A stretch of DNA of 64,000 nucleotides from positions 199,055-263,054 of the forward strand of contig JACPUC010000006.1 in NCBI GenBank assembly GCA_016192455.1, read 5' to 3'. The DNA comes from Candidatus Tectimicrobiota bacterium (GTDB lineage Bacteria > JACPUC01). Every line of letters starts with the position of its first letter. The first letter of the stretch is position 1. The position numbers and the translations under genes are program-made. The notes under the pieces are model-generated. The model worked only from the letters and a program-made list of their open reading frames with translations. It was not told the origin of the DNA and made no database searches. Positions 1 to 64,000 of the stretch are shown here, one piece after another.

Positions 1-2909
<2,909 letters not shown>

Positions 2910-3101
2910 CGCGGCATTCTCTCACCCAGCCATCGCTGCGCCGGCGGCGGCGCCCGATGGGGGGCTTCAACGACCAGGACGCCCTGCAGCGCATCATTGA
3001 CAGTACAACGTCGTGCAGCGCCTCAACGCCCTGGGGGAGCAACGTCCTCTCAAACGCTCTTCCACGCAAAACTCTTGGCAGTACCCTCGGCAGGTCCGTT
3101 C

Positions 3102-3130
3102 TTGTGAGGTGGGGGGTAGCGGGATATAAT
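3102..3130 (+). promoter_or_regulatory. Sigma-70-type promoter upstream of accA
   Basis: TTGTGA (3102-3107), a 17 bp spacer and a perfect TATAAT (3125-3130). It lies in the 2910-3337 spacer, the only gene-free stretch before accA, and predicts a leader of about 200 nt. I see no clear riboswitch or terminator in the rest of this spacer. Confidence 0.7.
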
Positions 3131-3337
3131 AGTCCTCTCACCTGCTCCTGGGGGTTTGTTCCGGCCGGCTGGAGGGAGCGCCGATGGAGTCGCAGCCGAG
3201 GGACTGATATCGTCCGCGGCTGCCGCGCCTAGCTTCCTCGATCGGGGGGAAGCGCGGTGATCCCTGCCGTGGCGCTGGCGTGGAGGGTTGCAAGCGGTTC
3301 CGGGAGCGGGGGGTGAGGGGGAGAGGAGCATGGCGCC

Positions 3338-4294
3338 ATGCACCTGCTCGACTTTGAACGGCCACTGGCGGAGTTAGAAGAAAAGATCGCCACGTTGCGG
3401 GCCTTCCAGGCATCGAACGAGGAGGTCGAGGTCCGGGCGGAGGTCCGCAAGCTCATGAAGCGCTTGCGGCGCCTCCAACGGGACACCTTCGCGAAGCTGA
3501 GCGGCTGGCAGCGGACCCAGGTGGCGCGGCATCCCAACCGTCCCTATGTCCTCGACATCATCGGGGGCCTCTGCGCCGATTTCATCGAGCTCCACGGTGA
3601 TCGCGCCTTTCGCGATGATCCGAGCATCGTCGGGGGCATCGGGCATCTTGACGGTATCCCGGTGCTCATCGTCGGGCAGCAGAAGGGGCGGGATACCAAG
3701 GAGAAGCTGTACCGCAACTTCGGCATGGCGCACCCCGAGGGCTATCGCAAGGCCCTGCGCCTCATGCGCCTGGCGGAGAAGTTTCGCAAGCCGATCCTGA
3801 CGCTCCTCGACACGCCGGGCGCCTACCCCGGCATTGGAGCGGAGGAGCGCGGTCAGTCCACGGCCATTGCGGAGAGCCTCATGGGCATGGCCTCGCTTGG
3901 CGTTCCCATCGTCTGCTGCGTGATCGGGGAGGGCGGCAGCGGTGGGGCCCTGGCGCTGGGGGTTGGGAACCGTGTCCTCATGCTGAGCAATGCGATCTAC
4001 TCCGTCATCAGCCCCGAAGGCTGCGCGGCCATCCTTTGGAATGATGGGAGCCAGGCGCCGAAGGCCGCCGAGGCCTTGAAGCTCACCGCGAGCGATCTCC
4101 TCGAACTTGGGGTCATCGATGAGATCATCAAGGAGCCGCCCGGCGGCGCCCATCGGGACCCCCAACGCACCATCTCCGTCCTTCGCCGCGCCGTGCGGCG
4201 CCACCTCCATGAACTCCTGGCCCTGCCCCCTGAGAAGCTCATCGAACAGCGCTACGAACGATTTCGTCGCATCGGCCAGTTCAGCGAGCGCTGA
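3338..4294 (+). CDS. accA: Acetyl-CoA carboxylase carboxyltransferase subunit alpha
   Basis: Alpha half of the carboxyltransferase that moves the carboxyl group from biotin to acetyl-CoA, giving malonyl-CoA for fatty acid synthesis in the cytoplasm. At 318 residues it matches the usual length (E. coli 319). An N-terminal helical segment ([12 protein letters not shown]) is followed by the crotonase-fold carboxyltransferase domain, with [26 protein letters not shown], the oxyanion-type glycine motif [14 protein letters not shown], and [10 protein letters not shown]. The ATG start sits just after a purine-rich GGGGGAGAGGAG run. accD is not next door, as is common. The promoter at 3102-3130 probably drives it; 250 bp without a clear gene follow before the TPR cluster. 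Confidence 0.97.
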
Positions 4295-4548
4295 GGCTCC
4301 CGCGCGGCGGCTGCTGCGGCATGGTCCCAGCCGGCAAGCCGGCGCCGGAACCCGGCGCAAGGCAGAACCGGCCGCCAGTCCCCGTCGATTTCCGTGGCCC
4401 CGCAGGGCGGCGCCTCGGGAGGGGCGCGGCGCCCGAAAGGTGAACTCTCGCCGCCGAGTGCTGTCTAATTGCCAGAGTCTGGCCATACCCCATCGGCCGG
4501 GAGCATGGCGGGTACGAATGTGCCCGGCGTCTGCCGAGCGGAGGTTCG

Positions 4549-6966
4549 ATGGGTGGGGCCTGCGGGAGCTGGCAAGCCGCACCTCACCAACCCCACGGGG
4601 TCGAGCGACACGCAATGCTTGGAGCCGGCACACCACGAGCTGCACGCGAGGCGCCCAAGCGCCGGCCTCCCCGGCGGGCCTGGCGCACCCGCGGGGTGGG
4701 TTGCCCCCTCCTCGTCGCGGCGCTCCTCGTCGGCTTCTTCCTGGGGTTCCCCCCCCTGCCCGCCCGGGGCGACGAGGCGGACACCTACCGGGCGGCGTGG
4801 CGCTCCTTCCGCGAGAAGAACTTCGAGCTGGCCCGGGACCTCGCCGAGGACTACCTCCGGCGCCAGCCCGCGGGACGCTACCGGCAGCAGGCCCTGCAGC
4901 TCCTCGGCGAGACGGCCTTCCTCCAAAAGGACTACACCGCTGCCGCCGCGGCGTTCGCCACGCTTCTGCGGAGCGCGCCGGCCGATGCCTCTCTGGAGCC
5001 GATGCTGGTGCGCCTGCTGCAGAGCGTCGTGCAGGGGAAGCGTTGTGGGAGCGAGCTGACCTCCCTGCAGAGCATGGTGTTCGCGTGGCCCCAGGGGGGC
5101 GCGGCGGCGGCCCGGTACTGGCTGGCCGAGTGTCACCTCCAGGTAGGCGACCTGGCGCGGGCGGCGAGCGAGCTCCGCGACGTCGTGAGCCGCCGCGGCG
5201 CCGAGCATCTGCGCGCCAACGCGCTCCGTACCCTGGCGTGGGTGGAGCAGCGCCTCGCCCACGAGGACGAGTCCATCGGCTACTACACGATGTTCGTCCA
5301 GGAGTTCCCGCGCCATGCCTTCGCGCCGGAGGCGCAGTTCCGCGCGGCGCAGCTCTACTTCCGCACCCAGCGCTACCGTCAGGCGATGGCGCAGTTCCGC
5401 GCCCTGCTCGAGCACCAGGCGGCGCGCGCGTGGCACGCCGAGGCGCGCTACTGGGCGGCGGAAAGCGCCTATGCCCTCGGGGAGTACCGGGAGGCGCGGC
5501 GGCAGTACGCGGCGTACCTGCAGACGTCCCCTCGGGGAGCATATGTGGCGGCGGCGCTCCTAGGACTCGCCTGGGCGGCCTCCAAGATGGCGGACTACGG
5601 CGGCGCCGAACAGCTCTTCCTGCGCTACGCCGAGCGCTTCAGCGGCCGCGGCGAGGCACTTGCCGCGCACTACTACGCCGCGGCGAGCGCGGCGGCCGCC
5701 GGCGCGCCGTCACGGGCCATCCGTCGGCTGGATCAGTTCCTGCTCCTGGCTCCCGGGCATCCCCTGGCCCAGCAGGGGCAGCACCTGTTCTTCCGCCTGG
5801 CGACCCAGCTAGCGGCCTACGACAAGCTCGAGGTCATGCTGGTGCGGCTCGAGGGGGCGTCCGAGAGCGTGACGCGCGCGATGTTCCGCTACCTGGGTGA
5901 CCGCCATGCGGCGCGCGGACGGGTCGCCGCGGCCCGCCGCTGGTGGCAGCGGGCCGGCAGGGAGGAGACGGACCCAGAGGTGCGGCGCGACCTGGCGCTG
6001 AAGGTGGCCCGCAGCCTCGCCGACGAGGGTGCCTACGACGCCGCCCTGCGCGAGGCCGGCGCAGTGGTCGCGGCGGAGCCTCGCCGCGACGCGGGGGCCG
6101 CCGAGCAGGGGCCGCGACTCCTCACGAAGGCCCTCGTGCTGGCCGCCGAACGCGCCTCCCAAGCGGGAGCGCTGGAGCAGGCGCTGCACCTCTACCGCCG
6201 CAGCCTGCGCACCCTGCCGGAGGAGCGTGAGGGGCACGCACCCTGGCGTGCGGCCGTGCGCTTCCAGGTTGCCGTCCTCCTGCAGCGATTGCAGCGCCCC
6301 ACCCAGGCGGAAGCCGTTCTCAAGACTTACCTCGCCGGGGGGGCGGAGAAGTTCGCCGAGGGCGCCAACTTCCTCCTGGTGAGCCTCTACCTCGAGACCG
6401 GCCGCCTGGCGCGGGCGGTGCAGGCGTTCCAGGCGGCGCGGCGCCGCTACCCCTCATCGCACTATAGCCTGCGCCTGCAACGTCGCGCGCCTCAGCTCCT
6501 GGCCGCAATCGGCCAGCCTGACCGCGCCCTGGCCGGCTACCTTGATCAGCGCTTCGAGCGTCCGCATGACACCCTGCCGGCGTTGCGCGCCGCGCAACTG
6601 CTCCTCGAGGTGGGGCGCAGCACCGCCGCCGTCGCCCCGCTGCGCCAGGCGAGCCGCGCCGGCGACGCCGCGATCGCGGCGCCGGCCCTCTACTGGCTCG
6701 CCGAAGCCTACGGCAAGGCGGGGAACGAGCGGGCCGCGCGCAGCGCGCTCTACGAGCTGCTCAAGCGCTTCCCGCAGCGGCGGGAGTGGCGCCAGATCGG
6801 CCTAGCCCGTCTGGGGGCGATCGAGGAACGGCTGGGGAACCTGGCCAAGGCCAAGGCGCTCTACGATGAGCTTGCCGGGCTTCCCGGCGCCCCTGCGATC
6901 CAGGAGGTGGGACGGGAACGCAGTCGCATGCTGCTGAGCCGGCTGACGAGAGGACGGGCGACCTGA
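4549..6966 (+). CDS. Exported TPR-repeat protein, first gene of envelope cluster
   Basis: An 805-residue protein with an N-terminal signal or anchor segment (about residues 50-70, hydrophobic LLVAALLVGFFLGF, then PLPARG), so it probably works in the periplasm. The rest is almost entirely tetratricopeptide-like helical repeats, seen as recurrent patterns such as LLGETAFLQKDYTAAAAAF and ALYWLAEAYGKAGNERAA. The ATG at 4549 is chosen for the GGAGG four bases upstream; an in-frame ATG at 4615 is the alternative. The stop overlaps the next gene's start (TGATG), so the two are translationally coupled. TPR proteins of this kind usually act as scaffolds. The cluster with ExbB/ExbD/TonB suggests a role in an energised envelope complex; the specific function is not recognised. 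Confidence 0.85.
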   Translation: MGGACGSWQAAPHQPHGVERHAMLGAGTPRAAREAPKRRPPRRAWRTRGVGCPLLVAALLVGFFLGFPPLPARGDEADTYRAAWRSFREKNFELARDLAEDYLRRQPAGRYRQQALQLLGETAFLQKDYTAAAAAFATLLRSAPADASLEPMLVRLLQSVVQGKRCGSELTSLQSMVFAWPQGGAAAARYWLAECHLQVGDLARAASELRDVVSRRGAEHLRANALRTLAWVEQRLAHEDESIGYYTMFVQEFPRHAFAPEAQFRAAQLYFRTQRYRQAMAQFRALLEHQAARAWHAEARYWAAESAYALGEYREARRQYAAYLQTSPRGAYVAAALLGLAWAASKMADYGGAEQLFLRYAERFSGRGEALAAHYYAAASAAAAGAPSRAIRRLDQFLLLAPGHPLAQQGQHLFFRLATQLAAYDKLEVMLVRLEGASESVTRAMFRYLGDRHAARGRVAAARRWWQRAGREETDPEVRRDLALKVARSLADEGAYDAALREAGAVVAAEPRRDAGAAEQGPRLLTKALVLAAERASQAGALEQALHLYRRSLRTLPEEREGHAPWRAAVRFQVAVLLQRLQRPTQAEAVLKTYLAGGAEKFAEGANFLLVSLYLETGRLARAVQAFQAARRRYPSSHYSLRLQRRAPQLLAAIGQPDRALAGYLDQRFERPHDTLPALRAAQLLLEVGRSTAAVAPLRQASRAGDAAIAAPALYWLAEAYGKAGNERAARSALYELLKRFPQRREWRQIGLARLGAIEERLGNLAKAKALYDELAGLPGAPAIQEVGRERSRMLLSRLTRGRAT

Positions 6967-9900
6967 TGCCGAGAGTCTTGCAGGACAAGGGATGGATTAC
7001 CTGGCCAGGCGTCGGGGGAGGGAAGCTGCGGTGTCCCGGCGGCCAGGCCGAGGCGCGCCGCGCGCACGAGCTGGCGGCGGCCCGCCGCGCTCGGCCGCAG
7101 GCGCGGGACGAGCTCCCCCTGCGCCGCAGCCGCCGGTTCCTCCTGGGAGTCCTCCTGGGAAGCCTGGGGATCCTGCTGCTGACTCCCCAGTGCCTGAATG
7201 CTCAACCACCGGTAGGCACGCCGGCGCCGCCGCGCCTGGCGGCCCCACCGCCTGCGGCGCCTGGCGCGGCGGGAGGTGCGCCGGCAGGGGACCAGCGGCA
7301 GGTTCCAGCACGTCCCGCGGCGGAGCCGCAGGCGACAACGACGGGCGAGGGCGCGGCGCCCCTGACGCAGGGCGACAAGCCGCCGATCTCGCTGCCGGAA
7401 GTGGTCGTGGTCGGGGAAGACCTGGCGATCCTGCGCACCGCCGGCGAGAAGGTGCTGCCGGAGCCGGTCACCCTCGGCGTCAAGGAGACGCCTCCCCAGG
7501 CGAGGGAAAAAATCGATCCCTCAACCCTGCCGCTGGGCGAGAAGACCGCCCCGGAGGTCGGCCAGCCGAGCGGCTGCTTCGGAAACCCGGTGACGGGCTC
7601 GATCAGCCGCGCCTTTCTGGGCGACGAGGGGGAGTACAAGACCGGCCTCTTCTACTTCCAGGCGCGCGACTACGCCACCGCCGAGGCGTCGTTCCGGACG
7701 CTCCTGCGCGAGCACCCGAAGAGCGAGTACCTGGGGCCGGCGCACTTCTGGCTGGGGGAGATCGCCTACCGCCGCAATGAGTACGACGTCGCCCTCGCCT
7801 CCTATCGCGACGTGATTGAGCGTTTCCCCACCCACCAGTTCCGCGCCTGGGCCTCCTTCTCCGCCGCCTGGATCCTGATGAGCCGCGGCGCTTACGGCGA
7901 GGCGCAGGGGCTGCTCGAGGCGCTGCAACGCGAGGCGCCGAACCATCCCCTCGCCGAGGCGGTGCACTTCCTCCTCGCCGAGACGAGTTTCTACCTGAAA
8001 GACTTCGAGCGCGCCGCCCAGGAGTACGCGCAGGTCCTCAGGGTTGCGCCGGGCGGGCGCTTCGCCGAGCGGGGGCTGCTCTGGTTGGCGGAGAGCTCCT
8101 ACCAGGCGGGGAGCTACGAGGCCGCCGTCACGAGTTTCGCCGCGTACCTGCGCACGTACCCCCAGGGGGCCTATCGCCTGCAGGCGCTCTATGGCTACGG
8201 CTGGAGCGCCGAGAAGAGCCGACGCTCGGAGGAGGCGGTGCGGGCGTTCACCGAGCTCCTCGCCCAGGGCGGGGATGCCGTCTACAACGACTCCGCGCTC
8301 TATGGCATCCTGCTGGCCGACCTCCAGCTTGAGCGCAGCGACGAGGCGGGGCGAGTCCTGGCGGAGCTCCGGCAGCGTTACCCCGGCAGCCGCTGGGGCG
8401 CCAATGGCGGGGTGCACCTTGGCCTGCACCACTTCAACCGGCGGCAGTACGTGCCGGCCTGGCGAGCCTTCCAGGAGGTGGTGCGGCGCTACCCCGGCAC
8501 CGACCTTGCCGACCTCGCCGCCTACCTGGCGGGCGAGAGCCTCTACCGACGCGCCGAGTACACGAAAGCCGCGGCCTACCTCATGGCGGCCCGCCAGCAG
8601 ACGCCCGCGACGCGCTTCGCGGAGAACCTCAGCTTCAGCCTTGCCCTCGCCACCTATCGGCTCGGCGAGTATGGTCCCGCGGCCGCCGAGCTGCGCCGCT
8701 TCCTGGCGGGGTTCCGCGGCAGCCGCCTCGCCGACGAGGCGCAGTTCATGCTGGGCGAATCGCTCTACCGGAAGAAGCAGTTCGCGGCTGCGGCCACCGC
8801 CTTCCGCGCCGTGCCGGTGGGCAGCGAGCGCTACCAGGCGGCGCGCCACGGGATCGCTTGGGCGCTCTATCGCCAGGACGCCTGGCGCGAGGCGGCGGCG
8901 GTCTTCCTGGCTTACGCGGCCTCGGTGACCGACGAGCGCCAGCGCTCCGAGGCGCTCTTCCGCGCCGCGGAGTGCCTCATCAACGCCAGGAGGTATGACC
9001 GCGGCGTCGAGCTCTACCTCGCCATCATGGCGCGCTCCCCCCTGGCGCCCATCCACCAGGAGGCCAGGTTCCAGCTTGGGCAGACCTACGTTCGGCGCGG
9101 CCTCCCTGAGCCGGCGGCGCGGCACTTCCGCGTCCTGCGTGAGACGGCGAGCCCCCTGGCCCCCGAGGCCGCCTACCTCTATGGCATGACCTTCTTCAGC
9201 CGCGGCGATTTCGCGGCGGCGCGGCGGGAGTTCTACACCGTCTGGCGTCGCTTCTCCGGCCAGCCGGCAGCCTTGAAAGCCCTCCTGCGCATGGGAGACG
9301 CCTACTACAACGAGCGCCAGTACGGCAATGCGATCACCACCTACGAGAACGTCCTGGCCAAGGGGGGCCCCCGGGAGATCGCCGCCGATGCCCACTACAG
9401 CATCGTTCAGAGCTACTACCAGCTCAAGAACTACGCGCGCTTCCTCGACTACGGCGAGGCGTTCGTGCGCACCTTCCGTTCCAACCCCCGCGGCGTCACC
9501 CTGCAGTTTCAGATGGCCGGGCACCGTGCGGCGACGGGGGACTATGACGCGGCGGCCCGGGCATTCAGCGACATCGTGCAGAAGTTCAGCGACAACGACC
9601 TGGCGGATGACGCGCAGTTCCGGCTCGCCGAGGTGGAGGTGCAGCGCGGCAGGACCGCCGCCGCATTGATCGCCTACGACGCGCTCCTGGCACGCTTCCC
9701 CGACAGCCCCCTGCGTCAGGATGGGCGCCTGGGGAAAGCCCGCCTCTTGCGTCAGACCGGCATGTCGGCGCAAGCCGCGACGCAGCTCCGGGATCTCCTC
9801 AAGGAGGCGCCCCGCGGCCCCTTGGCGCCGGAGGCCCTCTCCCTCCTCGGCGACACGCTCGTGGGGCTTGGCCAGGCCGGCGAGGCGCGCCAGGCGTTCA

Positions 9901-10334
9901 CCGGCTTTCTCACCGACCACCCGCAGGATGCGGCGCGCCACCGCGTCCACCTCGCCTTCGGCAAGCTCCTCGTGGCGGGCGGCGAGCGGCGGCAGGCGCA
10001 GTCGCATTTCCGGGCGGCCACGGAGAGCCCCGAGGCGTCCCTGGCGGCGGAGGCCCACTATCGCCTCGGCGAGACTCTGGCTGAGCAAGGGGAGCTGGAG
10101 CGGGCGGCCGTCGAGCTCCTGAAGGTTGCCTACCTCTACCCGAAAGTGCGAAACTGGAGTGATCAGGCGCTCCTCCTCGCGGCCGCGGCCTACGAGGAGC
10201 TCAATCAAACGGCGAAGGCGACGGCGGTGTACCGGAAGCTCGTCAACGAATCGCAGGATGAGGCCCGTGTGCGGGTGGCGCGCGAGAAGCTCGCCTCGAT
10301 GCACACCACGATCAAGCTCAAGCGCAAGCGCTGA
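6966..10334 (+). CDS. Large membrane-anchored or exported TPR protein
   Basis: A 1,122-residue protein. About 55 mostly basic residues precede a hydrophobic segment (LLGVLLGSLGILLL, about residues 60-75); then comes a Pro/Ala-rich linker, and from about residue 210 to the end roughly 20-25 TPR-like units with the YbgF/BamD-type pattern (YKTGLFYFQARDYATAEASF and similar). It ends in a basic tail (KLKRKR). The start overlaps the stop of the upstream TPR gene (TGATG), and the ExbB/TolQ gene follows 56 bp later. Probably a periplasmic scaffold for the Tol/Ton-like motor encoded downstream; Tol-Pal systems include a smaller TPR protein, CpoB/YbgF, but this one is several times longer. The long cytosolic N-tail is odd and the true start could be different. 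Confidence 0.85.
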   Translation: MPRVLQDKGWITWPGVGGGKLRCPGGQAEARRAHELAAARRARPQARDELPLRRSRRFLLGVLLGSLGILLLTPQCLNAQPPVGTPAPPRLAAPPPAAPGAAGGAPAGDQRQVPARPAAEPQATTTGEGAAPLTQGDKPPISLPEVVVVGEDLAILRTAGEKVLPEPVTLGVKETPPQAREKIDPSTLPLGEKTAPEVGQPSGCFGNPVTGSISRAFLGDEGEYKTGLFYFQARDYATAEASFRTLLREHPKSEYLGPAHFWLGEIAYRRNEYDVALASYRDVIERFPTHQFRAWASFSAAWILMSRGAYGEAQGLLEALQREAPNHPLAEAVHFLLAETSFYLKDFERAAQEYAQVLRVAPGGRFAERGLLWLAESSYQAGSYEAAVTSFAAYLRTYPQGAYRLQALYGYGWSAEKSRRSEEAVRAFTELLAQGGDAVYNDSALYGILLADLQLERSDEAGRVLAELRQRYPGSRWGANGGVHLGLHHFNRRQYVPAWRAFQEVVRRYPGTDLADLAAYLAGESLYRRAEYTKAAAYLMAARQQTPATRFAENLSFSLALATYRLGEYGPAAAELRRFLAGFRGSRLADEAQFMLGESLYRKKQFAAAATAFRAVPVGSERYQAARHGIAWALYRQDAWREAAAVFLAYAASVTDERQRSEALFRAAECLINARRYDRGVELYLAIMARSPLAPIHQEARFQLGQTYVRRGLPEPAARHFRVLRETASPLAPEAAYLYGMTFFSRGDFAAARREFYTVWRRFSGQPAALKALLRMGDAYYNERQYGNAITTYENVLAKGGPREIAADAHYSIVQSYYQLKNYARFLDYGEAFVRTFRSNPRGVTLQFQMAGHRAATGDYDAAARAFSDIVQKFSDNDLADDAQFRLAEVEVQRGRTAAALIAYDALLARFPDSPLRQDGRLGKARLLRQTGMSAQAATQLRDLLKEAPRGPLAPEALSLLGDTLVGLGQAGEARQAFTGFLTDHPQDAARHRVHLAFGKLLVAGGERRQAQSHFRAATESPEASLAAEAHYRLGETLAEQGELERAAVELLKVAYLYPKVRNWSDQALLLAAAAYEELNQTAKATAVYRKLVNESQDEARVRVAREKLASMHTTIKLKRKR

Positions 10335-10390
10335 GGCCGAAACCGGCCGGGCCGCGCCCTGCTGGTTGCGGCAGCGCTGCTGAAGCAGGG

Positions 10391-11002
10391 GTGGAGACGG
10401 TTGTGATTGAGATGCTCACCAAGGGCGGCATCCTGATGGTGCCGATCAGCTTCTGCTCGGTGCTGGCCCTAGGGATCGTGCTGGAGCGCCTGTTTAACCT
10501 CCGCCACCGGCGCATCGTGCGGATGGATATCCTGCAGCGCGTCGAGGACCTGCTGCGCGATAAGAAGATCCATGAGGCCACCACCCTCTGCAAGCGGTAC
10601 CAGTCAGCCATGACGCGCATCCTCTACGCCGCCATCCTGAACCACGATCTCGAGAAGCCGGAGATCAAGGAGATCATCGAGGACGCGGGACGCCAGGAGG
10701 TGCCGAGCCTGGAACGCTACCTGAGCATCCTGGGGACGATCGCCAACATCTCTCCTTTGCTCGGTCTTCTCGGCACCGTCTTCGGCATCATGAGGGTCTT
10801 CCTGGTGATCACCTCGCAGGGGGTGGGGCATCCGCAAGCCATGGCGGGCGGCATCTCCGAGGCCCTCATCACCACCGCCGCCGGCCTGTCCGTGGCGATC
10901 CCCGCCCTCGTCTTCCATAGCTACTTCATGAACAAGGCGAACCTCCTCGTCCTGGAGATGGAGAAGAACGCCCTGAAGATGCTCAACATCCTGAAACGCT
11001 GA
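10391..11002 (+). CDS. MotA/TolQ/ExbB-family proton channel protein
   Basis: A 203-residue inner-membrane protein of the TolQ/ExbB family, which with ExbD/TolR forms a proton-conducting motor that energises a TonB or TolA partner. Three hydrophobic segments are visible: the N-terminal ILMVPISFCSVLALGIVLE, then the pair around LGTIANISPLLGLLGTVFGIM and ITTAAGLSVAIPALVFHSYF, which is the diagnostic family region. The GTG start at 10391 follows a GCAGGGG run. ExbD/TolR and TonB-like genes follow in the same direction, so this is the standard motor triplet. Sequence alone does not decide between the TolQ and ExbB subfamilies. Confidence 0.93.
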   Translation: METVVIEMLTKGGILMVPISFCSVLALGIVLERLFNLRHRRIVRMDILQRVEDLLRDKKIHEATTLCKRYQSAMTRILYAAILNHDLEKPEIKEIIEDAGRQEVPSLERYLSILGTIANISPLLGLLGTVFGIMRVFLVITSQGVGHPQAMAGGISEALITTAAGLSVAIPALVFHSYFMNKANLLVLEMEKNALKMLNILKR

Positions 11003-11053
11003 GGCGCGCCGCGCTGCGTCGCCGCGCAGGGCGGCGAGGGGACCCACTTCCGC

Positions 11054-11464
11054 ATGCAATTTCGCGCTCGACAACCGACCTCGCCAAGCGTCAACGTCAT
11101 CTCGCTCATCGACGTGGTGCTGATGCTGCTGATCTTTTTCATGCTCTCCACGACGTTCGTCGCGCAACCGGGCATCACGGTGAACCTGCCGAAGGCGGAG
11201 AGTCAGGCCTCCACCGGCAGCCAGGATATTATCGTGGCGGTCACCGCGGGCGGCGACCTCTACGTCAATGAGCAACGTGTGACCCTGGAGACCCTGGCGG
11301 AGCATTTGCGGCGCCTGCTTGCCGAGAAGCCGGCGTCGGTGGTCATCGTGAAGGCTGATGAGACGATCCGCCACGGCCTCGTGGTCACCATCATGGATGT
11401 CGCCAAGCAGCGCGGCGCCCAACGTCTTGCGATTGCAACGCGACCGCGCGACACCGCGCCCTGA
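11054..11464 (+). CDS. ExbD/TolR-family biopolymer transport protein
   Basis: A 136-residue protein with a short cytosolic N-terminus, one transmembrane helix (about residues 15-34, VISLIDVVLMLLIFFML) and a periplasmic domain ending IATRPRD. Asp20 within the helix corresponds to the essential proton-carrying aspartate of ExbD/TolR. The length is typical. It lies 51 bp after the TolQ/ExbB gene and 16 bp before the TonB-like gene, as expected for one operon and one complex. No N-terminal extension or odd insertion is seen. Confidence 0.93.
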   Translation: MQFRARQPTSPSVNVISLIDVVLMLLIFFMLSTTFVAQPGITVNLPKAESQASTGSQDIIVAVTAGGDLYVNEQRVTLETLAEHLRRLLAEKPASVVIVKADETIRHGLVVTIMDVAKQRGAQRLAIATRPRDTAP

Positions 11465-11480
11465 ACGTGGCGGGCCGACG

Positions 11481-12386
11481 ATGGGTGATCGGGTCCTCAG
11501 TCTCGCCCTCTTCCTCTCTCTCCTCCTCCACCTGCTGCTTGTCGTGGCGCCGCTGCCCGTCGACTGGGGACGCGACGTGCACGCCTCGCGCATCGACGTG
11601 GAGTTGCGGGAGCTTCCGCCCCCCGAACCGCCGGCCAAGCCTGCGCCGCTTGCCGAGATTCTGCCGCAGCTTCCGCCTTCCGAGCCCGCCGAGGTGAAAC
11701 CAGCCCCACCCTCGCCGGACACCTCCCAGATCGGCCGCGCTCCGCGGCCGGCGCCACTCCCAGCCGCGCAGCTCACCCCCTGGGCGGAGCGGGCCAAGGA
11801 GCTGAGCTTCGGGCCGCGCATCCTGCAGCCGTCGGTCAGGCTCGACCTGCCCACGAGCGCCATTGACGCCGCCGACCTCTTCAGGGAGGAGGCGCGGGCA
11901 GCCGCGGCGAGCACGAAGCAGGAGCTCGAACGCCTGCTGCAGACCCTCCAGCCTTCAGGGGTGTTGGAGGGAACGAAGCTGACGGCGCGCTTGACCATCA
12001 AGGAGATGGAGCGGCCGCCCCTGCCGACTGACGAGCAGATCGGCTTTCCCCTGCAGCCGCAGCCTCCGAGCGAGGCGGTCGCCGAACCGCTCCCCGTGCC
12101 GCTGGCGGCCATGGAGAACATCAAGGGGCCGGCCAGCAAACGCTACGTGGTCAGCAAGCCGGGCAAACCCCCGCGGGTGCAACTGGAGGCTTCCTCGAGT
12201 GTCGAGCTGAAGTTCTGGGTGAGGGCGGATGGGACGGTCGAGCGGGTCGTGCCGCTGAAGCGCGGGGCAACCGCGCTCGAGGAAGCGGGGATGAACTACT
12301 TCCGCCAGTGGCGATTCAATCCGCTCGCCAACGGGGAAGAGGAGCCGCAGTGGGGGATCATTACGATCCGCTATGAGCTGCAGTAG
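11481..12386 (+). CDS. TonB-like energy-transducing protein
   Basis: A 301-residue protein with the TonB/TolA layout: an N-terminal anchor (VLSLALFLSLLLHLLLVV, residues about 5-22), a long Pro/Glu/Ala/Lys-rich spacer that could span the periplasm (PPPEPPAKPAPLAEILPQLP and similar), and a compact C-terminal domain. The C-terminus (ELKFWVRADGTVERVVPLKR, then YFRQWRFNPL) matches the TonB C-terminal fold, which contacts outer-membrane partners. I chose ATG 11481 because the hydrophobic anchor starts directly after it; the frame is open further upstream but overlaps exbD. This is the last gene of the TPR-TPR-ExbB-ExbD-TonB block. No TonB-dependent receptor lies in the window, so the target is unknown. 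Confidence 0.85.
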   Translation: MGDRVLSLALFLSLLLHLLLVVAPLPVDWGRDVHASRIDVELRELPPPEPPAKPAPLAEILPQLPPSEPAEVKPAPPSPDTSQIGRAPRPAPLPAAQLTPWAERAKELSFGPRILQPSVRLDLPTSAIDAADLFREEARAAAASTKQELERLLQTLQPSGVLEGTKLTARLTIKEMERPPLPTDEQIGFPLQPQPPSEAVAEPLPVPLAAMENIKGPASKRYVVSKPGKPPRVQLEASSSVELKFWVRADGTVERVVPLKRGATALEEAGMNYFRQWRFNPLANGEEEPQWGIITIRYELQ

Positions 12387-12473
12387 CTTCCGCCGCCGGC
12401 TGCTTCTGGAGGAGGGCCGTCGGCCGTCTCCCGGCCGCGGCGCCGGAGCGGGGCGGCTGCCGCCGGAGGCCGG

Positions 12474-13457
12474 TTAACCTCGGAACGCCTCGGGGTTGAC
12501 GAGGTTCGGCGGCCGCTCGCCGCGCAGCGCCGCCACGCAGTTCTCGGCGGCCATGCGGGCCATGCGTTCGCGCGTGCGGCGCGAGGCGCTGCCGAGGTGC
12601 GGCAGGAGCACCGTCTGCGGAAGCTCGGCGAGGCCGGGACTGAGCGCCGGCTCACGCTCGTAGACATCGAGCGCCGCGGCGCCGAGGCATCCGTCCCGCA
12701 GCGCGATGACGAGGGCGGCCTCATCGACCACCGGCCCGCGCGCGGTATTGATGAGGCAGGCGGTCGGCTTCATGCGCCGCAGCTCCGGCATGCCGATGAG
12801 GTGGTGCGTCTGCGGCGTGAGGGGGACGTGCAGGCTGATGAAATCCGCCTCGCCGAGGAGGGTCTCGAGGGGGACGTAGGAAGCCGCGAGCTCCTGTTCC
12901 AGAGGCGCCGGCAGGGGGCGGCGGTTGTGGTAGATGAGGCGCATCGCGAAGCCGCGGGCGCGGCGAGCCACCGCCTGGCCGATGCGTCCCATGCCGATGA
13001 TCCCCAGCGTGGCGCCGTGCACGTCGCAGCCCAGGAAGTCCATGAGCTCCCAGCGCCGGAAGCGGCCGGCGCGCACGTAGCGGTCTGCTTCCACGAGGCG
13101 ACGGGCGGCGGCCATCAGCAACGCCCAGGCAAGATCGGCGGTGGTCTCGGTGAGCACGCCGGGCGTATTGGTGACCATGATGCCGCGGCTGCTCGCCGCC
13201 GCCACATCGATGTTGTCATACCCCACCGCCACGTTGGCGATCACCTTGAACCCCGTCGGCAGCGCGCCGATGAGCTGCGCGTCGAAGCGGTCGGTCAAGA
13301 GGCAGACCACGCCGTCGTGGGCGGCGGCTCGCCGGCGCAGTTCCTGCGGCGGAAGGGGGTCGCCGCTCTCGTTGACCTCGACCTCCGCGTGCGCGCGCAG
13401 GTACGCCGTGGCCGAGGCCGGAAGACGATTGGTCTGGAGAACGCGCGGCGTTGCCAT
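12474..13457 (-). CDS. D-2-hydroxyacid dehydrogenase (glyoxylate/hydroxypyruvate reductase type)
   Basis: A 327-residue NAD(P)-dependent reductase of the D-isomer 2-hydroxyacid dehydrogenase family. Motifs: the Rossmann glycine loop LGIIGMGRIGQAVARRARGF, the substrate-contacting NVAVGYDNIDV, HVPLTPQTHHLIG, the catalytic-Arg region INTARGPVVDEAAL, and the catalytic His in LPHLGSASRRTRERMA. The overall pattern resembles GyaR/GhrB (glyoxylate or hydroxypyruvate reduction) more than PGDH, because no ACT domain is present. The start ATG at 13457 gives the normal N-terminus (ATPRVLQTNRLP). It is convergent with the TonB gene (87 bp apart) and divergent from the acyl-CoA ligase. A glycerate 2-kinase at 62.3 kb could use its product. 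The exact substrate is inferred. Confidence 0.88.
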   Translation of the reverse strand: MATPRVLQTNRLPASATAYLRAHAEVEVNESGDPLPPQELRRRAAAHDGVVCLLTDRFDAQLIGALPTGFKVIANVAVGYDNIDVAAASSRGIMVTNTPGVLTETTADLAWALLMAAARRLVEADRYVRAGRFRRWELMDFLGCDVHGATLGIIGMGRIGQAVARRARGFAMRLIYHNRRPLPAPLEQELAASYVPLETLLGEADFISLHVPLTPQTHHLIGMPELRRMKPTACLINTARGPVVDEAALVIALRDGCLGAAALDVYEREPALSPGLAELPQTVLLPHLGSASRRTRERMARMAAENCVAALRGERPPNLVNPEAFRG

Positions 13458-13759
13458 GGTGCCTTGGAACCTCCGGAAAGCGCGCGACGGCGCCCATTCT
13501 ACGCAAGGCTGCGGCGGGTGCGCAAGCGACGCCGCCGGGAGAGCCGACGGATCGACAGCTCCTGGGGTCCAGGCCATGATGCGGCGTCACCGAGCCGTGG
13601 CCGCGTCCCGACCTCACCCCGCGCCGGGGCCGCCGCGCTGCGGCGCCTCCCACCCGGAACCGGGGCCGGGAGGCGAGGGGAGAGGCGCGGGAAGCCGCGC
13701 GGGGTGGCGGTGAGCCGCCGAGGTGGAGAGCGGCTGGCGGAGCGGGAGGAGCGTGGCGC

Positions 13760-15478
13760 ATGGAGCGCATCTGGTTAGCTCATTATCCCGAGGGCGTGCC
13801 CCACGACATTGAGCCGCCGAATGTCACCGTCCCGCACCTCCTGGAGGCGTCGGCGGCTCGCTGGGGGGAGCGGCCCGCCACGATCTTCTTCGGCAAGAGG
13901 ATAACGTACCGTCAGCTCTGGCGCGCCGCGCGCCGCTTCGCCAGCGCCCTGGCCGGGCTCGGAGTGGCGCCGGGGGAGCGGCTGGCGCTGTTGCTCCCCA
14001 ACTGCCCGCAAGCGATCATCGCTTACTACGGCGCCCTCCTGGCGGGGGCCATCGTCGTCCAGCACAACCCGCTCTACACGGAGCGCGAGCTCGAGTTCCA
14101 GCTCAACGACTCCGAATCCTCAACGCTCGTCACGCTGGAAATCTTTTACAGCCGCATCAAGCGCCTGCGTGCGCGCACCTCCCTGCGGCGCATCATCATC
14201 ACGAGCGTGCGGGAGGCCCTGCCGTTCCCGCTCAACCTCCTGTACCCCCTGAAGGCGCGGCGGCAGGGCTACAAGCGGCGCGTGGACACCGAGCCGTCGG
14301 TCTTCCAGTTCGCGCGCCTCCTCGCGGAGGCCCCGGAGGCGGCGCCGGAGGTGCGCCTCGATCCCGCCCAGACGGTGGCGCTCCTGCAGTACACCGGCGG
14401 CACCACGGGGAGGGCGAAGGGCGCCATGCTGACGCATCGCAACCTGGTGGCGAACAGCATCCAGGTGCGGCACTGGTTCGTCGGGGCCGAGGAGGGGCGC
14501 GAGGTCTGGATGTCCGTGCTCCCCTTCTTCCATGTCTTCGGCATGACCGTCTGCATGAACGTGCCGATCTCCCTCGGCGCGTGCCTCGTGCTCATGCCGC
14601 AGTTCGACCTGCGGCTCCTCCTGCGCAGCCTGCAGAAATATCGCGTCACCATGTTCCCCGGGGTGCCCGCGATGTACGTCGCCGTCGTCAACCAGCCGGG
14701 CATCGAGCGCTACGATCTCTCCTCGGTGAAGTACTGCATCAGCGGCGCGGCGCCCATGCCGGAGGAGGTGCAGCGCCGCTTCGAGGCCCTCACGGGCGCC
14801 ACGCTCATCGAGGGCTACGGCCTCACCGAGGCATCGCCGGTCACCCATGCCAACCCGCTGCGCGGCCGGCGGAAGATCGGCAGCATCGGCGTGGCCCTGC
14901 CGAGCACCGAGTGCAAGGTCGTCGACCTCGACAGCGGCACGCGGGAGGTGCCGCCGGGAGAGGCGGGAGACCTCTGCGTCCGCGGCCCCCAGGTCATGCG
15001 GGGGTACTGGCGGCGGCCCGAGGAGAAGCAGGCGGTGCTGCGCGACGGCTGGCTGCACACGGGAGACGTCGCCCGCCTCGACGAGGACGGCTACGCCTAC
15101 CTCCTCGAGCGCAAGAAGGAGATCATCCTCACCGGCGGCTACAACGTTTACCCGCGCGAAGTCGAGGAGGTTCTCTGCCAGCACCCCGCCGTGCTCGAGG
15201 CCGCCGCCGTCGGCGTGCCGCACGAGAAGCTGGGGGAGGTGGTGCAGGCCTTCGTGGTCCTGCGGCAGGGCGCCACGGCGGAGCCGCAGGACCTCGTCGC
15301 GCACTGCGCCGCCGGTCTCGCGGCCTACAAGGTGCCGCGCACCATTCACTTGCGCCGGGAGCTTCCCAAGACCCTGATCGGTAAGGTGCTGCGGCGCGTG
15401 CTCCAGGAGGAGGCGCGCCAGCCTGCGCCGCGGCAGACAGCGGCTGCGTCGGGGGAAGGGACGGAGGAGCATCCGTAG
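13760..15478 (+). CDS. fadD: Long-chain fatty-acid-CoA ligase
   Basis: A 572-residue adenylate-forming enzyme that activates fatty acids to acyl-CoA through an acyl-AMP intermediate. The AMP-binding signature TGGTTGRAKGAMLTHRN is near residue 212; FFHVFGMT and the A5-type motif EGYGLTEASP are present; the hinge and C-terminal domain carry LHTGDVARLDEDGY, GYNVYPREVEE and the catalytic lysine in LPKTLIGKVLRR. Length and motif order match FadD-type ligases. The start ATG at 13760 follows GGGAGGAGCG. A P1-family peptidase begins 36 bp downstream on the same strand. The chain-length preference cannot be read from the sequence, so the symbol marks the family rather than a proven orthologue. Confidence 0.9.
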   Translation: MERIWLAHYPEGVPHDIEPPNVTVPHLLEASAARWGERPATIFFGKRITYRQLWRAARRFASALAGLGVAPGERLALLLPNCPQAIIAYYGALLAGAIVVQHNPLYTERELEFQLNDSESSTLVTLEIFYSRIKRLRARTSLRRIIITSVREALPFPLNLLYPLKARRQGYKRRVDTEPSVFQFARLLAEAPEAAPEVRLDPAQTVALLQYTGGTTGRAKGAMLTHRNLVANSIQVRHWFVGAEEGREVWMSVLPFFHVFGMTVCMNVPISLGACLVLMPQFDLRLLLRSLQKYRVTMFPGVPAMYVAVVNQPGIERYDLSSVKYCISGAAPMPEEVQRRFEALTGATLIEGYGLTEASPVTHANPLRGRRKIGSIGVALPSTECKVVDLDSGTREVPPGEAGDLCVRGPQVMRGYWRRPEEKQAVLRDGWLHTGDVARLDEDGYAYLLERKKEIILTGGYNVYPREVEEVLCQHPAVLEAAAVGVPHEKLGEVVQAFVVLRQGATAEPQDLVAHCAAGLAAYKVPRTIHLRRELPKTLIGKVLRRVLQEEARQPAPRQTAAASGEGTEEHP

Positions 15479-15514
15479 CGCGGGTCGGGAGGACGCCGGG
15501 ATGGAGGAGCCGAG

Positions 15515-16537
15515 GTGAGGAGCGCTGCCGGCGCGGGGGCAGGGTCTGCCGCGCATCCGCCGCTGGACAACCTGACCGACGTGCCCGGGATCAAGGTGGG
15601 GCACGCCACCGACCTGATCGGCTACACCGGCTGCACCGTCATCCTCTGCGAGGGCGGGGCTGTCAGCGGCGTCGCGGTGCGCGGCTATGCCTCCGGCACG
15701 CGCGACCTCGGCCCGAGTACGCCGCTCCACATCGTCGAGCGCGTGGATGCCATCCTGTTCGCGGGAGGCAGCGCCTTCGGCCTCGACGCCGTCGGGGGGG
15801 TCATGGAGGAGCTGGAGCGGCGCGGCCAGGGGTTCCCCGTCGGTCCCACCTGCGTGCCCATCGTTCCCGCCGCGATCCTCTTCGACCTCAACTACGGGAG
15901 TCATCGCGCGCGCCCGGACAAGGAGATGGGTCGGCAGGCGTGCCTGGCGGCGAGCCGTGGGCCGCTCCCCATGGGGAGCGTGGGGGCGGGCACCGGCGCG
16001 ACGGTGGGCAAGCTCAGAGGCATCGCCTGCGCCACCAAGAGCGGTCTCGGCAGCGCCAGTCTGCATGCGGCGGGCGTGGTGATCGGCGCCCTCGCTGTGG
16101 TCAACGCCTTCGGGGATGTCCTTGACGGCTCCTCGGGGGGCATTCTGGCCGGTTTGCGCGACTCGCCCACGGGCCGACGCTTCGTCTCCACCATGGAAGA
16201 GCTGAAGCGCGGCCGGGCCGATGTCGCCCCAGCCTTCACGAACACCACCCTCGCCGTCATCGCCACGAACGCGCGGCTCGGCAGGATCGAAGCGACGCGC
16301 CTGGCGGGGATGGCCCATGATGCCTTGGCGCGGGTCCTGGCGCCGGCGCACACGACGCTCGACGGGGATACGATCTTCGTGCTCTCGGCCGGCCCTGCCG
16401 CGGCGCAGAGGGAGGTGGAGCTGAATCGGCTGGCGATGCTGGCCCAGGAGGTGCTGCTCGTGGCGGTGCGGCGCGCCGTGGAACTGGCTGACGGCTTCGG
16501 CCTCCTGCCGGCGGTGCGGGACCTGCGGACACCATGA
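15515..16537 (+). CDS. P1/DmpA-family N-terminal-nucleophile peptidase
   Basis: A 340-residue member of the S58 (DmpA/NylC/P1) family: self-cleaving hydrolases acting as aminopeptidases or amidases. Landmarks are the N-terminal LTDVPGIKVGHATD, the RDLGPST and LFAGGSAFGLDAVGGV blocks, GSVGAGTGATVGKL, and the cleavage/nucleophile region FTNTTLAVIATNARL, in which Asn243-Thr244 is the expected self-processing bond by analogy with NylC (Asn266-Thr267). The GTG start at 15515 is chosen; the conserved domain begins about 20 residues in. The stop overlaps the next gene's ATG (ATGA), so the downstream PDZ-repeat protein is probably co-translated. There is no signal peptide, so it is cytosolic. The natural substrate is unknown. 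Confidence 0.88.
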   Translation: MRSAAGAGAGSAAHPPLDNLTDVPGIKVGHATDLIGYTGCTVILCEGGAVSGVAVRGYASGTRDLGPSTPLHIVERVDAILFAGGSAFGLDAVGGVMEELERRGQGFPVGPTCVPIVPAAILFDLNYGSHRARPDKEMGRQACLAASRGPLPMGSVGAGTGATVGKLRGIACATKSGLGSASLHAAGVVIGALAVVNAFGDVLDGSSGGILAGLRDSPTGRRFVSTMEELKRGRADVAPAFTNTTLAVIATNARLGRIEATRLAGMAHDALARVLAPAHTTLDGDTIFVLSAGPAAAQREVELNRLAMLAQEVLLVAVRRAVELADGFGLLPAVRDLRTP

Positions 16538-19152
16538 CGGCGCAGCATCCTTCTAAATGGGGCGCGGCGCGGGGGATGACCGCTTCGCCGCTCCCCTGTG
16601 AGGCGCCGGCGCGCGGCGGGGGCGCCTGGTGGGGCCTCCTCGCGTTCGTGCTCGCGGGTCTCCTCTCGCTGTTCGCTGCCGGCGGCCTGCCGGGGAGGAG
16701 CGAAGCGGGCGACCTGGCGAGCCGCTGGCAGGCGCGCTACGCGCGGTACCTCCACCTCGATGCGCCGCGCCTTGCAGGCCTCAGGCCGCCATATCGCTCG
16801 CGCGCTTGGCTGGGGGTGATGATCGAGACGGCGCCGCTGCCGGATTCCGCGGCGCAGGCTGGCTCCGCCGAGGCTGAGGTGGACGCGCCTCCGCAGGGCG
16901 ACGGGAGGCCACAGCTCTCGGCGCAGGGGACCCGCCCGGCAGAGCGGTACGTGCGGATCACCAATGTGCTGCGGGGCTCGCCGGCGGAGCGGGCAGGGCT
17001 CGAAGCGGGCGACATGATCCTGTCATTCGCGGGCGAGACGACGGCGCATGGGGAGGAGACGCTCGACCGCTTCCTTGATCGCGCCCGCCGCCAGGAGCCG
17101 GAGGTGGACGTGCCTCTCCGCATCTTGCGCCGTGGCGAGGAGCGGACGGTGCGCGTGCGGCTGGCGACGTGGCCGACCCGTAGGGGACCGGAGGCGCCTC
17201 ACCCCGAGCTCGACCTGCCTGCGTCCGCGCCTCCGTCAACCCTCGAGGAGGCCGCGCGCGATGACGTCCGGGGCCGCCGCCTGGCGATGGCCATGGCATA
17301 CCTCGAGGAGGCGGCGCAGCGCCGCTGGCCCTCCCCCGCGGAGGAGGGGCTGGACGCCGACCCCTTCCGGCTGCCGGAGGTGACCTACCTGCTGCGGCAT
17401 CCCTTCGCCACCCTGCCGGTGGCGGCGCAGCTCGTCGAGCGGATCGGCCTCGGCGCGCCCGCGGACGACGCCGCTGCGGGCGCTGCGCAGGCGCAGAGGC
17501 CGTCGGCGGAGCGTCCGCACCCGGGGGCCTCGGGCGCCTCGCCGGCGCACCCCCTGGGCAGTGTGGTGGAACGCCTGCGTGGGGCCGCGGCGGCCCTCCA
17601 CCTCGGCAGGCTCGAAGCACCGGCGCCGCCGCTCGACTTGGGGGTGCGGGCGCTCATCGCGCGCTGGCTGGCGGCGCAGGAGGCGGTGCAGCGGAGCCTG
17701 GCAAGGCTCACCGACGAGGATCGGCAGTTCCTCTGGCAGGCGATCAGCCGCTCCTCCCCGCTGCGCCTCGAGGCGGCGGAGTGGTCGCGCCTGCTGCGGC
17801 TGGCCACGACGATTGACCTTACGCCGTTTGTGCAGGCCGCCCTCGATCTGGCCGTCTTTTTTGAGCCGCAGAGGCGTGCGGCCCTGCGCGCGGCGCTGAG
17901 AGCCTGGACGCCCTCGGCGCCGGCGCCGGCCGTCGAGGGGGTGAGCGGTCGCCTCCTGCTCGCCGAGGAGACTCCCGCCGGGCTGGTGCTCGTGGGGGAT
18001 GAGGGACCGAACCTCTACCGGCGCGACGCCGCCTTCATCCTCGACCTCGGCGGCGACGACGTCTACCTCAACAATGCCGGCGCCAGCCGCCCGGGGATGC
18101 CGGTGACCATGGTCGTGGACCTCGACGGCGACGATCTCTACGGCGCGGCGCGGGGCGGGGGAGAAGAGGGTCCCGCCCAGGGCGCCGGGTGCCTGGGGGT
18201 GGGGCTGCTCATCGACCTGGCGGGCAATGATCGGTATATCGGCGGGAGGCTGGCCCAGGGGGCCGGCTGCCTGGGGGTCGGCCTGCTGCTCGACGCGGCC
18301 GGCGACGACACCTATGAGGGGAACGAGTTCGTCCAGGGGTACGGCCTCTTCGGCATCGGCATGCTCATTGACGAGGGTGGCTGGGACGCCTATCGGGCCG
18401 CCGGTTTCGCCCAGGGGGCGTCGATGACCGGCGGCCTTGGGGCCCTGGTAGAAATGGCGGGCAACGACGTCTATGTTGCTGGCGGGCGGGACGCCGATTT
18501 CCGCGACCCGGCCAAGGCCACAACGAGCTTCAGCCAGGGGTTCAGCATCGGCGCGCGGCCGCGCGGGGAGCATCCTGGGGCGGCGGGGGGCATCGGCCTG
18601 CTGGCGGATTTCTCCGGCCACGACACCTACGTGGCGGACTACTTCGGCCAGGGGGCGAGCTATTGGTATGGGCTCGGAATCCTGTATGATGGCGCCGGCA
18701 ACGATCGCTACCTTGCCGGGCGCTATGCCCAGGGGGCCGGCGTCCACTTCTCCCTCGGGGCCCTCCTTGACGAGGGCGGCGATGATCGCTACGAAGCGCG
18801 CGTCGGCGTCAGCCAGGGGCTGGGGCACGATCAGGCCTTCGGCCTGCTTGCGGATGCCGAGGGGGAGGATGTCTATCAGGCCGGATGGCTGGCCCAGGGG
18901 GCGGGCAGCGCCAACGGCGTGGGCCTGCTCCTTGACCTGGGCGGCAAGGATCAGGCGCTGATCGGCGAGCGCGGCCTGGGATGGGGGGAGGCTCCCGCCG
19001 CCGGCGCGAGCGCGGGGATTGTCCTGAAAATCGGCGGCGGGTTGGCGGGGCAGCGTGGCGCCGGACCCGGCGAGCTCGAGCCGCTCAAGGAGGCGGGGAT
19101 GCCGCCCCAGGGGCAGGAACGCGGCCGTTTCGGCATCCTCATCCAGCGCTAG
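16534..19152 (+). CDS. Exported PDZ-domain protein with C-terminal AQGAG/GxDxY repeat array
   Basis: An 872-residue protein of unrecognised function. Domains in order: a hydrophobic anchor or signal at about residues 33-50 (GLLAFVLAGLLSLFAAGGLP); a PDZ domain at about 85-210 (SPAERAGLEAGDMILSFAGE is the classic PDZ core); a mainly helical middle section of ~270 residues; then from about residue 500 to 815 an array of roughly ten imperfect 26-28 residue units. A typical unit has the form AQGAG-x3-G-x-GLL-x-D-x2-G-x-D-x-Y. The glycine and aspartate spacing recalls Ca-binding or beta-solenoid repeats (GGNDxY-like), so an extended solenoid outside the cell membrane is likely. The start overlaps the peptidase gene by 4 bp. 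This looks like a secreted or periplasmic scaffold or protease accessory; that is inference. Confidence 0.8.
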   Translation: MTAQHPSKWGAARGMTASPLPCEAPARGGGAWWGLLAFVLAGLLSLFAAGGLPGRSEAGDLASRWQARYARYLHLDAPRLAGLRPPYRSRAWLGVMIETAPLPDSAAQAGSAEAEVDAPPQGDGRPQLSAQGTRPAERYVRITNVLRGSPAERAGLEAGDMILSFAGETTAHGEETLDRFLDRARRQEPEVDVPLRILRRGEERTVRVRLATWPTRRGPEAPHPELDLPASAPPSTLEEAARDDVRGRRLAMAMAYLEEAAQRRWPSPAEEGLDADPFRLPEVTYLLRHPFATLPVAAQLVERIGLGAPADDAAAGAAQAQRPSAERPHPGASGASPAHPLGSVVERLRGAAAALHLGRLEAPAPPLDLGVRALIARWLAAQEAVQRSLARLTDEDRQFLWQAISRSSPLRLEAAEWSRLLRLATTIDLTPFVQAALDLAVFFEPQRRAALRAALRAWTPSAPAPAVEGVSGRLLLAEETPAGLVLVGDEGPNLYRRDAAFILDLGGDDVYLNNAGASRPGMPVTMVVDLDGDDLYGAARGGGEEGPAQGAGCLGVGLLIDLAGNDRYIGGRLAQGAGCLGVGLLLDAAGDDTYEGNEFVQGYGLFGIGMLIDEGGWDAYRAAGFAQGASMTGGLGALVEMAGNDVYVAGGRDADFRDPAKATTSFSQGFSIGARPRGEHPGAAGGIGLLADFSGHDTYVADYFGQGASYWYGLGILYDGAGNDRYLAGRYAQGAGVHFSLGALLDEGGDDRYEARVGVSQGLGHDQAFGLLADAEGEDVYQAGWLAQGAGSANGVGLLLDLGGKDQALIGERGLGWGEAPAAGASAGIVLKIGGGLAGQRGAGPGELEPLKEAGMPPQGQERGRFGILIQR

Positions 19153-19264
19153 GGTGATTTCCCGCCACCCCGCGGCGAACGCTTGCGGGTTGCTGGTGTC
19201 AAATGGTAGGTATATGGGTCGTTGCCGTGAGGATATTGCTTTCCAACCATCGAGGACGACGTGC

Positions 19265-19897
19265 ATGCTTTCTCCTGTCAGACGACATGCCAAGCGAGCG
19301 GTGCAGTTGTTCGTGGTGCCACCTAGGGGTACGCTCCTCACCGTTGGCCTGATCGCCGGCCTGCTGGTGGCCTTCCAGCTCGCCGCCCTTTGGAGCTGGG
19401 TGCCACCCGCCGCGGCGACCACCCTCATTCGCATGAGCACCAAGGAGCTGAGCCTGAAGGCCGACGCGATCTTCTACGGCATCTGCGAGGCCGTTGAGGA
19501 GGCGTGGAACAGCGAGCGCACGAAGATCCTCACCAAGGCGCGCTTCTCGGTCCGCGAGGTCCTGAAAGGCGAGCTGGGCGCCGAGGTGACCGTCTCCTCC
19601 CTTGGTGGTAGGGTGGGGGACCTCGCCATGCTGGTGCCGGCGTCCCCCAAGTTCAAAGCGGGAGAGGAGGCCGTCCTCTTCCTGTGGCAGAACCCTGAGG
19701 GCGCCTACTTTGTCCTCGGCATGGTGCAGGGGAAGAAGGACGTCCTGACGGACCCGAGCACGAGCGGCAAGTACCTCTCCACCGATTCCGGCGTTGACGG
19801 CGCCCCCCGGCCGGGGTCGAAGCGGGTGACGTCGCAGGGGCTGGTGCCACTCGCCGCGTATCTCGAGGAAATCCGCTCGTATCTTGCGCGGCAGTGA
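19265..19897 (+). CDS. Secreted protein of unknown function, matrixin neighbour
   Basis: A 210-residue protein with an N-terminal hydrophobic segment (about residues 20-43: LLTVGLIAGLLVAFQLAALW) ending in a plausible cleavage region PAAATT. The mature part reads as a compact beta-rich domain: MSTKELSLKADAIFYGICEA, then VREVLKGELGAEVTVSSLGG and FKAGEEAVLFLW. From general familiarity with such gene pairs, secreted proteins with the phrases VLKG and GEEAVLFL often sit beside matrixin-like proteases; no function is known to me. ATG 19265 is chosen because it places the signal segment correctly; an in-frame ATG at 19214 exists. The metalloprotease gene follows 163 bp later on the same strand, so they may be co-expressed. 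Confidence 0.75.
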   Translation: MLSPVRRHAKRAVQLFVVPPRGTLLTVGLIAGLLVAFQLAALWSWVPPAAATTLIRMSTKELSLKADAIFYGICEAVEEAWNSERTKILTKARFSVREVLKGELGAEVTVSSLGGRVGDLAMLVPASPKFKAGEEAVLFLWQNPEGAYFVLGMVQGKKDVLTDPSTSGKYLSTDSGVDGAPRPGSKRVTSQGLVPLAAYLEEIRSYLARQ

Positions 19898-20060
19898 TGC
19901 AGCCGCGAGCCGCGCGGCTCGCGCAGGGGAGCCTCTGCGCGCCGCCTCCCTCCAGCGACCGCCAGCCAGCCTTCGCGGCGCCGCGGCGACCTTTTCGAGG
20001 ACCTGTCAGCGGCTGCGGGTCCTGGGGCTGTGCCTCTCCTCTCAGGATTCGCGCCTCACC

Positions 20061-22568
20061 ATGAAGCGAGCCACACCGACCCTCGTCCGTGCCTTCCTTG
20101 CCGTTCTGGCGGCGCTGCTGCTTCTGCCGGCGGCAGGCTCCCGCGCCTCAGTCGATGAGATCATCAGCCTGCCCTTTACCGGCCCACCCTATGATCTCGT
20201 AGAACCGCCGCCGCTGGCCGGCCCCTTCACTCCCTTGCGCTGGAACCTGGACGAGTATGCGGAGCGGCGCATCCCCTTCACCGTCAACCCGGGGATCGAT
20301 CTGCGCGGCGGCCTGGCCTTGCCGCCGCGCGCTGAGATCATCGCCGCCTTCCGCGCTGGCTTTGCGACCTGGGAAGGGGTGCCGACGGCGAGCGTCGGCT
20401 TCGCCGTGTCCACCCCGGAGAACCCGCCCCGGGAGACCGGGCTGGATGGCACGAACCTTCTGACCCTTGCCGATGAATCCATCGTTGGGCCGGGCACCCT
20501 CGGCGCCACGCTCATCTTTGCGCTCGACCGCACGGGCCGGGTCGGGGTCGGCCCCTTCGCGACGGTCTCCGATTTTGTCAACGAGATCATTGAAGTCGAC
20601 ACCGCCTTCAACCCGGCGGTGCACTTCACCACCGACGGGTCTGCAACCGGCTTCGACCTGCAGAGCGTCGTCACCCACGAGCTGGGGCACGCCCTGGGGC
20701 GCGACCATACCGGCCTCATCCACGCCACGATGTTCGGCACCGGGGCGCCCGGCAGCATCCGCCAACGCACGCTCAGCCAGGATGACATTGCCGGCATCTC
20801 GGTGATCTACCCCGCCGGCGATGCCTTCCGGCAGGCCCACGGCGGAATTGGCGGCAGCGTCCTGCGGGCGGGGGCGCCGGTGTTTGGGGCGCATGTCGTG
20901 GCGCTCGACAGCGCGGGCATGCCGCAGGTCAGCGCGCTCAGCTATCCCGACGGCAGCTTCCATATTCCCGGCCTGCCGCCCGGGACGTACACCCTCTATG
21001 CGGAGCCCCTCGACGGCCCATCCCAGCCCGAGGAGTATGATCTCGGGGTCCTCTTCAGCTTCTCTCCAGGCTTCGCCACCACCTTCGCCACAGAGCCGGT
21101 GACGGTGCGGGCTGGCGAGGAGAGCGAGGCGGTGCTCCTGGCCGTTGGGGGGAGCGGCCAGCTCAACCTGATCAGTCTTGCGGCCGTTGATGCGCGTGGC
21201 AACGACGAGGATGCTCCCGCGGGCCTCGTGCTGGTGCCGGGACAGCGCACACGGCTGCGCGTCAGCGGTCAGGGGATCAGCGAGCGCGCCGAGGTCTCCG
21301 TCAGTGGCGCGGGGGTGACGGTGGTCGGCGGTCCCACGGCGAGCCCGCAGTCTCCCAGCTCGCTGGATCTCACCCTGGAGGTGGATGCCGAGGCCGCACG
21401 TGGCCCGCGCACGCTCTTCCTGGAGAGCAACGGCGAGCTGGCGGCGCTCAGTGGCGGGGTGATCGTCAGCGACGAGAGCTGCGTGGCACTCGCGCCTTCA
21501 GCATCGGCCCAGCCCCTCGCCCCTGGGGAGGAGACGAGCGGCGCCATCAGCGTTGCGGGGGAAGAAGATCGGTACCGCTTTCAAGGCCGCGCCGGGCAGT
21601 TCGTCATGATCGCCATGCTGGCGACGGCCGCCTCGCAGCTCGACAGCTTCCTCGAGTTGCGCTCCCCCGAGGGCTGCCCGCTGGCCGTGAACGATGACAC
21701 CATTGGGCTGAGTGCCGTCTTGCAGGATGTGCGGCTGCCGCGTGACGGCGAGTACGAGGTCATCGGGTCGGCCTTTGGGGAGAGCACCGGCGAGTATACC
21801 CTGCTCCTGACCTTCGCCGACGCCCCGCGTGGGTTCGAGCAGCCGCGGGGCCCGCTCGTCCCCGGCGATGTCGTTGATGGGAGCGTTGCCGAGCCGGGGA
21901 CAGTGGGGGAGACGGAGGTCTGGGCCCTCGAGGTGGGCGGCGAAGAGCGACTGACGATTCGGGTGAGCGGCGTGCGGAGCTTTGATCCCTTCGTCGAGCT
22001 TTTTGACAGCACCTTCGCGCTCCTCGGCGCGGACGACGACAGCGGCGCCGGGCGCGACGCCCTGCTGCAGGACATGCAGCTCCCGGCGGGACGCTACTTC
22101 CTCAGGGTGAGCGGCGCCGTCAGGACGTTCGGCTCCTACCTCCTGGCGTTGGAGGCGGCATCCCAGGGCGGGGCCGCATCGGCGGAGCGTCCCTTCGACA
22201 TCCAGTTGACGTTGAACAGCTCACTCTATCGCGTGGGGGATCCCTTCTCAGCCCTTCTGACGGTTTCCGGAACGCCGAACCGGCTGGTTGATCTCTACCT
22301 CGCCTTCGTCCTTCCCGATGCGCGGATCGCCTACGCCATCCCCGAGCCGCTGCAGCGCTTCAGCGCCGAGGCGCTCCCCATCGAGCGCCAGACAAGCTTG
22401 GGTGTGGCGCCGGCGGAGTTACTCAGCCTGTCGATGCCTGATGTGCCGGTGGGGGAGTACGCGGCGATCGCGGCCACGGTGATCGCCGGGGCTCCCCCCT
22501 CGCTCACCACCATCCGCGCCCTTGACGTGGCCTTTTTCCAGGTGCGGGCGCAGGTCGGATCGCGATGA
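20061..22568 (+). CDS. Secreted matrixin-like zinc metalloprotease with PPC-like domains
   Basis: An 835-residue exported protease. A signal peptide (FLAVLAALLLLPAAGSRA) ends near residue 30. The catalytic domain carries the full metzincin zinc motif HELGHALGRDH (His206, Glu207, His210, His216), followed by HATMFG, where matrixins have the Met-turn. Further on come a carboxypeptidase-regulatory-like beta domain (GGSVLRAGAPVFGAHVVALD), an Ig-like section, and two pre-peptidase C-terminal (PPC)-type domains, recognisable by DRYRFQGRAGQFVMI, LDSFLELRSPEG and AGRYFLRVSG. The C-terminal ~120 residues look like another beta domain. Start ATG 20061 gives the signal peptide directly. Probably degrades or processes extracellular protein; it shares a neighbourhood with two other exported proteins of unknown role. 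Confidence 0.88.
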   Translation: MKRATPTLVRAFLAVLAALLLLPAAGSRASVDEIISLPFTGPPYDLVEPPPLAGPFTPLRWNLDEYAERRIPFTVNPGIDLRGGLALPPRAEIIAAFRAGFATWEGVPTASVGFAVSTPENPPRETGLDGTNLLTLADESIVGPGTLGATLIFALDRTGRVGVGPFATVSDFVNEIIEVDTAFNPAVHFTTDGSATGFDLQSVVTHELGHALGRDHTGLIHATMFGTGAPGSIRQRTLSQDDIAGISVIYPAGDAFRQAHGGIGGSVLRAGAPVFGAHVVALDSAGMPQVSALSYPDGSFHIPGLPPGTYTLYAEPLDGPSQPEEYDLGVLFSFSPGFATTFATEPVTVRAGEESEAVLLAVGGSGQLNLISLAAVDARGNDEDAPAGLVLVPGQRTRLRVSGQGISERAEVSVSGAGVTVVGGPTASPQSPSSLDLTLEVDAEAARGPRTLFLESNGELAALSGGVIVSDESCVALAPSASAQPLAPGEETSGAISVAGEEDRYRFQGRAGQFVMIAMLATAASQLDSFLELRSPEGCPLAVNDDTIGLSAVLQDVRLPRDGEYEVIGSAFGESTGEYTLLLTFADAPRGFEQPRGPLVPGDVVDGSVAEPGTVGETEVWALEVGGEERLTIRVSGVRSFDPFVELFDSTFALLGADDDSGAGRDALLQDMQLPAGRYFLRVSGAVRTFGSYLLALEAASQGGAASAERPFDIQLTLNSSLYRVGDPFSALLTVSGTPNRLVDLYLAFVLPDARIAYAIPEPLQRFSAEALPIERQTSLGVAPAELLSLSMPDVPVGEYAAIAATVIAGAPPSLTTIRALDVAFFQVRAQVGSR

Positions 22569-23205
22569 TCGGGCTCTGAGGGAGAGAGGCGGAGGGGGAG
22601 GGCGCAACCTCCCACGAGGAGCGGGGCGAGGCGCTGCTTCGCAGGCGGAGCGGGCGAGGATCGGACTCCTTGGTGGTGGGTGGCGGCGAGGCTGGCGAGG
22701 AGAGATGGGAGGCGGCGCTGAATTTTGCGTTTCGTGAGCGGAAATTTACGATCAGATGTTGACAACTCGAAAATATGTCAGCACAATATCACCGATCTGG
22801 CGGCGCGTGTGCAAGTCTCTGGGCGCTCTCTCCTGGTGTTCCTGCTGCGGGCCCGGCATTGCGGGCAGAGCGTGGGTCCTCAGCGCGGGGCTGGGCGGGG
22901 TCTTCTGCTGCGGTGGCGGGAGCGCGCGAGGTCAGTCTGAATTTTCGTTCGAGGTTCCGAGGCGGTGACGAGTGGCGGTCTCCCCTGGCTGGCGAAGCAA
23001 GGGGGAGGAGGATGGTGTGAGGGCTTTTTTTGGATTTAGATGCCGCGACGGATGACGCACTGATTGCACCTTTTCTGACCAGTAAACCTTCCTTGATCGT
23101 CAATCTTCATCCATCGGGCTCGTGGCTGCGTTGCGGAGTGGAAGGATCACGAGCTGACGGTGGCAGGGTTGTCCCCTCAGCGTTGTAAAAAAACGTAAAA
23201 TTTTC
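22569..23205. other. Gene-free stretch between metalloprotease and arginine decarboxylase
   Basis: No convincing gene. Several overlapping short open frames occur around 22725-23020 but none has a good ribosome site, domain or codon bias. The segment around 22735-22800 is unusually A+T rich and holds TTGACA (22759-22764), but the matching -10 position is only CACAAT. A weak CTCCCC/GGGGGAG hairpin near 22980-23010, followed by TTTTTTT at 23026-23032, could end transcription of the upstream protease gene. Confidence 0.45.
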
Positions 23206-23234
23206 TTGACTTCCCTTGCGGTTGATCGTATTTC
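23206..23234 (+). promoter_or_regulatory. Promoter for pyruvoyl-dependent arginine decarboxylase
   Basis: TTGACT (23206-23211), a 17 bp spacer and TATTTC (23229-23234), in an A+T-rich patch that stands out from the GC-rich surroundings. It predicts transcription from about 23241 and a leader of about 127 nt before the ATG at 23368. Confidence 0.55.
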
Positions 23235-23254
23235 TACGAAACTGAAGAAGCTGC

Positions 23255-23305
23255 CTTGCAGAGTGCAAGAACGTCGTGTGTGGGGTTCTCTTTCAGTAAT
23301 GAAAG
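23255..23305 (+). promoter_or_regulatory. Two hairpins in the arginine decarboxylase leader
   Basis: Hairpin 1 is CTTGCA-GAG-TGCAAG (23255-23269). Hairpin 2 is CTTTCA-GTAA-TGAAAG (23290-23305), a GNRA-type tetraloop whose stem can extend outward with further wobble pairs. Both lie between the predicted promoter and the start codon. They match no riboswitch class I recognise; a structured or stabilising 5' leader is the modest reading. Confidence 0.4.
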
Positions 23306-23367
23306 GGGTGATTCTAACCTCGTAGCGACACAGGTCCTTGAGGCCTGGCGAAGGGGGCGAGCCGTTG

Positions 23368-23916
23368 ATGCCTGGCATTCCCTCCAAGATCTTTCTGACG
23401 CGTGGCGTGGGTTCTCACAAGGAACACCTGACCAGCTTCGAGATGGCGCTGCGCGATGCCCACATCGCCGAGTTCAACCTCGTCAACGTCTCCAGTATCT
23501 TCCCTCCCCACTGCAAGGTTATCACACGCGATGAGGGATTGACGCAGCTCTTCCCAGGGCAGATCTGCTATGCGGTGATGAGCCGCAACAGCACCGATGA
23601 GGCGAACCGTCTCATTGCCGCCTCGATCGGCATGGCGATCCCAGCGGATACGAACCAGTACGGCTACCTCGCCGAGCACCACAGCTTCGGGCAAAGCGAA
23701 GAACAAGCCGGGGAGCATGCCGAGGATTTGGCCGCATACATGCTGGCGACGATCCTGGGAGTTGAGTTCGACCCCGACAAGAGCTACGACGAGAAGAAAG
23801 AAATCTGGCGCATCTCCGGGAAAATCGTGGAGACCCAGAACATCTGCGCCGCCACAGCCGGCGTGGCCAACGGCATCTGGACCACCGTGGTGTCGGCCGC
23901 CGTGCTGGTTCCGTAG
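23368..23916 (+). CDS. pdaD: Pyruvoyl-dependent arginine decarboxylase (PvlArgDC)
   Basis: A 182-residue proenzyme that decarboxylates arginine to agmatine. These enzymes cut themselves at a Ser-Ser bond to form alpha and beta chains, the new alpha-chain serine becoming the pyruvoyl cofactor. The site is seen as NVSSIFPP, with cleavage expected between Ser42 and Ser43. Other family features: the N-terminal KIFLTRGVGSHKEHLTSFE, SIGMAIPADTNQYGYLAEHH, and the C-terminal NICAATAGVANGIWTTVVSA. The ATG at 23368 is chosen, with GAAGGGGG about ten bases upstream; an in-frame TTG at 23338 is less likely. The type is common in archaea and scattered bacteria. Agmatinase follows 237 bp later, giving a two-step route to putrescine. 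Confidence 0.93.
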   Translation: MPGIPSKIFLTRGVGSHKEHLTSFEMALRDAHIAEFNLVNVSSIFPPHCKVITRDEGLTQLFPGQICYAVMSRNSTDEANRLIAASIGMAIPADTNQYGYLAEHHSFGQSEEQAGEHAEDLAAYMLATILGVEFDPDKSYDEKKEIWRISGKIVETQNICAATAGVANGIWTTVVSAAVLVP

Positions 23917-24153
23917 CGGCGGACCGTGCGGCGCGGAGGCGCAGGCGCGGCGAGGCCCGCGGGCGGGGCGGCCTGGCGCGCCGCGTGGGCGCGCGGAAGC
24001 TCCTGAGGCTCGAGGCGCCATCGGGCTGACGCCGTGTCCGGGGAATTGTCTCCGCCGACGAGGCGGGAGCCGGGAGATGTTCTCGGCAGGCCGAAGTGAG
24101 CCTGCGACGGTGACATTCCTCGCCGCGCAGCGGCGTGAGCGCATCTCCGAGTT

Positions 24154-25047
24154 GTGGCGCTGAGAACTGTGCATTTCCTCGATCTTGACCCTCCTCTCCG
24201 AGACCCCGCAACTTCCCGAGTCGCCGTTATCCCCGTTCCTTTCGAGCAGACCACCTCCTACGTCAGAGGGACGTCGCGATCTCCGGCGCGCATCATCGAA
24301 GCCTCGGCGCAGGTCGAGTTCTACGATGAAGAGCTGGGCTGCGAACCGTGCGAGGTTGGCATCACAACCTACCCCGGGCAGCACCCCAGCGACTGGCCGG
24401 TCAGCATGGAGGCCATGCTGGAGCGGGTGGAGCGCCTCGTCGAGCAAGCCTGCGCGGCTCGTCACTGGCCTCTCCTCCTGGGCGGCGAGCACACCCTCAC
24501 CCTCGGCACCGTCCGCGCCCTGCTGCGCCGCACCCCTGGTCTCTGCGTCCTGCAGCTCGACGCCCATGCCGACCTGCGGCAGGAGTACCAGGGCGCCACG
24601 CTCAACCACGCCAGCATCGTCGCCAGGCTGCGCGAGCTCTGCCCCGTCGTGCAGCTCGGTATCCGCGCCCTGTCGCGCCAGGAGGCGGAACGCATCCAGA
24701 GCGAGAACCTGCCGGTCATCTTTGCGCAGGAGATGAATGCCGACGGCGCCTGGATGGACCGCGCCCTCTCCGCCTTGACCGGGCCGGTGTTCCTCACCAT
24801 TGACATGGATTACTTCGATCCCTCCCTCATCCCCGCCGTGGGGACGCCGGAGCCGGGCGGCCCGGGGTGGCGCGACACCCTCGTCTTCCTGCGGCGTCTC
24901 TTCGCCAGTAACCCGGTGCTCGGCGCGGACCTCGTCGAACTCTGTCCGCGTGAGGGGGACATCAACTCCGATTTCATCACGGCGCGCCTGGCGTACAAGA
25001 TCATCGGCCTGCGCGTCAGGCAAGGTTTCGCCGCGGCCGCGGGGTAA
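24154..25047 (+). CDS. speB: Agmatinase (agmatine ureohydrolase)
   Basis: A 297-residue ureohydrolase that splits agmatine to putrescine and urea with a binuclear manganese centre. The metal-binding motifs are all present: GGEHT (His113), LDAHADLR (Asp136, His138, Asp140) and IDMDYFDPS (Asp217, Asp219). The PG-G-x2-W loop near the C-terminal third (PEPGGPGW) is that of agmatinases rather than arginases. The start is taken as GTG 24154 (ALRTVHFLDLD); no ATG lies nearby. The preceding gene makes agmatine from arginine, so the pair forms a complete putrescine pathway that bypasses ornithine. The polyamine may be used for growth or as a spermidine precursor; no spermidine synthase is in view. Confidence 0.92.
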   Translation: MALRTVHFLDLDPPLRDPATSRVAVIPVPFEQTTSYVRGTSRSPARIIEASAQVEFYDEELGCEPCEVGITTYPGQHPSDWPVSMEAMLERVERLVEQACAARHWPLLLGGEHTLTLGTVRALLRRTPGLCVLQLDAHADLRQEYQGATLNHASIVARLRELCPVVQLGIRALSRQEAERIQSENLPVIFAQEMNADGAWMDRALSALTGPVFLTIDMDYFDPSLIPAVGTPEPGGPGWRDTLVFLRRLFASNPVLGADLVELCPREGDINSDFITARLAYKIIGLRVRQGFAAAAG

Positions 25048-25421
25048 CGCTGCGCCGCGGACCTCGGCCACCTTGGCGGCGGCATAAGACCTCGGGTCGC
25101 TCCAGCAACCGGCGCCGCCGCAGCGCGAGCGACCGCCTCATCGTGACGTCTGCGGCTGCACGCCCTCCGCAGCCGTCTGCCGGACGCGGCAAATGTAATC
25201 CAGCAGGCGCACGGTCTCAACAAAGGCGGGCAATTTACAGTCCAGATGACTATGTTTACGAGGGGGAAAGAGAGGGGAGTTCGGGACGGGCGGAGCGTGC
25301 TTGCGTCTCGCCCGACTCACGCCGGGAGCAGCAGACACGCCAACCCCTGGAGCAGGGCTGCGAAGGTGCGAGCGCGGCCGTTGCCGACGTTGATCGCCCA
25401 CGCACAAAGGAGAGTGCCACT
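25048..25421. other. Spacer upstream of hflX
   Basis: The hflX reading frame stays open through this stretch, but the encoded residues are low-complexity (Arg/Ser/Pro/Gln) and unlike any HflX N-terminus, so I treat it as non-coding. A good Shine-Dalgarno sequence, AAAGGAG at 25406-25412, closes it. No confident plus-strand promoter is visible. Confidence 0.5.
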
Positions 25422-27410
25422 ATTCCTAAGCTGCACGGCAACCTCACGGGGCTGAAACCAAGCCAAGTCAGGCGGATTGAAAACATTCACCGCAGGCGCC
25501 TCGATCCGCGGCGCATCATCACCCCCGAGCTGGCGGCCTACCTGGCGGAGCTGTCGCGCGAGACGGGGCGGCAGCTTGGGGTGCTGGTCGATCGCGGCGG
25601 CAAGATCGAGGCGGTGGTCGTTGGTGATGCGCACAGCATCGTGCTGCCGGACCTGAAGCGGCAGCGCCGTGGGAGCGGGCGGTTTCGCGGCTTGCGTTGC
25701 CTGCACACGCACCTGCGCGGCGAGCCCCTGACGCAGGACGACCTCACCGACCTGGCGCTCCTCCGGCTCGATCTCATGCTTGCCTTGCAGGTGGGGGAGG
25801 ACGGCCTGCCGGGCGCCGTCGTCTACGCGCATCTGGTCCCCCTGACGGCGGAGGGGGCCGGCGTTGACGGCGGTGACGGCGAGCCCTGGCGCCGCTTCAG
25901 CATCCCCCATCCGAATCAGCTCACCGAGAACTTCCTCGACCTCGTCCGCGCCCTGGAGGAGGAGTTTGCGCGCGCTCCGCAGGCCCGCGATGTGCGGGAC
26001 GGGCGCGAGCGGGCCATCCTCGTGGGGGTGGCGATCGGCGACCGCGGCCGCGCCGAGGAATCCCTGGCGGAACTGCGCGAGCTGGCTCGCTCGGCGAACA
26101 TCCTCGTCCTCGACAGCGTTCTGCAGCGCCGCAAAGCTCTCGACCCCAGGTTCCTCATCGGTCGCGGCAAGCTCGATGAGCTGATCATCCGCAGCCTGCG
26201 GCGCGACGCCGACGTCATTCTCTTCGACCACAACCTCACGCCCGGCCAGGAGCGCATGATTGCCGATCGCTCCGACCTCGCCATCATCGATCGCACCCAG
26301 CTCATCCTCGACATCTTTGCGCAGCGCGCCCGCAGCCGCGACGGCAAGCTCCAGGTGGAGTTGGCCCAGCTCCGCTACCTCCTGCCACGCCTGGTGGAGA
26401 AGGATACGGCCATGTCGCGGCTGACCGGCGGCATTGGCACGCGCGGCCCGGGCGAGACGAAGCTGGAGATCAACCGGCGCCGTGTGCGCAGCCGCATCCA
26501 GGTGCTCGAGCGCGCCCTGGCGCAGCTCTCCCGCGAACGTCAGGGGAGGCGCGCCCGCCGCCTCAAGGGGGAGCTGCCGATTCTCTCCATCGTCGGCTAC
26601 ACGAACGCCGGCAAGTCGACCCTGCTCAATGCCCTGACGAAGAGCACCACGCCGGCCGAGAACCGTCTCTTCTCCACCCTCGATCCGGTCAGCCGCCGCT
26701 TGCGCTTCCCGCGCGACCGCGAGGTGATCCTCACCGATACCGTCGGCTTCCTGAGGGATTTGCCCCCGGACCTCGTGGCCGCCTTCTCCGCCACCCTCGA
26801 GGAGCTGCACGACGCTGATCTGCTCCTGCACGTGGCGGACGCCAGCGATCCGGCCCTGGAGAAGAAGATCGAGGCGGTGGACCGGCTGCTCGAAAGCCTG
26901 GAGTTGCATGGCATCCCGCGCCTCCTGGTGCTCAACAAGATGGACGCGACCAGCCCGGAGACGCTCTCGAACCTGCAGCGGCGCTACGACGCCGTTGCCA
27001 CCTCGGCGCTCGATCCGAGCACCTTTGGGGCGCTTCTGCGGCGCCTCCAGGAGCACCTCTGGGCGCGGGGCGAGCGTGCGCTCGCCGCCGGCGAGGGGCG
27101 TGATGAGGACGCCTGGAGCGATGCGCGCGAGGAGACCGATACGGCAGGGACGCAGGCGGAGCGCGAGCTGGCGACGGCAGCGGCGGCAAGTCTGGAAGGC
27201 ATCGGCGGTCCACTGCACGCCGCCGCGGCGGCAAATGGGGGAGTTGAGGGCGGAGATGAGTGGCGGTTAGCGAATCAGCCAGTCGAAGCGGAACCAGCCG
27301 AGACCGAAGAGCTCCGAGATGGTGGCGAAGACAAGAAGGATAACATACGCGGCCAGCAGCCCGATGACGATCTCGCCCGCGTGCTTTTTATGGAAGGGCA
27401 GGGTGCCTGA
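25422..27410 (+). CDS. hflX: GTPase HflX, probable ATT start
   Basis: A ribosome-associated GTPase that splits stalled 70S ribosomes under stress. About 662 residues from the start proposed here. The N-terminal extended HflX domain ([10 protein letters not shown], then [18 protein letters not shown]) is followed by the core HflX domain ([36 protein letters not shown]) and the G domain: G1 GYTNAGKST (about 392-400), G3 DTVGF, G4 NKMD, G5 SALD. Start choice: family members begin just before the GNxxGLKPSQ block. Only ATT 25422 fits, with AAAGGAG nine bases upstream; no ATG, GTG or TTG is in frame nearby. The last ~48 codons run antisense through the convergent membrane-protein gene and lack the usual codon bias. 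Confidence 0.9.
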
Positions 27411-27671
27411 CGGGAGGGGAGGAGGCTGCTGAGCTTCTGCCGCCGCGGAGACTTCCCCTGCAGCCGGTGGCGGGGCCGCCGCCACCTCGGAGGGTGCCGA
27501 CGCGGCGGCGGAGGCCGGCGCAGCTTCAACGGCTGCCGCGGCGGCGGAGACCGTCGGCGCAGGAGCTCCCTCGCTTGCCCTGGGCTGCGGGCCGGTGCGG
27601 GGTGCTGGCCTCGGCTTGGCTCCTTTGCCAGTTCCCCCCTTCGCTGTCCTGCGGCTCTTTTTTTTTGCCAT
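27267..27671 (-). CDS. Small membrane protein, Lys-rich head and C-terminal TM helix
   Basis: A 134-residue protein of unknown function. Residues 1-25 are Lys/Arg-rich (MAKKKSRRTAKGGTGKGAKP), about 26-90 are an Ala/Pro linker, and residues about 95-120 form one strong transmembrane helix ([20 protein letters not shown]) ending in an aromatic tail [12 protein letters not shown]. The 3' 144 bp are antisense to the hflX tail. In this overlap the minus-strand codons show about 82% G/C in third position versus about 60% for the hflX frame, which favours this gene being real. A near-consensus promoter lies 150 bp upstream on the same strand. There is no clear Shine-Dalgarno before the ATG. The layout suggests a tail-anchored inner-membrane protein with a basic cytosolic region. 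Confidence 0.65.
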   Translation of the reverse strand: MAKKKSRRTAKGGTGKGAKPRPAPRTGPQPRASEGAPAPTVSAAAAAVEAAPASAAASAPSEVAAAPPPAAGEVSAAAEAQQPPPLPSGTLPFHKKHAGEIVIGLLAAYVILLVFATISELFGLGWFRFDWLIR

Positions 27672-27782
27672 GTCGTCAGTGCACGTGCGACGGAAGCGAT
27701 GCGTAGCAGGCCGTTGCGCTGCGCCGCGGCTCCACTCCCTTGGACTCCCCCAAGCCCTGCCCGCGCCCGGTTGTTCGGCACG

Positions 27783-27810
27783 GCGCCGGGGGCTTGCACC
27801 CCCGTGGCGC
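27783..27810 (-). other. Very stable GC hairpin in leader of the small membrane protein
   Basis: GCGCC-GGGGG, loop CTTGCA, CCCCC-(GT)-GGCGC, giving about ten base pairs with one two-base bulge. It lies between the minus-strand promoter (27830-27858) and the ATG at 27671, so it would sit near the 5' end of that transcript. Without a U-run on either strand it is not a standard terminator. Confidence 0.5.
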
Positions 27811-27829
27811 GGCACTCCTTTTCGCAGTT

Positions 27830-27858
27830 ATAGTAAAGCCGCCCGGCAGCGCTGTCAA
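27830..27858 (-). promoter_or_regulatory. Near-consensus sigma-70 promoter, minus strand
   Basis: Read on the minus strand: TTGACA (27858-27853), a 17 bp spacer and TACTAT (27835-27830). The -35 is perfect and the spacer ideal, making this one of the best promoters in the window. It overlaps the 3' end of the NUDIX gene and points toward the small membrane protein, leaving a 5' leader of about 150 nt. Confidence 0.75.
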
Positions 27859-28355
27859 CGCAGAGGCGCGGGCTCGCCACCGGGGAGGGTGAGGGGGATG
27901 CGGCGCATTGCGAAGACCTTGTTGAGCAGCCCAGGCAGCATTGGGGTGAGCGGATAGGCGCTGATCTCCGCGAAGGGAATCCAGCGGGCCTCCACAATGT
28001 CGGACCCCGGGCGCAGCCTGCCGGAGATGTACTCGGCGAGGAAATCAAGGATCGTGTAGTGATGGAAGATGCGCCCCTGCGTGTCGGGCACGATGCGGTC
28101 TACGTAACCGATCAGCTCGGTCGGCCTGATGGTGATGCCGCATTCCTCGAGAATCTCCCGCTGCGCCGCGGCGTGCAGCGTCTCGCCGAGTTGCACGGCG
28201 CCGCCGGGGAGGCTCCAGGCGCCGTACGAGGGCTTCGTCGCCAACAGGAGGCACCCGGCGTGGATGACCACCGCTCCCACGGCGACAATCGGTCGGCTTG
28301 GATACTCACGCTGAAAATCCTTCGACGCATCTGGCTGAGTGTTGGCTGCGGTCAC
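27855..28355 (-). CDS. NUDIX hydrolase
   Basis: A 166-residue NUDIX-fold pyrophosphohydrolase, cleaving nucleoside-diphosphate-X type substrates. The full NUDIX box is present at about residues 52-74: GAVQLGETLHAAAQREILEE followed by CG, fitting G-x5-E-x7-REUxEExGU. The preceding strand VAVGAVVIHAGCLLLATKPS and W-S-LPGG are typical. The start is GTG 28355, with AGGGAGAG a few bases upstream; the frame is open further 5' but without a ribosome site. It resembles ADP-ribose/NADH pyrophosphatase-type members, but the substrate cannot be assigned. The stop lies inside the promoter of the next minus-strand gene. Confidence 0.88.
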   Translation of the reverse strand: MTAANTQPDASKDFQREYPSRPIVAVGAVVIHAGCLLLATKPSYGAWSLPGGAVQLGETLHAAAQREILEECGITIRPTELIGYVDRIVPDTQGRIFHHYTILDFLAEYISGRLRPGSDIVEARWIPFAEISAYPLTPMLPGLLNKVFAMRRIPLTLPGGEPAPLR

Positions 28356-28798
28356 GCACTCTCTCCCTGATCCCGCGTGCGGGGCTGGCGAATGAGGGGA
28401 CTCGCCGCGGCCGGGCAGGAGGCCCCGTTGCCTGCGATGGATACGTCCGCTGGAGGCTTCTGCTCTGGGCACGTCTGCTCCGAGCGTTTCCGAGCCAGGC
28501 GGCGCCGAACGGGGAAACCCCTTGCTTGGGGGTCATCGCCTCAATATATTAAAAAGGTTTATGAGGCGCGGGCAAGTCGGCTTCGCAAAGGGCGGCGTGT
28601 CGGCCCCGCGCGGCGGCCCGCCTTTTGATGAACCGCCGCATGCCGCGGCGGCGCGCCGGGGTCCGCGTCAACAGAGGGAGTGGGCGGTGGCTGAGCTTGG
28701 GAGCGCCCCGGCGCCGCAGCGTAGGCTCTGCGCCGCCACCACTGATCGCGCAAGGACTGCACGCCATCTCATTTGATGACCGCGGAGGGAGCAAACCG
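28356..28798. other. Divergent spacer and long leader before the glutaredoxin gene
   Basis: Separates the minus-strand NUDIX gene from the plus-strand glutaredoxin gene. It holds a good plus-strand promoter at 28522-28550 and, after it, about 240 nt of GC-rich leader with several self-complementary segments (GGTGGC near 28685 with GCCACC near 28735; GCAG...CTGC inside). No known riboswitch class is recognised. Confidence 0.5.
28522..28550 (+). promoter_or_regulatory. Promoter upstream of the selenocysteine glutaredoxin
   Basis: TTGCTT (28522-28527), a 17 bp spacer and TATATT (28545-28550), followed by AAAAAGG. It probably starts the transcript for the glutaredoxin and perhaps moaD/moaE. The predicted leader of about 240 nt is long. 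Confidence 0.6.
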
Positions 28799-29038
28799 AT
28801 GGCCGATTCGATTACCATGTACTCCACCACCTGGTGAGCCGCCTGCAGGGTGGCCAAACGGGTTTTGGACCAGCTTGGTGTCGAGTATCGCGTGATTGAC
28901 GTGGAAGAGGATGAAGAGGCGGCGCGGCGCGTCATGGAGCAGAACAAGGGTAATCGGACCGTGCCGACGTTCCAGATCGACGGCGCCTGGTACACGAATC
29001 CCGATCCGGCGACCCTCGAGCGGTTGGTGCGTGGTTGA
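28799..29038 (+). CDS. Selenocysteine-containing glutaredoxin-like protein (in-frame UGA)
   Basis: Reading through the TGA at 28835-28837 joins MADSITMYSTTW to AACRVAKRVLDQLGVEY and gives a 79-residue glutaredoxin/mycoredoxin-like thiol oxidoreductase. UGA falls exactly on the first cysteine of the CxxC active site, giving Sec13-Ala-Ala-Cys16. Family features follow: TVPTFQIDG (cis-proline loop) and TNPDPATLERLV. GGAGGG (28784-28789) lies upstream of ATG 28799. A SECIS-like hairpin follows the UGA. Sec-containing glutaredoxins are among the families reported in prokaryotic selenoproteome surveys. Conventional gene calling would start at GTG 28850 and lose the active site. A nonsense mutation is the alternative, less likely because the rest of the gene is intact and UGA hits precisely the redox residue. 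selA/B/C/D are not in the window. Confidence 0.82.
28838..28871 (+). promoter_or_regulatory. Candidate bacterial SECIS element
   Basis: Directly after the UGA: stem GG-CCAAA (28852-28858), loop CGGGT (28859-28863), TTTGG-A-CC (28864-28871) with one bulged A. The loop has G in its second position, 23 nt past the UGA, inside the distance range known for bacterial SECIS elements. A competing shorter hairpin (GCCGCC/GGTGGC, 28838-28854) starts at the base next to the UGA. Confidence 0.6.
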
Positions 29039-29141
29039 GCGCCGTCGCGGCAAAGGGGCGGCGCCGCGGCGGCGGGGGTCGGCGCTGGCCGCGCGGCGGC
29101 CAGGATGAGGTGAAGCGTTGCCTCGGCTGCGGGGTTGAACG

Positions 29142-29399
29142 ATGCGGGTGACGGTGAAGTTCTTCGCGGCGCTCCGGGAGGTGGTGGGAAGCCGCGAACT
29201 GCAGCTCCAACTTGACGACGGCAGCACGGTGGCCAGTCTGCTCGAGCGTCTCAGCCGCGAGTATCCCCGCCTGGGGGCGCTCTGTCAGGCAGCCGCCCCG
29301 ACGGTGAACCAGGAGTACAGCTCGCTGGGCGCCGAGCTGCACGAGGGAGACGAGGTGGTGTTCATCCCCCCGGTGAGTGGAGGCTGCGATGATCTGTAG
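29142..29399 (+). CDS. moaD: Molybdopterin synthase small subunit (MoaD) with extra C-terminal tail
   Basis: An 85-residue ubiquitin-fold sulfur carrier that, as a C-terminal thiocarboxylate, gives sulfur to MoaE for building molybdopterin. The fold is clear (VTVKFFAALREVVG, STVASLLERLSREYP, LHEGDEVVFIPPVSGG). MoaD normally ends at Gly-Gly; here Gly80-Gly81 is followed by Cys-Asp-Asp-Leu before TAG. The tail must be removed, or something else used, for the carrier to work. ATG 29142 follows a weak GGGG. The 3' end overlaps the moaE start by 11 bp, so the tail may be a by-product of the overlap. The neighbours moaE, moaB/mog and moeA confirm the molybdenum cofactor context. Confidence 0.87.
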   Translation: MRVTVKFFAALREVVGSRELQLQLDDGSTVASLLERLSREYPRLGALCQAAAPTVNQEYSSLGAELHEGDEVVFIPPVSGGCDDL

Positions 29400-29838
29400 G
29401 ATCACCAGAGACAAGATCGACACCCCGGCACTCCTGGAGGCGGTGAAGCATCCCGAAGCGGGGGCGGTCCTGGCATTTGAAGGGATCGCGCGCAACAACT
29501 CGCTCGGGCGGCGCGTTCTCTACCTGGTGTACGACGCCTACCCGGAAATGGCCGAGAAGAAGCTGCGGCAGATCGGCGAGGAGATCGCCGCCAAGTGGGG
29601 CATCACCCGGCTGGCGATGGTGCACCGCATCGGGCGCCTGGAGATCAGCGAGGCGAGCCTGGTGATCGCGCTGGCGTCGGCGCACCGCGCCGATGGGTTT
29701 GCGGCCTGCCGCTACGCCCTGGAGCGCATCAAGGCGATCCTGCCGGTATGGAAGAAAGAGGTGTGGGAAAACGGTGAGGAGTGGATCGAGGGGAAGGACT
29801 TCGCCCCCTTCGACCAGGAGGCGGCCCTGAAACGCTGA
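29389..29838 (+). CDS. moaE: Molybdopterin synthase catalytic subunit (MoaE)
   Basis: A 149-residue large subunit of molybdopterin synthase, converting cyclic pyranopterin monophosphate to molybdopterin with sulfur from MoaD. Motifs: GAVLAFEGIARNNSLGRRV, YDAYPEMAEKKL, the MVHRIGRLEISEASLVIALA core, AHRADGFAACRYALERIK, and the catalytic WKKEVWENGEEWIEG near the C-terminus. ATG 29389 lies inside the 3' end of moaD (11 bp overlap), which implies translational coupling. The length is typical. Pathway partners moaA and moaC are not in this window; moaB/mog and moeA lie 2 kb downstream beyond two PHP genes. Confidence 0.94.
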   Translation: MICRITRDKIDTPALLEAVKHPEAGAVLAFEGIARNNSLGRRVLYLVYDAYPEMAEKKLRQIGEEIAAKWGITRLAMVHRIGRLEISEASLVIALASAHRADGFAACRYALERIKAILPVWKKEVWENGEEWIEGKDFAPFDQEAALKR

Positions 29839-29995
29839 CGGCTGGGTCGCTGGGGAAGGCTGCGCTCCATCCATTCCCGAGGGCGGGAGGGTGGCCGTGC
29901 CCGGCGCCGCGGCTGGAGGATTGGCCACCCTGGTGGTGGAGAAGCTGCGGCGGCATCTCGGATACGCACGGCATCGGCAAGGAGCCCTGAGCAGC

Positions 29996-30832
29996 ATGCC
30001 CAAATTCGCCGATCTTCACATGCACTCGACCTGCTCCGATGGCCAGCGCTCGCCCGCCGAGATGGTGCGCGCCGCGGCCCAGGTCGGCCTGGACGCCATC
30101 AGCCTGACGGACCACGATGAGGTCGGCGGCCTGGACGAGGCGATCGCCGAGGGACGCGCCTGCGGAGTTGAGGTGATTCCCGGCATCGAGCTCAGCGTCA
30201 TTATGGACGGCCGGGACATCCATCTCCTCGGCTATTTCTTCGATCACCACGACCTGGAGCTGCGGGACTTCATCCGGCGCTTCAATGAGTGCCGCCTTCA
30301 GCGGGTGCATGCGATGGTGCGGCGCCTGGCGGAGCTGGGCGCGCCCCTGGAGGTGGAGGCGGTGCTGGCGAAGTCGACGCATGGCGCCATCGGCAGGCCG
30401 CACGTCGCCGCGGCGCTCCTCGAGGCCGGCCACGTCGCCTCGGTGTCCGAGGCGTTCGAGCGCTTCATCGGCAATGACGGACCGGCCTACGTCGCCAAGT
30501 ATCCCTTCACCCCGGAGGAGGGCGTGCAGCTTATCCACCGCCTCGGTGGGGTGACCTCCCTGGCTCACCCAGGCTTGTACCCCGACGACGGCATCGTCGA
30601 GCGGTTTGTCACGGTCGGCGTGGACGGCCTGGAAATCGAACATCCGAAGCATACGGAGTCCCAGCGCTCGCGGTTTTACAGGATCGCCCGCGAGCATGGC
30701 CTGCTGGTGACTGGAGGCTCCGATTGCCATGGCGATCGCTTCGGTCTCCAAAGTCTCGGCGGCTTGAAAATCCCCTATGCCAGGGTGGAGGCCCTGCGGG
30801 AACGCGCCGCGCGCGTCGACACCCAGTCGTGA
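29996..30832 (+). CDS. PHP-domain phosphoesterase, first of a tandem pair
   Basis: A 278-residue metal-dependent phosphoesterase of the YciV/RNase AM type, whose members hydrolyse nucleotide 3',5'-bisphosphates or trim RNA 5' ends. Metal ligands are visible in DLHMHSTCSDG (N-terminus), LTDHDEVGG, VIPGIELSV, SLAHPGLYPDD and GGSDCHGDRFG, covering the PHP motifs in order. ATG 29996 with AAGGAG upstream (29979-29984) is preferred over the longer open frame. A paralogue with the same layout follows 68 bp downstream. It sits between moaE and moaB, but no direct link to molybdenum cofactor synthesis is known. Confidence 0.88.
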   Translation: MPKFADLHMHSTCSDGQRSPAEMVRAAAQVGLDAISLTDHDEVGGLDEAIAEGRACGVEVIPGIELSVIMDGRDIHLLGYFFDHHDLELRDFIRRFNECRLQRVHAMVRRLAELGAPLEVEAVLAKSTHGAIGRPHVAAALLEAGHVASVSEAFERFIGNDGPAYVAKYPFTPEEGVQLIHRLGGVTSLAHPGLYPDDGIVERFVTVGVDGLEIEHPKHTESQRSRFYRIAREHGLLVTGGSDCHGDRFGLQSLGGLKIPYARVEALRERAARVDTQS

Positions 30833-30900
30833 GCGATGCGCCGGGCCGGCCTGGCGGCAGGCCGGATGACCTCAATCCGTGAGGAGAGCGAGCAAACTGG

Positions 30901-31797
30901 ATGGCAAGTATCGTTGATCTGCACATGCATTCCTACTACTCCGATGGCAGCTTCAGCCCGCGGGCGCTGGTGGCGCGTGGGGCCGTCCTCGGCCTGCGCT
31001 ACCTGGCGATCACCGATCACGATGAGGTGCAGGCGCTCCCCGAGGCGCGCGCCGCCGGCGCCGAGCATGGCGTGGCGATCATCCCCGGCATCGAGATTTC
31101 GACGCGCTACGACAACCTCGGCCTGCACATCCTCGGCTACTGCTTCGACGCGGACCACCCCGCCATGCGGGCCCTCGTGGCCCAGCAGGCGAGGAGCCGC
31201 AACGAGCGCGCGGAGCAGATCGTGGCGAAGTTTACCGACCTCGGCTTCGGGCTCGACTTCGACGCCATCGCCGCGCACGCCCGGGGCGCCCTCTCGCAGC
31301 CCCTCATCGTGCATGCCCTGCTGGCGAGCGAGCGCAACCGGCAGCTCCTGCGGCGGCGCGGGCACGAGGCGACGCACGAGACGCTCTACCGGCACTACCT
31401 GTCGCGCGGCGGGCCGGCCTACGTGCCGAAATTCAGCCCCGACAGCCGCGAGGCCATCGACCTCCTTCATACCTGCGGCGGCGTGGCGGTTCTGGCGCAC
31501 CCTTCGGTGGACCTCTGGCCCGACCGCCATGACCTCCTCAATGACCTGGCGGAGGCCGGCCTCGATGGTCTGGAGGTTTACAGCAGCAACCACAGCGAGG
31601 AGATGACTGCAGTCTACGTCCGCTGCGCCCGCGAGTATGGGCTCCTCATGACCGGCGGCAGCGATTTCCATGGCGAGGCGGTGCCCGAGTTCGACCTAGG
31701 CAGCGGCTGCAAGGGGAACCTCGACATGGGCGTGGAGATCGTCGAGGACCTCTACCAGCGACACGCGGACTTTCTCGCGGGGCGCGCGGCGGGGTAA
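30901..31797 (+). CDS. PHP-domain phosphoesterase, second of a tandem pair
   Basis: A 298-residue paralogue of the preceding gene, with the same PHP metal motifs: VDLHMHSYYSDGSFSP, AITDHDEVQAL, IIPGIEIST, AVLAHPSVDLWPD and GGSDFHGEAVP. The middle insertion (about residues 90-170) differs from its neighbour, so the substrates may have diverged. ATG 30901 begins directly at the family N-terminus. The pair lies in line with moaE upstream and moaB/mog downstream and could be one transcript. Expected activity is nucleotide or RNA phosphoester hydrolysis with divalent metals; the exact substrate is unassigned. Confidence 0.88.
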   Translation: MASIVDLHMHSYYSDGSFSPRALVARGAVLGLRYLAITDHDEVQALPEARAAGAEHGVAIIPGIEISTRYDNLGLHILGYCFDADHPAMRALVAQQARSRNERAEQIVAKFTDLGFGLDFDAIAAHARGALSQPLIVHALLASERNRQLLRRRGHEATHETLYRHYLSRGGPAYVPKFSPDSREAIDLLHTCGGVAVLAHPSVDLWPDRHDLLNDLAEAGLDGLEVYSSNHSEEMTAVYVRCAREYGLLMTGGSDFHGEAVPEFDLGSGCKGNLDMGVEIVEDLYQRHADFLAGRAAG

Positions 31798-31879
31798 AGG
31801 CGGCGGAGCCGGCGCGGGGGGTTCGTCACTGCGCCGTCCCGAAGCGGCACCAGGCGGGAGAGCAGCGCAGGAGGCGCGG

Positions 31880-32379
<500 letters not shown>

Positions 32380-32383
<4 letters not shown>

Positions 32384-33585
32384 GGCCCCTGAAAGAGCTC
32401 ATCTCCCTGGGAGAAGCGCGCGGCATCTGGGAAGCGGCGGCGAAGCCACTGCGGCGAACCGAAACGGTCTCCACGCTGCAGGCGCTGCATCGCATCCTGG
32501 CCCAGCCGCTGGAGGCCCAGCTCGATGTGCCCGGCTTCGCGCGCTCCGCCATGGACGGCTATGCCCTGCGCTCGAGCGACTCCTTGCCGGCAGAGAAGAA
32601 TCGTCCCCTGCGGCTGCGCTGCGTCGAGCGCATCTACACCGGTCAGGTGCCGCAGCGCCCCATCCGGCCGGGAGAATGCGCCGAGATCGCCACCGGCGCC
32701 ATCCTGCCCGAGGGGGCCGATGCCGTCATCATGGTGGAGCAAACCGAGGCGGAAGGGGACGAGGTGCTCATCTACCAGGCCCTCGTGCCGCGCGCCAACG
32801 TCATCCAGCGTGGCGCGGACATCGCCATGGGAACTGTGGTGCTTCAGGAGGGGGCCTTCATCAACCCTAGCCGCCTGGGGGTGCTCTGCGCCCTCGGGGT
32901 GCAGCAGGTGACCGTGTACGACCGGCCGCGCGTGGCGATCATCCCCACCGGCGGCGAGGTGGTGCGACCCGGTGAGGAGCTGCAGCGGGGGCAGGTCTAC
33001 GACATCAACTCGTACACCCTCGCCAGCATCGTCCTCGAGGCCGGCGGCGAACCCTTCATCCACCCCATCGTCGAGGATCACCAGGAGAAGATCATCGCCG
33101 CCATGGAGTCCTGCCAGGAGACCGACCTCTTCGTCTTCTCCGGCGGCTCCTCGGTGGGGACGCGCGATCTGATCCTCGACATCTGCACCCGCCTCGGCGA
33201 GGTGCTCTTCCCCGGCATCGCCGTGAAGCCGGGGAAGCCGACGCTCCTCTCCACCTGGGGCGAAAAGCTCATCCTGGGGATGCCGGGCAACCCCACCTCC
33301 TGCCTCTCGAACGCCTACATGATCCTCATGCCGGTCATCCGGCGCCTGGGCCGTCTGCCCGAGGTGCACCGCCAGGTGGCCCACTACCCGCTGAGCCGTC
33401 GCCAGCCCTCCACCCTTGGGCGGCATGAGTTCCTCACCGTGCGCATCGCCAATGGCGAAGCCATGCCGGTCTTCAAGTCGTCCGGCGACATCACCAGCAT
33501 GTCCCTCGCCGATGGCTACATCGAGATCGCGGCCAATGTCGACCTCATCGAGAAGGGGGAGCGGGTCGCGGTGACGTTCCTGTAG
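32380..33585 (+). CDS. moeA: Molybdopterin molybdenumtransferase (MoeA)
   Basis: A 401-residue enzyme that inserts molybdate (or tungstate) into adenylylated molybdopterin to finish the cofactor. Domain order: N-terminal MoeA linker and beta regions (VPGFARSAMDGYALRS, then the GECAEIATGAILPEGADAVI block), the MoaB-like catalytic domain (IIPTGGEVVRPGEELQRGQV, YDINSY, FSGGSSVGTRDL), KPGKPTLLSTWG and GMPGNPTSCL, and the C-terminal domain IV. The length is usual (E. coli 411). It starts by ATGA overlap with moaB. The final part, FKSSGDITSMSLADGYIEI, matches domain IV. This completes the late molybdenum cofactor genes here. Confidence 0.95.
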
Positions 33586-33645
33586 AAGATGCCGCGGGAC
33601 TCGTCGTTGAAGGCCTGACGATGCCGCGCCGCAGAGACATGTTCA

Positions 33646-33912
33646 ATGTTCCGCGAGCCTGAGCGTGCGGGGCTGAAGGAGAGGGTCGAAGAGGTCCTGC
33701 GCACCATCCGACCCTACCTGGCGGCCGACGGCGGCAATATCGAGCTGGTGGCGGTGGAGGGCGGCTGCGTCAAGGTCCGTTTGCTGGGGGCTTGCGCCGG
33801 CTGTCCGAGCTCGCGGGAGACGCTGCGCTTCGGCGTCGAGGCGACCCTCAAGGAGTACGTGCCGGAAATCTCCGCGGTGATCGCGGTGGAGGCGGGTGGG
33901 TGTTCGTCGTGA
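33646..33912 (+). CDS. NifU C-terminal-domain (Nfu-type) iron-sulfur protein
   Basis: An 88-residue single-domain Nfu protein that binds and delivers [4Fe-4S] clusters to apoproteins. The domain is complete: LRTIRPYLAADGGNIELVAV, then the ligand motif GACAGCPSS (CxxC) and ETLRFGVEATLKEYVPEI. The tail ends AGGCSS, adding a cysteine not usual for the family. ATG 33646 is chosen from the family N-terminus (ERVEEVLRTIRP). It lies 60 bp after moeA and 44 bp before a small heme protein, on the same strand. Iron-sulfur delivery fits a neighbourhood with molybdenum and radical SAM enzymes, but no specific client is evident. Confidence 0.92.
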   Translation: MFREPERAGLKERVEEVLRTIRPYLAADGGNIELVAVEGGCVKVRLLGACAGCPSSRETLRFGVEATLKEYVPEISAVIAVEAGGCSS

Positions 33913-33956
33913 TTGGTGGTGCTGCATGATTCGAGTCGAGGGCGCGGAAATCCCCC

Positions 33957-34202
33957 ATGCCTAGCCAGGCCTCGAGCCGGAAGAAGTTCTACGGCTTTAT
34001 CTTTGCCCTCACGGGAGTGTTCACACTCGTCCTCGTCATCGCCTTCATCTGGTCTTCTCCCGCCATGCCGGGAAACCCGGTGCACACGCCGGCGCAATCC
34101 CAGCAGTCGTGTCTGGCGTGCCATTGGGAGGGGCAAGGGGGCGCGCCCCTCATCCCGCATCGCCCCATGGGAAGCTGCACGTTCTGCCACGGCGCTCCGT
34201 GA
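33957..34202 (+). CDS. Small membrane-anchored di-heme c-type cytochrome-like protein
   Basis: An 81-residue protein with a basic N-terminus, one transmembrane helix (about residues 11-32: FYGFIFALTGVFTLVLVIAF) and a short external domain holding two heme-c motifs, CLACH and CTFCH, the second only nine residues from the C-terminus. A histidine between them (IPHRPMG) could be a distal ligand. It looks like a quinol-linked or soluble-partner electron-transfer mini-cytochrome. Two heme motifs in so short a protein suggest NapB/NrfH-like packing, but it is too short for either family. ATG 33957 is chosen. Its stop overlaps the GTG start of sfsA. No redox enzyme complex is adjacent, so its partner is unknown. 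Confidence 0.8.
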   Translation: MPSQASSRKKFYGFIFALTGVFTLVLVIAFIWSSPAMPGNPVHTPAQSQQSCLACHWEGQGGAPLIPHRPMGSCTFCHGAP

Positions 34203-34907
34203 GCCAGCCCTACGTTCCCGCCAGGAACCTGCAGCGGGCCCTCCTCATCGCCCGCCCCAGCCGCTTTACCGGCCTCGTCGATCTCCAGGGTGTACGCAGG
34301 GAGGTCTTTGTGCCCAATCCCGGTCGCCTGGAGGGCCTCCTTGTCCCCGGCGCCACGGTGTACCTCCATGAACCGGAAAGGGCGGGCGCGTGCGCAGGAC
34401 GCTCCACGACCTCCTCTTCGTCCGGCACGCCGTCGCCTCGTCTGCGTGGACACGCGCATCTCCAACGATCTCTTCGCCCACTGGCTGGGCCAGGGCCTCC
34501 TTGCCGAATTCGCGCCGTACCCCAGGCATCGCCGCGAGGTGACGTTCGGCAGAAGCCGCTTCGATTTCCTCCTGGAGGGGCCGGACGGCTCCTGCTTCGT
34601 CGAGGTGAAGTCCTGCACCCTCGCGCGCCGCGGCCGGGTGGAGTTTCCCGACGCTCCCACCGAGCGCGGCGCCCGCCACCTGCGCGAGCTTGTGGACGTG
34701 GCGCAGGCTGGCATGCGGGCCTGCGTCGTCTTCTGTCTCTTGCGCGAGGATGGGGAAGTGTTCAGCCCGGCCGACGACATCGACCGGCGCTTCGGCAGGG
34801 CGCTGCGGCAGGCCCTGTGCCAGGGGGTGGAGGCTTTTGCGTACCAAGTGCGCACGCGGCGCTTTGGCATGAGCTTGGCCGGGAACCGTCCCATTCTCCC
34901 GCCGTAG
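34199..34907 (+). pseudogene. sfsA: sfsA homologue broken by frameshifts
   Basis: Homologue of SfsA (sugar fermentation stimulation protein; nuclease-like fold with DNA-binding OB-type N-domain). The first part (ARNLQRALLIARPSRFTGLV, FVPNPGRLEGLLVPGATVYL) is read from GTG 34199. The second part (CVDTRISNDLF, GRSRFDFLLE, CFVEVKSCTL, FPDAPTERGARHLREL) is in a different frame from about 34430 to the TAG ending at 34907. A short intervening piece (RRTLHDLLFVRH, from 34393) is in the third frame. Two single-base losses, or one two-base loss with drift, near 34385-34435 in a G/C-rich stretch would explain this. It could be a decaying gene or sequencing/assembly error. The GTG overlaps the stop of the heme protein gene. 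Confidence 0.8.
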
Positions 34908-35038
34908 GAGGTGCCGCCGCGCCCCGCCCTGCGAGCGTGGAGAACCTTCCCGATCGCCCCTGCGCAGGAGAGACCCGCCAGCCCGGCTGTATGGTGGAGG
35001 GGCGTATTCTCCCTCTTGCGCCGAGTACTCTGCCACAG

Positions 35039-35905
35039 CTACCGGTTCAGGAGCGCCGACCCCGCCACGTAAACGTACACCTCCAGGAGTCGGCGGCGCG
35101 CCGCGGTCCCCTCATCCTCGCCTGCCACGGACGCCACCGCGAGCCGCCGCTCGTACAGCCCTTCGGCGACACCCTCATAGACGTCGAGGCGCCGCAGTTC
35201 CCCCGCTCGCAGCCCGAAGAGGACCTCCCCGTCCACCACCGCCGCCTCCTCCGCGCAGGCTGAGGGGGAGGTTGGGACGAGAAATGGATAGGCGAACCCC
35301 GGCAGGAGCCGGCGCTGGAAGCCGGAAAGGCGGGCGGGCACAGCCGGCGGGGCGCGCCCGAGGAGTTGGCGGCGCAGCGCCGCATCGCCCAGGCTGCCAT
35401 AGACGAAGAGCCGGGTGGTGGCCGCTGCGGGCCGCGCCGCCTGCGTCTCGAAGAGGGGCAGGTTCATCGCGTGCGGCGTGCTGCGGCTGCCGTCGAGGAT
35501 GTGGAGGACCCGCCAGCCCCGCGCCGCCAAGCGGTCGGCGAGGAAGCGGCGGTGGCACTGGGCGGGATCGCGTTCGGCGCACATGAAGCACGTCGGAAGG
35601 CGCCCTGCCAGGGCTTCCAGCTCCGCCAGACCCTGGGCGAAGGCGGCCGTCTCCAGATGGGCCGGGTACTCCTGTTCGCCCCTGCCGCCGAGGAGATCGC
35701 CAACATATGCATAGCCGATCGCCTCGCTGTCGAGGAGCGCCTCGAGGGCGCGGCGGTTGAAGGAGGCGAAGCGACTGCGCGGCACGCTGCGCACATCCAC
35801 CAGGAGGAGGACCTGGTGCGCCCGCAGAGAGGCCACGAACGACTCCGCGGTGCGGTTGCTGTGGCCGATCGTGAAGATGGTGGGACGATGCATCGCGCCG
35901 GTCAT
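35039..35905 (-). CDS. DUF488 domain fused to gamma-glutamylcyclotransferase-like domain
   Basis: A 288-residue two-domain protein. Residues about 5-145 are a DUF488 domain: FTIGHSNRTAESFVASLRAH, the DVRSVPRSR motif, FNRRALEALL and the Cys-rich CFMCAERDPAQCHR. After a short linker, residues about 160-285 form a gamma-glutamylcyclotransferase/AIG2-like domain (LFVYGSLGDAALRRQLLG, then LDVYEGVAEGLYERR with the conserved acidic residue). Both domains are of uncertain biochemistry, and I do not know of this fusion as a standard architecture. The start ATG at 35905 (TGAMHRP) or at 35893 is plausible; neither has a strong ribosome site. It is transcribed alone against its neighbours and ends near the broken sfsA. 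Confidence 0.8.
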   Translation of the reverse strand: MTGAMHRPTIFTIGHSNRTAESFVASLRAHQVLLLVDVRSVPRSRFASFNRRALEALLDSEAIGYAYVGDLLGGRGEQEYPAHLETAAFAQGLAELEALAGRLPTCFMCAERDPAQCHRRFLADRLAARGWRVLHILDGSRSTPHAMNLPLFETQAARPAAATTRLFVYGSLGDAALRRQLLGRAPPAVPARLSGFQRRLLPGFAYPFLVPTSPSACAEEAAVVDGEVLFGLRAGELRRLDVYEGVAEGLYERRLAVASVAGEDEGTAARRRLLEVYVYVAGSALLNR

Positions 35906-36060
35906 AGATCGGGAAAAGCTTCCTGGACGCCAGGCGACGGAGAGCAGCGCCACCCACTTCCTGAGCAGCTCCCCGTGGGCCTTTGGCCCGCCCGCCAGGG
36001 ATGAACATGGGGGTTACAGGGAGCGACCTTCTCTCCTGTCGAAGGCTTCGGCATCCCGGG

Positions 36061-36127
36061 TGTAGGGGCGCCGCTTGCCGCGCCCAAGCGTGGCGGCTCG
36101 GGGGGCGGCGCAAGCCCCGCCCCTACA
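36061..36127. repeat. REP-like GC-rich palindromic element
   Basis: A 67 bp imperfect inverted repeat with perfect 10 bp outer arms TGTAGGGGCG (36061-36070) and CGCCCCTACA (36118-36127), plus an inner GCTTGC/GCAAGC pair. TGTAGGGGCG-type palindromes are often dispersed between genes in bacterial genomes. It lies in the spacer between the DUF488 and metallophosphoesterase genes, and only one copy is seen here. Confidence 0.55.
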
Positions 36128-36255
36128 GTTCTGCACATTCCGTCCGCTGCAACATGCACGGTGGCAACCCCGCAATGTCGTGAAATCAACCACGTAGACG
36201 CTTATTTGCGCGGCAGCCCGCGGGAACACCCCGCCCCCCCGCCGAGCCGTCGCTC

Positions 36256-36320
36256 TCAACGTTGACAACGTTGACGGGCGGTTTCGAGCCAGGGCGTCAA
36301 GGAAAAAGTTCCAACTTTTT
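36256..36320. promoter_or_regulatory. Tandem palindromes and an A/T inverted repeat
   Basis: CAACGTTGA occurs twice back to back (36257-36265 and 36266-36274); TCAACGTTGA is itself a palindrome. About 30 bp on, AAAAAGTT-CC-AACTTTTT (36303-36320) is a perfect inverted repeat. These lie 200-270 bp upstream of the metallophosphoesterase gene and look like protein-binding sites. A possible -10 (TACTAT, 36372-36377) follows but lacks a well-spaced -35. Confidence 0.4.
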
Positions 36321-36522
36321 CGTACTCAAGAGAAAATTCTCCCTCTTGCTGGACCAGGCCCTTCGACCCCATACTATAGGGAAAGAGACTCCCAAGGGGC
36401 AGGTGCGCCCTGCCGCCCGCCATACTCCCCGAACCCGAAACCCTTAGTCGACGGGGGGCGCGTCGGCAAGGATCCGGTGCTGTCCTCGCCTTTACTCTTC
36501 CTACGAGGTGAATTCTAAGAAC

Positions 36523-37782
36523 ATGTCGACGTGGACACCATTGTATGTCATGTTCTTTACCTTCATGGTAGCGATGTTCTTCGTGCAATTCCTGCTCTGC
36601 TGGCGGAGCGTGCGGGCGGTGCTCCGCCTGCGGTTGCGACGCCGTTGGTCGCGGCTGCTCAGCGGCGGAATTTGCGCCTTTTTTGCAGGGATGGCGGCTC
36701 CCAGCGGGCTGCAGGCGGTCGGCGTCTCCGTCTTCACGCTGCTGCCCGCCTCGATCAGCGAGCCGTACCGCACGCTCTTCCTTGTTTGGATGGTCAGCTC
36801 CTCGCTGTCGTTCCTGATCCTTGTCACCTCCGATACCCTGGGCTGGGTGGCGCGCCACGCGCGGGCCTGGCTTCGCCCTCGGGGCCGCCTCCGCGCCGCG
36901 GCGCCGTCGCGGGCGCCGGTCGCGGTGAACCCGTCGCGTCGCCAGTTCCTCCAGGTGATGAGCTTCGGCGCGGTGGCCCTGCCGATTGGATTGACGACGT
37001 ATGGAGCGGTATGGGGCCGCTCCCGCCTCGAGGTCGTGCGCCGGGACATCGTCATTGACAAGTTGCCGGCAGCGTTGGACGGCCTTACCATCGGCCAGAT
37101 GAGCGACATCCACGCGGGCACCTTCATGTCCTGGCGGGAGATCAACGACTATGCCGTGGTCCTGCAAGAGATGAAGCCCGATCTCATTACGCTCACCGGC
37201 GACTTCGTGACCCGCAAGCAGTACCAGCTCACGACCTGCCTCGATGCCTTGCAGGTGCTGCAAGCGCCGCTCGGCATCTTCGCCTGCCTGGGCAACCATG
37301 AGTTCTGGGCCGGCATCGACCAGCGCATGGCCGGCGAGTTTGCGCAGGGCGGGGTGCGCCTGCTCGTCAACGAGTCGGTGCATGTGGAGCGCAACGGCGC
37401 CCGTCTGGCGGTGCTGGGGATCGCCGACGCCTGGACGGGGCGGATCGATTGGCAGAGCACCCTGACGGCGGTGGCGCCGGAAACGCCGAAGCTGCTCCTG
37501 GCTCACATCCCCGACGTCTTCCCGACCGCTGGACGCTATGGCATTGATCTGACGCTCTCCGGACACTATCATGGAGGGCAGTTGAAGCTGCCGAGCGGAC
37601 GCGTTGGCCTGACGCCGGCCATGCTCGTCAGCAAGTACATCGCCGGGCACTACCGGCTCGATGGAGCGCGGCGCGGGCCTCAGCTCTACGTCAACCGCGG
37701 TCTGGGGACAACCGGCGTGCCGGTGCGCCTCAACGCCAGGCCGGAGATTACGCTCCTGACCCTGCGGGCACGGCCTGCGTGA
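36523..37782 (+). CDS. Membrane-bound metallophosphoesterase
   Basis: A 419-residue protein with three or four N-terminal membrane helices (about residues 5-25, 45-70, 75-110, and a Tat-like or anchor segment near 145-165 preceded by SRRQF). The C-terminal part is a calcineurin-like phosphoesterase with the metal ligands in order: MSDIHAGTF, LTGDFVTR, CLGNHEFWAG, LLLAHIPDVF and LSGHYHGGQL. The topology and motifs resemble YkuE/YaeI-type enzymes, some of which hydrolyse lipid-linked phosphates. ATG 36523 is used; GTG 36508 is an in-frame alternative. No neighbour fixes the substrate. A ~600 bp spacer upstream with several palindromes suggests separate control. Confidence 0.85.
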   Translation: MSTWTPLYVMFFTFMVAMFFVQFLLCWRSVRAVLRLRLRRRWSRLLSGGICAFFAGMAAPSGLQAVGVSVFTLLPASISEPYRTLFLVWMVSSSLSFLILVTSDTLGWVARHARAWLRPRGRLRAAAPSRAPVAVNPSRRQFLQVMSFGAVALPIGLTTYGAVWGRSRLEVVRRDIVIDKLPAALDGLTIGQMSDIHAGTFMSWREINDYAVVLQEMKPDLITLTGDFVTRKQYQLTTCLDALQVLQAPLGIFACLGNHEFWAGIDQRMAGEFAQGGVRLLVNESVHVERNGARLAVLGIADAWTGRIDWQSTLTAVAPETPKLLLAHIPDVFPTAGRYGIDLTLSGHYHGGQLKLPSGRVGLTPAMLVSKYIAGHYRLDGARRGPQLYVNRGLGTTGVPVRLNARPEITLLTLRARPA

Positions 37783-38335
37783 GCCACAAGGCACCGCCGC
37801 GAGACGGCTGCCTGGTTGAGCGACGACGCACCGAGCTGGCGGGCCCGGCTGCAGGCGTTGGACCTGCCCGCGCTCGGTGGGCCGCCGCGCGGGCCGCGCC
37901 GATCCCGTCGCTAGGCTCTGGCGCGAGCACCCTCGACGTTCCTCCAGTAGGCGTCACCCCACCTCTCTCCCACCGCCTCTTCCCTAAGTCGGAGTCACCC
38001 TGCGATGCCCGGCGAGGGGTGGTGCTGCCTGCCGGAGGAGCGCGCCCGTGCCAGCGGGGTAGGTGCGCCGCCGCGGACCAGCAGGCAGGGAGGAAGAGAA
38101 AGCGGAGAGCGCCAGGCCGAGGGGTCGGCGCGGGTTGCCGCGCCTCTGCCGATCAAGCGCCGGAGGCTGCGGCGCGCGGGCCGGCCGGTTGCTGCCGCTG
38201 AGCCAGGCCCGGCACTGAAGGGTGGCAGTGCGCCCGAGGGTCGCGGCTTCCTGGCGCCGCGCCTGGCGGCGCGACCTCCACGCCGCCGCGCAGGCCGATC
38301 CGCGGACGTGGCGAACCAAGAAGACAGCGCATCGC
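37783..38335. other. Gene-free stretch before the ABC exporter operon
   Basis: The exporter's frame stays open through the last 114 bp, but the encoded residues are Arg/Ala-rich and unlike an ABC exporter N-terminus. I see no convincing separate gene, promoter hexamer pair or known RNA motif here. Confidence 0.4.
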
Positions 38336-40240
38336 ATGCTCGACAAGAACCTGACCTCACTCAAACCCTATCTCCTGCGCTACCGCTGGCGCTTGCTCGC
38401 GGGTATCCTGGCGCTGCTCTTCACGGACGCCTGCGGGCTCGTCGTGCCGTGGGTCTTGAAGCTCGCCATCGACGGCATTTCCAGCCCCAGGAACTCCGCT
38501 TCCTTGCTCCACTATGCCGGGCTCCTCATGCTGGCGGTGCTGGTGCAGGCAGTCTTCCGCGTCGGCTGGCGCAACGGCATCTTCGGCTTCTCGCGCCGCG
38601 TCGAGGCTGATCTGCGCTGCGACTTCTTCCAGCACCTGCAGCGTCTCTCACCGTCGTTCTACGACCGCGCGCAGACCGGCGATCTCATGTCGCGCGCCAC
38701 CAACGATCTCAGTGCTGTCCGGGAGCTCCTCGGCATGGGGGCGATGGGCATTGTCGACGGCGTGCTCGTGGTGGCGGCGTCGGTCTCCATCATGCTTGTC
38801 ATCGATCCGCGGCTGACGCTCCTCACCATGTTGCCGCTCCCCGTCATCACGCTGGCGGTGCTGCGGCTTGGCAAGCTCGTCCACGAGCGCTCCAGGGAAA
38901 CGCAGGAGCAAGCCGCGGCGCTCAGCGCCATGGTGCAGGAGAGCTTCGCCGGCATCCGCGTCGTCAAAGCCTACGTCCAGGAGGAGGCGGAGTACCGCGA
39001 GTTTGCCAGGCTCTCCCGGGAGTATTTCGAGAAGAACATGGCCCTGGTGCGGGTGCGCGCCATCTTCCTGCCGTGCATCGCCCTGATGTCCGCCGTGGGC
39101 GTCGCCCTGACCCTTGGCTACGGCGGCTGGCGCGTCATCGCCGGCGGCATGAGCCTCGGTTCCTTTGTCGCCTTCCTGGGCTACCTGGCGATGCTGACTT
39201 GGCCGCTCATGGCCCTCGGCTTCGTGGTCAACCTCTACCAGCGCGGCATGGCCTCCCTGGCGCGGATCAATGAGATTCTGGCCGTCGAACCGGAGGTGCG
39301 CGACGCCCCGGATGCCCTCGGGGACTTCACGGTGGACGGCGCCATCGAGTTCCGCAACCTCACCTTCCGCTACTCCCGAGGGGCTGCGGGCCCGGCGGCG
39401 ACCGCCACGGGCGAGGCCGGCGCGCCCGTCCTCCGGAACGTCACCCTGCGCATCCCCGCCGGCGGGGTGGTAGCCCTGGTCGGGGCAACGGGGAGCGGCA
39501 AGAGCACGCTCGTCAACCTCGTGCCGCGACTCTACGATCCGCCGCCGGGCACGGTGTTCATCGACGGCGTCGAGGTGCGGCGCATCCCGTTGACGCGCCT
39601 GCGCAGCGCCATCGGCTACGTCTCCCAGGAGCCCTACCTCTTCAGTGACACCCTGGCCGCCAACATCCTCTTCTCCGCCCCGGCGAGGAACGGCGTGGAG
39701 CCGCGCGAAGAGGCCGAGGTGGCGCAGTTGAGTCGGGAGATCTGCGCCCTTCCGCAGGGCTTCGAGACGCTCATCGGCGAGCGCGGCGTGAACCTCTCCG
39801 GAGGGCAGAAGCAGCGCGTGGCGCTGGCCCGGGCCCTGGCGCGGCGGCCGCGCATTCTCATCCTGGACGACGCCTTCTCGAGCGTCGATACGGAGACCGA
39901 AGAGAAGATCCTGCGGGGGCTGCGCGCCAAGCTGCGCGGCTGCACCTGTCTCCTCGTCTCGCATCGCGTCACGACGCTGCAGGAGGCGGACCGCATCGTC
40001 GTCCTGGAGGAGGGGCGGATCATCGAGGAGGGGACGAACCGCGAGCTGCTCGCCAGGCGGGGAGCTTACTGGAGGCTCTACCAGAAGCAGCTTTTGGCGC
40101 AAGGCCTGGAAGATCGTCTGCGGCAGGCGCCGTTCCAGGCGGCTGTGGATGCCGTTCCACATTCCTCCCCGTACCGCGCCGCGCCGCCGCAAGAACGCCT
40201 CGGAACACGCCCCTCGCAGCGGCAGGAGAGCGCCCCATGA
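38336..40240 (+). CDS. ABC exporter half-transporter with degenerate Walker B
   Basis: A 634-residue half of a heterodimeric ABC exporter (type IV, MsbA/LmrA-like fold). Six transmembrane helices fill residues about 15-310; the nucleotide-binding domain follows, with Walker A GATGSGKST, Q-loop YVSQEPYLF, signature LSGGQKQRVALARALA, Walker B ILILDDAFSSVD and switch His in VSHRVTT. The catalytic glutamate after Walker B is replaced by aspartate (LDD, not LDE), a mark of the degenerate ATP site in heterodimers such as TM287/288 or BmrCD. ATG 38336 (LDKNLTSLKPYLLRYRW) is chosen. The stop overlaps the partner's ATG. Likely substrates are lipids, drugs or peptides; none is assignable. Confidence 0.92.
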   Translation: MLDKNLTSLKPYLLRYRWRLLAGILALLFTDACGLVVPWVLKLAIDGISSPRNSASLLHYAGLLMLAVLVQAVFRVGWRNGIFGFSRRVEADLRCDFFQHLQRLSPSFYDRAQTGDLMSRATNDLSAVRELLGMGAMGIVDGVLVVAASVSIMLVIDPRLTLLTMLPLPVITLAVLRLGKLVHERSRETQEQAAALSAMVQESFAGIRVVKAYVQEEAEYREFARLSREYFEKNMALVRVRAIFLPCIALMSAVGVALTLGYGGWRVIAGGMSLGSFVAFLGYLAMLTWPLMALGFVVNLYQRGMASLARINEILAVEPEVRDAPDALGDFTVDGAIEFRNLTFRYSRGAAGPAATATGEAGAPVLRNVTLRIPAGGVVALVGATGSGKSTLVNLVPRLYDPPPGTVFIDGVEVRRIPLTRLRSAIGYVSQEPYLFSDTLAANILFSAPARNGVEPREEAEVAQLSREICALPQGFETLIGERGVNLSGGQKQRVALARALARRPRILILDDAFSSVDTETEEKILRGLRAKLRGCTCLLVSHRVTTLQEADRIVVLEEGRIIEEGTNRELLARRGAYWRLYQKQLLAQGLEDRLRQAPFQAAVDAVPHSSPYRAAPPQERLGTRPSQRQESAP

Positions 40241-42075
40241 TCCATGGCCTCGGGCCTGACAGCGCCATCCACGAGGATGAAGCGCTCGGCAAGGCGTACG
40301 ACGCCCGCCTCATGCGCCGCCTCATGGGCTACCTGCGCCCCTACCGCGGCCTCGTCGTGCTGACGAGCCTGCTCCTCCTGGCCATCTCGCTGCTGCAGCT
40401 CGTCGGCCCCTACCTCACGAAGGTGGCCATCGACACCTACATCGTCTCGCAGGACTACGCCGGGGTGCGGAACATGGCCCTCCTCTACCTCGGCATCTGG
40501 TGCCTCCTGGCGGTCCTTCAGTACTTCCAGACCTACCTCATGCACCGCATGGGGCAACACGTCATCTACGACCTGCGGACGCAGGTCTTCCAGCACCTGC
40601 AGGGCCAGTCGCTGCGCTTCTTCGATCGCAACCCCGTCGGCCGCCTGATGACCCGCGTCGTCAATGACGTGGAGGTGCTCGATGAGATGTTCACCACAGG
40701 CGTGGTGACGTTCCTGGGCGACTGCTTCATCCTGGCCGGCATCACCGTCGCCATGATCTGGCTCGACTGGAAGCTGGCGTTGCTGACCCTCGCGCTGGTG
40801 CCGCTCCTCGTGCTCGTCAGCTCCATCTACCGCCGCAAGGCGCGCGAGGCCTACCGCCGCACCCGCCTCGCCCTGGCCCGGCTGAACGCTTACCTGCATG
40901 AGAACCTGGCGGGGATGCGCACCGTGCAAGCCTTCGTGCGCGAGCGCCGCAACCTGAAGACCTTCCACGGCATCAACCTGACCTACCGCGACCTCATGCT
41001 GCGGTCCATCTTCTACAATTCGCTCTTCTTCCCTGCCGTGGAGATTATTGGAGCGCTGGCAACCGCCCTGGTCATCTGGTATGGTGGAGGGAGGGTGGTC
41101 CAGGGGCTGGTCGAACTTGGCGTTCTGGTGGCGTTCCTGCAGTACCTCGAGCGCTTCTTCCGCCCCATCCGCGATCTGGCGGAGAAGTACAATATCATGC
41201 AGTCGGCCATGGCCTCCTCGGAGCGCCTCTTCAAGATTCTCGACACGCAGCCGGACCTCGAGAGCCCGGCGCACCCGGTCGCCGTCAGTCAGTGCCGCGG
41301 CGCGGTGCGTTTCGACCGGGTGTGGTTCGCCTACCGCAGCGGCGAGTGGGTGCTGCAAGACTTCACCCTGGAGATCGAGCCGGGTGAGCGCATCGCCCTC
41401 GTGGGGCCGACGGGGGCCGGCAAGTCGACCCTGACGAACCTCCTCTGCCGCTTCTACGACCCGCAGCGCGGGCGCGTCCTCATCGACGGCGTAGATGTGC
41501 GGGATTACGACCTGAAGGACCTGCGCCGGCGCATCGGTCTCGTCATCCAGGATGTCTTCCTCTTCTCCGGCGACGTGGAGGCGAATATCCGCCTGGGCGA
41601 CACGCGCATCGGTCTCGAGCGGGTACGGCAGGCGGCGCGGCGGGTCAACGCCCATCGTTTCATCGAGCAGCTTCCGCGCGGTTACCAGGAGCCGGTGGCG
41701 GAACGGGGCGCCACGTTCTCCGCGGGACAGCGGCAGCTCATCAGCTTCGCCCGCGTGCTCGCCATTGATCCGCAGATCCTCATCCTCGACGAGGCGACGT
41801 CGAGTGTGGACACGGAGACAGAGCACCTCATCCAGGAGAACCTGGAAGAGCTGCTGCGCGGGCGCACCTCGATCATCGTGGCGCACCGTCTCGCCACGGT
41901 GCAGCGCGTGGATCGCATCATCGTGCTGCGGGACGGCGCCGTCGTCGAGATGGGGTCGCACGCCGAGTTGCTGCGCCGCGGCGGCCTCTACGCCACCCTC
42001 TACTGGTACCAGTTCAAGGATCGCGCGGAGGACCTCGCGGACCTGGCGCCGTCCGGCGCCCAGGGGGCCTTGTGA
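40237..42075 (+). CDS. ABC exporter half-transporter, catalytic partner
   Basis: A 612-residue second half of the heterodimer, overlapping the first by ATGA. Six transmembrane helices (residues about 30-330) precede the nucleotide-binding domain: Walker A GPTGAGKST, LVIQDVFLFSGDVEANIRLG, signature FSAGQRQLISFARVLA, Walker B ILILDEATSSVD with the catalytic Glu intact, and the AHRLATVQ switch. The signature departs from LSGGQ (FSAGQ). In the heterodimer this signature faces the partner's Walker B LDD, so both defects fall in the same ATP site while the other site is canonical. This is the expected arrangement for an asymmetric exporter. Confidence 0.93.
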   Translation: MIHGLGPDSAIHEDEALGKAYDARLMRRLMGYLRPYRGLVVLTSLLLLAISLLQLVGPYLTKVAIDTYIVSQDYAGVRNMALLYLGIWCLLAVLQYFQTYLMHRMGQHVIYDLRTQVFQHLQGQSLRFFDRNPVGRLMTRVVNDVEVLDEMFTTGVVTFLGDCFILAGITVAMIWLDWKLALLTLALVPLLVLVSSIYRRKAREAYRRTRLALARLNAYLHENLAGMRTVQAFVRERRNLKTFHGINLTYRDLMLRSIFYNSLFFPAVEIIGALATALVIWYGGGRVVQGLVELGVLVAFLQYLERFFRPIRDLAEKYNIMQSAMASSERLFKILDTQPDLESPAHPVAVSQCRGAVRFDRVWFAYRSGEWVLQDFTLEIEPGERIALVGPTGAGKSTLTNLLCRFYDPQRGRVLIDGVDVRDYDLKDLRRRIGLVIQDVFLFSGDVEANIRLGDTRIGLERVRQAARRVNAHRFIEQLPRGYQEPVAERGATFSAGQRQLISFARVLAIDPQILILDEATSSVDTETEHLIQENLEELLRGRTSIIVAHRLATVQRVDRIIVLRDGAVVEMGSHAELLRRGGLYATLYWYQFKDRAEDLADLAPSGAQGAL

Positions 42076-42134
42076 GGCCGTTCCGCGGCAACGGCGGCAG
42101 CGGCGCGGTCGGCTCCGCCGTGAGAGCAAGCAGG

Positions 42135-42770
42135 ATGACGGAGCAGGATCGGCATGCGGCGCTCTGGGACTGCATCGTCGGGCGGCGCTCGGTGCGGCGG
42201 ATGCAGGAACGGAATGTGTCGCGGGGGGATCTCGAGGCCCTCGTCGAGGCGGCGGCCTGGTCGCCCTCGCCCCATAAGGCGCAGCCGTGGCGGTTCGCCC
42301 TGGTAGACGAGCGGCGGCGCCTGCAGCGGCTGGCCGGGGAGATGGCGGCGGCCTTCCGCGCCGATCTCGAACGGGACGCCGTCGAACCCGCCACCATCGA
42401 GCGCCTCTGCGGGGAATCGGTGGAGCGCTTCGGCAGCGCCCCGGCCATGCTCGTCCCCTGCCTTACCATGGAGGAGATGCGCCGCTACCCGGATGCGCGC
42501 CGCCGCCGGGCGGAGGAGGAGATGGCGATCATGAGCGCCGGCGCGGCCCTGCAGAACCTGATGCTGCGGGCGCATGCCCTCGGCCTCGCCACTTGCTGGT
42601 ACTCGGCGCCGCTCTTCTGCCAGGAGGTCGTGAGGCGGGCGCTCGACCTCCCCGCCGGTTGGCAGCCGCTTGCCATCGTCATCGTGGGGTATGCGGCGGT
42701 GTCGCCGCCCCTGCCGCCGCGCCGGGAGTTTCAGTCGCTCCTGCGCTATGCCGAGGCGGCGAACGCCTAG
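42135..42770 (+). CDS. Nitroreductase-family protein, probable dehydro-F420 reductase
   Basis: A 211-residue FMN-dependent nitroreductase. FMN-binding features: GRRSVRRM at the N-terminus, SPSPHKAQPWRF, and SAGAALQNLMLRAHALGLATC with AIVIVGYA near the end. It is immediately followed by cofD, cofE, cofC, cofG and cofH. In FbiB the F420-0:gamma-glutamyl ligase (CofE) is fused to a nitroreductase domain that reduces dehydro-F420-0; here CofE lacks that domain and this gene sits in the operon, so it is the natural candidate for the reductase. That step is needed when phosphoenolpyruvate rather than 2-phospholactate is the precursor. ATG 42135 is chosen; GTG 42072, overlapping the ABC gene stop, is in frame too. 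Confidence 0.85.
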   Translation: MTEQDRHAALWDCIVGRRSVRRMQERNVSRGDLEALVEAAAWSPSPHKAQPWRFALVDERRRLQRLAGEMAAAFRADLERDAVEPATIERLCGESVERFGSAPAMLVPCLTMEEMRRYPDARRRRAEEEMAIMSAGAALQNLMLRAHALGLATCWYSAPLFCQEVVRRALDLPAGWQPLAIVIVGYAAVSPPLPPRREFQSLLRYAEAANA

Positions 42771-42833
42771 CGGCGCTGCCGACAGCAGCCGCCGCGGGGA
42801 GCGCGGACGTTCGCGGCGGCGGGTTGAGGCTTC

Positions 42834-43784
42834 ATGATCGTCGCACTGGCTGGAGGCGTTGGCGGCTCGAAGCTCGTCCTCGGTCTGGCGCGGGTGCTGC
42901 CGCCGGGCGACCTGACGGTGATCGTGAACACGGGCGACGACGAGGACTTCTATGGCCTGCGGGTCTGCCCCGATCTCGATACCGTCCTCTACACCCTGGG
43001 AAGTCTCGTCGATCCAGAGCAGGGGTGGGGGCTGGCCGAGGAACGTTTCGATACCCTGGAGATGCTGCAACGCTACGGCGCCGCGACCTGGTTCCGCCTC
43101 GGCAACAAGGACCTGGCGACGCATCTGTTGCGCAGCCTCTGGCTGCGGGAGGGCCTGCGGCTCACGGAGGTGACGGGCAGGTTCGCCGCCGCCCTGGGGG
43201 TGGCGACGCGCATCCTTCCCATGGCTGACGCGCCCGTCGCCACGCGCCTCATGATTGCGGCGGACGACGGGGCGGGCGAGCGCGAGCTGGCGTTCCAGGA
43301 GTACTTCGTGCAGCGGCGCTGGCGCGACCGCGTCGTCGCCGTCCGCTTTGCGGGCATTGAGCAGACCGCCATCAGCCGCGAAGCGCTCGAGGCGATTGCC
43401 GCAGCCAAGGCGATCATCTTCTGCCCCTCGAATCCGGTGGTGAGCATCGAGCCAATCCTGAGCGTCCCGGGGATGCGGCAGGCGATTCGCTCCGCGCGCT
43501 GCCCACGGGTGGCCCTCAGCCCGATCATCGGCGGCGAGGCGGTGAGCGGGCCGGCGGCGCGGCTCATGGCAGACCTCGGGAGAGAGCCGACCGCCGTGGG
43601 GGTGGCGAGGCTCTATGCGGACGTTCTGAGCCACTTCATCCTCGACACGCGGGATGCCGCCCAGCGCCCCGCGGTGGAGAAGCTGGGGCTTCAGGCGGGC
43701 GTCCTCAACACCCTGATGAGCAGCCAGGAGGAGAAGGAAACCCTGGCGCGCGCTCTCCTGAGGCGGATCGGCGTCGAGAGGTAG
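42834..43784 (+). CDS. cofD: 2-phospho-L-lactate (or enolpyruvyl) transferase CofD
   Basis: A 316-residue enzyme that moves the phospholactyl or phosphoenolpyruvyl group from its guanosine-diphosphate carrier to FO, giving F420-0 or dehydro-F420-0. The N-terminus (VALAGGVGGSKLVLGLARVL) is the family signature; NTGDDEDFYGLRVCPDLDTV and the W-rich block LVDPEQGWGLAEE follow, and ILSVPGMRQAI with SPIIGGEAVSGPA in the C-terminal half completes the fold. ATG 42834 lies after GAGG. It is separated from cofE by only 5 bp. F420 is a deazaflavin redox cofactor found in methanogens, Actinobacteria and several uncultured phyla. Confidence 0.96.
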   Translation: MIVALAGGVGGSKLVLGLARVLPPGDLTVIVNTGDDEDFYGLRVCPDLDTVLYTLGSLVDPEQGWGLAEERFDTLEMLQRYGAATWFRLGNKDLATHLLRSLWLREGLRLTEVTGRFAAALGVATRILPMADAPVATRLMIAADDGAGERELAFQEYFVQRRWRDRVVAVRFAGIEQTAISREALEAIAAAKAIIFCPSNPVVSIEPILSVPGMRQAIRSARCPRVALSPIIGGEAVSGPAARLMADLGREPTAVGVARLYADVLSHFILDTRDAAQRPAVEKLGLQAGVLNTLMSSQEEKETLARALLRRIGVER

Positions 43785-43789
43785 CAGGC

Positions 43790-44572
43790 GTGGCGGAGGC
43801 GAGCGGCTCCCTGCGGATCATCCCCGTGCGCGGCATTCCCCTGGTGCGGGAGGGGGACGACCTTGCCCCGCTCATCCTGGCGGCCCTCGAGCGGCAGGGC
43901 ACGCCGCTCAGCAACGGCGCCGTGCTGGTGGTGGCGCAGAAGATCGTCAGCAAGGCCGAGGGGCGGCGCGTGGCGCTGACGGCGGTGACGCCCGGGGCGC
44001 GCGCGCTGACCCTGGCGGCGGAGACGCACAAGGACTCGCGCTTCGTGCAGGTGGTCCTCGACGAGTCGAGCGAGGTCGTCAGGACGGGGCACGACGTCCT
44101 CATCGTGGAAAGCCGGCAGGGATTCATCTGCGCCAACGCCGGCGTGGATCACACCAACGCCGGGGCCAGCGAGGAGGACCTCACCCTCCTGCCGCGCGAT
44201 GCCGACGCCTCGGCGGCGGCGCTGCGGGCGCGCCTGCGAGAGCTGCGCGGCGTCGAGGCGGCGGTTATCATCAGCGACACCCATGGGCGGGCGTTTCGTC
44301 TCGGCGCCGTCGGGGTGGCGATCGGGGTGGCGGGGATGGCTGCGTTGCGCGACCTGCGGGGTCAGAAGGACCTCTTCGGGCACACGTTCCGGGTCACCAC
44401 CGTTGCCGTCGCCGACGAGCTGGCGTCGGCCGCCACTCTTGTCATGGGGGAGGCGGCGGAGGGGGTGCCTGCGGCGCTCATCGAGGGGCTCGCGGTCGCC
44501 GGCGATGCGTCCGGGCAGGAGAGCGGGGCCCGAGCCCTCCTGCGCCCGCGTGAGCTGGACCTCTTTCGATGA
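43790..44572 (+). CDS. cofE: Coenzyme F420-0:L-glutamate ligase CofE
   Basis: A 260-residue GTP-dependent ligase that adds gamma-linked glutamates to F420-0. Family blocks: IIPVRGIPLVREGDDLAPLI, VVAQKIVSKAEGR, FICANAGVDHTNAG, and the hallmark ISDTHGRAFRLGAVGVAIGV. It ends soon after MGEAAEGVPAALIEGL, the normal end of stand-alone CofE, so it lacks the nitroreductase domain seen in actinobacterial FbiB. That activity is probably supplied by the gene at 42135. The start is GTG 43790, 5 bp after cofD. A 148 bp GC-rich gap, with nothing recognisable, separates it from cofC. Confidence 0.95.
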   Translation: MAEASGSLRIIPVRGIPLVREGDDLAPLILAALERQGTPLSNGAVLVVAQKIVSKAEGRRVALTAVTPGARALTLAAETHKDSRFVQVVLDESSEVVRTGHDVLIVESRQGFICANAGVDHTNAGASEEDLTLLPRDADASAAALRARLRELRGVEAAVIISDTHGRAFRLGAVGVAIGVAGMAALRDLRGQKDLFGHTFRVTTVAVADELASAATLVMGEAAEGVPAALIEGLAVAGDASGQESGARALLRPRELDLFR

Positions 44573-44720
44573 GCGGCGGCACGCGCGCCGGGGCGTCGGC
44601 CGCGCGGGGTAGCTGTCGGCCGGGGAGTTCCTTGCGCGGCGCAGGTCGGGGGCCGAGTGCCGCGCGGCGGCCGCGGCGGTTGCCGCGCGACCTGCCGCAC
44701 AACTGGAGGGCTGGAGCCGC

Positions 44721-45374
44721 ATGAGCGTTGCTCTGCTCGGCTTGCCACAGACGGAGCCAGGGTGCCTTGTCCCGACCTGGGGGGTCCTTCCCGTGGGCGC
44801 CCTGCGGTCGGGAAAGAGCCGGCTGGCGTCGGTGCTGTCGCCGGCGGAGCGCGAGACGTTCATCCTGGAGACTCTGGAGCGCACCCTCGGGCTCCTCGGG
44901 ACGGCGCCGTCGCTCGAAGCAGTCGTCGTCGTCAGCCCCGACGAGGCGGTGCGGGCGCTGGCGGCACGTCGGGGCGCGGCCGTCCTGCGGGATGTGCGCG
45001 AGGACTTGAACGCGGCGCTCGAGGAGGCCACGCTGTGGGCCCAGGCGGAGGACGCCGAGCGCCTCCTGATCCTGGCCGCTGATCTGCCGTTGCTGGGGAG
45101 CGGCGACCTCGAGGCGCTGCTCGGCCTAGAGAGCGGGCCGAGTGTCTGCATCGCTCCGTGCAAGGATGAGAGCGGCACGAATGCGCTGGCCGTGCGACCG
45201 CCGGGCCTGCTGCGCTATCGGTTTGGGCCGCAGAGCTTTGCGGCGCACTGTCGCGCCGCCCACGCGGCGGGCGCCCATCTGCGCGTCGTGCGGTCGCGGT
45301 CGCTCAGCTTCGACATCGATACGCCGCGTGACTATTCCCTCCTGCGCCAGTGGCGTGAGAAAGCAGTGCGGTGA
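44721..45374 (+). CDS. cofC: Phospholactate/phosphoenolpyruvate guanylyltransferase (CofC/FbiD)
   Basis: A 217-residue nucleotidyltransferase that activates 2-phospholactate or phosphoenolpyruvate with GTP for CofD. The N-terminal nucleotide loop is VLPVGALRSGKSRLASVLSP, then RETFILETLERTL, the metal-binding ILAADLPLLGSGDLEALL, and the C-terminal SLSFDIDTPRDYSLL (the DIDTPxD motif). The length suits CofC. With a dedicated nitroreductase in the operon, the phosphoenolpyruvate route seems likelier; that is inference. ATG 44721 is the chosen start. The stop overlaps the GTG start of cofG. Confidence 0.92.
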   Translation: MSVALLGLPQTEPGCLVPTWGVLPVGALRSGKSRLASVLSPAERETFILETLERTLGLLGTAPSLEAVVVVSPDEAVRALAARRGAAVLRDVREDLNAALEEATLWAQAEDAERLLILAADLPLLGSGDLEALLGLESGPSVCIAPCKDESGTNALAVRPPGLLRYRFGPQSFAAHCRAAHAAGAHLRVVRSRSLSFDIDTPRDYSLLRQWREKAVR

Positions 45375-46516
45375 GGATGCTGCGGACACCTCACTCAGAA
45401 GCGGCCTCGTTAGCCAGTGAGCTCCGCGCCATGCCTGGCGCTGCGGCGGAGCTGCGGGCGTGCGGCGAGGCGGCGCCCGGGTCGCGGCTCAATGAGGGGC
45501 GGCGCTCGGCCCGGATGGTCACCTACGTCTGCAACGCCACCGTGCCGCTCACCACAGCGTGCGTCATGCGCTGCAGGTACTGCGGCTACTACGAGGATGA
45601 CGCGCCCCTGTTGACGCCGGCGCAGGTGCATCGCCTCCTTGATGCCGCCGAGGCGAACGGCGCGACCGAGGTCCTCATCCTCTCCGGCGACCTGCCGGAG
45701 ACCTTCCCGCAAATCCGGCGGCAGCTCCAGGATCTCGGCTACGCGAGCTTCGTGGAGTACGTCCTGCAGGTCTGCGCCTGGTGCCTGGAGCGCAACCTCC
45801 TGCCGCATACGAACATCGGCTACGTCACCTATGGCGAGCTGGAGCGGCTGCGGCAGGTGAACGGCTCGATGGGCATCATGCTGGAGACCACCGACCGGCA
45901 GCTCGCGCAGCGCGTGCAGCCGAAGAAGAGCATCACGGGACGGCTGGAGGTGATCAGGAACGCCGGCAGGCTGCGCATCCCGTTCACCTCCGGCATCCTC
46001 ATGGGCATGGGCGAGGAGCAGACCAGCCGCCTCGCCTCGCTGGAAGCGATCATCCGCCTGCACGAGGAGTACCACCACATCCAGGAGGTGATCCTGCAGA
46101 ACTTCGTGCCCAACAGTCGCTCGGCATTGCGCCTGGCGTCTCCGCTCACCTTTGAGGAGTATGCCGAGCTGATCGCCTTTGTCCGCCAGCGGTCGGATAT
46201 CGAGGTGCAGATTCCACCCAACCTGGCGCGTGACTACCCGCACCTGGTGGAATGCGGTGCCACGGACCTCGGTGGCGTGTCGGCCGACATCGATTACGTC
46301 AACTTCGAGAACCCATGGGACGAGCCGGCGATGCTCAGCCGGCTGCGTGCCGCCGGCTGCACCATCCGCCTGCGCCTGGCGGTCTATGCCAAATACGTTT
46401 GGCTGGGGTGGTGCGCGCCACGGGTTGCGAACGTCGTGGAAAGGTACAGCCGTGAAGATGCCTATCGCTACTATACTCGATCGGGCCGCGCGGGGAGCGA
46501 CACTCAGCGAGGCTGA
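45371..46516 (+). CDS. cofG: FO synthase subunit CofG (radical SAM)
   Basis: A 381-residue radical SAM enzyme that, with CofH, builds the deazaflavin FO from tyrosine and a pyrimidine precursor. The cluster motif CxxxCxxC is seen as CVMRCRYC (Cys64, Cys68, Cys71), preceded by YVCNATVPLTTA. Other CofG features: ILSGDLPET, NIGYVTYGELERLRQVNGSM, QRVQPKKSITGRLEVI, HIQEVILQNFVPN, and RLRLAVYAKYVW near the C-terminus. The GTG start at 45371 overlaps the cofC stop (GTGA). The 3' end overlaps cofH by 65 bp in another frame, an unusually long overlap that still leaves both family ends plausible. Confidence 0.94.
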   Translation: MRMLRTPHSEAASLASELRAMPGAAAELRACGEAAPGSRLNEGRRSARMVTYVCNATVPLTTACVMRCRYCGYYEDDAPLLTPAQVHRLLDAAEANGATEVLILSGDLPETFPQIRRQLQDLGYASFVEYVLQVCAWCLERNLLPHTNIGYVTYGELERLRQVNGSMGIMLETTDRQLAQRVQPKKSITGRLEVIRNAGRLRIPFTSGILMGMGEEQTSRLASLEAIIRLHEEYHHIQEVILQNFVPNSRSALRLASPLTFEEYAELIAFVRQRSDIEVQIPPNLARDYPHLVECGATDLGGVSADIDYVNFENPWDEPAMLSRLRAAGCTIRLRLAVYAKYVWLGWCAPRVANVVERYSREDAYRYYTRSGRAGSDTQRG

Positions 46517-47576
46517 AGCCCTGGCGCTCTTCGCCCTTGACGATGCCGCGGCGCTGCGCGATCTCTACGCCGTGGCCGACCAGCGGCGCGCCGCCCTGGC
46601 CGGGGATGAGGTTACCTACGTGCGCAATCGGAACCTCAACTTCACGAATGTCTGCATCACGAACTGCACCTTCTGCGGCTTCAAACGCAACAAGCAGGAC
46701 GCGGATTCCTACACCCTTGACACGGAACAAATGTTGCGCAAGATTGAGGAGGCCCTGAGCGAGGAGATCACCGAGGTCTGCATCCAGGGGGGGCTGAACC
46801 CGGAGCTGAAGCTCGACTACTACTGCGCCCTGGTGCGCGAGGTGAAGGCACACTACCCCGACATCCATGTGCACGCTTTCTCGCCGCAGGAAATCCAGTT
46901 CCTCATTGACAACAATGAGGTGAGCCTCACCTACGTGCTCTCTTCCCTGAAGGAGGCGGGGGTCGATTCGCTGCCAGGGACGGCGGCGGAAATCCTGCGC
47001 GATGCCATGCGCTTGCGCATCTCACCCCGGCGGCTGATGACGGCGCAATGGGTGGAGATCATCACCACGGCGCACCGCGTCGGCTTGCCGACGACCTCGA
47101 CGATGATGTACGGCCACCTGGAGAGCGCCGAGGACATCGTCGAGCACTACCGCGTGCTGCGGCACATCCAGCTCGACACCGGAGGCATCACGGAGTTCGT
47201 GCCGATGGCCTTCGTCCCCTTCACCACCCACCTGGGACGCAAGCACGAGATTCGCAGCGTCTCGTCGCAGACGTTGACCTTCAAGGTCTACGCCATTGCG
47301 CGCCTGTACTTCCAGGAGCTGATGGTGAATCTGCAGACGAGCTGGGTGAAGCTGGGCTTGGAGTGCGCCGTAGAGAGCGTGCGGGTCGGCGTGAATGACC
47401 TCGGCGGCACCCTGTTGGAGGAGAATATCACGCGACTTGCCGGTGGGCAGCATGGCCAGCGCCTCGACCTCGACAAGGCGCGCGCCCTGCTCGCGCCAAC
47501 GGGTCGGCCCCTCGTGCAGCGGGATACGCTGTATCGGCGAGTGCCCGCGAACCAGTCGGCGATGTCGGTTGGGTGA
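46452..47576 (+). CDS. cofH: FO synthase subunit CofH (radical SAM)
   Basis: A 374-residue partner of CofG that condenses the tyrosine-derived moiety with the diaminouracil precursor of FO. The radical SAM motif is CITNCTFC (Cys68, Cys72, Cys75) after RNRNLNFTNV; the CofH/MqnC-type blocks VCIQGGLNPELKLDYY, HVHAFSPQEI, SLPGTAAEILRD, PTTSTMMYGHLESAEDIVEH and SVRVGVNDLGGTLLEENI follow. The start is GTG 46452 (AAAGG seven bases upstream), inside the end of cofG; ATG 46458 is the alternative. The MqnC/MqnE paralogues are menaquinone enzymes, but the cofG neighbour settles the role here. It completes an F420 gene set running from 42.1 to 47.6 kb. Confidence 0.95.
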   Translation: MKMPIATILDRAARGATLSEAEALALFALDDAAALRDLYAVADQRRAALAGDEVTYVRNRNLNFTNVCITNCTFCGFKRNKQDADSYTLDTEQMLRKIEEALSEEITEVCIQGGLNPELKLDYYCALVREVKAHYPDIHVHAFSPQEIQFLIDNNEVSLTYVLSSLKEAGVDSLPGTAAEILRDAMRLRISPRRLMTAQWVEIITTAHRVGLPTTSTMMYGHLESAEDIVEHYRVLRHIQLDTGGITEFVPMAFVPFTTHLGRKHEIRSVSSQTLTFKVYAIARLYFQELMVNLQTSWVKLGLECAVESVRVGVNDLGGTLLEENITRLAGGQHGQRLDLDKARALLAPTGRPLVQRDTLYRRVPANQSAMSVG

Positions 47577-47608
47577 GCATCAAACAAGGGCCCTCCCCAC
47601 TCATTGAG

Positions 47609-47640
47609 AGGTTCTGCCGCTACCCCCAAAGGTTCTGCCG
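47609..47640. repeat. Direct repeat AGGTTCTGCCG upstream of CBS gene
   Basis: AGGTTCTGCCG at 47609-47619 and again at 47630-47640: same orientation, 21 bp apart (two helical turns). It lies in the 92 bp gap between cofH and the CBS-domain gene, where a transcription factor could bind. Confidence 0.35.
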
Positions 47641-47668
47641 GGAGCCTCGCTAGCGCAGGAGAAAGAGC

Positions 47669-48316
47669 ATGCTCGTCAAGGACTGGATGACTCGCGACCC
47701 CATTACCATCAACAGCTCCACCCTCCTCGTGGATGCCCAAAAGCTCATGAAGGACAACGGCTTCCGTCGCCTGCCGGTGGTTGACAACGGCAAGCTCGTG
47801 GGCATCGTCACGCTGTCGGATATCCGCGAGGCGGCCCCCTCACAGGCCACCTCACTGAGTATCCACGAGCTCCACTACCTGCTCTCGAAGCTCAAGATCA
47901 CCGAGGTCATGACCCGCACGCTTGTCACCATTGATGCGAACGCCGCGGTGGAAGATGCCGGTCTGCTGATGAACCGCAAAAAGATCGGCGCCTTGCCGGT
48001 CATGGAGCACGACCGGCTGGTGGGCATCATCACCATCACGGACATCATCAAGGTGTTCGAAGAGGCGCTTGGCTACGGCACCCCTGGGGTGCGCTACACC
48101 ATCGCCGCGGTGGATGTCGAGCCCGGCGCCGTCGGGCAGATCACGGCGATCGTCAAGCAGCAGAAGCGGAAAATCCTCAGCCTCTTGAGCATGCGGGCGC
48201 CCGGGACGAACCAACGGTCGCTCATCCTGCGCCTGGAGGGACGGGATTCCGCTGAACTGCGCGAGGCATTCAAGGCTGGGGGATACACCATCTCCAACGT
48301 GCATGTCACCGAGTAG
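47669..48316 (+). CDS. Tandem CBS-domain protein with C-terminal ACT domain (AcuB-like)
   Basis: A 215-residue regulatory protein. CBS 1 spans about residues 5-60 (WMTRDPITINSSTLLVDAQK, RRLPVVDNGKLVGIVT), CBS 2 about 75-130 (VMTRTLVTIDANAAVEDA, GALPVMEHDRLVGIITITDI), and an ACT-like domain follows (YTIAAVDVEPGAVGQITAIV...SLILRLEG). CBS pairs bind adenine nucleotides or SAM; ACT domains often bind amino acids. The order CBS-CBS-ACT is that of AcuB-like proteins, of unsettled role. ATG 47669 follows AGGAGAAAGAGC. It is separate from the F420 operon by 92 bp, and the partner it regulates is not evident. Confidence 0.9.
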   Translation: MLVKDWMTRDPITINSSTLLVDAQKLMKDNGFRRLPVVDNGKLVGIVTLSDIREAAPSQATSLSIHELHYLLSKLKITEVMTRTLVTIDANAAVEDAGLLMNRKKIGALPVMEHDRLVGIITITDIIKVFEEALGYGTPGVRYTIAAVDVEPGAVGQITAIVKQQKRKILSLLSMRAPGTNQRSLILRLEGRDSAELREAFKAGGYTISNVHVTE

Positions 48317-48707
48317 CAGGCCTGCCGCGCCGGCGTGGGCACGTGGGCGGAAGGGGTCGCCGCGCCCGCCAGCGCTGCCGGAAGTTGGAAATGTTCCACG
48401 TGGAACATCCTGCGGGGTCGGCGCGCCCGCTGGCGCTGTCGGCCCCTGCTGGCGATGAGGTTCGGGCTCTCCTCGTGCGTGCGCACGTCTCTGCTTGCTG
48501 CCCCGTTTCTCCGTTGATCGTTCTCCAACCTCCTGGGTTCGCGAAGTTGCTCCCTCATGGTTGGAATGCTGCCGGCTGGTGGCATGGGGGGCTCGACACG
48601 GCACGCCCGCCAAGACGGCCGCGGCCGCCTCCGTGGTGAGGCTCTGTCGGCCGTCGGTCAATCTCTGCCCACGCTCCCGCATGGAGGCGCGTGGGAGAGG
48701 ATGTCGC
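48317..48707. other. Spacer with parS-like site upstream of pepA
   Basis: About 390 bp. No credible gene: several short frames lack ribosome sites. The pepA frame is open through much of it, but the encoded residues do not match the family's N-terminus. The only distinct feature is the palindrome at 48391-48408. Confidence 0.5.
48391..48408. promoter_or_regulatory. parS: parS-like centromere site (ParB binding)
   Basis: ATGTTCCACGTGGAACAT is a perfect 18 bp palindrome. Its core TGTTCCACGTGGAACA matches the widely conserved bacterial chromosomal parS sequence (B. subtilis consensus TGTTCCACGTGAAACA; the symmetric form is known from Pseudomonas). It lies in an intergenic spacer with no other reason for conservation. 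Chromosomal parS sites usually cluster near the replication origin. parA and parB are not in this window. Confidence 0.8.
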
Positions 48708-50264
48708 ATGAAGATTCGCCTCAGTCAGGAAGCTCCGCAGGAGATCGCCGCTGATCTGCTCGTCGTGCCGCGCTTCGAGGCAGACGCCGAGGTGCCCCCG
48801 CCGGCGCGGGCGCTGGACCGCGCCGCGAAGGGGTTGCTGAGCCGCCTCTACGCCACGGGGGATGTCTCGGGGAAGCTGCACGAGTGCTGCGTCGTCTACA
48901 CCCAGGGCAGCGTGCCGTGTCAGCGCATCATGTCTCTTGGCTGCGGCAAGAAGGAGGCGTTCAAGCTCGATACCGCGCGGGCGGTGATCGGCAAGATGGG
49001 GCGCGCGCTGCACCCCCGGAAGATCTCGCGCCTCGCCATCCTGCCGCCCGGGCTGGGGTTGCCGGACCTCTCACCGCAGCACCTGGCGGCTGCCTGTGTC
49101 GAGGGGCTGCGCCTCGGGCTTTACCGCTTCACCGAGTTCAAGACGAAGGAGGAGGAGAACGGGCGCACCGTTCCCGAGGAGTGCGTCCTTCTCCTGCCGG
49201 CGGCTGAAAAGCTCGCCCCCATCCAGGCAGCGGTGGAGGAGAGCGAGATCGTCTGCGAGGCCGTCCTGCTGGCGCGCGACCTCATCACGCGTCCCGGCTG
49301 CTCCTCGACGCCGACGGCCCTGGCCGAGGTGGCGCTGGAGGTGGGACGCCTGGCCAAGATGAGCTGCACCGTCCTGGATCGCGCCGACATGGAGAAGCTT
49401 GGCATGGGGGCCTTGCTGGGGGTGGCGCGCGGCTCCCAGGAGCCGCCGAAGTTCATCATCCTCGAGTATCGCGGGGCGCGACGGAAGGGGGAGAAACCGG
49501 TGGTCCTGGTCGGCAAGGGGATCACCTTCGACAGTGGCGGGCTCTCCCTGAAGCCCGCCGCCAGCATGGAGCAGATGAAGTACGACATGGCGGGTGGGGC
49601 GGCGGTCCTCGCCACCATGCAGGTGGTCGGCCGCCTGAAGCTGCCCCTCAACGTGGTGGGCCTCGTGCCGGCTACCGAGAACCTGCCGAGCGGCACCGCC
49701 TACAAGCCGGGCGATGTGCTGCGCAGCCTCTCCGGACAGACCATCGAGGTGCTCAACACCGATGCCGAGGGACGCCTCATCCTGGCGGATGCGCTGGCCT
49801 ACGCCTGCCGCTACAAGCCCGCCGCCATCCTCGACATCGCCACCCTCACGGGAGCCTGCATCGTGGCGCTGGGCGACAACCTCATCGGCATGCTGGGGAG
49901 CGATGAGGCCCTCCAGGAGGAGGTGCGCCGGGCCGCCGACTTCAGCGGCGAGCGCGTCTGGCCCCTCCCCTTGTGGGAGGAGTTCAGCGAGCAACTGAAG
50001 AGCGATATCGCTGATTGGAAGAACGTCGGCAGCCGGGCCGCCGGCACGATCACCGCGGGGATGTTCCTGAGCAAGTTCGTGCAGTCCTACCCCTGGGTGC
50101 ACCTCGATATTGCCGGACCGGCCTGGGCGGAGAAGGAGAAACCCTACGTCCCGAAAGGCGCCAGCGGCGTGGGGGTGCGGCTCTTCGTGGAGTTCCTGAA
50201 GCGGCGCGCGAGCAGCCAGGCCGCGGCAGGGGCAACAAAGACTCAGACAAAGAAACCGACGTAG
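48708..50264 (+). CDS. pepA: Leucyl aminopeptidase (M17 family)
   Basis: A 518-residue cytosol-type aminopeptidase with two metal ions, removing N-terminal residues from peptides. The catalytic domain carries VLVGKGITFDSGGLSLKP (metal-ligand Lys and Asp), MEQMKYDMAGGAAVLATM, and the family signature NTDAEGRLILADALAYA, with IATLTGACIVALGD and PLPLWEEF after it. The N-terminal macro-like domain begins KIRLSQEAPQEIAADLLVVP. The conserved linker usually reads N-x-P-G-N-x-x-T-P; here RPGCSSTPTALAE, a small departure. ATG 48708 follows GAGAGGATG. In E. coli PepA also binds DNA, but nothing here supports that role. Confidence 0.94.
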   Translation: MKIRLSQEAPQEIAADLLVVPRFEADAEVPPPARALDRAAKGLLSRLYATGDVSGKLHECCVVYTQGSVPCQRIMSLGCGKKEAFKLDTARAVIGKMGRALHPRKISRLAILPPGLGLPDLSPQHLAAACVEGLRLGLYRFTEFKTKEEENGRTVPEECVLLLPAAEKLAPIQAAVEESEIVCEAVLLARDLITRPGCSSTPTALAEVALEVGRLAKMSCTVLDRADMEKLGMGALLGVARGSQEPPKFIILEYRGARRKGEKPVVLVGKGITFDSGGLSLKPAASMEQMKYDMAGGAAVLATMQVVGRLKLPLNVVGLVPATENLPSGTAYKPGDVLRSLSGQTIEVLNTDAEGRLILADALAYACRYKPAAILDIATLTGACIVALGDNLIGMLGSDEALQEEVRRAADFSGERVWPLPLWEEFSEQLKSDIADWKNVGSRAAGTITAGMFLSKFVQSYPWVHLDIAGPAWAEKEKPYVPKGASGVGVRLFVEFLKRRASSQAAAGATKTQTKKPT

Positions 50265-50484
50265 GTTTGCGTCGCCGCGCCTCGTGGCATGATGGGCGTC
50301 CTTCCTCTTGAATCGCGGCAAGATTCGCCGCCAGGGAGCCGCGCCCCCCAGGCGCACTCCTGCTCCCCGAGTTGCTGCGTTGCACACGCCCCGAGGGGGC
50401 CTGCGGGATCAATCACCCCCAGTTCATCCTCGCCAGGAGTGCCGCTTTCCCCGCCTGGATCGTTTGGGGCAATTCCCCCCTTCG

Positions 50485-52563
<2,079 letters not shown>

Positions 52564-52795
52564 GGTGGACCCTCCACACGCACGCGGGTGCGCAACCGCG
52601 GCCTCGCCCAAGCCTGCGCCGGAGCGCGACCGCGCCGCGAGGCGGGCCGTGCAGGGTCATCTCGGTGCCACGCCGCCGCCTCCGCCGCGCTTGGGGGCGA
52701 CCGTGCGAGCGTCCAGGAACGCTGCACCGAACCGAACGCCGCACCGAGAGAGGCTGAAGGGGGCTCGGCGCGCCGGCTGGCGACGGTGCGGTCGC

Positions 52796-54067
52796 TTACT
52801 GCACCGTAGCCAGGCGCGAGTAATCTCCCTTTTGGCGGCCGACTTTGGCGCAGAGCTCGCCATTGACCTCAATCACGTCGGCGGTGATGTCGATGCGTTG
52901 GCGCATCAAGCTCGAGCCGACGCCGTACATCTCCACCGGCACCTTGAGCCGCTCGAACAGGTCGATGCGGGCCGCGGTGAACCCCCCCGAGGCGACGATC
53001 TTCAGGTTCTGCAGGCCGTGCTCGTCAAAGATTCTGCGCGCGTTGAAGACGAGCTGGGGGCACACCCCGAGGCTCGATTCATCCTGCGGCTCCACGGAGA
53101 TATCCCGCAACTGACTTGAGGTGTCAAAACGCACCGCGAAGATCTTATGGTTCCCCTCGCCGACCACGCAGCTCAAGTCCGAGGAGGGCTCGCCGGGGTA
53201 GTAGGCGGCTTGAAAGGCGCGGGCGCAGCGCAGGGTCGTGCCGATGCAGTCGTTGTCCCAGTCCACCAGGATGATGCGGTTCACCGAGGAAGAAATCTGC
53301 CGGTCGAACGCCAGCGACGCCTCCGCCGTCGAGCCGCTGTAAGAGGCGATGAGGGCGTGCGGGATGGTTCCCAGTCCCTGGGCCCCCCAGTAGTCGGCGT
53401 TGGCATCGGTGCTGACGCCGAAAGCCCCTGCCTTCATGGCGGCGTAGCCGTCCGTGGCTTGCACCCAGTAGTGGTCAAAGCGCGCCGGGAAGAACATGAC
53501 CAGCTTCTTGCCCGCCGCCTTGACCACCTCGCGGGTTGCCGTGGCCACGCCGGTGGGGCGGGCGATCACCCCAAGGAGGACGGTTTCCAGGTAGGCAAAG
53601 TACTGCTGCGGGCCTTCAATGACCAGGAAGGGCTCCCACGGCTCCACCGTGTCGCCGTCGTAGAGGGCACGCACATGCAGCGTCCGCCAGCAGTCGACCC
53701 AGAGGCGGTTGAGCTGGGCGCGCAGCTTCGTGCGCTGGTTGTGCAGCTCGATGATCTCGGCTTCGGAGCCCTCGAGGCTCAGCTTGTGCAGGTAGTACTG
53801 CACGGTGCGCAACTCCTGGTAGATCTCGCCCGCCTTCTCCTCATCCTCGTAGTAACCGGTGCAGGTGCGCAGGACAGCCAAGGACTCATCGATGCCCACC
53901 ACGGTGGCCGGGTCGCGGGCGAAAAACTGGTAGGTGACGCGCGGGTTGTGCCGCTCCCGGCGCAGAATCTCACTGACGCGCAGGAAGTACTTGTCGGAGT
54001 AATAGCCGGCTCGAATCTTATCCAGCGGCACCTTGAAGACATAGGGTTCCAACCGAGTTGCTGTCAT
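52796..54067 (-). CDS. pncB: Nicotinate phosphoribosyltransferase
   Basis: A 423-residue enzyme of NAD salvage, joining nicotinate to phosphoribosyl pyrophosphate. Recognisable blocks: AGYYSDKYFLRVSEIL near the N-terminus, ATATREVVKAAGKK, FFPARFDHYWVQATDGYAA, GVSTDANADYWGAQGLGTIP followed by HALIA, ILVDWDND, and the phosphate-binding IVASGGFTAARIDLF with YGVGSSLM. The motif set fits the NAPRTase family, here of the shorter bacterial/archaeal type. ATG 54067 follows GGGAAGG. A promoter (54108-54136, minus strand) lies just upstream. The c-di-GMP riboswitch gene diverges on the other side. Confidence 0.9.
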   Translation of the reverse strand: MTATRLEPYVFKVPLDKIRAGYYSDKYFLRVSEILRRERHNPRVTYQFFARDPATVVGIDESLAVLRTCTGYYEDEEKAGEIYQELRTVQYYLHKLSLEGSEAEIIELHNQRTKLRAQLNRLWVDCWRTLHVRALYDGDTVEPWEPFLVIEGPQQYFAYLETVLLGVIARPTGVATATREVVKAAGKKLVMFFPARFDHYWVQATDGYAAMKAGAFGVSTDANADYWGAQGLGTIPHALIASYSGSTAEASLAFDRQISSSVNRIILVDWDNDCIGTTLRCARAFQAAYYPGEPSSDLSCVVGEGNHKIFAVRFDTSSQLRDISVEPQDESSLGVCPQLVFNARRIFDEHGLQNLKIVASGGFTAARIDLFERLKVPVEMYGVGSSLMRQRIDITADVIEVNGELCAKVGRQKGDYSRLATVQ

Positions 54068-54107
54068 AGCTGCGCCTTCCCAAAGTGTTCCGACTGATGA
54101 CATCCCA

Positions 54108-54136
54108 ACTATGGGACCCAATGGATCAAAAGTCAA
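54108..54136 (-). promoter_or_regulatory. Promoter for pncB
   Basis: Minus strand: TTGACT (54136-54131), a 17 bp spacer and CATAGT (54113-54108), about 40 bp before the pncB start. The -35 is strong and the -10 moderate. Confidence 0.55.
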
Positions 54137-54296
54137 AGAGTGCAACGCCAGGCAATCCCTGCGGGTGTGCCCCGCCGACGCGCCCGCGGGGGCGGGATTG
54201 AAGAGGCGCTCAAGTCTTCCCTGGGGACGCCGATAGAGAGACTGAAGGGTTCCCCGGGCGATCCACAATGGGTTGCTCCCCTACGCTCGTGATAGG

Positions 54297-54377
54297 CTTC
54301 TCCGCCAAAGGCAAACTGCCCGAAAGGGTAGGACGCAAAGCCACTGGCCTGAAAAGGCAGCAGGGCTGCCGGAGAGG
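54297..54377 (+). ncRNA. Cyclic di-GMP-I (GEMM-I) riboswitch aptamer
   Basis: All class landmarks are present. P1: CTTCTCCG (54297-54304) pairs with CGGAGAGG (54370-54377). P2 runs from the invariant GGCAAAC (54310-54316) to GGACGCAAAGCC (54331-54342), capped by CCC-GAAA-GGG, the GNRA tetraloop (54322-54325) that docks into P3. P3 contains CTGGCCTGAAAAGGCAG. The nucleotide aligned with G20 of the Vc2 aptamer is G, which favours c-di-GMP over cGAMP. A terminator-like hairpin follows two bases later, then a small gene. Confidence 0.93.
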
Positions 54378-54378
54378 T

Positions 54379-54406
54379 AAACCCAGCCATTCCGTGGTGG
54401 GTTTTT
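54379..54406 (+). terminator. Rho-independent terminator forming the riboswitch expression platform
   Basis: AAACCCA-(G)-CCA, loop TTCCG, TGG-TGGGTTT followed by TT: a 10 bp stem with one bulged G and a U-tract. It begins directly after P1 of the c-di-GMP aptamer, so ligand binding probably changes readthrough into the gene at 54465. Whether c-di-GMP turns it on or off is not evident; I see no obvious alternative pairing that settles it. Confidence 0.8.
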
Positions 54407-54464
54407 GCGTTCGCTGGAAGACGGAGAGCACCTCTTCACCAGTTCATGCAGAGGAGGTGATCTC

Positions 54465-54710
54465 ATGCAGCCGGTCACCCAAGTTGTCCAGGGTTACCGA
54501 GTCCCCCGCTACGACTCTCGCCAGCATCCCCGACGCCAACCGCGGGGGAAGAAGGAGGATCGCTGCGGCGCCGCCGTGGAAGCCGCTGCGTGCCTGCCGG
54601 AGGAGTTGCCGCCGAGCGCGGCCGAGATCGAGGTGCTGGATCAGCTCTATGAAGAAATCTGCCGGCGCATGGGAGTCGGCAACCGCAGCCGTCTCGATCT
54701 CCTTGTGTAA
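54465..54710 (+). CDS. Small protein of unknown function under c-di-GMP riboswitch control
   Basis: 81 residues; no known family recognised. The N-terminal half is basic and Arg/Gln/Pro-rich (PRYDSRQHPRRQPRGKKEDR); the C-terminal half is acidic and helical (EIEVLDQLYEEICRRMGVG). There is no signal peptide, membrane helix or metal motif apart from two cysteines in the middle. A near-perfect Shine-Dalgarno GAGGAGGTGA sits five bases before ATG 54465, one of the best in the window, which supports real translation. It is the only gene directly behind the c-di-GMP-I aptamer and terminator, so its product should belong to the c-di-GMP response (motility, biofilm, envelope). The function is otherwise unknown. 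Confidence 0.7.
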   Translation: MQPVTQVVQGYRVPRYDSRQHPRRQPRGKKEDRCGAAVEAAACLPEELPPSAAEIEVLDQLYEEICRRMGVGNRSRLDLLV

Positions 54711-55035
54711 CCCGCGCGGCGCCTCGGCGTGAGCTGGAGGCGCCGCCCCCGCGCCGACACTGGGGCAAGGCTGGCGGGGTTTTGGCTGCGACGCGCCACC
54801 CCCGCCGGCCGATCCCCCCCGCCTGCTCCCCTTGCGGCCCACGCCGGTGTACCGCCTCGTCTGCGTTCCCCCCTGCTTTGAATCTCCCTTTTTGCTCCAC
54901 GCCCTTCGCGCACACGTCGCATCTCAATGCCCTCGCCGCCTGACCCGTGGGGCGAGGCTCGCCGCCCCCCCCGCCTGCTCTTCTCGGCGGCTGCGATGCC
55001 GATTTTCCACGTTACCGGGTGCGCTGGAGCGTATT
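54711..55035. other. Spacer between the riboswitch gene and the next operon
   Basis: About 325 bp of GC- and C-rich sequence with no supported gene. Long open frames on the minus strand here are Arg/Gly/Ala-rich shadows. No clear terminator is visible. Confidence 0.4.
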
Positions 55036-55063
55036 TTGGCATGGAATATGCCAGTCTTATTCA
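55036..55063 (+). promoter_or_regulatory. Promoter with overlapping inverted repeat
   Basis: TTGGCA (55036-55041), a 16 bp spacer and TATTCA (55058-55063). The inverted repeat GGCAT-GGAAT-ATGCC (55038-55052) overlaps the -35 and spacer, the usual place for a repressor operator. It precedes the unknown gene at 55163 by 100 bp. Confidence 0.5.
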
Positions 55064-55162
55064 GTACTTTAACTAGTAAGGAGGGGGGCCGCCGGAAGCG
55101 CCGGGGTCCAGTCTGCACACCTCCTGGCGGCGCCCGGAACGACAGCAACGCGAGGAAGACGG

Positions 55163-55693
55163 ATGGCTGGCATGAGATCTCGCAGAGTGGAGGTCCCACG
55201 CGATCACCCACTCCGGAAGTTTTTCGGCTCGATCACCATGCTGAGCTTTGAGGGCATCAATTTTCCTGACCCCGAGGTGGTCACCTACGTTGCCAACCTG
55301 CTCACCGATTTCGTCCAGGTCGACAGCCTCTACGCCCTGCGCGACGAGGAGGGCAGGCGCCTGGAGTACATCGTCGACATGCTGATCCTGGCGAGCGAGA
55401 AGGGGCGCGCCGAAGAGCGCCAGACCCGTAAGCACATCGGCGACTACTGCCTCTTCCTCTCCGGCCTCTACCCCGAAAGCCTCAATCGCCGGGCGGTGGG
55501 GCCGGCCTACTACGTCTCCCAAGGGAAAGCGGCCTACGCCACGGTGGCGGCGATCGACGGCGTGCACCCCAGCGGCCAGCTCTTCCGCAAGCTCTCGGCT
55601 CGCTTCGAAGGCTGCGTCACGGCTCTGAACCTGGGCAAGGAGTACCTCCAGGACCCCTTTTACCAGTACCTTCTGCGGCAGATGGAGCTGTGA
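55163..55693 (+). CDS. Conserved-looking protein of unknown function
   Basis: A 176-residue, apparently cytosolic protein with a balanced, globular composition: HPLRKFFGSITMLSFEGINF, then DPEVVTYVANLLTDFVQVDS, RRLEYIVDMLILASEK, HIGDYCLFLSGLYPESL and GKAAYATVAAIDGVHPSGQL. No catalytic or binding motif is recognised; it is predicted mostly helical. Codon use is as GC3-rich as its neighbours, supporting a real gene. ATG 55163 is chosen; an in-frame ATG three codons later is the alternative. It sits alone between two promoters, with its own promoter and palindrome about 100 bp upstream, and is followed by the DnaE2-like polymerase after 320 bp. Confidence 0.8.
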   Translation: MAGMRSRRVEVPRDHPLRKFFGSITMLSFEGINFPDPEVVTYVANLLTDFVQVDSLYALRDEEGRRLEYIVDMLILASEKGRAEERQTRKHIGDYCLFLSGLYPESLNRRAVGPAYYVSQGKAAYATVAAIDGVHPSGQLFRKLSARFEGCVTALNLGKEYLQDPFYQYLLRQMEL

Positions 55694-56014
55694 GGCCGCT
55701 GATGGAGGCGCGCCGGCGTTCATGCGGCGCCGCGGCGCGGTCGAGGGCGCGGGGTGTCCGTCTCTGGCTACGGAGGGAGTGCCGCGCGTTCGAGCCTGCG
55801 GGGGGATTTTTTTCGTCTTGATTTTCGTATTTTATTCGTTTATCTTAACACGTGATGCGTCAAGGCAGGAGCGGCGTTCACGAGCTTCTCCCTGGACTCC
55901 ACGGCGATAGACGAGGCTGCCGCTGCGGTGCTGGGAGCCGGCTCGGCGTTGCTCCGTCATTCGCCTTTCTTTTGCTGAACCGCGGCGGCAAGGCTGGGCC
56001 GACGCGAGGCGTCG
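55694..56014. other. Spacer upstream of dnaE2
   Basis: Contains a markedly A+T-rich block at 55806-55850 with the dnaE2 promoter. No LexA box of the E. coli (CTGT-N8-ACAG) or alphaproteobacterial (GTTC-N7-GTTC) type is seen. Confidence 0.5.
55818..55846 (+). promoter_or_regulatory. Promoter for the second DNA polymerase gene
   Basis: TTGATT (55818-55823), a 17 bp spacer and TATCTT (55841-55846), embedded in the only strongly A+T-rich block of this region. Leader about 160 nt to the ATG at 56015. Confidence 0.55.
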
Positions 56015-59000
56015 ATGTTCACCCACCTCCACGTGCACAGCCACTACTCCTTCCACGCCGGCGCCTCGCGTCCCGCGGAGCTGGTGCGCCGCGCCGCCGA
56101 GCTGGGGATGGAGGCGCTGGCGCTCACTGATACGAACGGCCTCTACGGCGCCGTGGAGTTCTTCAAGGCCTGCGAGGCGGCCGGCCTGCGGGCGCTCATC
56201 GGGGCGGAGGTGGATGCTGGCGGGACGCCTGCCGCTGAGTCAGGGGCCGCTGCCGCGGCAGGGGAGGAGGCCGCTGGGGCCGAAGCGGCGCGCGCGGTCG
56301 TCCTGGCCAGGAACGAGGCGGGCTACCAGGCGCTCTGCCGGCTCGTGACGGCGCGTCACCTCGACGCCGCCTTCGAGCTGCCGGCCGCCCTTGCCGCCGG
56401 CGCCGCCACGGGAGACGTCATCATCCTCAGCCATGCGGCGCCGCTCCTCGTGGAGCTGGCGCGGCGCGGCGTGGGGAAGCGGCGGGGCGAGCCCCTCGTC
56501 TTCGGCGAGATCCGCGCGCTGCCCGAGGTGAACCCGGCGCGGCGCATCTGCCAGGCGGCGCAGCGGCGGAATCTCCAGGTCCTGGATGCCTGCGCCAAGG
56601 CCGGCTACCCCATCGTCGGCACGAACCACGTCTTCTTCGCCCACCCGGCCCAGCACCTCGTGCATCGCCTGCTGCGCGCCATCGGCCTGCGCACCACCCT
56701 CGGGCTCCTCGATCCGGCGGCAGCGGTGGGAGCGCACTGCTTCCTGAAGAGCCCCCGGCAGATGGCGGAGCTCTTCCGCGACCTCCCCGAGGCGGTGCGC
56801 AACAGCAGGGTCATCGCCGAGCAGTGCGCCTTCCGCTTTCGTCTCGGCGAGCCGGTCTTCCCACGATTCAGGCCGCAGGGCCAAGCGGCGGGAGACGGCG
56901 CAGCCGCCTGGAGCCCAGCAAGCGCGCGGACCTTCCTGCAGCGTCTGGCCGAGGAAGGGCTGCGCTGGCGCTACGGCGCCCGGCCGCGGCGCTCGGCGCG
57001 CCAGCGCCTGGCGCGCGAGCTGGAGGTCATCGAGCGTCTCGGCTTCAGCGATTACTTCCTGGTCGTTTGGGACATCGTCGCCTACGCCCGCTCGCGCCGC
57101 TACCCCTGCCTGGGACGCGGTTCAGCCGCCAACAGCATCGTGGCGTACTGTCTCGGCATCACGCACGTCGATCCCCTCGATCACAACCTCTTCTTTGAGC
57201 GGTTCATGAACCCCGAACGCACCACGCCGCCCGACATCGACCTCGATTTCGGCACCCGCCGGCGCGACGACGTGCTCGGCTATGTCTACCGCACCTACGG
57301 CGACGACCACGTGGCGATGATCTGCACCATGAACCGCTATGCCGCGCGCTCGGCCGCGCGCGAGATCGGCAAGGCCTTCGGGCTGCCCGAGGCCGAGCTG
57401 CGCCGCTACGCGCGGCAGATTCCGCACGCCCGCGCCGCGCACCTGCCGCACCTGCGCCAGCGCTACCCCGAGTGCCGCGACCTGGAGGTGGAGCGCGAGC
57501 CGCTGCGCACGATCCTCCTCCTGGGGCAGGCGCTCGATGACGTGCCGCGCCACCTGTCGATCCACTGCGGCGGCATCGTCATCACCCCCGACCCGATCAC
57601 GAACCACGTGCCGCTGGAGCGGGCGGCCAAGGAGTTCATCATCACGCAGATGGACATGGTGCCCATCGAGGACCTCGGCCTCATCAAGATCGACCTCCTC
57701 GGCAACCGCTCCCTCGACGTCCTGCCCGATACGCTGGAGGCGCTGCGGGCGCGGCTGGCGGCGCGCTGCGGCACCGGCGAGGAAGGCAACGGCGGCTCGC
57801 CGGGCTCCCCAGGCTCGGAGGGGGGGCGGCAGGGGCGGCGCGGCGGATCGGCTTGCGGGATCGCCGCGAAGGTGCCCGACGTGGAGGATTTCGCCCGCAT
57901 CTTCGCCGACCGCGCCACCCAGGACCTCATCGCCCGCGGCGCCACCATCGGCTGCTTCTACATCGAGTCGCCGGCGATGCGCTCGCTGCTGCGCAAGCTG
58001 CGGGTGCGCGATTTCCCCAGCCTCACCGCGGCCAGCTCGATCATCCGCCCCGGCGTGGCCGAGAGCGGCATGATGCGGCAGTACCTCGCCTGCTTCCACG
58101 AGCCGCGCCGCGCCGTCTACTACCACCCCCTCATGGAGGAGCTGCTGCGCGAGACCTTCGGCGTCATGGTCTACCAGGAGGACGTCATCAAGGTGGCGCA
58201 CAAGCTGGCCGGCATGTCCCTGGGCGAGGCCGACCTGCTGCGCCGCGCCATGAGCGGCAAGATGCGCTCGCAGGAGGCCATGGAGCGCAGCCGCGGCGCC
58301 TTCCTGACGGCCTGCGCCGGCAACGGCATCAGCCCGGCGGTGGCGCGGGAGATTTTCCGGCAGATCGAGTCCTTCGCCGGCTACTCCTTCTGCAAGGCGC
58401 ACAGCGCCTCGTTCGCCCTGCTCTCCTTCCAGGTGGCGTACCTGAAGGCACACCATCCGGCGGCGTTCCTGGCGGCGGTGCTCAGCAACGGCGGCGGCTT
58501 CTACGGTCCTTGGGCCTACCTCAGCGAGGTGCGGCGCCTCGGCCTGGACGTGCTGCCGCCGGATGTCAGCGCCAGCGACGTCGCCTCTACGGGGAGCGAT
58601 GCCGCGCGGGGTGGCGTGGTGCGCATCGGCCTGGGCGCCCTGAAGGGGATCAGCCGCGAGACGCTGGCCTCCATCGTGGCGGCGCGCCGGCAGCGGCCGT
58701 TCAGCTCGCTCTTCGACTTCCTCGCCCGCGGCCGCCCCGAGCTCGAGGAGGCGCGCCGGCTCATCCGCTGCGGGGCGCTCGAGGGGGTGGGGAGGGCCAT
58801 GCGGGGGTGGGGAGGGAGGCCGCAGGGGCTGACGCGCGCCGAGCTGATGTGGCTGCTCGAGCTGCAGTTCGCCGCCGCGCGCCAGGTGGCGGACTCACTC
58901 TTCCCCGATGACTCGATGGCCCGCGTGACCCCCTTCCTGCCGCCGCTGCCCGACTACCCGGAGGAGGTGAAGTTGCGCGAGGAGCTGGCCGCCCTCGACT

Positions 59001-59557
59001 TCCTGCTCACGCGCCAGCCGCTGAGCTTCTACGGGGCGGCGGCGGCGCGCCACGGCTGCGTGCCGGCGGCGGAGCTGCCGCGCTTTGCCGGCAAGCGCGT
59101 GGCGGCGCTCGGCTGGAAGATCGCCGAGAAGCGCACCGTCGTCAGGCGCAGCGGCGAGTCGATGAAGTTCCTCTCCCTGGAAGACGAAAGCGACACCTTC
59201 GAGGTGACGCTCTTTCCCGACGTCTACCGCCGCGTGGCGCCGCAGACGCGCGGCTACGGCCCCTTCCTGGTTAGCGGCCGCGTCGAAGAGGAGTTCGGGG
59301 TCGTCAGCATCACCGCCCAGCGGCTGGAGAACCTCGACTTCCTGGCGGACTTCCCCGGCGCCGGGCGGGGTGATGCCGGCGCTGGCTTCAGCTTTGGCGA
59401 AGGAACTCCAGAATGCACCGCAGGGTCGCCTCAGGGCATTCCTCGTGCGGCATATGCCCCGCGTCCGGCAAGACCACGAGGCGCGAGCAACGGATGGCTG
59501 CATGCAGGAGGCGGCCAAGGCGAGGCGGCACGATGCGATCGTGGGCGCCCCAAATGA
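56015..59557 (+). CDS. dnaE2: Second DnaE-type polymerase (error-prone DnaE2/ImuC-like)
   Basis: A 1,180-residue C-family polymerase. The PHP domain starts at once (FTHLHVHSHYSFHAGASRPA); polymerase motifs are CLGRGSAANSIVAYCLGITH, catalytic PDIDLDF, KIDLLGNRSLDVL, YQEDVIKVAHKLAGMSLGEA and FCKAHSASFALLS; the OB-fold region EDESDTFEVTLFPDVYRRV is near the end. The GRGSAANS form and overall layout fit DnaE2, used in translesion synthesis, rather than the replicative DnaE at the window start. A Gly/Ser-rich insert lies at about residues 586-610. The usual partners imuA/imuB are not adjacent. The last ~57 codons run antisense through the hydrolase gene with weak codon bias, so the true end may differ. 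Confidence 0.92.
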   Translation: MFTHLHVHSHYSFHAGASRPAELVRRAAELGMEALALTDTNGLYGAVEFFKACEAAGLRALIGAEVDAGGTPAAESGAAAAAGEEAAGAEAARAVVLARNEAGYQALCRLVTARHLDAAFELPAALAAGAATGDVIILSHAAPLLVELARRGVGKRRGEPLVFGEIRALPEVNPARRICQAAQRRNLQVLDACAKAGYPIVGTNHVFFAHPAQHLVHRLLRAIGLRTTLGLLDPAAAVGAHCFLKSPRQMAELFRDLPEAVRNSRVIAEQCAFRFRLGEPVFPRFRPQGQAAGDGAAAWSPASARTFLQRLAEEGLRWRYGARPRRSARQRLARELEVIERLGFSDYFLVVWDIVAYARSRRYPCLGRGSAANSIVAYCLGITHVDPLDHNLFFERFMNPERTTPPDIDLDFGTRRRDDVLGYVYRTYGDDHVAMICTMNRYAARSAAREIGKAFGLPEAELRRYARQIPHARAAHLPHLRQRYPECRDLEVEREPLRTILLLGQALDDVPRHLSIHCGGIVITPDPITNHVPLERAAKEFIITQMDMVPIEDLGLIKIDLLGNRSLDVLPDTLEALRARLAARCGTGEEGNGGSPGSPGSEGGRQGRRGGSACGIAAKVPDVEDFARIFADRATQDLIARGATIGCFYIESPAMRSLLRKLRVRDFPSLTAASSIIRPGVAESGMMRQYLACFHEPRRAVYYHPLMEELLRETFGVMVYQEDVIKVAHKLAGMSLGEADLLRRAMSGKMRSQEAMERSRGAFLTACAGNGISPAVAREIFRQIESFAGYSFCKAHSASFALLSFQVAYLKAHHPAAFLAAVLSNGGGFYGPWAYLSEVRRLGLDVLPPDVSASDVASTGSDAARGGVVRIGLGALKGISRETLASIVAARRQRPFSSLFDFLARGRPELEEARRLIRCGALEGVGRAMRGWGGRPQGLTRAELMWLLELQFAAARQVADSLFPDDSMARVTPFLPPLPDYPEEVKLREELAALDFLLTRQPLSFYGAAAARHGCVPAAELPRFAGKRVAALGWKIAEKRTVVRRSGESMKFLSLEDESDTFEVTLFPDVYRRVAPQTRGYGPFLVSGRVEEEFGVVSITAQRLENLDFLADFPGAGRGDAGAGFSFGEGTPECTAGSPQGIPRAAYAPRPARPRGASNGWLHAGGGQGEAARCDRGRPK

Positions 59558-60212
59558 GTAGGGTGGGAACGGCGATGCCGCGGTACGCCTGCGTGAGCCG
59601 CTGGGCGTCGCGCACGGGAAGCTGGCGGGCGGTCCGCAGCATGGCCTGGCGCGAACCGCGGCTCAGCAACGGCGTCGTATAGGCCTGGAGATCGGCCTGG
59701 GTGATGCGCGCCGGGCGATGGAAGCTGCGCCGCAGCGTCAGCGCGACGATCGGGCGCACGGGAGCGGCGGCGAGGAGAAGCCTGCCGAGGAGCGGCGTGC
59801 GCAGGAGCCGGAAGCTCAGCGGCAAGGGCTGGGGGTAGGCCGCCGCGGCGAGGAGGATCAGCCGTGTCACGGGGTTGCGGCGGCGCGACTGCAGCTCCAG
59901 GTAGGTGAGGAGCGCCACGGTTCCGCCGTAGGAATGCCCCAGGAGCGTCAGGCGCGACAGCTTGAGCGCCTCGATGAAGGCGATGACGAGGGCCGCCTGG
60001 TCGCTCGGCCGGTAGCCGCCCTCGTTCGGTTTCGACGAGCGTCCGCACCCCTTCAGGTCAAGAGTGATGACGCGGCGCCTGCCGGCGAGATGCGGGACGA
60101 GCTTCCGCCAGGTGGCGGTCGAGGCGCCGAACCCGTGCAGGCAGAGGAGGGGATCGCCGTCTCCCGCCTCGGCATAAAAGAGATTGGCCTCGGGGTGGCG
60201 GAACATTGCCAT
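59388..60212 (-). CDS. Alpha/beta-hydrolase
   Basis: A 274-residue alpha/beta-hydrolase-fold enzyme. The nucleophile elbow is GHSYGG; the oxyanion region LCLHGFGASTATWRKLVPHL, the early acidic motif LDLKGCGRSSKP, the catalytic Asp in IWGAHDRIVP and catalytic His in LPDAGHMPHEE are all visible, so the triad is complete. It resembles 2-hydroxy-6-oxohepta-dienoate hydrolase or BioH-like members; the substrate is unknown. ATG 60212 (AMFRHPEANLFYAEAG) is chosen; upstream residues in the open frame are Arg/Pro-rich. The 3' 170 bp overlap the convergent dnaE2 tail, where codon bias favours this gene. Confidence 0.9.
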   Translation of the reverse strand: MAMFRHPEANLFYAEAGDGDPLLCLHGFGASTATWRKLVPHLAGRRRVITLDLKGCGRSSKPNEGGYRPSDQAALVIAFIEALKLSRLTLLGHSYGGTVALLTYLELQSRRRNPVTRLILLAAAAYPQPLPLSFRLLRTPLLGRLLLAAAPVRPIVALTLRRSFHRPARITQADLQAYTTPLLSRGSRQAMLRTARQLPVRDAQRLTQAYRGIAVPTLLIWGAHDRIVPPRLGRLLHAAIRCSRLVVLPDAGHMPHEECPEATLRCILEFLRQS

Positions 60213-60515
60213 AAGCGGGAGACGCTGCCTGCGATCGACCCTGGCCGAAGGGGAACCGCCTCGCGGGGGAGGTGGCCGCCGCGGCGCAGCCGACCGGCGC
60301 CCGGGCGACGCATCGGCGCGGCCAGCGGCCTGGGGACGCCGCCGCACCTGGGGCAGCCGCGAGCTCTTCCCCACGGCTCTCGGAAGCCCCACCGAGCAGG
60401 GTTTCCTCAGCGCCCCCAGGCCCCTCGTCTTGTCGTTCATCACAGAAAACTTCGGTAACCCGACTAACGGCGCGACGATCCAACGCTCGGTAACCGTTTT
60501 AAATGGCTTGACAGG

Positions 60516-60530
60516 GTGCAGAGTCTGCAC
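60516..60530. promoter_or_regulatory. 15 bp inverted repeat
   Basis: GTGCAGA-G-TCTGCAC is a perfect palindrome with a one-base centre. TTGACA (60508-60513, plus strand) is adjacent but has no -10 at the right distance. A possible regulator-binding site between the hydrolase gene and the ligase remnant. Confidence 0.3.
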
Positions 60531-60639
60531 AGCGGCGGCATTCCAGCACCCTCCCGAGGGTCGCGCGGGCGCCCTGCTCGCCGCACGGCAGGCGCCGTCG
60601 CGGCTCAGCCTCTGTCGCCCGAGGTGGCCTGTCGCCGCG

Positions 60640-60823
60640 GCTCCTTACCTGCACAATCTTCCCCGTGGCCGATTGGGGCAGGCTCGCCACGAGCTCCGCC
60701 ACGGGGGGCACTCTTGGAGGCGGCCAGGCGCTTCCGGCAGTACTGGATGATCTGCCGGTTGGTGACCTGCTCTTCCTCCCTGCAGCGAAGGTAGGACTTC
60801 ACGGCCTCGCCTTGCAGCGCGCC
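60640..60823 (-). pseudogene. Remnant of an acyl-CoA ligase C-terminal domain
   Basis: Minus-strand peptides recall the end of AMP-forming acyl-CoA synthetases: GEAVKSYL...REEEQVTNRQIIQYCRKRLA in one frame, then VAELVASLPQSATGKIVQ in another, joined by a one-base shift near 60711. Functional homologues read W-GEAVKA...EEIIAYCRERLAGYKVPR...LP-x-TATGKI. The catalytic lysine motif ATGKI survives, but the rest of the enzyme is missing and the fragment is only about 60 codons. A decayed gene is the simplest reading. Confidence 0.6.
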
Positions 60824-61288
60824 CTGCCCGGGGAAGCGCAAGGCGGCGTTCTCGGGAGCGCGGGCGACGTTTATACCGCTCATCCCTCCCGCACCCACTC
60901 CCCGCAAGGTAGAACGGGAACCAGGTTTAGGCAAGGTACGAAGCTGCCATCGGTTCGCCTCGGCGGCCGCCGGACGAACATCGGGAGGGCCGGTTCCCAG
61001 GCTGGGGCAGGGACGTTCTCCCGCCCTAGCTCCCCTTGACGCTGGCACCCCCATCACCAACAATCAGCGTTGCCTCTGCGGCAGGCCGTCTTCCCGGCGA
61101 GGGCGGGATTCGCAGCCGCGCCGGGCGCTCCGCAGGCAGGCGGTCCACACGACCGCGCCACCGATGAGTGGCGCGGATGGGAGCGACGCCGCGGCTCCCG
61201 GCAGCGGGCCGCGGAACGGCGCCGCGCCTGCCCCGACGCCTCGCCGAGAACTTTCGCGCCACGTTCCATCGTTTGGGAAGGAGTGCCC

Positions 61289-62176
61289 GTGTCTGAGCCG
61301 CAGCCCTTGACGCCCCCCGCCGTCGGCCTGGCGATCTTCCTCTACACACTGTGGGGGAGCATGTACATCGCCACGAAGTTCGGCTACCGGGATGCCTCGC
61401 CGCTGCTCTTCTCGGGCCTGCGCATGATCCCGGCGTCGCTCACCCTCCTCCTGCTGGCCTGGTGGAACCACCTCTCCCTGGGCCTGACGCGGCGTCAGTG
61501 GCGCATCGTCATTGCCTTCAGCGCCCTGTTCTTCGTCGACACCTGCTTCCTCTACCTCGGCCTGAACTACACCTCGGTGGGCCATGCCACCATCCTCATC
61601 AACAGCAGCGTCATCTTCGTCATGCTCCTGTCGCGGCCGGTGCTGGGCGCGCGCGTCCGCCTGCTCCAGTGGATTGGCGTGGCGGGGGCCTTTTTCGGCA
61701 TTGCCCTGGTGATGCGCGATCGGGGCGCGCAGGGGAGCTCCGTCTCGCTCCTGGGCGATCTCCTCATCATCACGGCGGGCTTGTTCTGGGCGCTCTACAA
61801 CGTCGCCTACAAGCGCATCGGCCGAGAGGTGCAGAGCACGGTGCTGATTTTCTACATGGACTTGCTGACCATGGTGCCGTTCATGCTCGCGGCGCCGCTG
61901 GTGGAGCGGGTGCGTTTCACGGCCACGGCGTCGCTGGCCGTGTCGGTGGTCTACGTGGCGGTGTTCACCCATGTCGTCGGCTTCCTTCTCCACAACTGGC
62001 TGCTGCGCCACTACGACGCGAGCCGGGTTTCGGCCTTCATGTTCATCATGCCGCTGGCTGGGGTGGTGCTGGGGGCCGCGGTGTTCGGGGAGCAGATCGG
62101 CCTCTGGGTGCTGAGCGGGCTGGCCTTCGTCTGCTCCGGGATTTACCTCGCCAATCGCGCCCCCCGCAGGCGGTGA
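61289..62176 (+). CDS. EamA-family (DMT) transporter
   Basis: A 295-residue integral membrane protein with about ten hydrophobic helices arranged as two EamA repeats, the pattern of drug/metabolite transporters. The first repeat has FLYTLWGSMYIATKFGYRDA, SGLRMIPASLTLLLLAWW and LYLGLNYTSVGHATILINSS; the second begins LLIITAGLFWALYNVAYKRI and ends FMFIMPLAGVVLGAAVFGEQ. The GTG start at 61289 has GGGAAGGAG five bases upstream. Substrate not assignable; family members export amino acids, nucleotides or sugars. A glycerate kinase follows 140 bp downstream on the same strand. Confidence 0.9.
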   Translation: MSEPQPLTPPAVGLAIFLYTLWGSMYIATKFGYRDASPLLFSGLRMIPASLTLLLLAWWNHLSLGLTRRQWRIVIAFSALFFVDTCFLYLGLNYTSVGHATILINSSVIFVMLLSRPVLGARVRLLQWIGVAGAFFGIALVMRDRGAQGSSVSLLGDLLIITAGLFWALYNVAYKRIGREVQSTVLIFYMDLLTMVPFMLAAPLVERVRFTATASLAVSVVYVAVFTHVVGFLLHNWLLRHYDASRVSAFMFIMPLAGVVLGAAVFGEQIGLWVLSGLAFVCSGIYLANRAPRRR

Positions 62177-62316
62177 GGCTGCCGTCGCCTGGCGCGCGGC
62201 CGGCGGATTCGCTGCGGCCCCGGGGCAGTGTGGTGGCGAGCGGGCGAGGCGCTTGGGGTGGAGCTGGAGGGGGAGCCGTGGCGGTCCGCGGCGGGCAGGC
62301 TCCGCGTCGCGAAGGG

Positions 62317-63717
62317 ATGATCGTGGGGGAAGGACTTGTCGTTCTGGCGGAGAGGATCTTCCGTGCCGGCCTGCGGGCCGTTGACGGCGAGGCGGTGGTG
62401 CGGCGCGCCCTGGCGCTGTGCTCGGGGGAGGGCCGGCCTGCTTTGCTGCGGGTTGCCGGGGAGGAGCGCGCCATGCCTGAAAACGGGCGGCTGGCACTCC
62501 TGAGTATCGGGAAAGCGGCGGCGCCGATGGCGGCGGCGGCCGAGGCCGCGCTCGGCGCCGTGCTGGGGGAGGGGATCGTGATCACCAAGGAGGGTCACGC
62601 TCTGCCCCTGCGCCGCTGCCAGGTGTTCGAGGCCGGGCACCCCCTTCCCGACGCCGCCGGGGTGGCGGCGACACAAGCGGCGCTCGCCATGGTGGATCGG
62701 CTGGGCCGGGATGACCTCCTCCTGGTGTTGGTCTCCGGCGGCGCTTCGGCACTCTTCGTGGCTCCACCGCCCGGCCTGGCGCTCGCTGAGCTGCAGACCA
62801 TGACCTCCGCCCTCCTCGCGTGCGGGGCCAGCATCCATGAGCTGAACACCGTCCGCAAGCACTGCTCGGCCTGCGCTGGGGGCTGGCTGGCTGCCCGCGC
62901 CGCGCTGGCGCGCATCGAGGCACTCATCCTCTCCGACGTGATCGGAGATGATCTTGCAACTATCGCCTCGGGTCCGGTCACGCCTGATCCGAGCACCTTC
63001 GCCGAGGCGCTGGAGATTGTGCACCGCTACCGGCTGCGCCGCAGCGTTCCCGCCGCCGTCGTGCGCCACCTCGAGGAGGGTGCGGGCGGCAGGCGGCCGG
63101 AGACGCCGAAGCCCGGCGCCGCCTGCTTCGAGCGCGTGCGCAGCACCATCGTCGCCAACAACGAGACGGCGCGGCGCGCCGCGGCGGCCTGTGCCGCGTC
63201 CCTGGGGTTCTCAACCTGCGAGGTTGCGGATCCCCTCCAGGGAGAAGCGCGGCTGGCGGCGCTGAACCTCGTTGAGCTGGCGCGCCGGGTGCGCCGGGGG
63301 GAGGGGCCGGTGCGCGAGCCAGCTTGTCTTCTCGCAGGCGGCGAGACCACCGTGGTGGTGCGCGGGAAGGGGCGGGGGGGACGCAACCAGGAGTGCGCCT
63401 TGGCGGCGGTGCAGGGGCTGGCCGGGATGGAGGGCGTCGCGCTGCTCTGCGCCGGCTCGGATGGGAGCGACGGGCCGACGCCGGCCGCCGGCGCCGTTGT
63501 TACGGGCGAAACCCGCAGCCAGGCCGAGGAGCGGCACGCCGATCCCCGGCAGTTCCTGGCCCGCAATGACGCCTATGGTTTCTTTGCGCGCGTCGGCGGC
63601 CACCTCATCACCGGGCCGACGCGCACGAACGTCATGGACCTGGCGATCCTCCTCCTGGATCGCCGCGCCGGAGCCGCGGGCGAGGCTGACCCCCCTCCCG
63701 CCCGCGTCCCGGCCTGA
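62317..63717 (+). CDS. Glycerate 2-kinase (GckA/TtuD, MOFRL family)
   Basis: A 466-residue kinase making 2-phosphoglycerate from D-glycerate. Domain order: the N-terminal DUF4147-type domain (LLSIGKAAAPMAAAAEAALG, KEGHALP, EAGHPLPDAAGVAATQAAL, LVLVSGGASALFVAPPPGL, HELNTVRKHCSACAGGWLAA, LILSDVIGDDLATIASGPV) and the C-terminal MOFRL domain (LLAGGETTVVVRGKGRGGRN, then LCAGSDGSDGPTPAAGAVV). All signature blocks are intact. ATG 62317 follows GAAGGG. The hydroxyacid dehydrogenase at 12.5 kb could supply D-glycerate, suggesting a glyoxylate/serine-cycle-like link, but the genes are far apart. A strong hairpin lies 48 bp after the stop. Confidence 0.93.
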   Translation: MIVGEGLVVLAERIFRAGLRAVDGEAVVRRALALCSGEGRPALLRVAGEERAMPENGRLALLSIGKAAAPMAAAAEAALGAVLGEGIVITKEGHALPLRRCQVFEAGHPLPDAAGVAATQAALAMVDRLGRDDLLLVLVSGGASALFVAPPPGLALAELQTMTSALLACGASIHELNTVRKHCSACAGGWLAARAALARIEALILSDVIGDDLATIASGPVTPDPSTFAEALEIVHRYRLRRSVPAAVVRHLEEGAGGRRPETPKPGAACFERVRSTIVANNETARRAAAACAASLGFSTCEVADPLQGEARLAALNLVELARRVRRGEGPVREPACLLAGGETTVVVRGKGRGGRNQECALAAVQGLAGMEGVALLCAGSDGSDGPTPAAGAVVTGETRSQAEERHADPRQFLARNDAYGFFARVGGHLITGPTRTNVMDLAILLLDRRAGAAGEADPPPARVPA

Positions 63718-63765
63718 GATCGGGGCGTCCGACTGCCCTGCCAGCGGTTATGTCGTGGCGTAGCG

Positions 63766-63794
63766 CGGAGCCCCCGGGTTGCGTGGGGGCTCCG
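63766..63794. terminator. Strong GC hairpin between convergent genes
   Basis: CGGAGCCCCC (63766-63775) and GGGGGCTCCG (63785-63794) form a perfect 10 bp stem with a 9-base loop. It lies between the glycerate kinase stop and the convergent citrate synthase stop, so it can serve both directions. No good U-run follows on either strand. Confidence 0.65.
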
Positions 63795-63860
63795 TCACGC
63801 TTGGTTGCAAGCCTGGCCTTCTCCGGGGCCGTATGCGTGGCCCCGGGGTAGGGAGACCGC

Positions 63861-64000
63861 TCAGGCGCGCTTCTCCATGGGAACGTACGCCACCTCCAGC
63901 GGACCCTTGTAAAGGGCGCGGGGACGGAAAATGCGGTTGTCCGGCAGGTACTCGAGGACGCGCGCCACCCAACCGGCCACGCGGCTCACGGCGAAGATCG
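63861..64000 (-). CDS. gltA: Citrate synthase, C-terminal end only (cut by window edge)
   Basis: The last ~46 residues are visible on the minus strand, ending at a TGA complementary to 63861-63863. The text FAVSRVAGWVARVLEYL, then PDNRIFRPRALYKGPLEV, is the highly conserved C-terminus of citrate synthases (and 2-methylcitrate synthases), where the arginine in RVAGW belongs to the citrate-binding site. The rest of the gene continues past the window. Citrate versus methylcitrate specificity cannot be told from this part. Confidence 0.88.
   Translation of the reverse strand, partial: IFAVSRVAGWVARVLEYLPDNRIFRPRALYKGPLEVAYVPMEKRA

Follow-up and report, generated by a model that had tools for sequence, protein, structure and literature searches.

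An in-frame UGA very probably encodes selenocysteine in a mycoredoxin-like glutaredoxin of a selenoprotein-rich bacterium

Glutaredoxins that carry selenocysteine (Sec) were already counted in 2006, with three cases (PMC1794560), and PMC13188914 includes the Sec glutaredoxin (PF00462, UxxC) in its catalogue of prokaryotic selenoprotein families. One Sec glutaredoxin, cGrx1 of Clostridium oremlandii, is natively a Sec protein with catalytic residue 13 and resolving Cys16, and was crystallised as a Cys variant (PMC7642778). None of the literature titles and abstracts searched links selenocysteine with mycoredoxin. The locus described here lies in a window of 64,000 nucleotides of contig JACPUC010000006.1 from a Candidatus Tectimicrobiota bacterium; positions are those of this window unless another contig is named.

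When the in-frame UGA is read as Sec, a reading frame with no other damage encodes a complete 79-residue glutaredoxin, MADSITMYSTTW-U-A-A-C...GNRTVPTF (Table 1), whose full translation is MADSITMYSTTWUAACRVAKRVLDQLGVEYRVIDVEEDEEAARRVMEQNKGNRTVPTFQIDGAWYTNPDPATLERLVRG. The coordinates that the initial annotation gave for the gene and its UGA are exact, and the ribosome site that it proposed upstream of the ATG is plausible. It had also predicted that gene calling would truncate the gene, and this was reproduced: standard ORF calling gives only the frame from the internal GTG, which lacks the active site, and a 5' piece that ends at 28837.

Table 1. Positions of features at the glutaredoxin locus and of related genes in the genome bin
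Feature	Position	Strand	Details and basis
Glutaredoxin gene, proposed to contain Sec	28799..29038	+	79 residues, Sec13, end stop TGA 29036-29038; sequence, profile matches, fold
In-frame TGA, proposed Sec codon at first Cys of CxxC	28835..28837	+	Sequence, Mrx1 alignment, Sec machinery in bin
TGC, resolving Cys16 in U-A-A-C motif	28844..28846	+	Sequence
TVPTF, thioredoxin-fold cis-Pro loop, residues 54-58	28958..28972	+	Sequence, PDB alignment
GGAGGGAG, purine-rich, plausible ribosome-binding site before ATG 28799	28784..28791	+	Read from sequence
Shortened ORF, 62 aa, start GTG 28850	28850..29038	+	Standard ORF calling
Candidate bacterial SECIS hairpin	28846..28877	+	Stem 28854-28858/28864-28868 (CCAAA/TTTGG), apical loop CGGGT 28859-28863
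moaD-like gene, downstream neighbour	29142..29399	+	ORF list; name from reading the translation
moaE-like gene, downstream neighbour	29377..29838	+	ORF list; name from reading the translation
YruB-like PTURPC and UXX-star family 1 glutaredoxin-family genes (L113, L115)	C27:118646-118825; C23:136803-136982	-; +	UGA at first Cys

The read-through protein matches the Pfam glutaredoxin family (PF00462) with an E value of 5e-16 and 59.1 bits, above the cut-off of 22.9, and it combines the glutaredoxin fold with a CxxC-type U-A-A-C site and the TVP cis-Pro loop. Its best NCBIfam model is that of mycoredoxin (TIGR02200; E 9e-22), where, with Cys in place of U, it scores 77.2 bits and stays below the equivalog cut-off of 89.5 bits. 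In a PDB sequence search, residue 13 pairs with the catalytic Cys of Mycobacterium tuberculosis Mrx1 (2lqo, E 3.8e-11), and homology continues unbroken on either side of the UGA in both the Pfam and the PDB alignments. AlphaFold2, run on the single sequence with U as C, predicts the full β-α-β-α-β-β-α fold (pLDDT 89) with residue 13 directly before helix 1, and the closest PDB structure to this model is Mrx1 (TM 0.82); the Cys variant of cGrx1 (7c10) follows with a TM of 0.75. These profile matches, the Mrx1 alignment and the predicted structure bear out the earlier proposal that read-through restores a complete glutaredoxin/mycoredoxin fold in which Sec13 replaces the first Cys of CxxC. At this column the homologues of the WCxxC branch carry Cys, as was seen both in the alignments and in the rows of a phylogenetic tree, and the in-frame UGA is aligned to a conserved redox Cys with homology on both sides, the arrangement found in selenoprotein genes.

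The Sec interpretation was checked further by a search for the Sec machinery in the genome bin that contains the window contig, a draft of metagenome type (4.46 Mb, 31 contigs, 88.2% complete, 2.34% contamination). SelB (366 bits, cut-off 242) and SelA (596 bits) are encoded by adjoining genes, the tRNA-Sec gene selC scores 75.5 bits and has the anticodon TCA (UCA) according to ARAGORN, and SelD (389 bits) has an in-frame TGA of its own at the active-site column (KVAG-U-AAKLGPGDL). The four genes selA, selB, selC and selD therefore occur together in one genome bin, and the absence of selB or selC, which the initial annotation had named as refuting the Sec reading, was not observed.

In-frame UGA codons at catalytic positions recur in other redox genes of the bin. 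Eight of the 13 genes with an AhpC/TSA domain have one, each at a redox-active position, in the motifs FWATWUPYC, GYWUPYC, RTTWUQSC, RGTWUKSC, RGLFUGDC, FTPGUEN, AITUPPY and a double YWUPKU. All three glutaredoxin-family genes of the bin, namely the window gene, a YruB-like gene (PTURPC) and a UXX-star gene, have UGA at the first Cys, and the UXX-star gene scores 96.9 bits against the curated NCBI UXX-star selenoprotein family 1 (cut-off 72). With SelD, the UGA genes number at least 12 from the few families searched, and this bin is a selenoprotein-rich bacterium of a lineage unsampled below the rank of domain. The gene with the double motif (L071; C9:76107-76466, + strand) is peroxiredoxin-like and has its two TGAs three codons apart, with one compact hairpin 21 nt past the second; Prx-like UxxU selenoproteins appear among those listed in PMC13188914. 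The gene with the GAITUPPY motif (L074; C1:78518-78919, + strand) is deiodinase-like, and its best NCBIfam match, deiodinase_rel, reaches 101.9 bits, below the cut-off of 250.

This pattern bears on two other explanations of the window codon. Numerous in-frame UGAs in one genome would also be expected if UGA had been globally reassigned, for example to Trp or Gly, and were an ordinary sense codon here. However, the UGAs fall on Cys columns and number one in each gene (the single UxxU gene has two), tRNA-Sec, SelA, SelB and SelD are all in the bin, and several of the UGA-bearing redox genes also terminate at UGA. UGA is thus both stop and Sec codon in this organism, which excludes global reassignment for practical purposes. 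Alternatively, an error of sequencing, assembly or binning may have introduced the UGA, the real codon being TGC or TGT, or the contig may come from another organism without Sec machinery. The bin is a draft with 2.34% contamination, as given above, and tetranucleotide composition did not discriminate whether all of its contigs belong together. Nevertheless, a consensus error precisely at the catalytic Cys codon is a priori very unlikely, and UGA-bearing redox genes are found on contigs C1, C3, C5, C9, C20, C23, C27, C30 and C31 in addition to C2; such an error is highly improbable.

A codon-usage scan for further UGA genes, applied to the window and to the stretches around selAB, selC and selD, was not discriminating. 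With a position-specific GC filter combined with Sec-like motifs, the glutaredoxin gene alone remained convincing. Elsewhere in the window, a c-di-GMP-I-GGC riboswitch aptamer is found at 54301-54374 on the + strand (71.1 bits, gathering threshold 59); it precedes a small ORF starting near 54465.

Downstream of the UGA, the hairpin with a G-containing apical loop that the initial annotation had described is present, but it is not exceptional against the background of ordinary coding positions. The distance from UGA to loop is 21 nt, equal to within one base to that in the YruB-like paralogue, and the stem can be extended over bulges. The hairpin (-12.9 kcal/mol, 21 nt, loop CGGGT) falls formally within the limits of the bacterial SECIS model given in PMC13188914; in DNA this rich in GC, 79% of background coding positions satisfy the energy limit as well, and that limit is uninformative here. 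A tighter score was defined by an uninterrupted helix closing a loop of 3-7 nt with an early G, 16-24 nt past the UGA. By this score, which was devised after sight of the bin's other selenoprotein genes, those genes differ as a group from the background (median 17 versus 7, Mann-Whitney p 3.8e-6), and some of them have strong hairpins: TGCAACTC-GGC-GAGTTGCA, GCCAGCTC-GGC-GAGCTGGT and TTGAAGGA-GTC-TCCTTCAA. Helix scores as good as that of the window hairpin occur at 16% of ordinary coding positions, and energies as good at 45%. Unconstrained folding of the UGA region did no better than that of shuffled sequences (z 0.15 and -0.54) and preferred a different structure. The window hairpin is consistent with a SECIS element, is weak on its own and is not proof of one. 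The case for Sec is made by the machinery, the genome-wide UGA pattern and the homology, not by the hairpin.

Among the 39 rows of a glutaredoxin-family tree, the read-through protein groups with the mycoredoxin-like WCxxC rows on one side of a supported branch (95/86). The 15 other rows on that side are all without UGA (two have a degenerate motif), and the remaining UGA rows lie across the branch, so that, given the supported branches, UGA must have been gained or lost at least twice. A DNA pattern search (YxxxWUxxC-111 nt-[T/S]VPT) in 84,980 species genomes found no genuine UGA orthologue; two matches, from Paenibacillus and a cyanobacterial MAG, were full of stops and were rejected as chance. 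A TIGR02200 search of 386 other genomes returned Cys forms alone, and a protein search of genome contigs found no relatives. None of the genomes compared is related to this one below the rank of domain, and because near relatives are absent among them, the search for the UGA in other organisms is a weak test. In an unrelated genome (G031), two YruB-like glutaredoxin genes on the - strand (L046 and L048) have PTUxxC motifs with in-frame TGA.

That the searches met the UGA in no other member of the WCxxC mycoredoxin-like subfamily would, like the weakness of the window hairpin, also suit a pseudogene. A single-base change suffices to turn a catalytic TGC or TGT codon into TGA, and the nonsense mutation would leave a dead gene, or a 12-residue peptide and an N-truncated product from GTG 28850. 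Yet the rest of the frame is undamaged, and among 79 codons the stop has fallen on that of the catalytic Cys, as in 11 other redox genes of the bin, which has the full Sec machinery; a pseudogene is very unlikely. The window gene is almost certainly a genuine selenocysteine glutaredoxin in which UGA 28835 is decoded as Sec.

In the mechanism that we propose for this Sec glutaredoxin, SelB and tRNA-Sec (UCA), together with a hairpin shortly downstream, would allow the ribosome to decode UGA 28835 as Sec, yielding a 79-residue glutaredoxin fold with a putative U13-A-A-C16 redox pair. Attack on disulfides or mixed disulfides would come from the Sec13 selenolate, and Cys16 would resolve the selenenyl-sulfide. 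The MshC model matched only cysteinyl-tRNA synthetase (cysS-type) in the 88%-complete bin, below the cut-off, which makes mycothiol an improbable donor. A TGA within the MshC match was considered as a Sec codon and rejected; it is the stop of gltX directly before cysS. Likewise, no glutathione synthetase ATP-grasp (GshB) domain was found in the bin, and a glutathione donor is therefore improbable. Although the bin is incomplete, the electron donor of the Sec glutaredoxin is probably neither mycothiol nor glutathione, and more likely donors are a reductase of the thioredoxin type or some other thiol. The many Sec/Cys peroxiredoxins and disulfide reductases of the bin would be the likely clients. 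On balance, we favour an independent conversion of Cys to Sec in the mycoredoxin-like WCxxC branch, in an unsampled lineage whose set of selenoproteins is large, where mycothiol and glutathione synthesis were not detected and another electron donor would serve.

The position of the gene just upstream of moaD-like and moaE-like genes had suggested a link between selenocysteine and molybdenum enzymes, which found no support in this bin: none of its 17 molybdopterin-domain matches has a UGA. The top match reads as the alpha subunit of a formate dehydrogenase, and it carries Cys (RVCHSPS) where Sec is usual. The neighbourhood with moaD/moaE was not seen in loci of about 3 kb around homologous glutaredoxins, and the molybdenum connection remains one of adjacency only.

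In comparison with known systems, the window protein resembles cGrx1 in its glutaredoxin fold, its UxxC site and its proposed UGA-encoded Sec, and also in numbering, Sec13 and Cys16 being at the same positions. The motif is U/C-P-H-C in cGrx1, whereas it is W-U-A-A-C in the window protein, whose sequence is nearer to mycoredoxins. The YruB-like and UXX-star selenoproteins, one of each in the bin, are likewise small glutaredoxin folds with Sec at the first Cys, but they have PTUxxC or TUPYT motifs and are situated on the opposite side of the supported branch. Mrx1 is the nearest solved relative by both sequence and fold, and shares the WCxxC, GNRTVPT and TNP motifs; in contrast, it has Cys where the window protein would have Sec, the window protein is under the TIGR02200 cut-off, and its bin shows no MshC. 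Standard annotation shortens this gene and loses the active site, and the recurrent UGA at catalytic positions in this bin shows why; a selenium-rich bacterium of an unsampled lineage is worth a full selenoprotein annotation. Sec glutaredoxins were known before, and what is mildly new, and well supported, is the placement of one in the mycoredoxin-like WCxxC subfamily, which adds a subfamily to the Sec glutaredoxins and leaves the general view of selenocysteine use unchanged.
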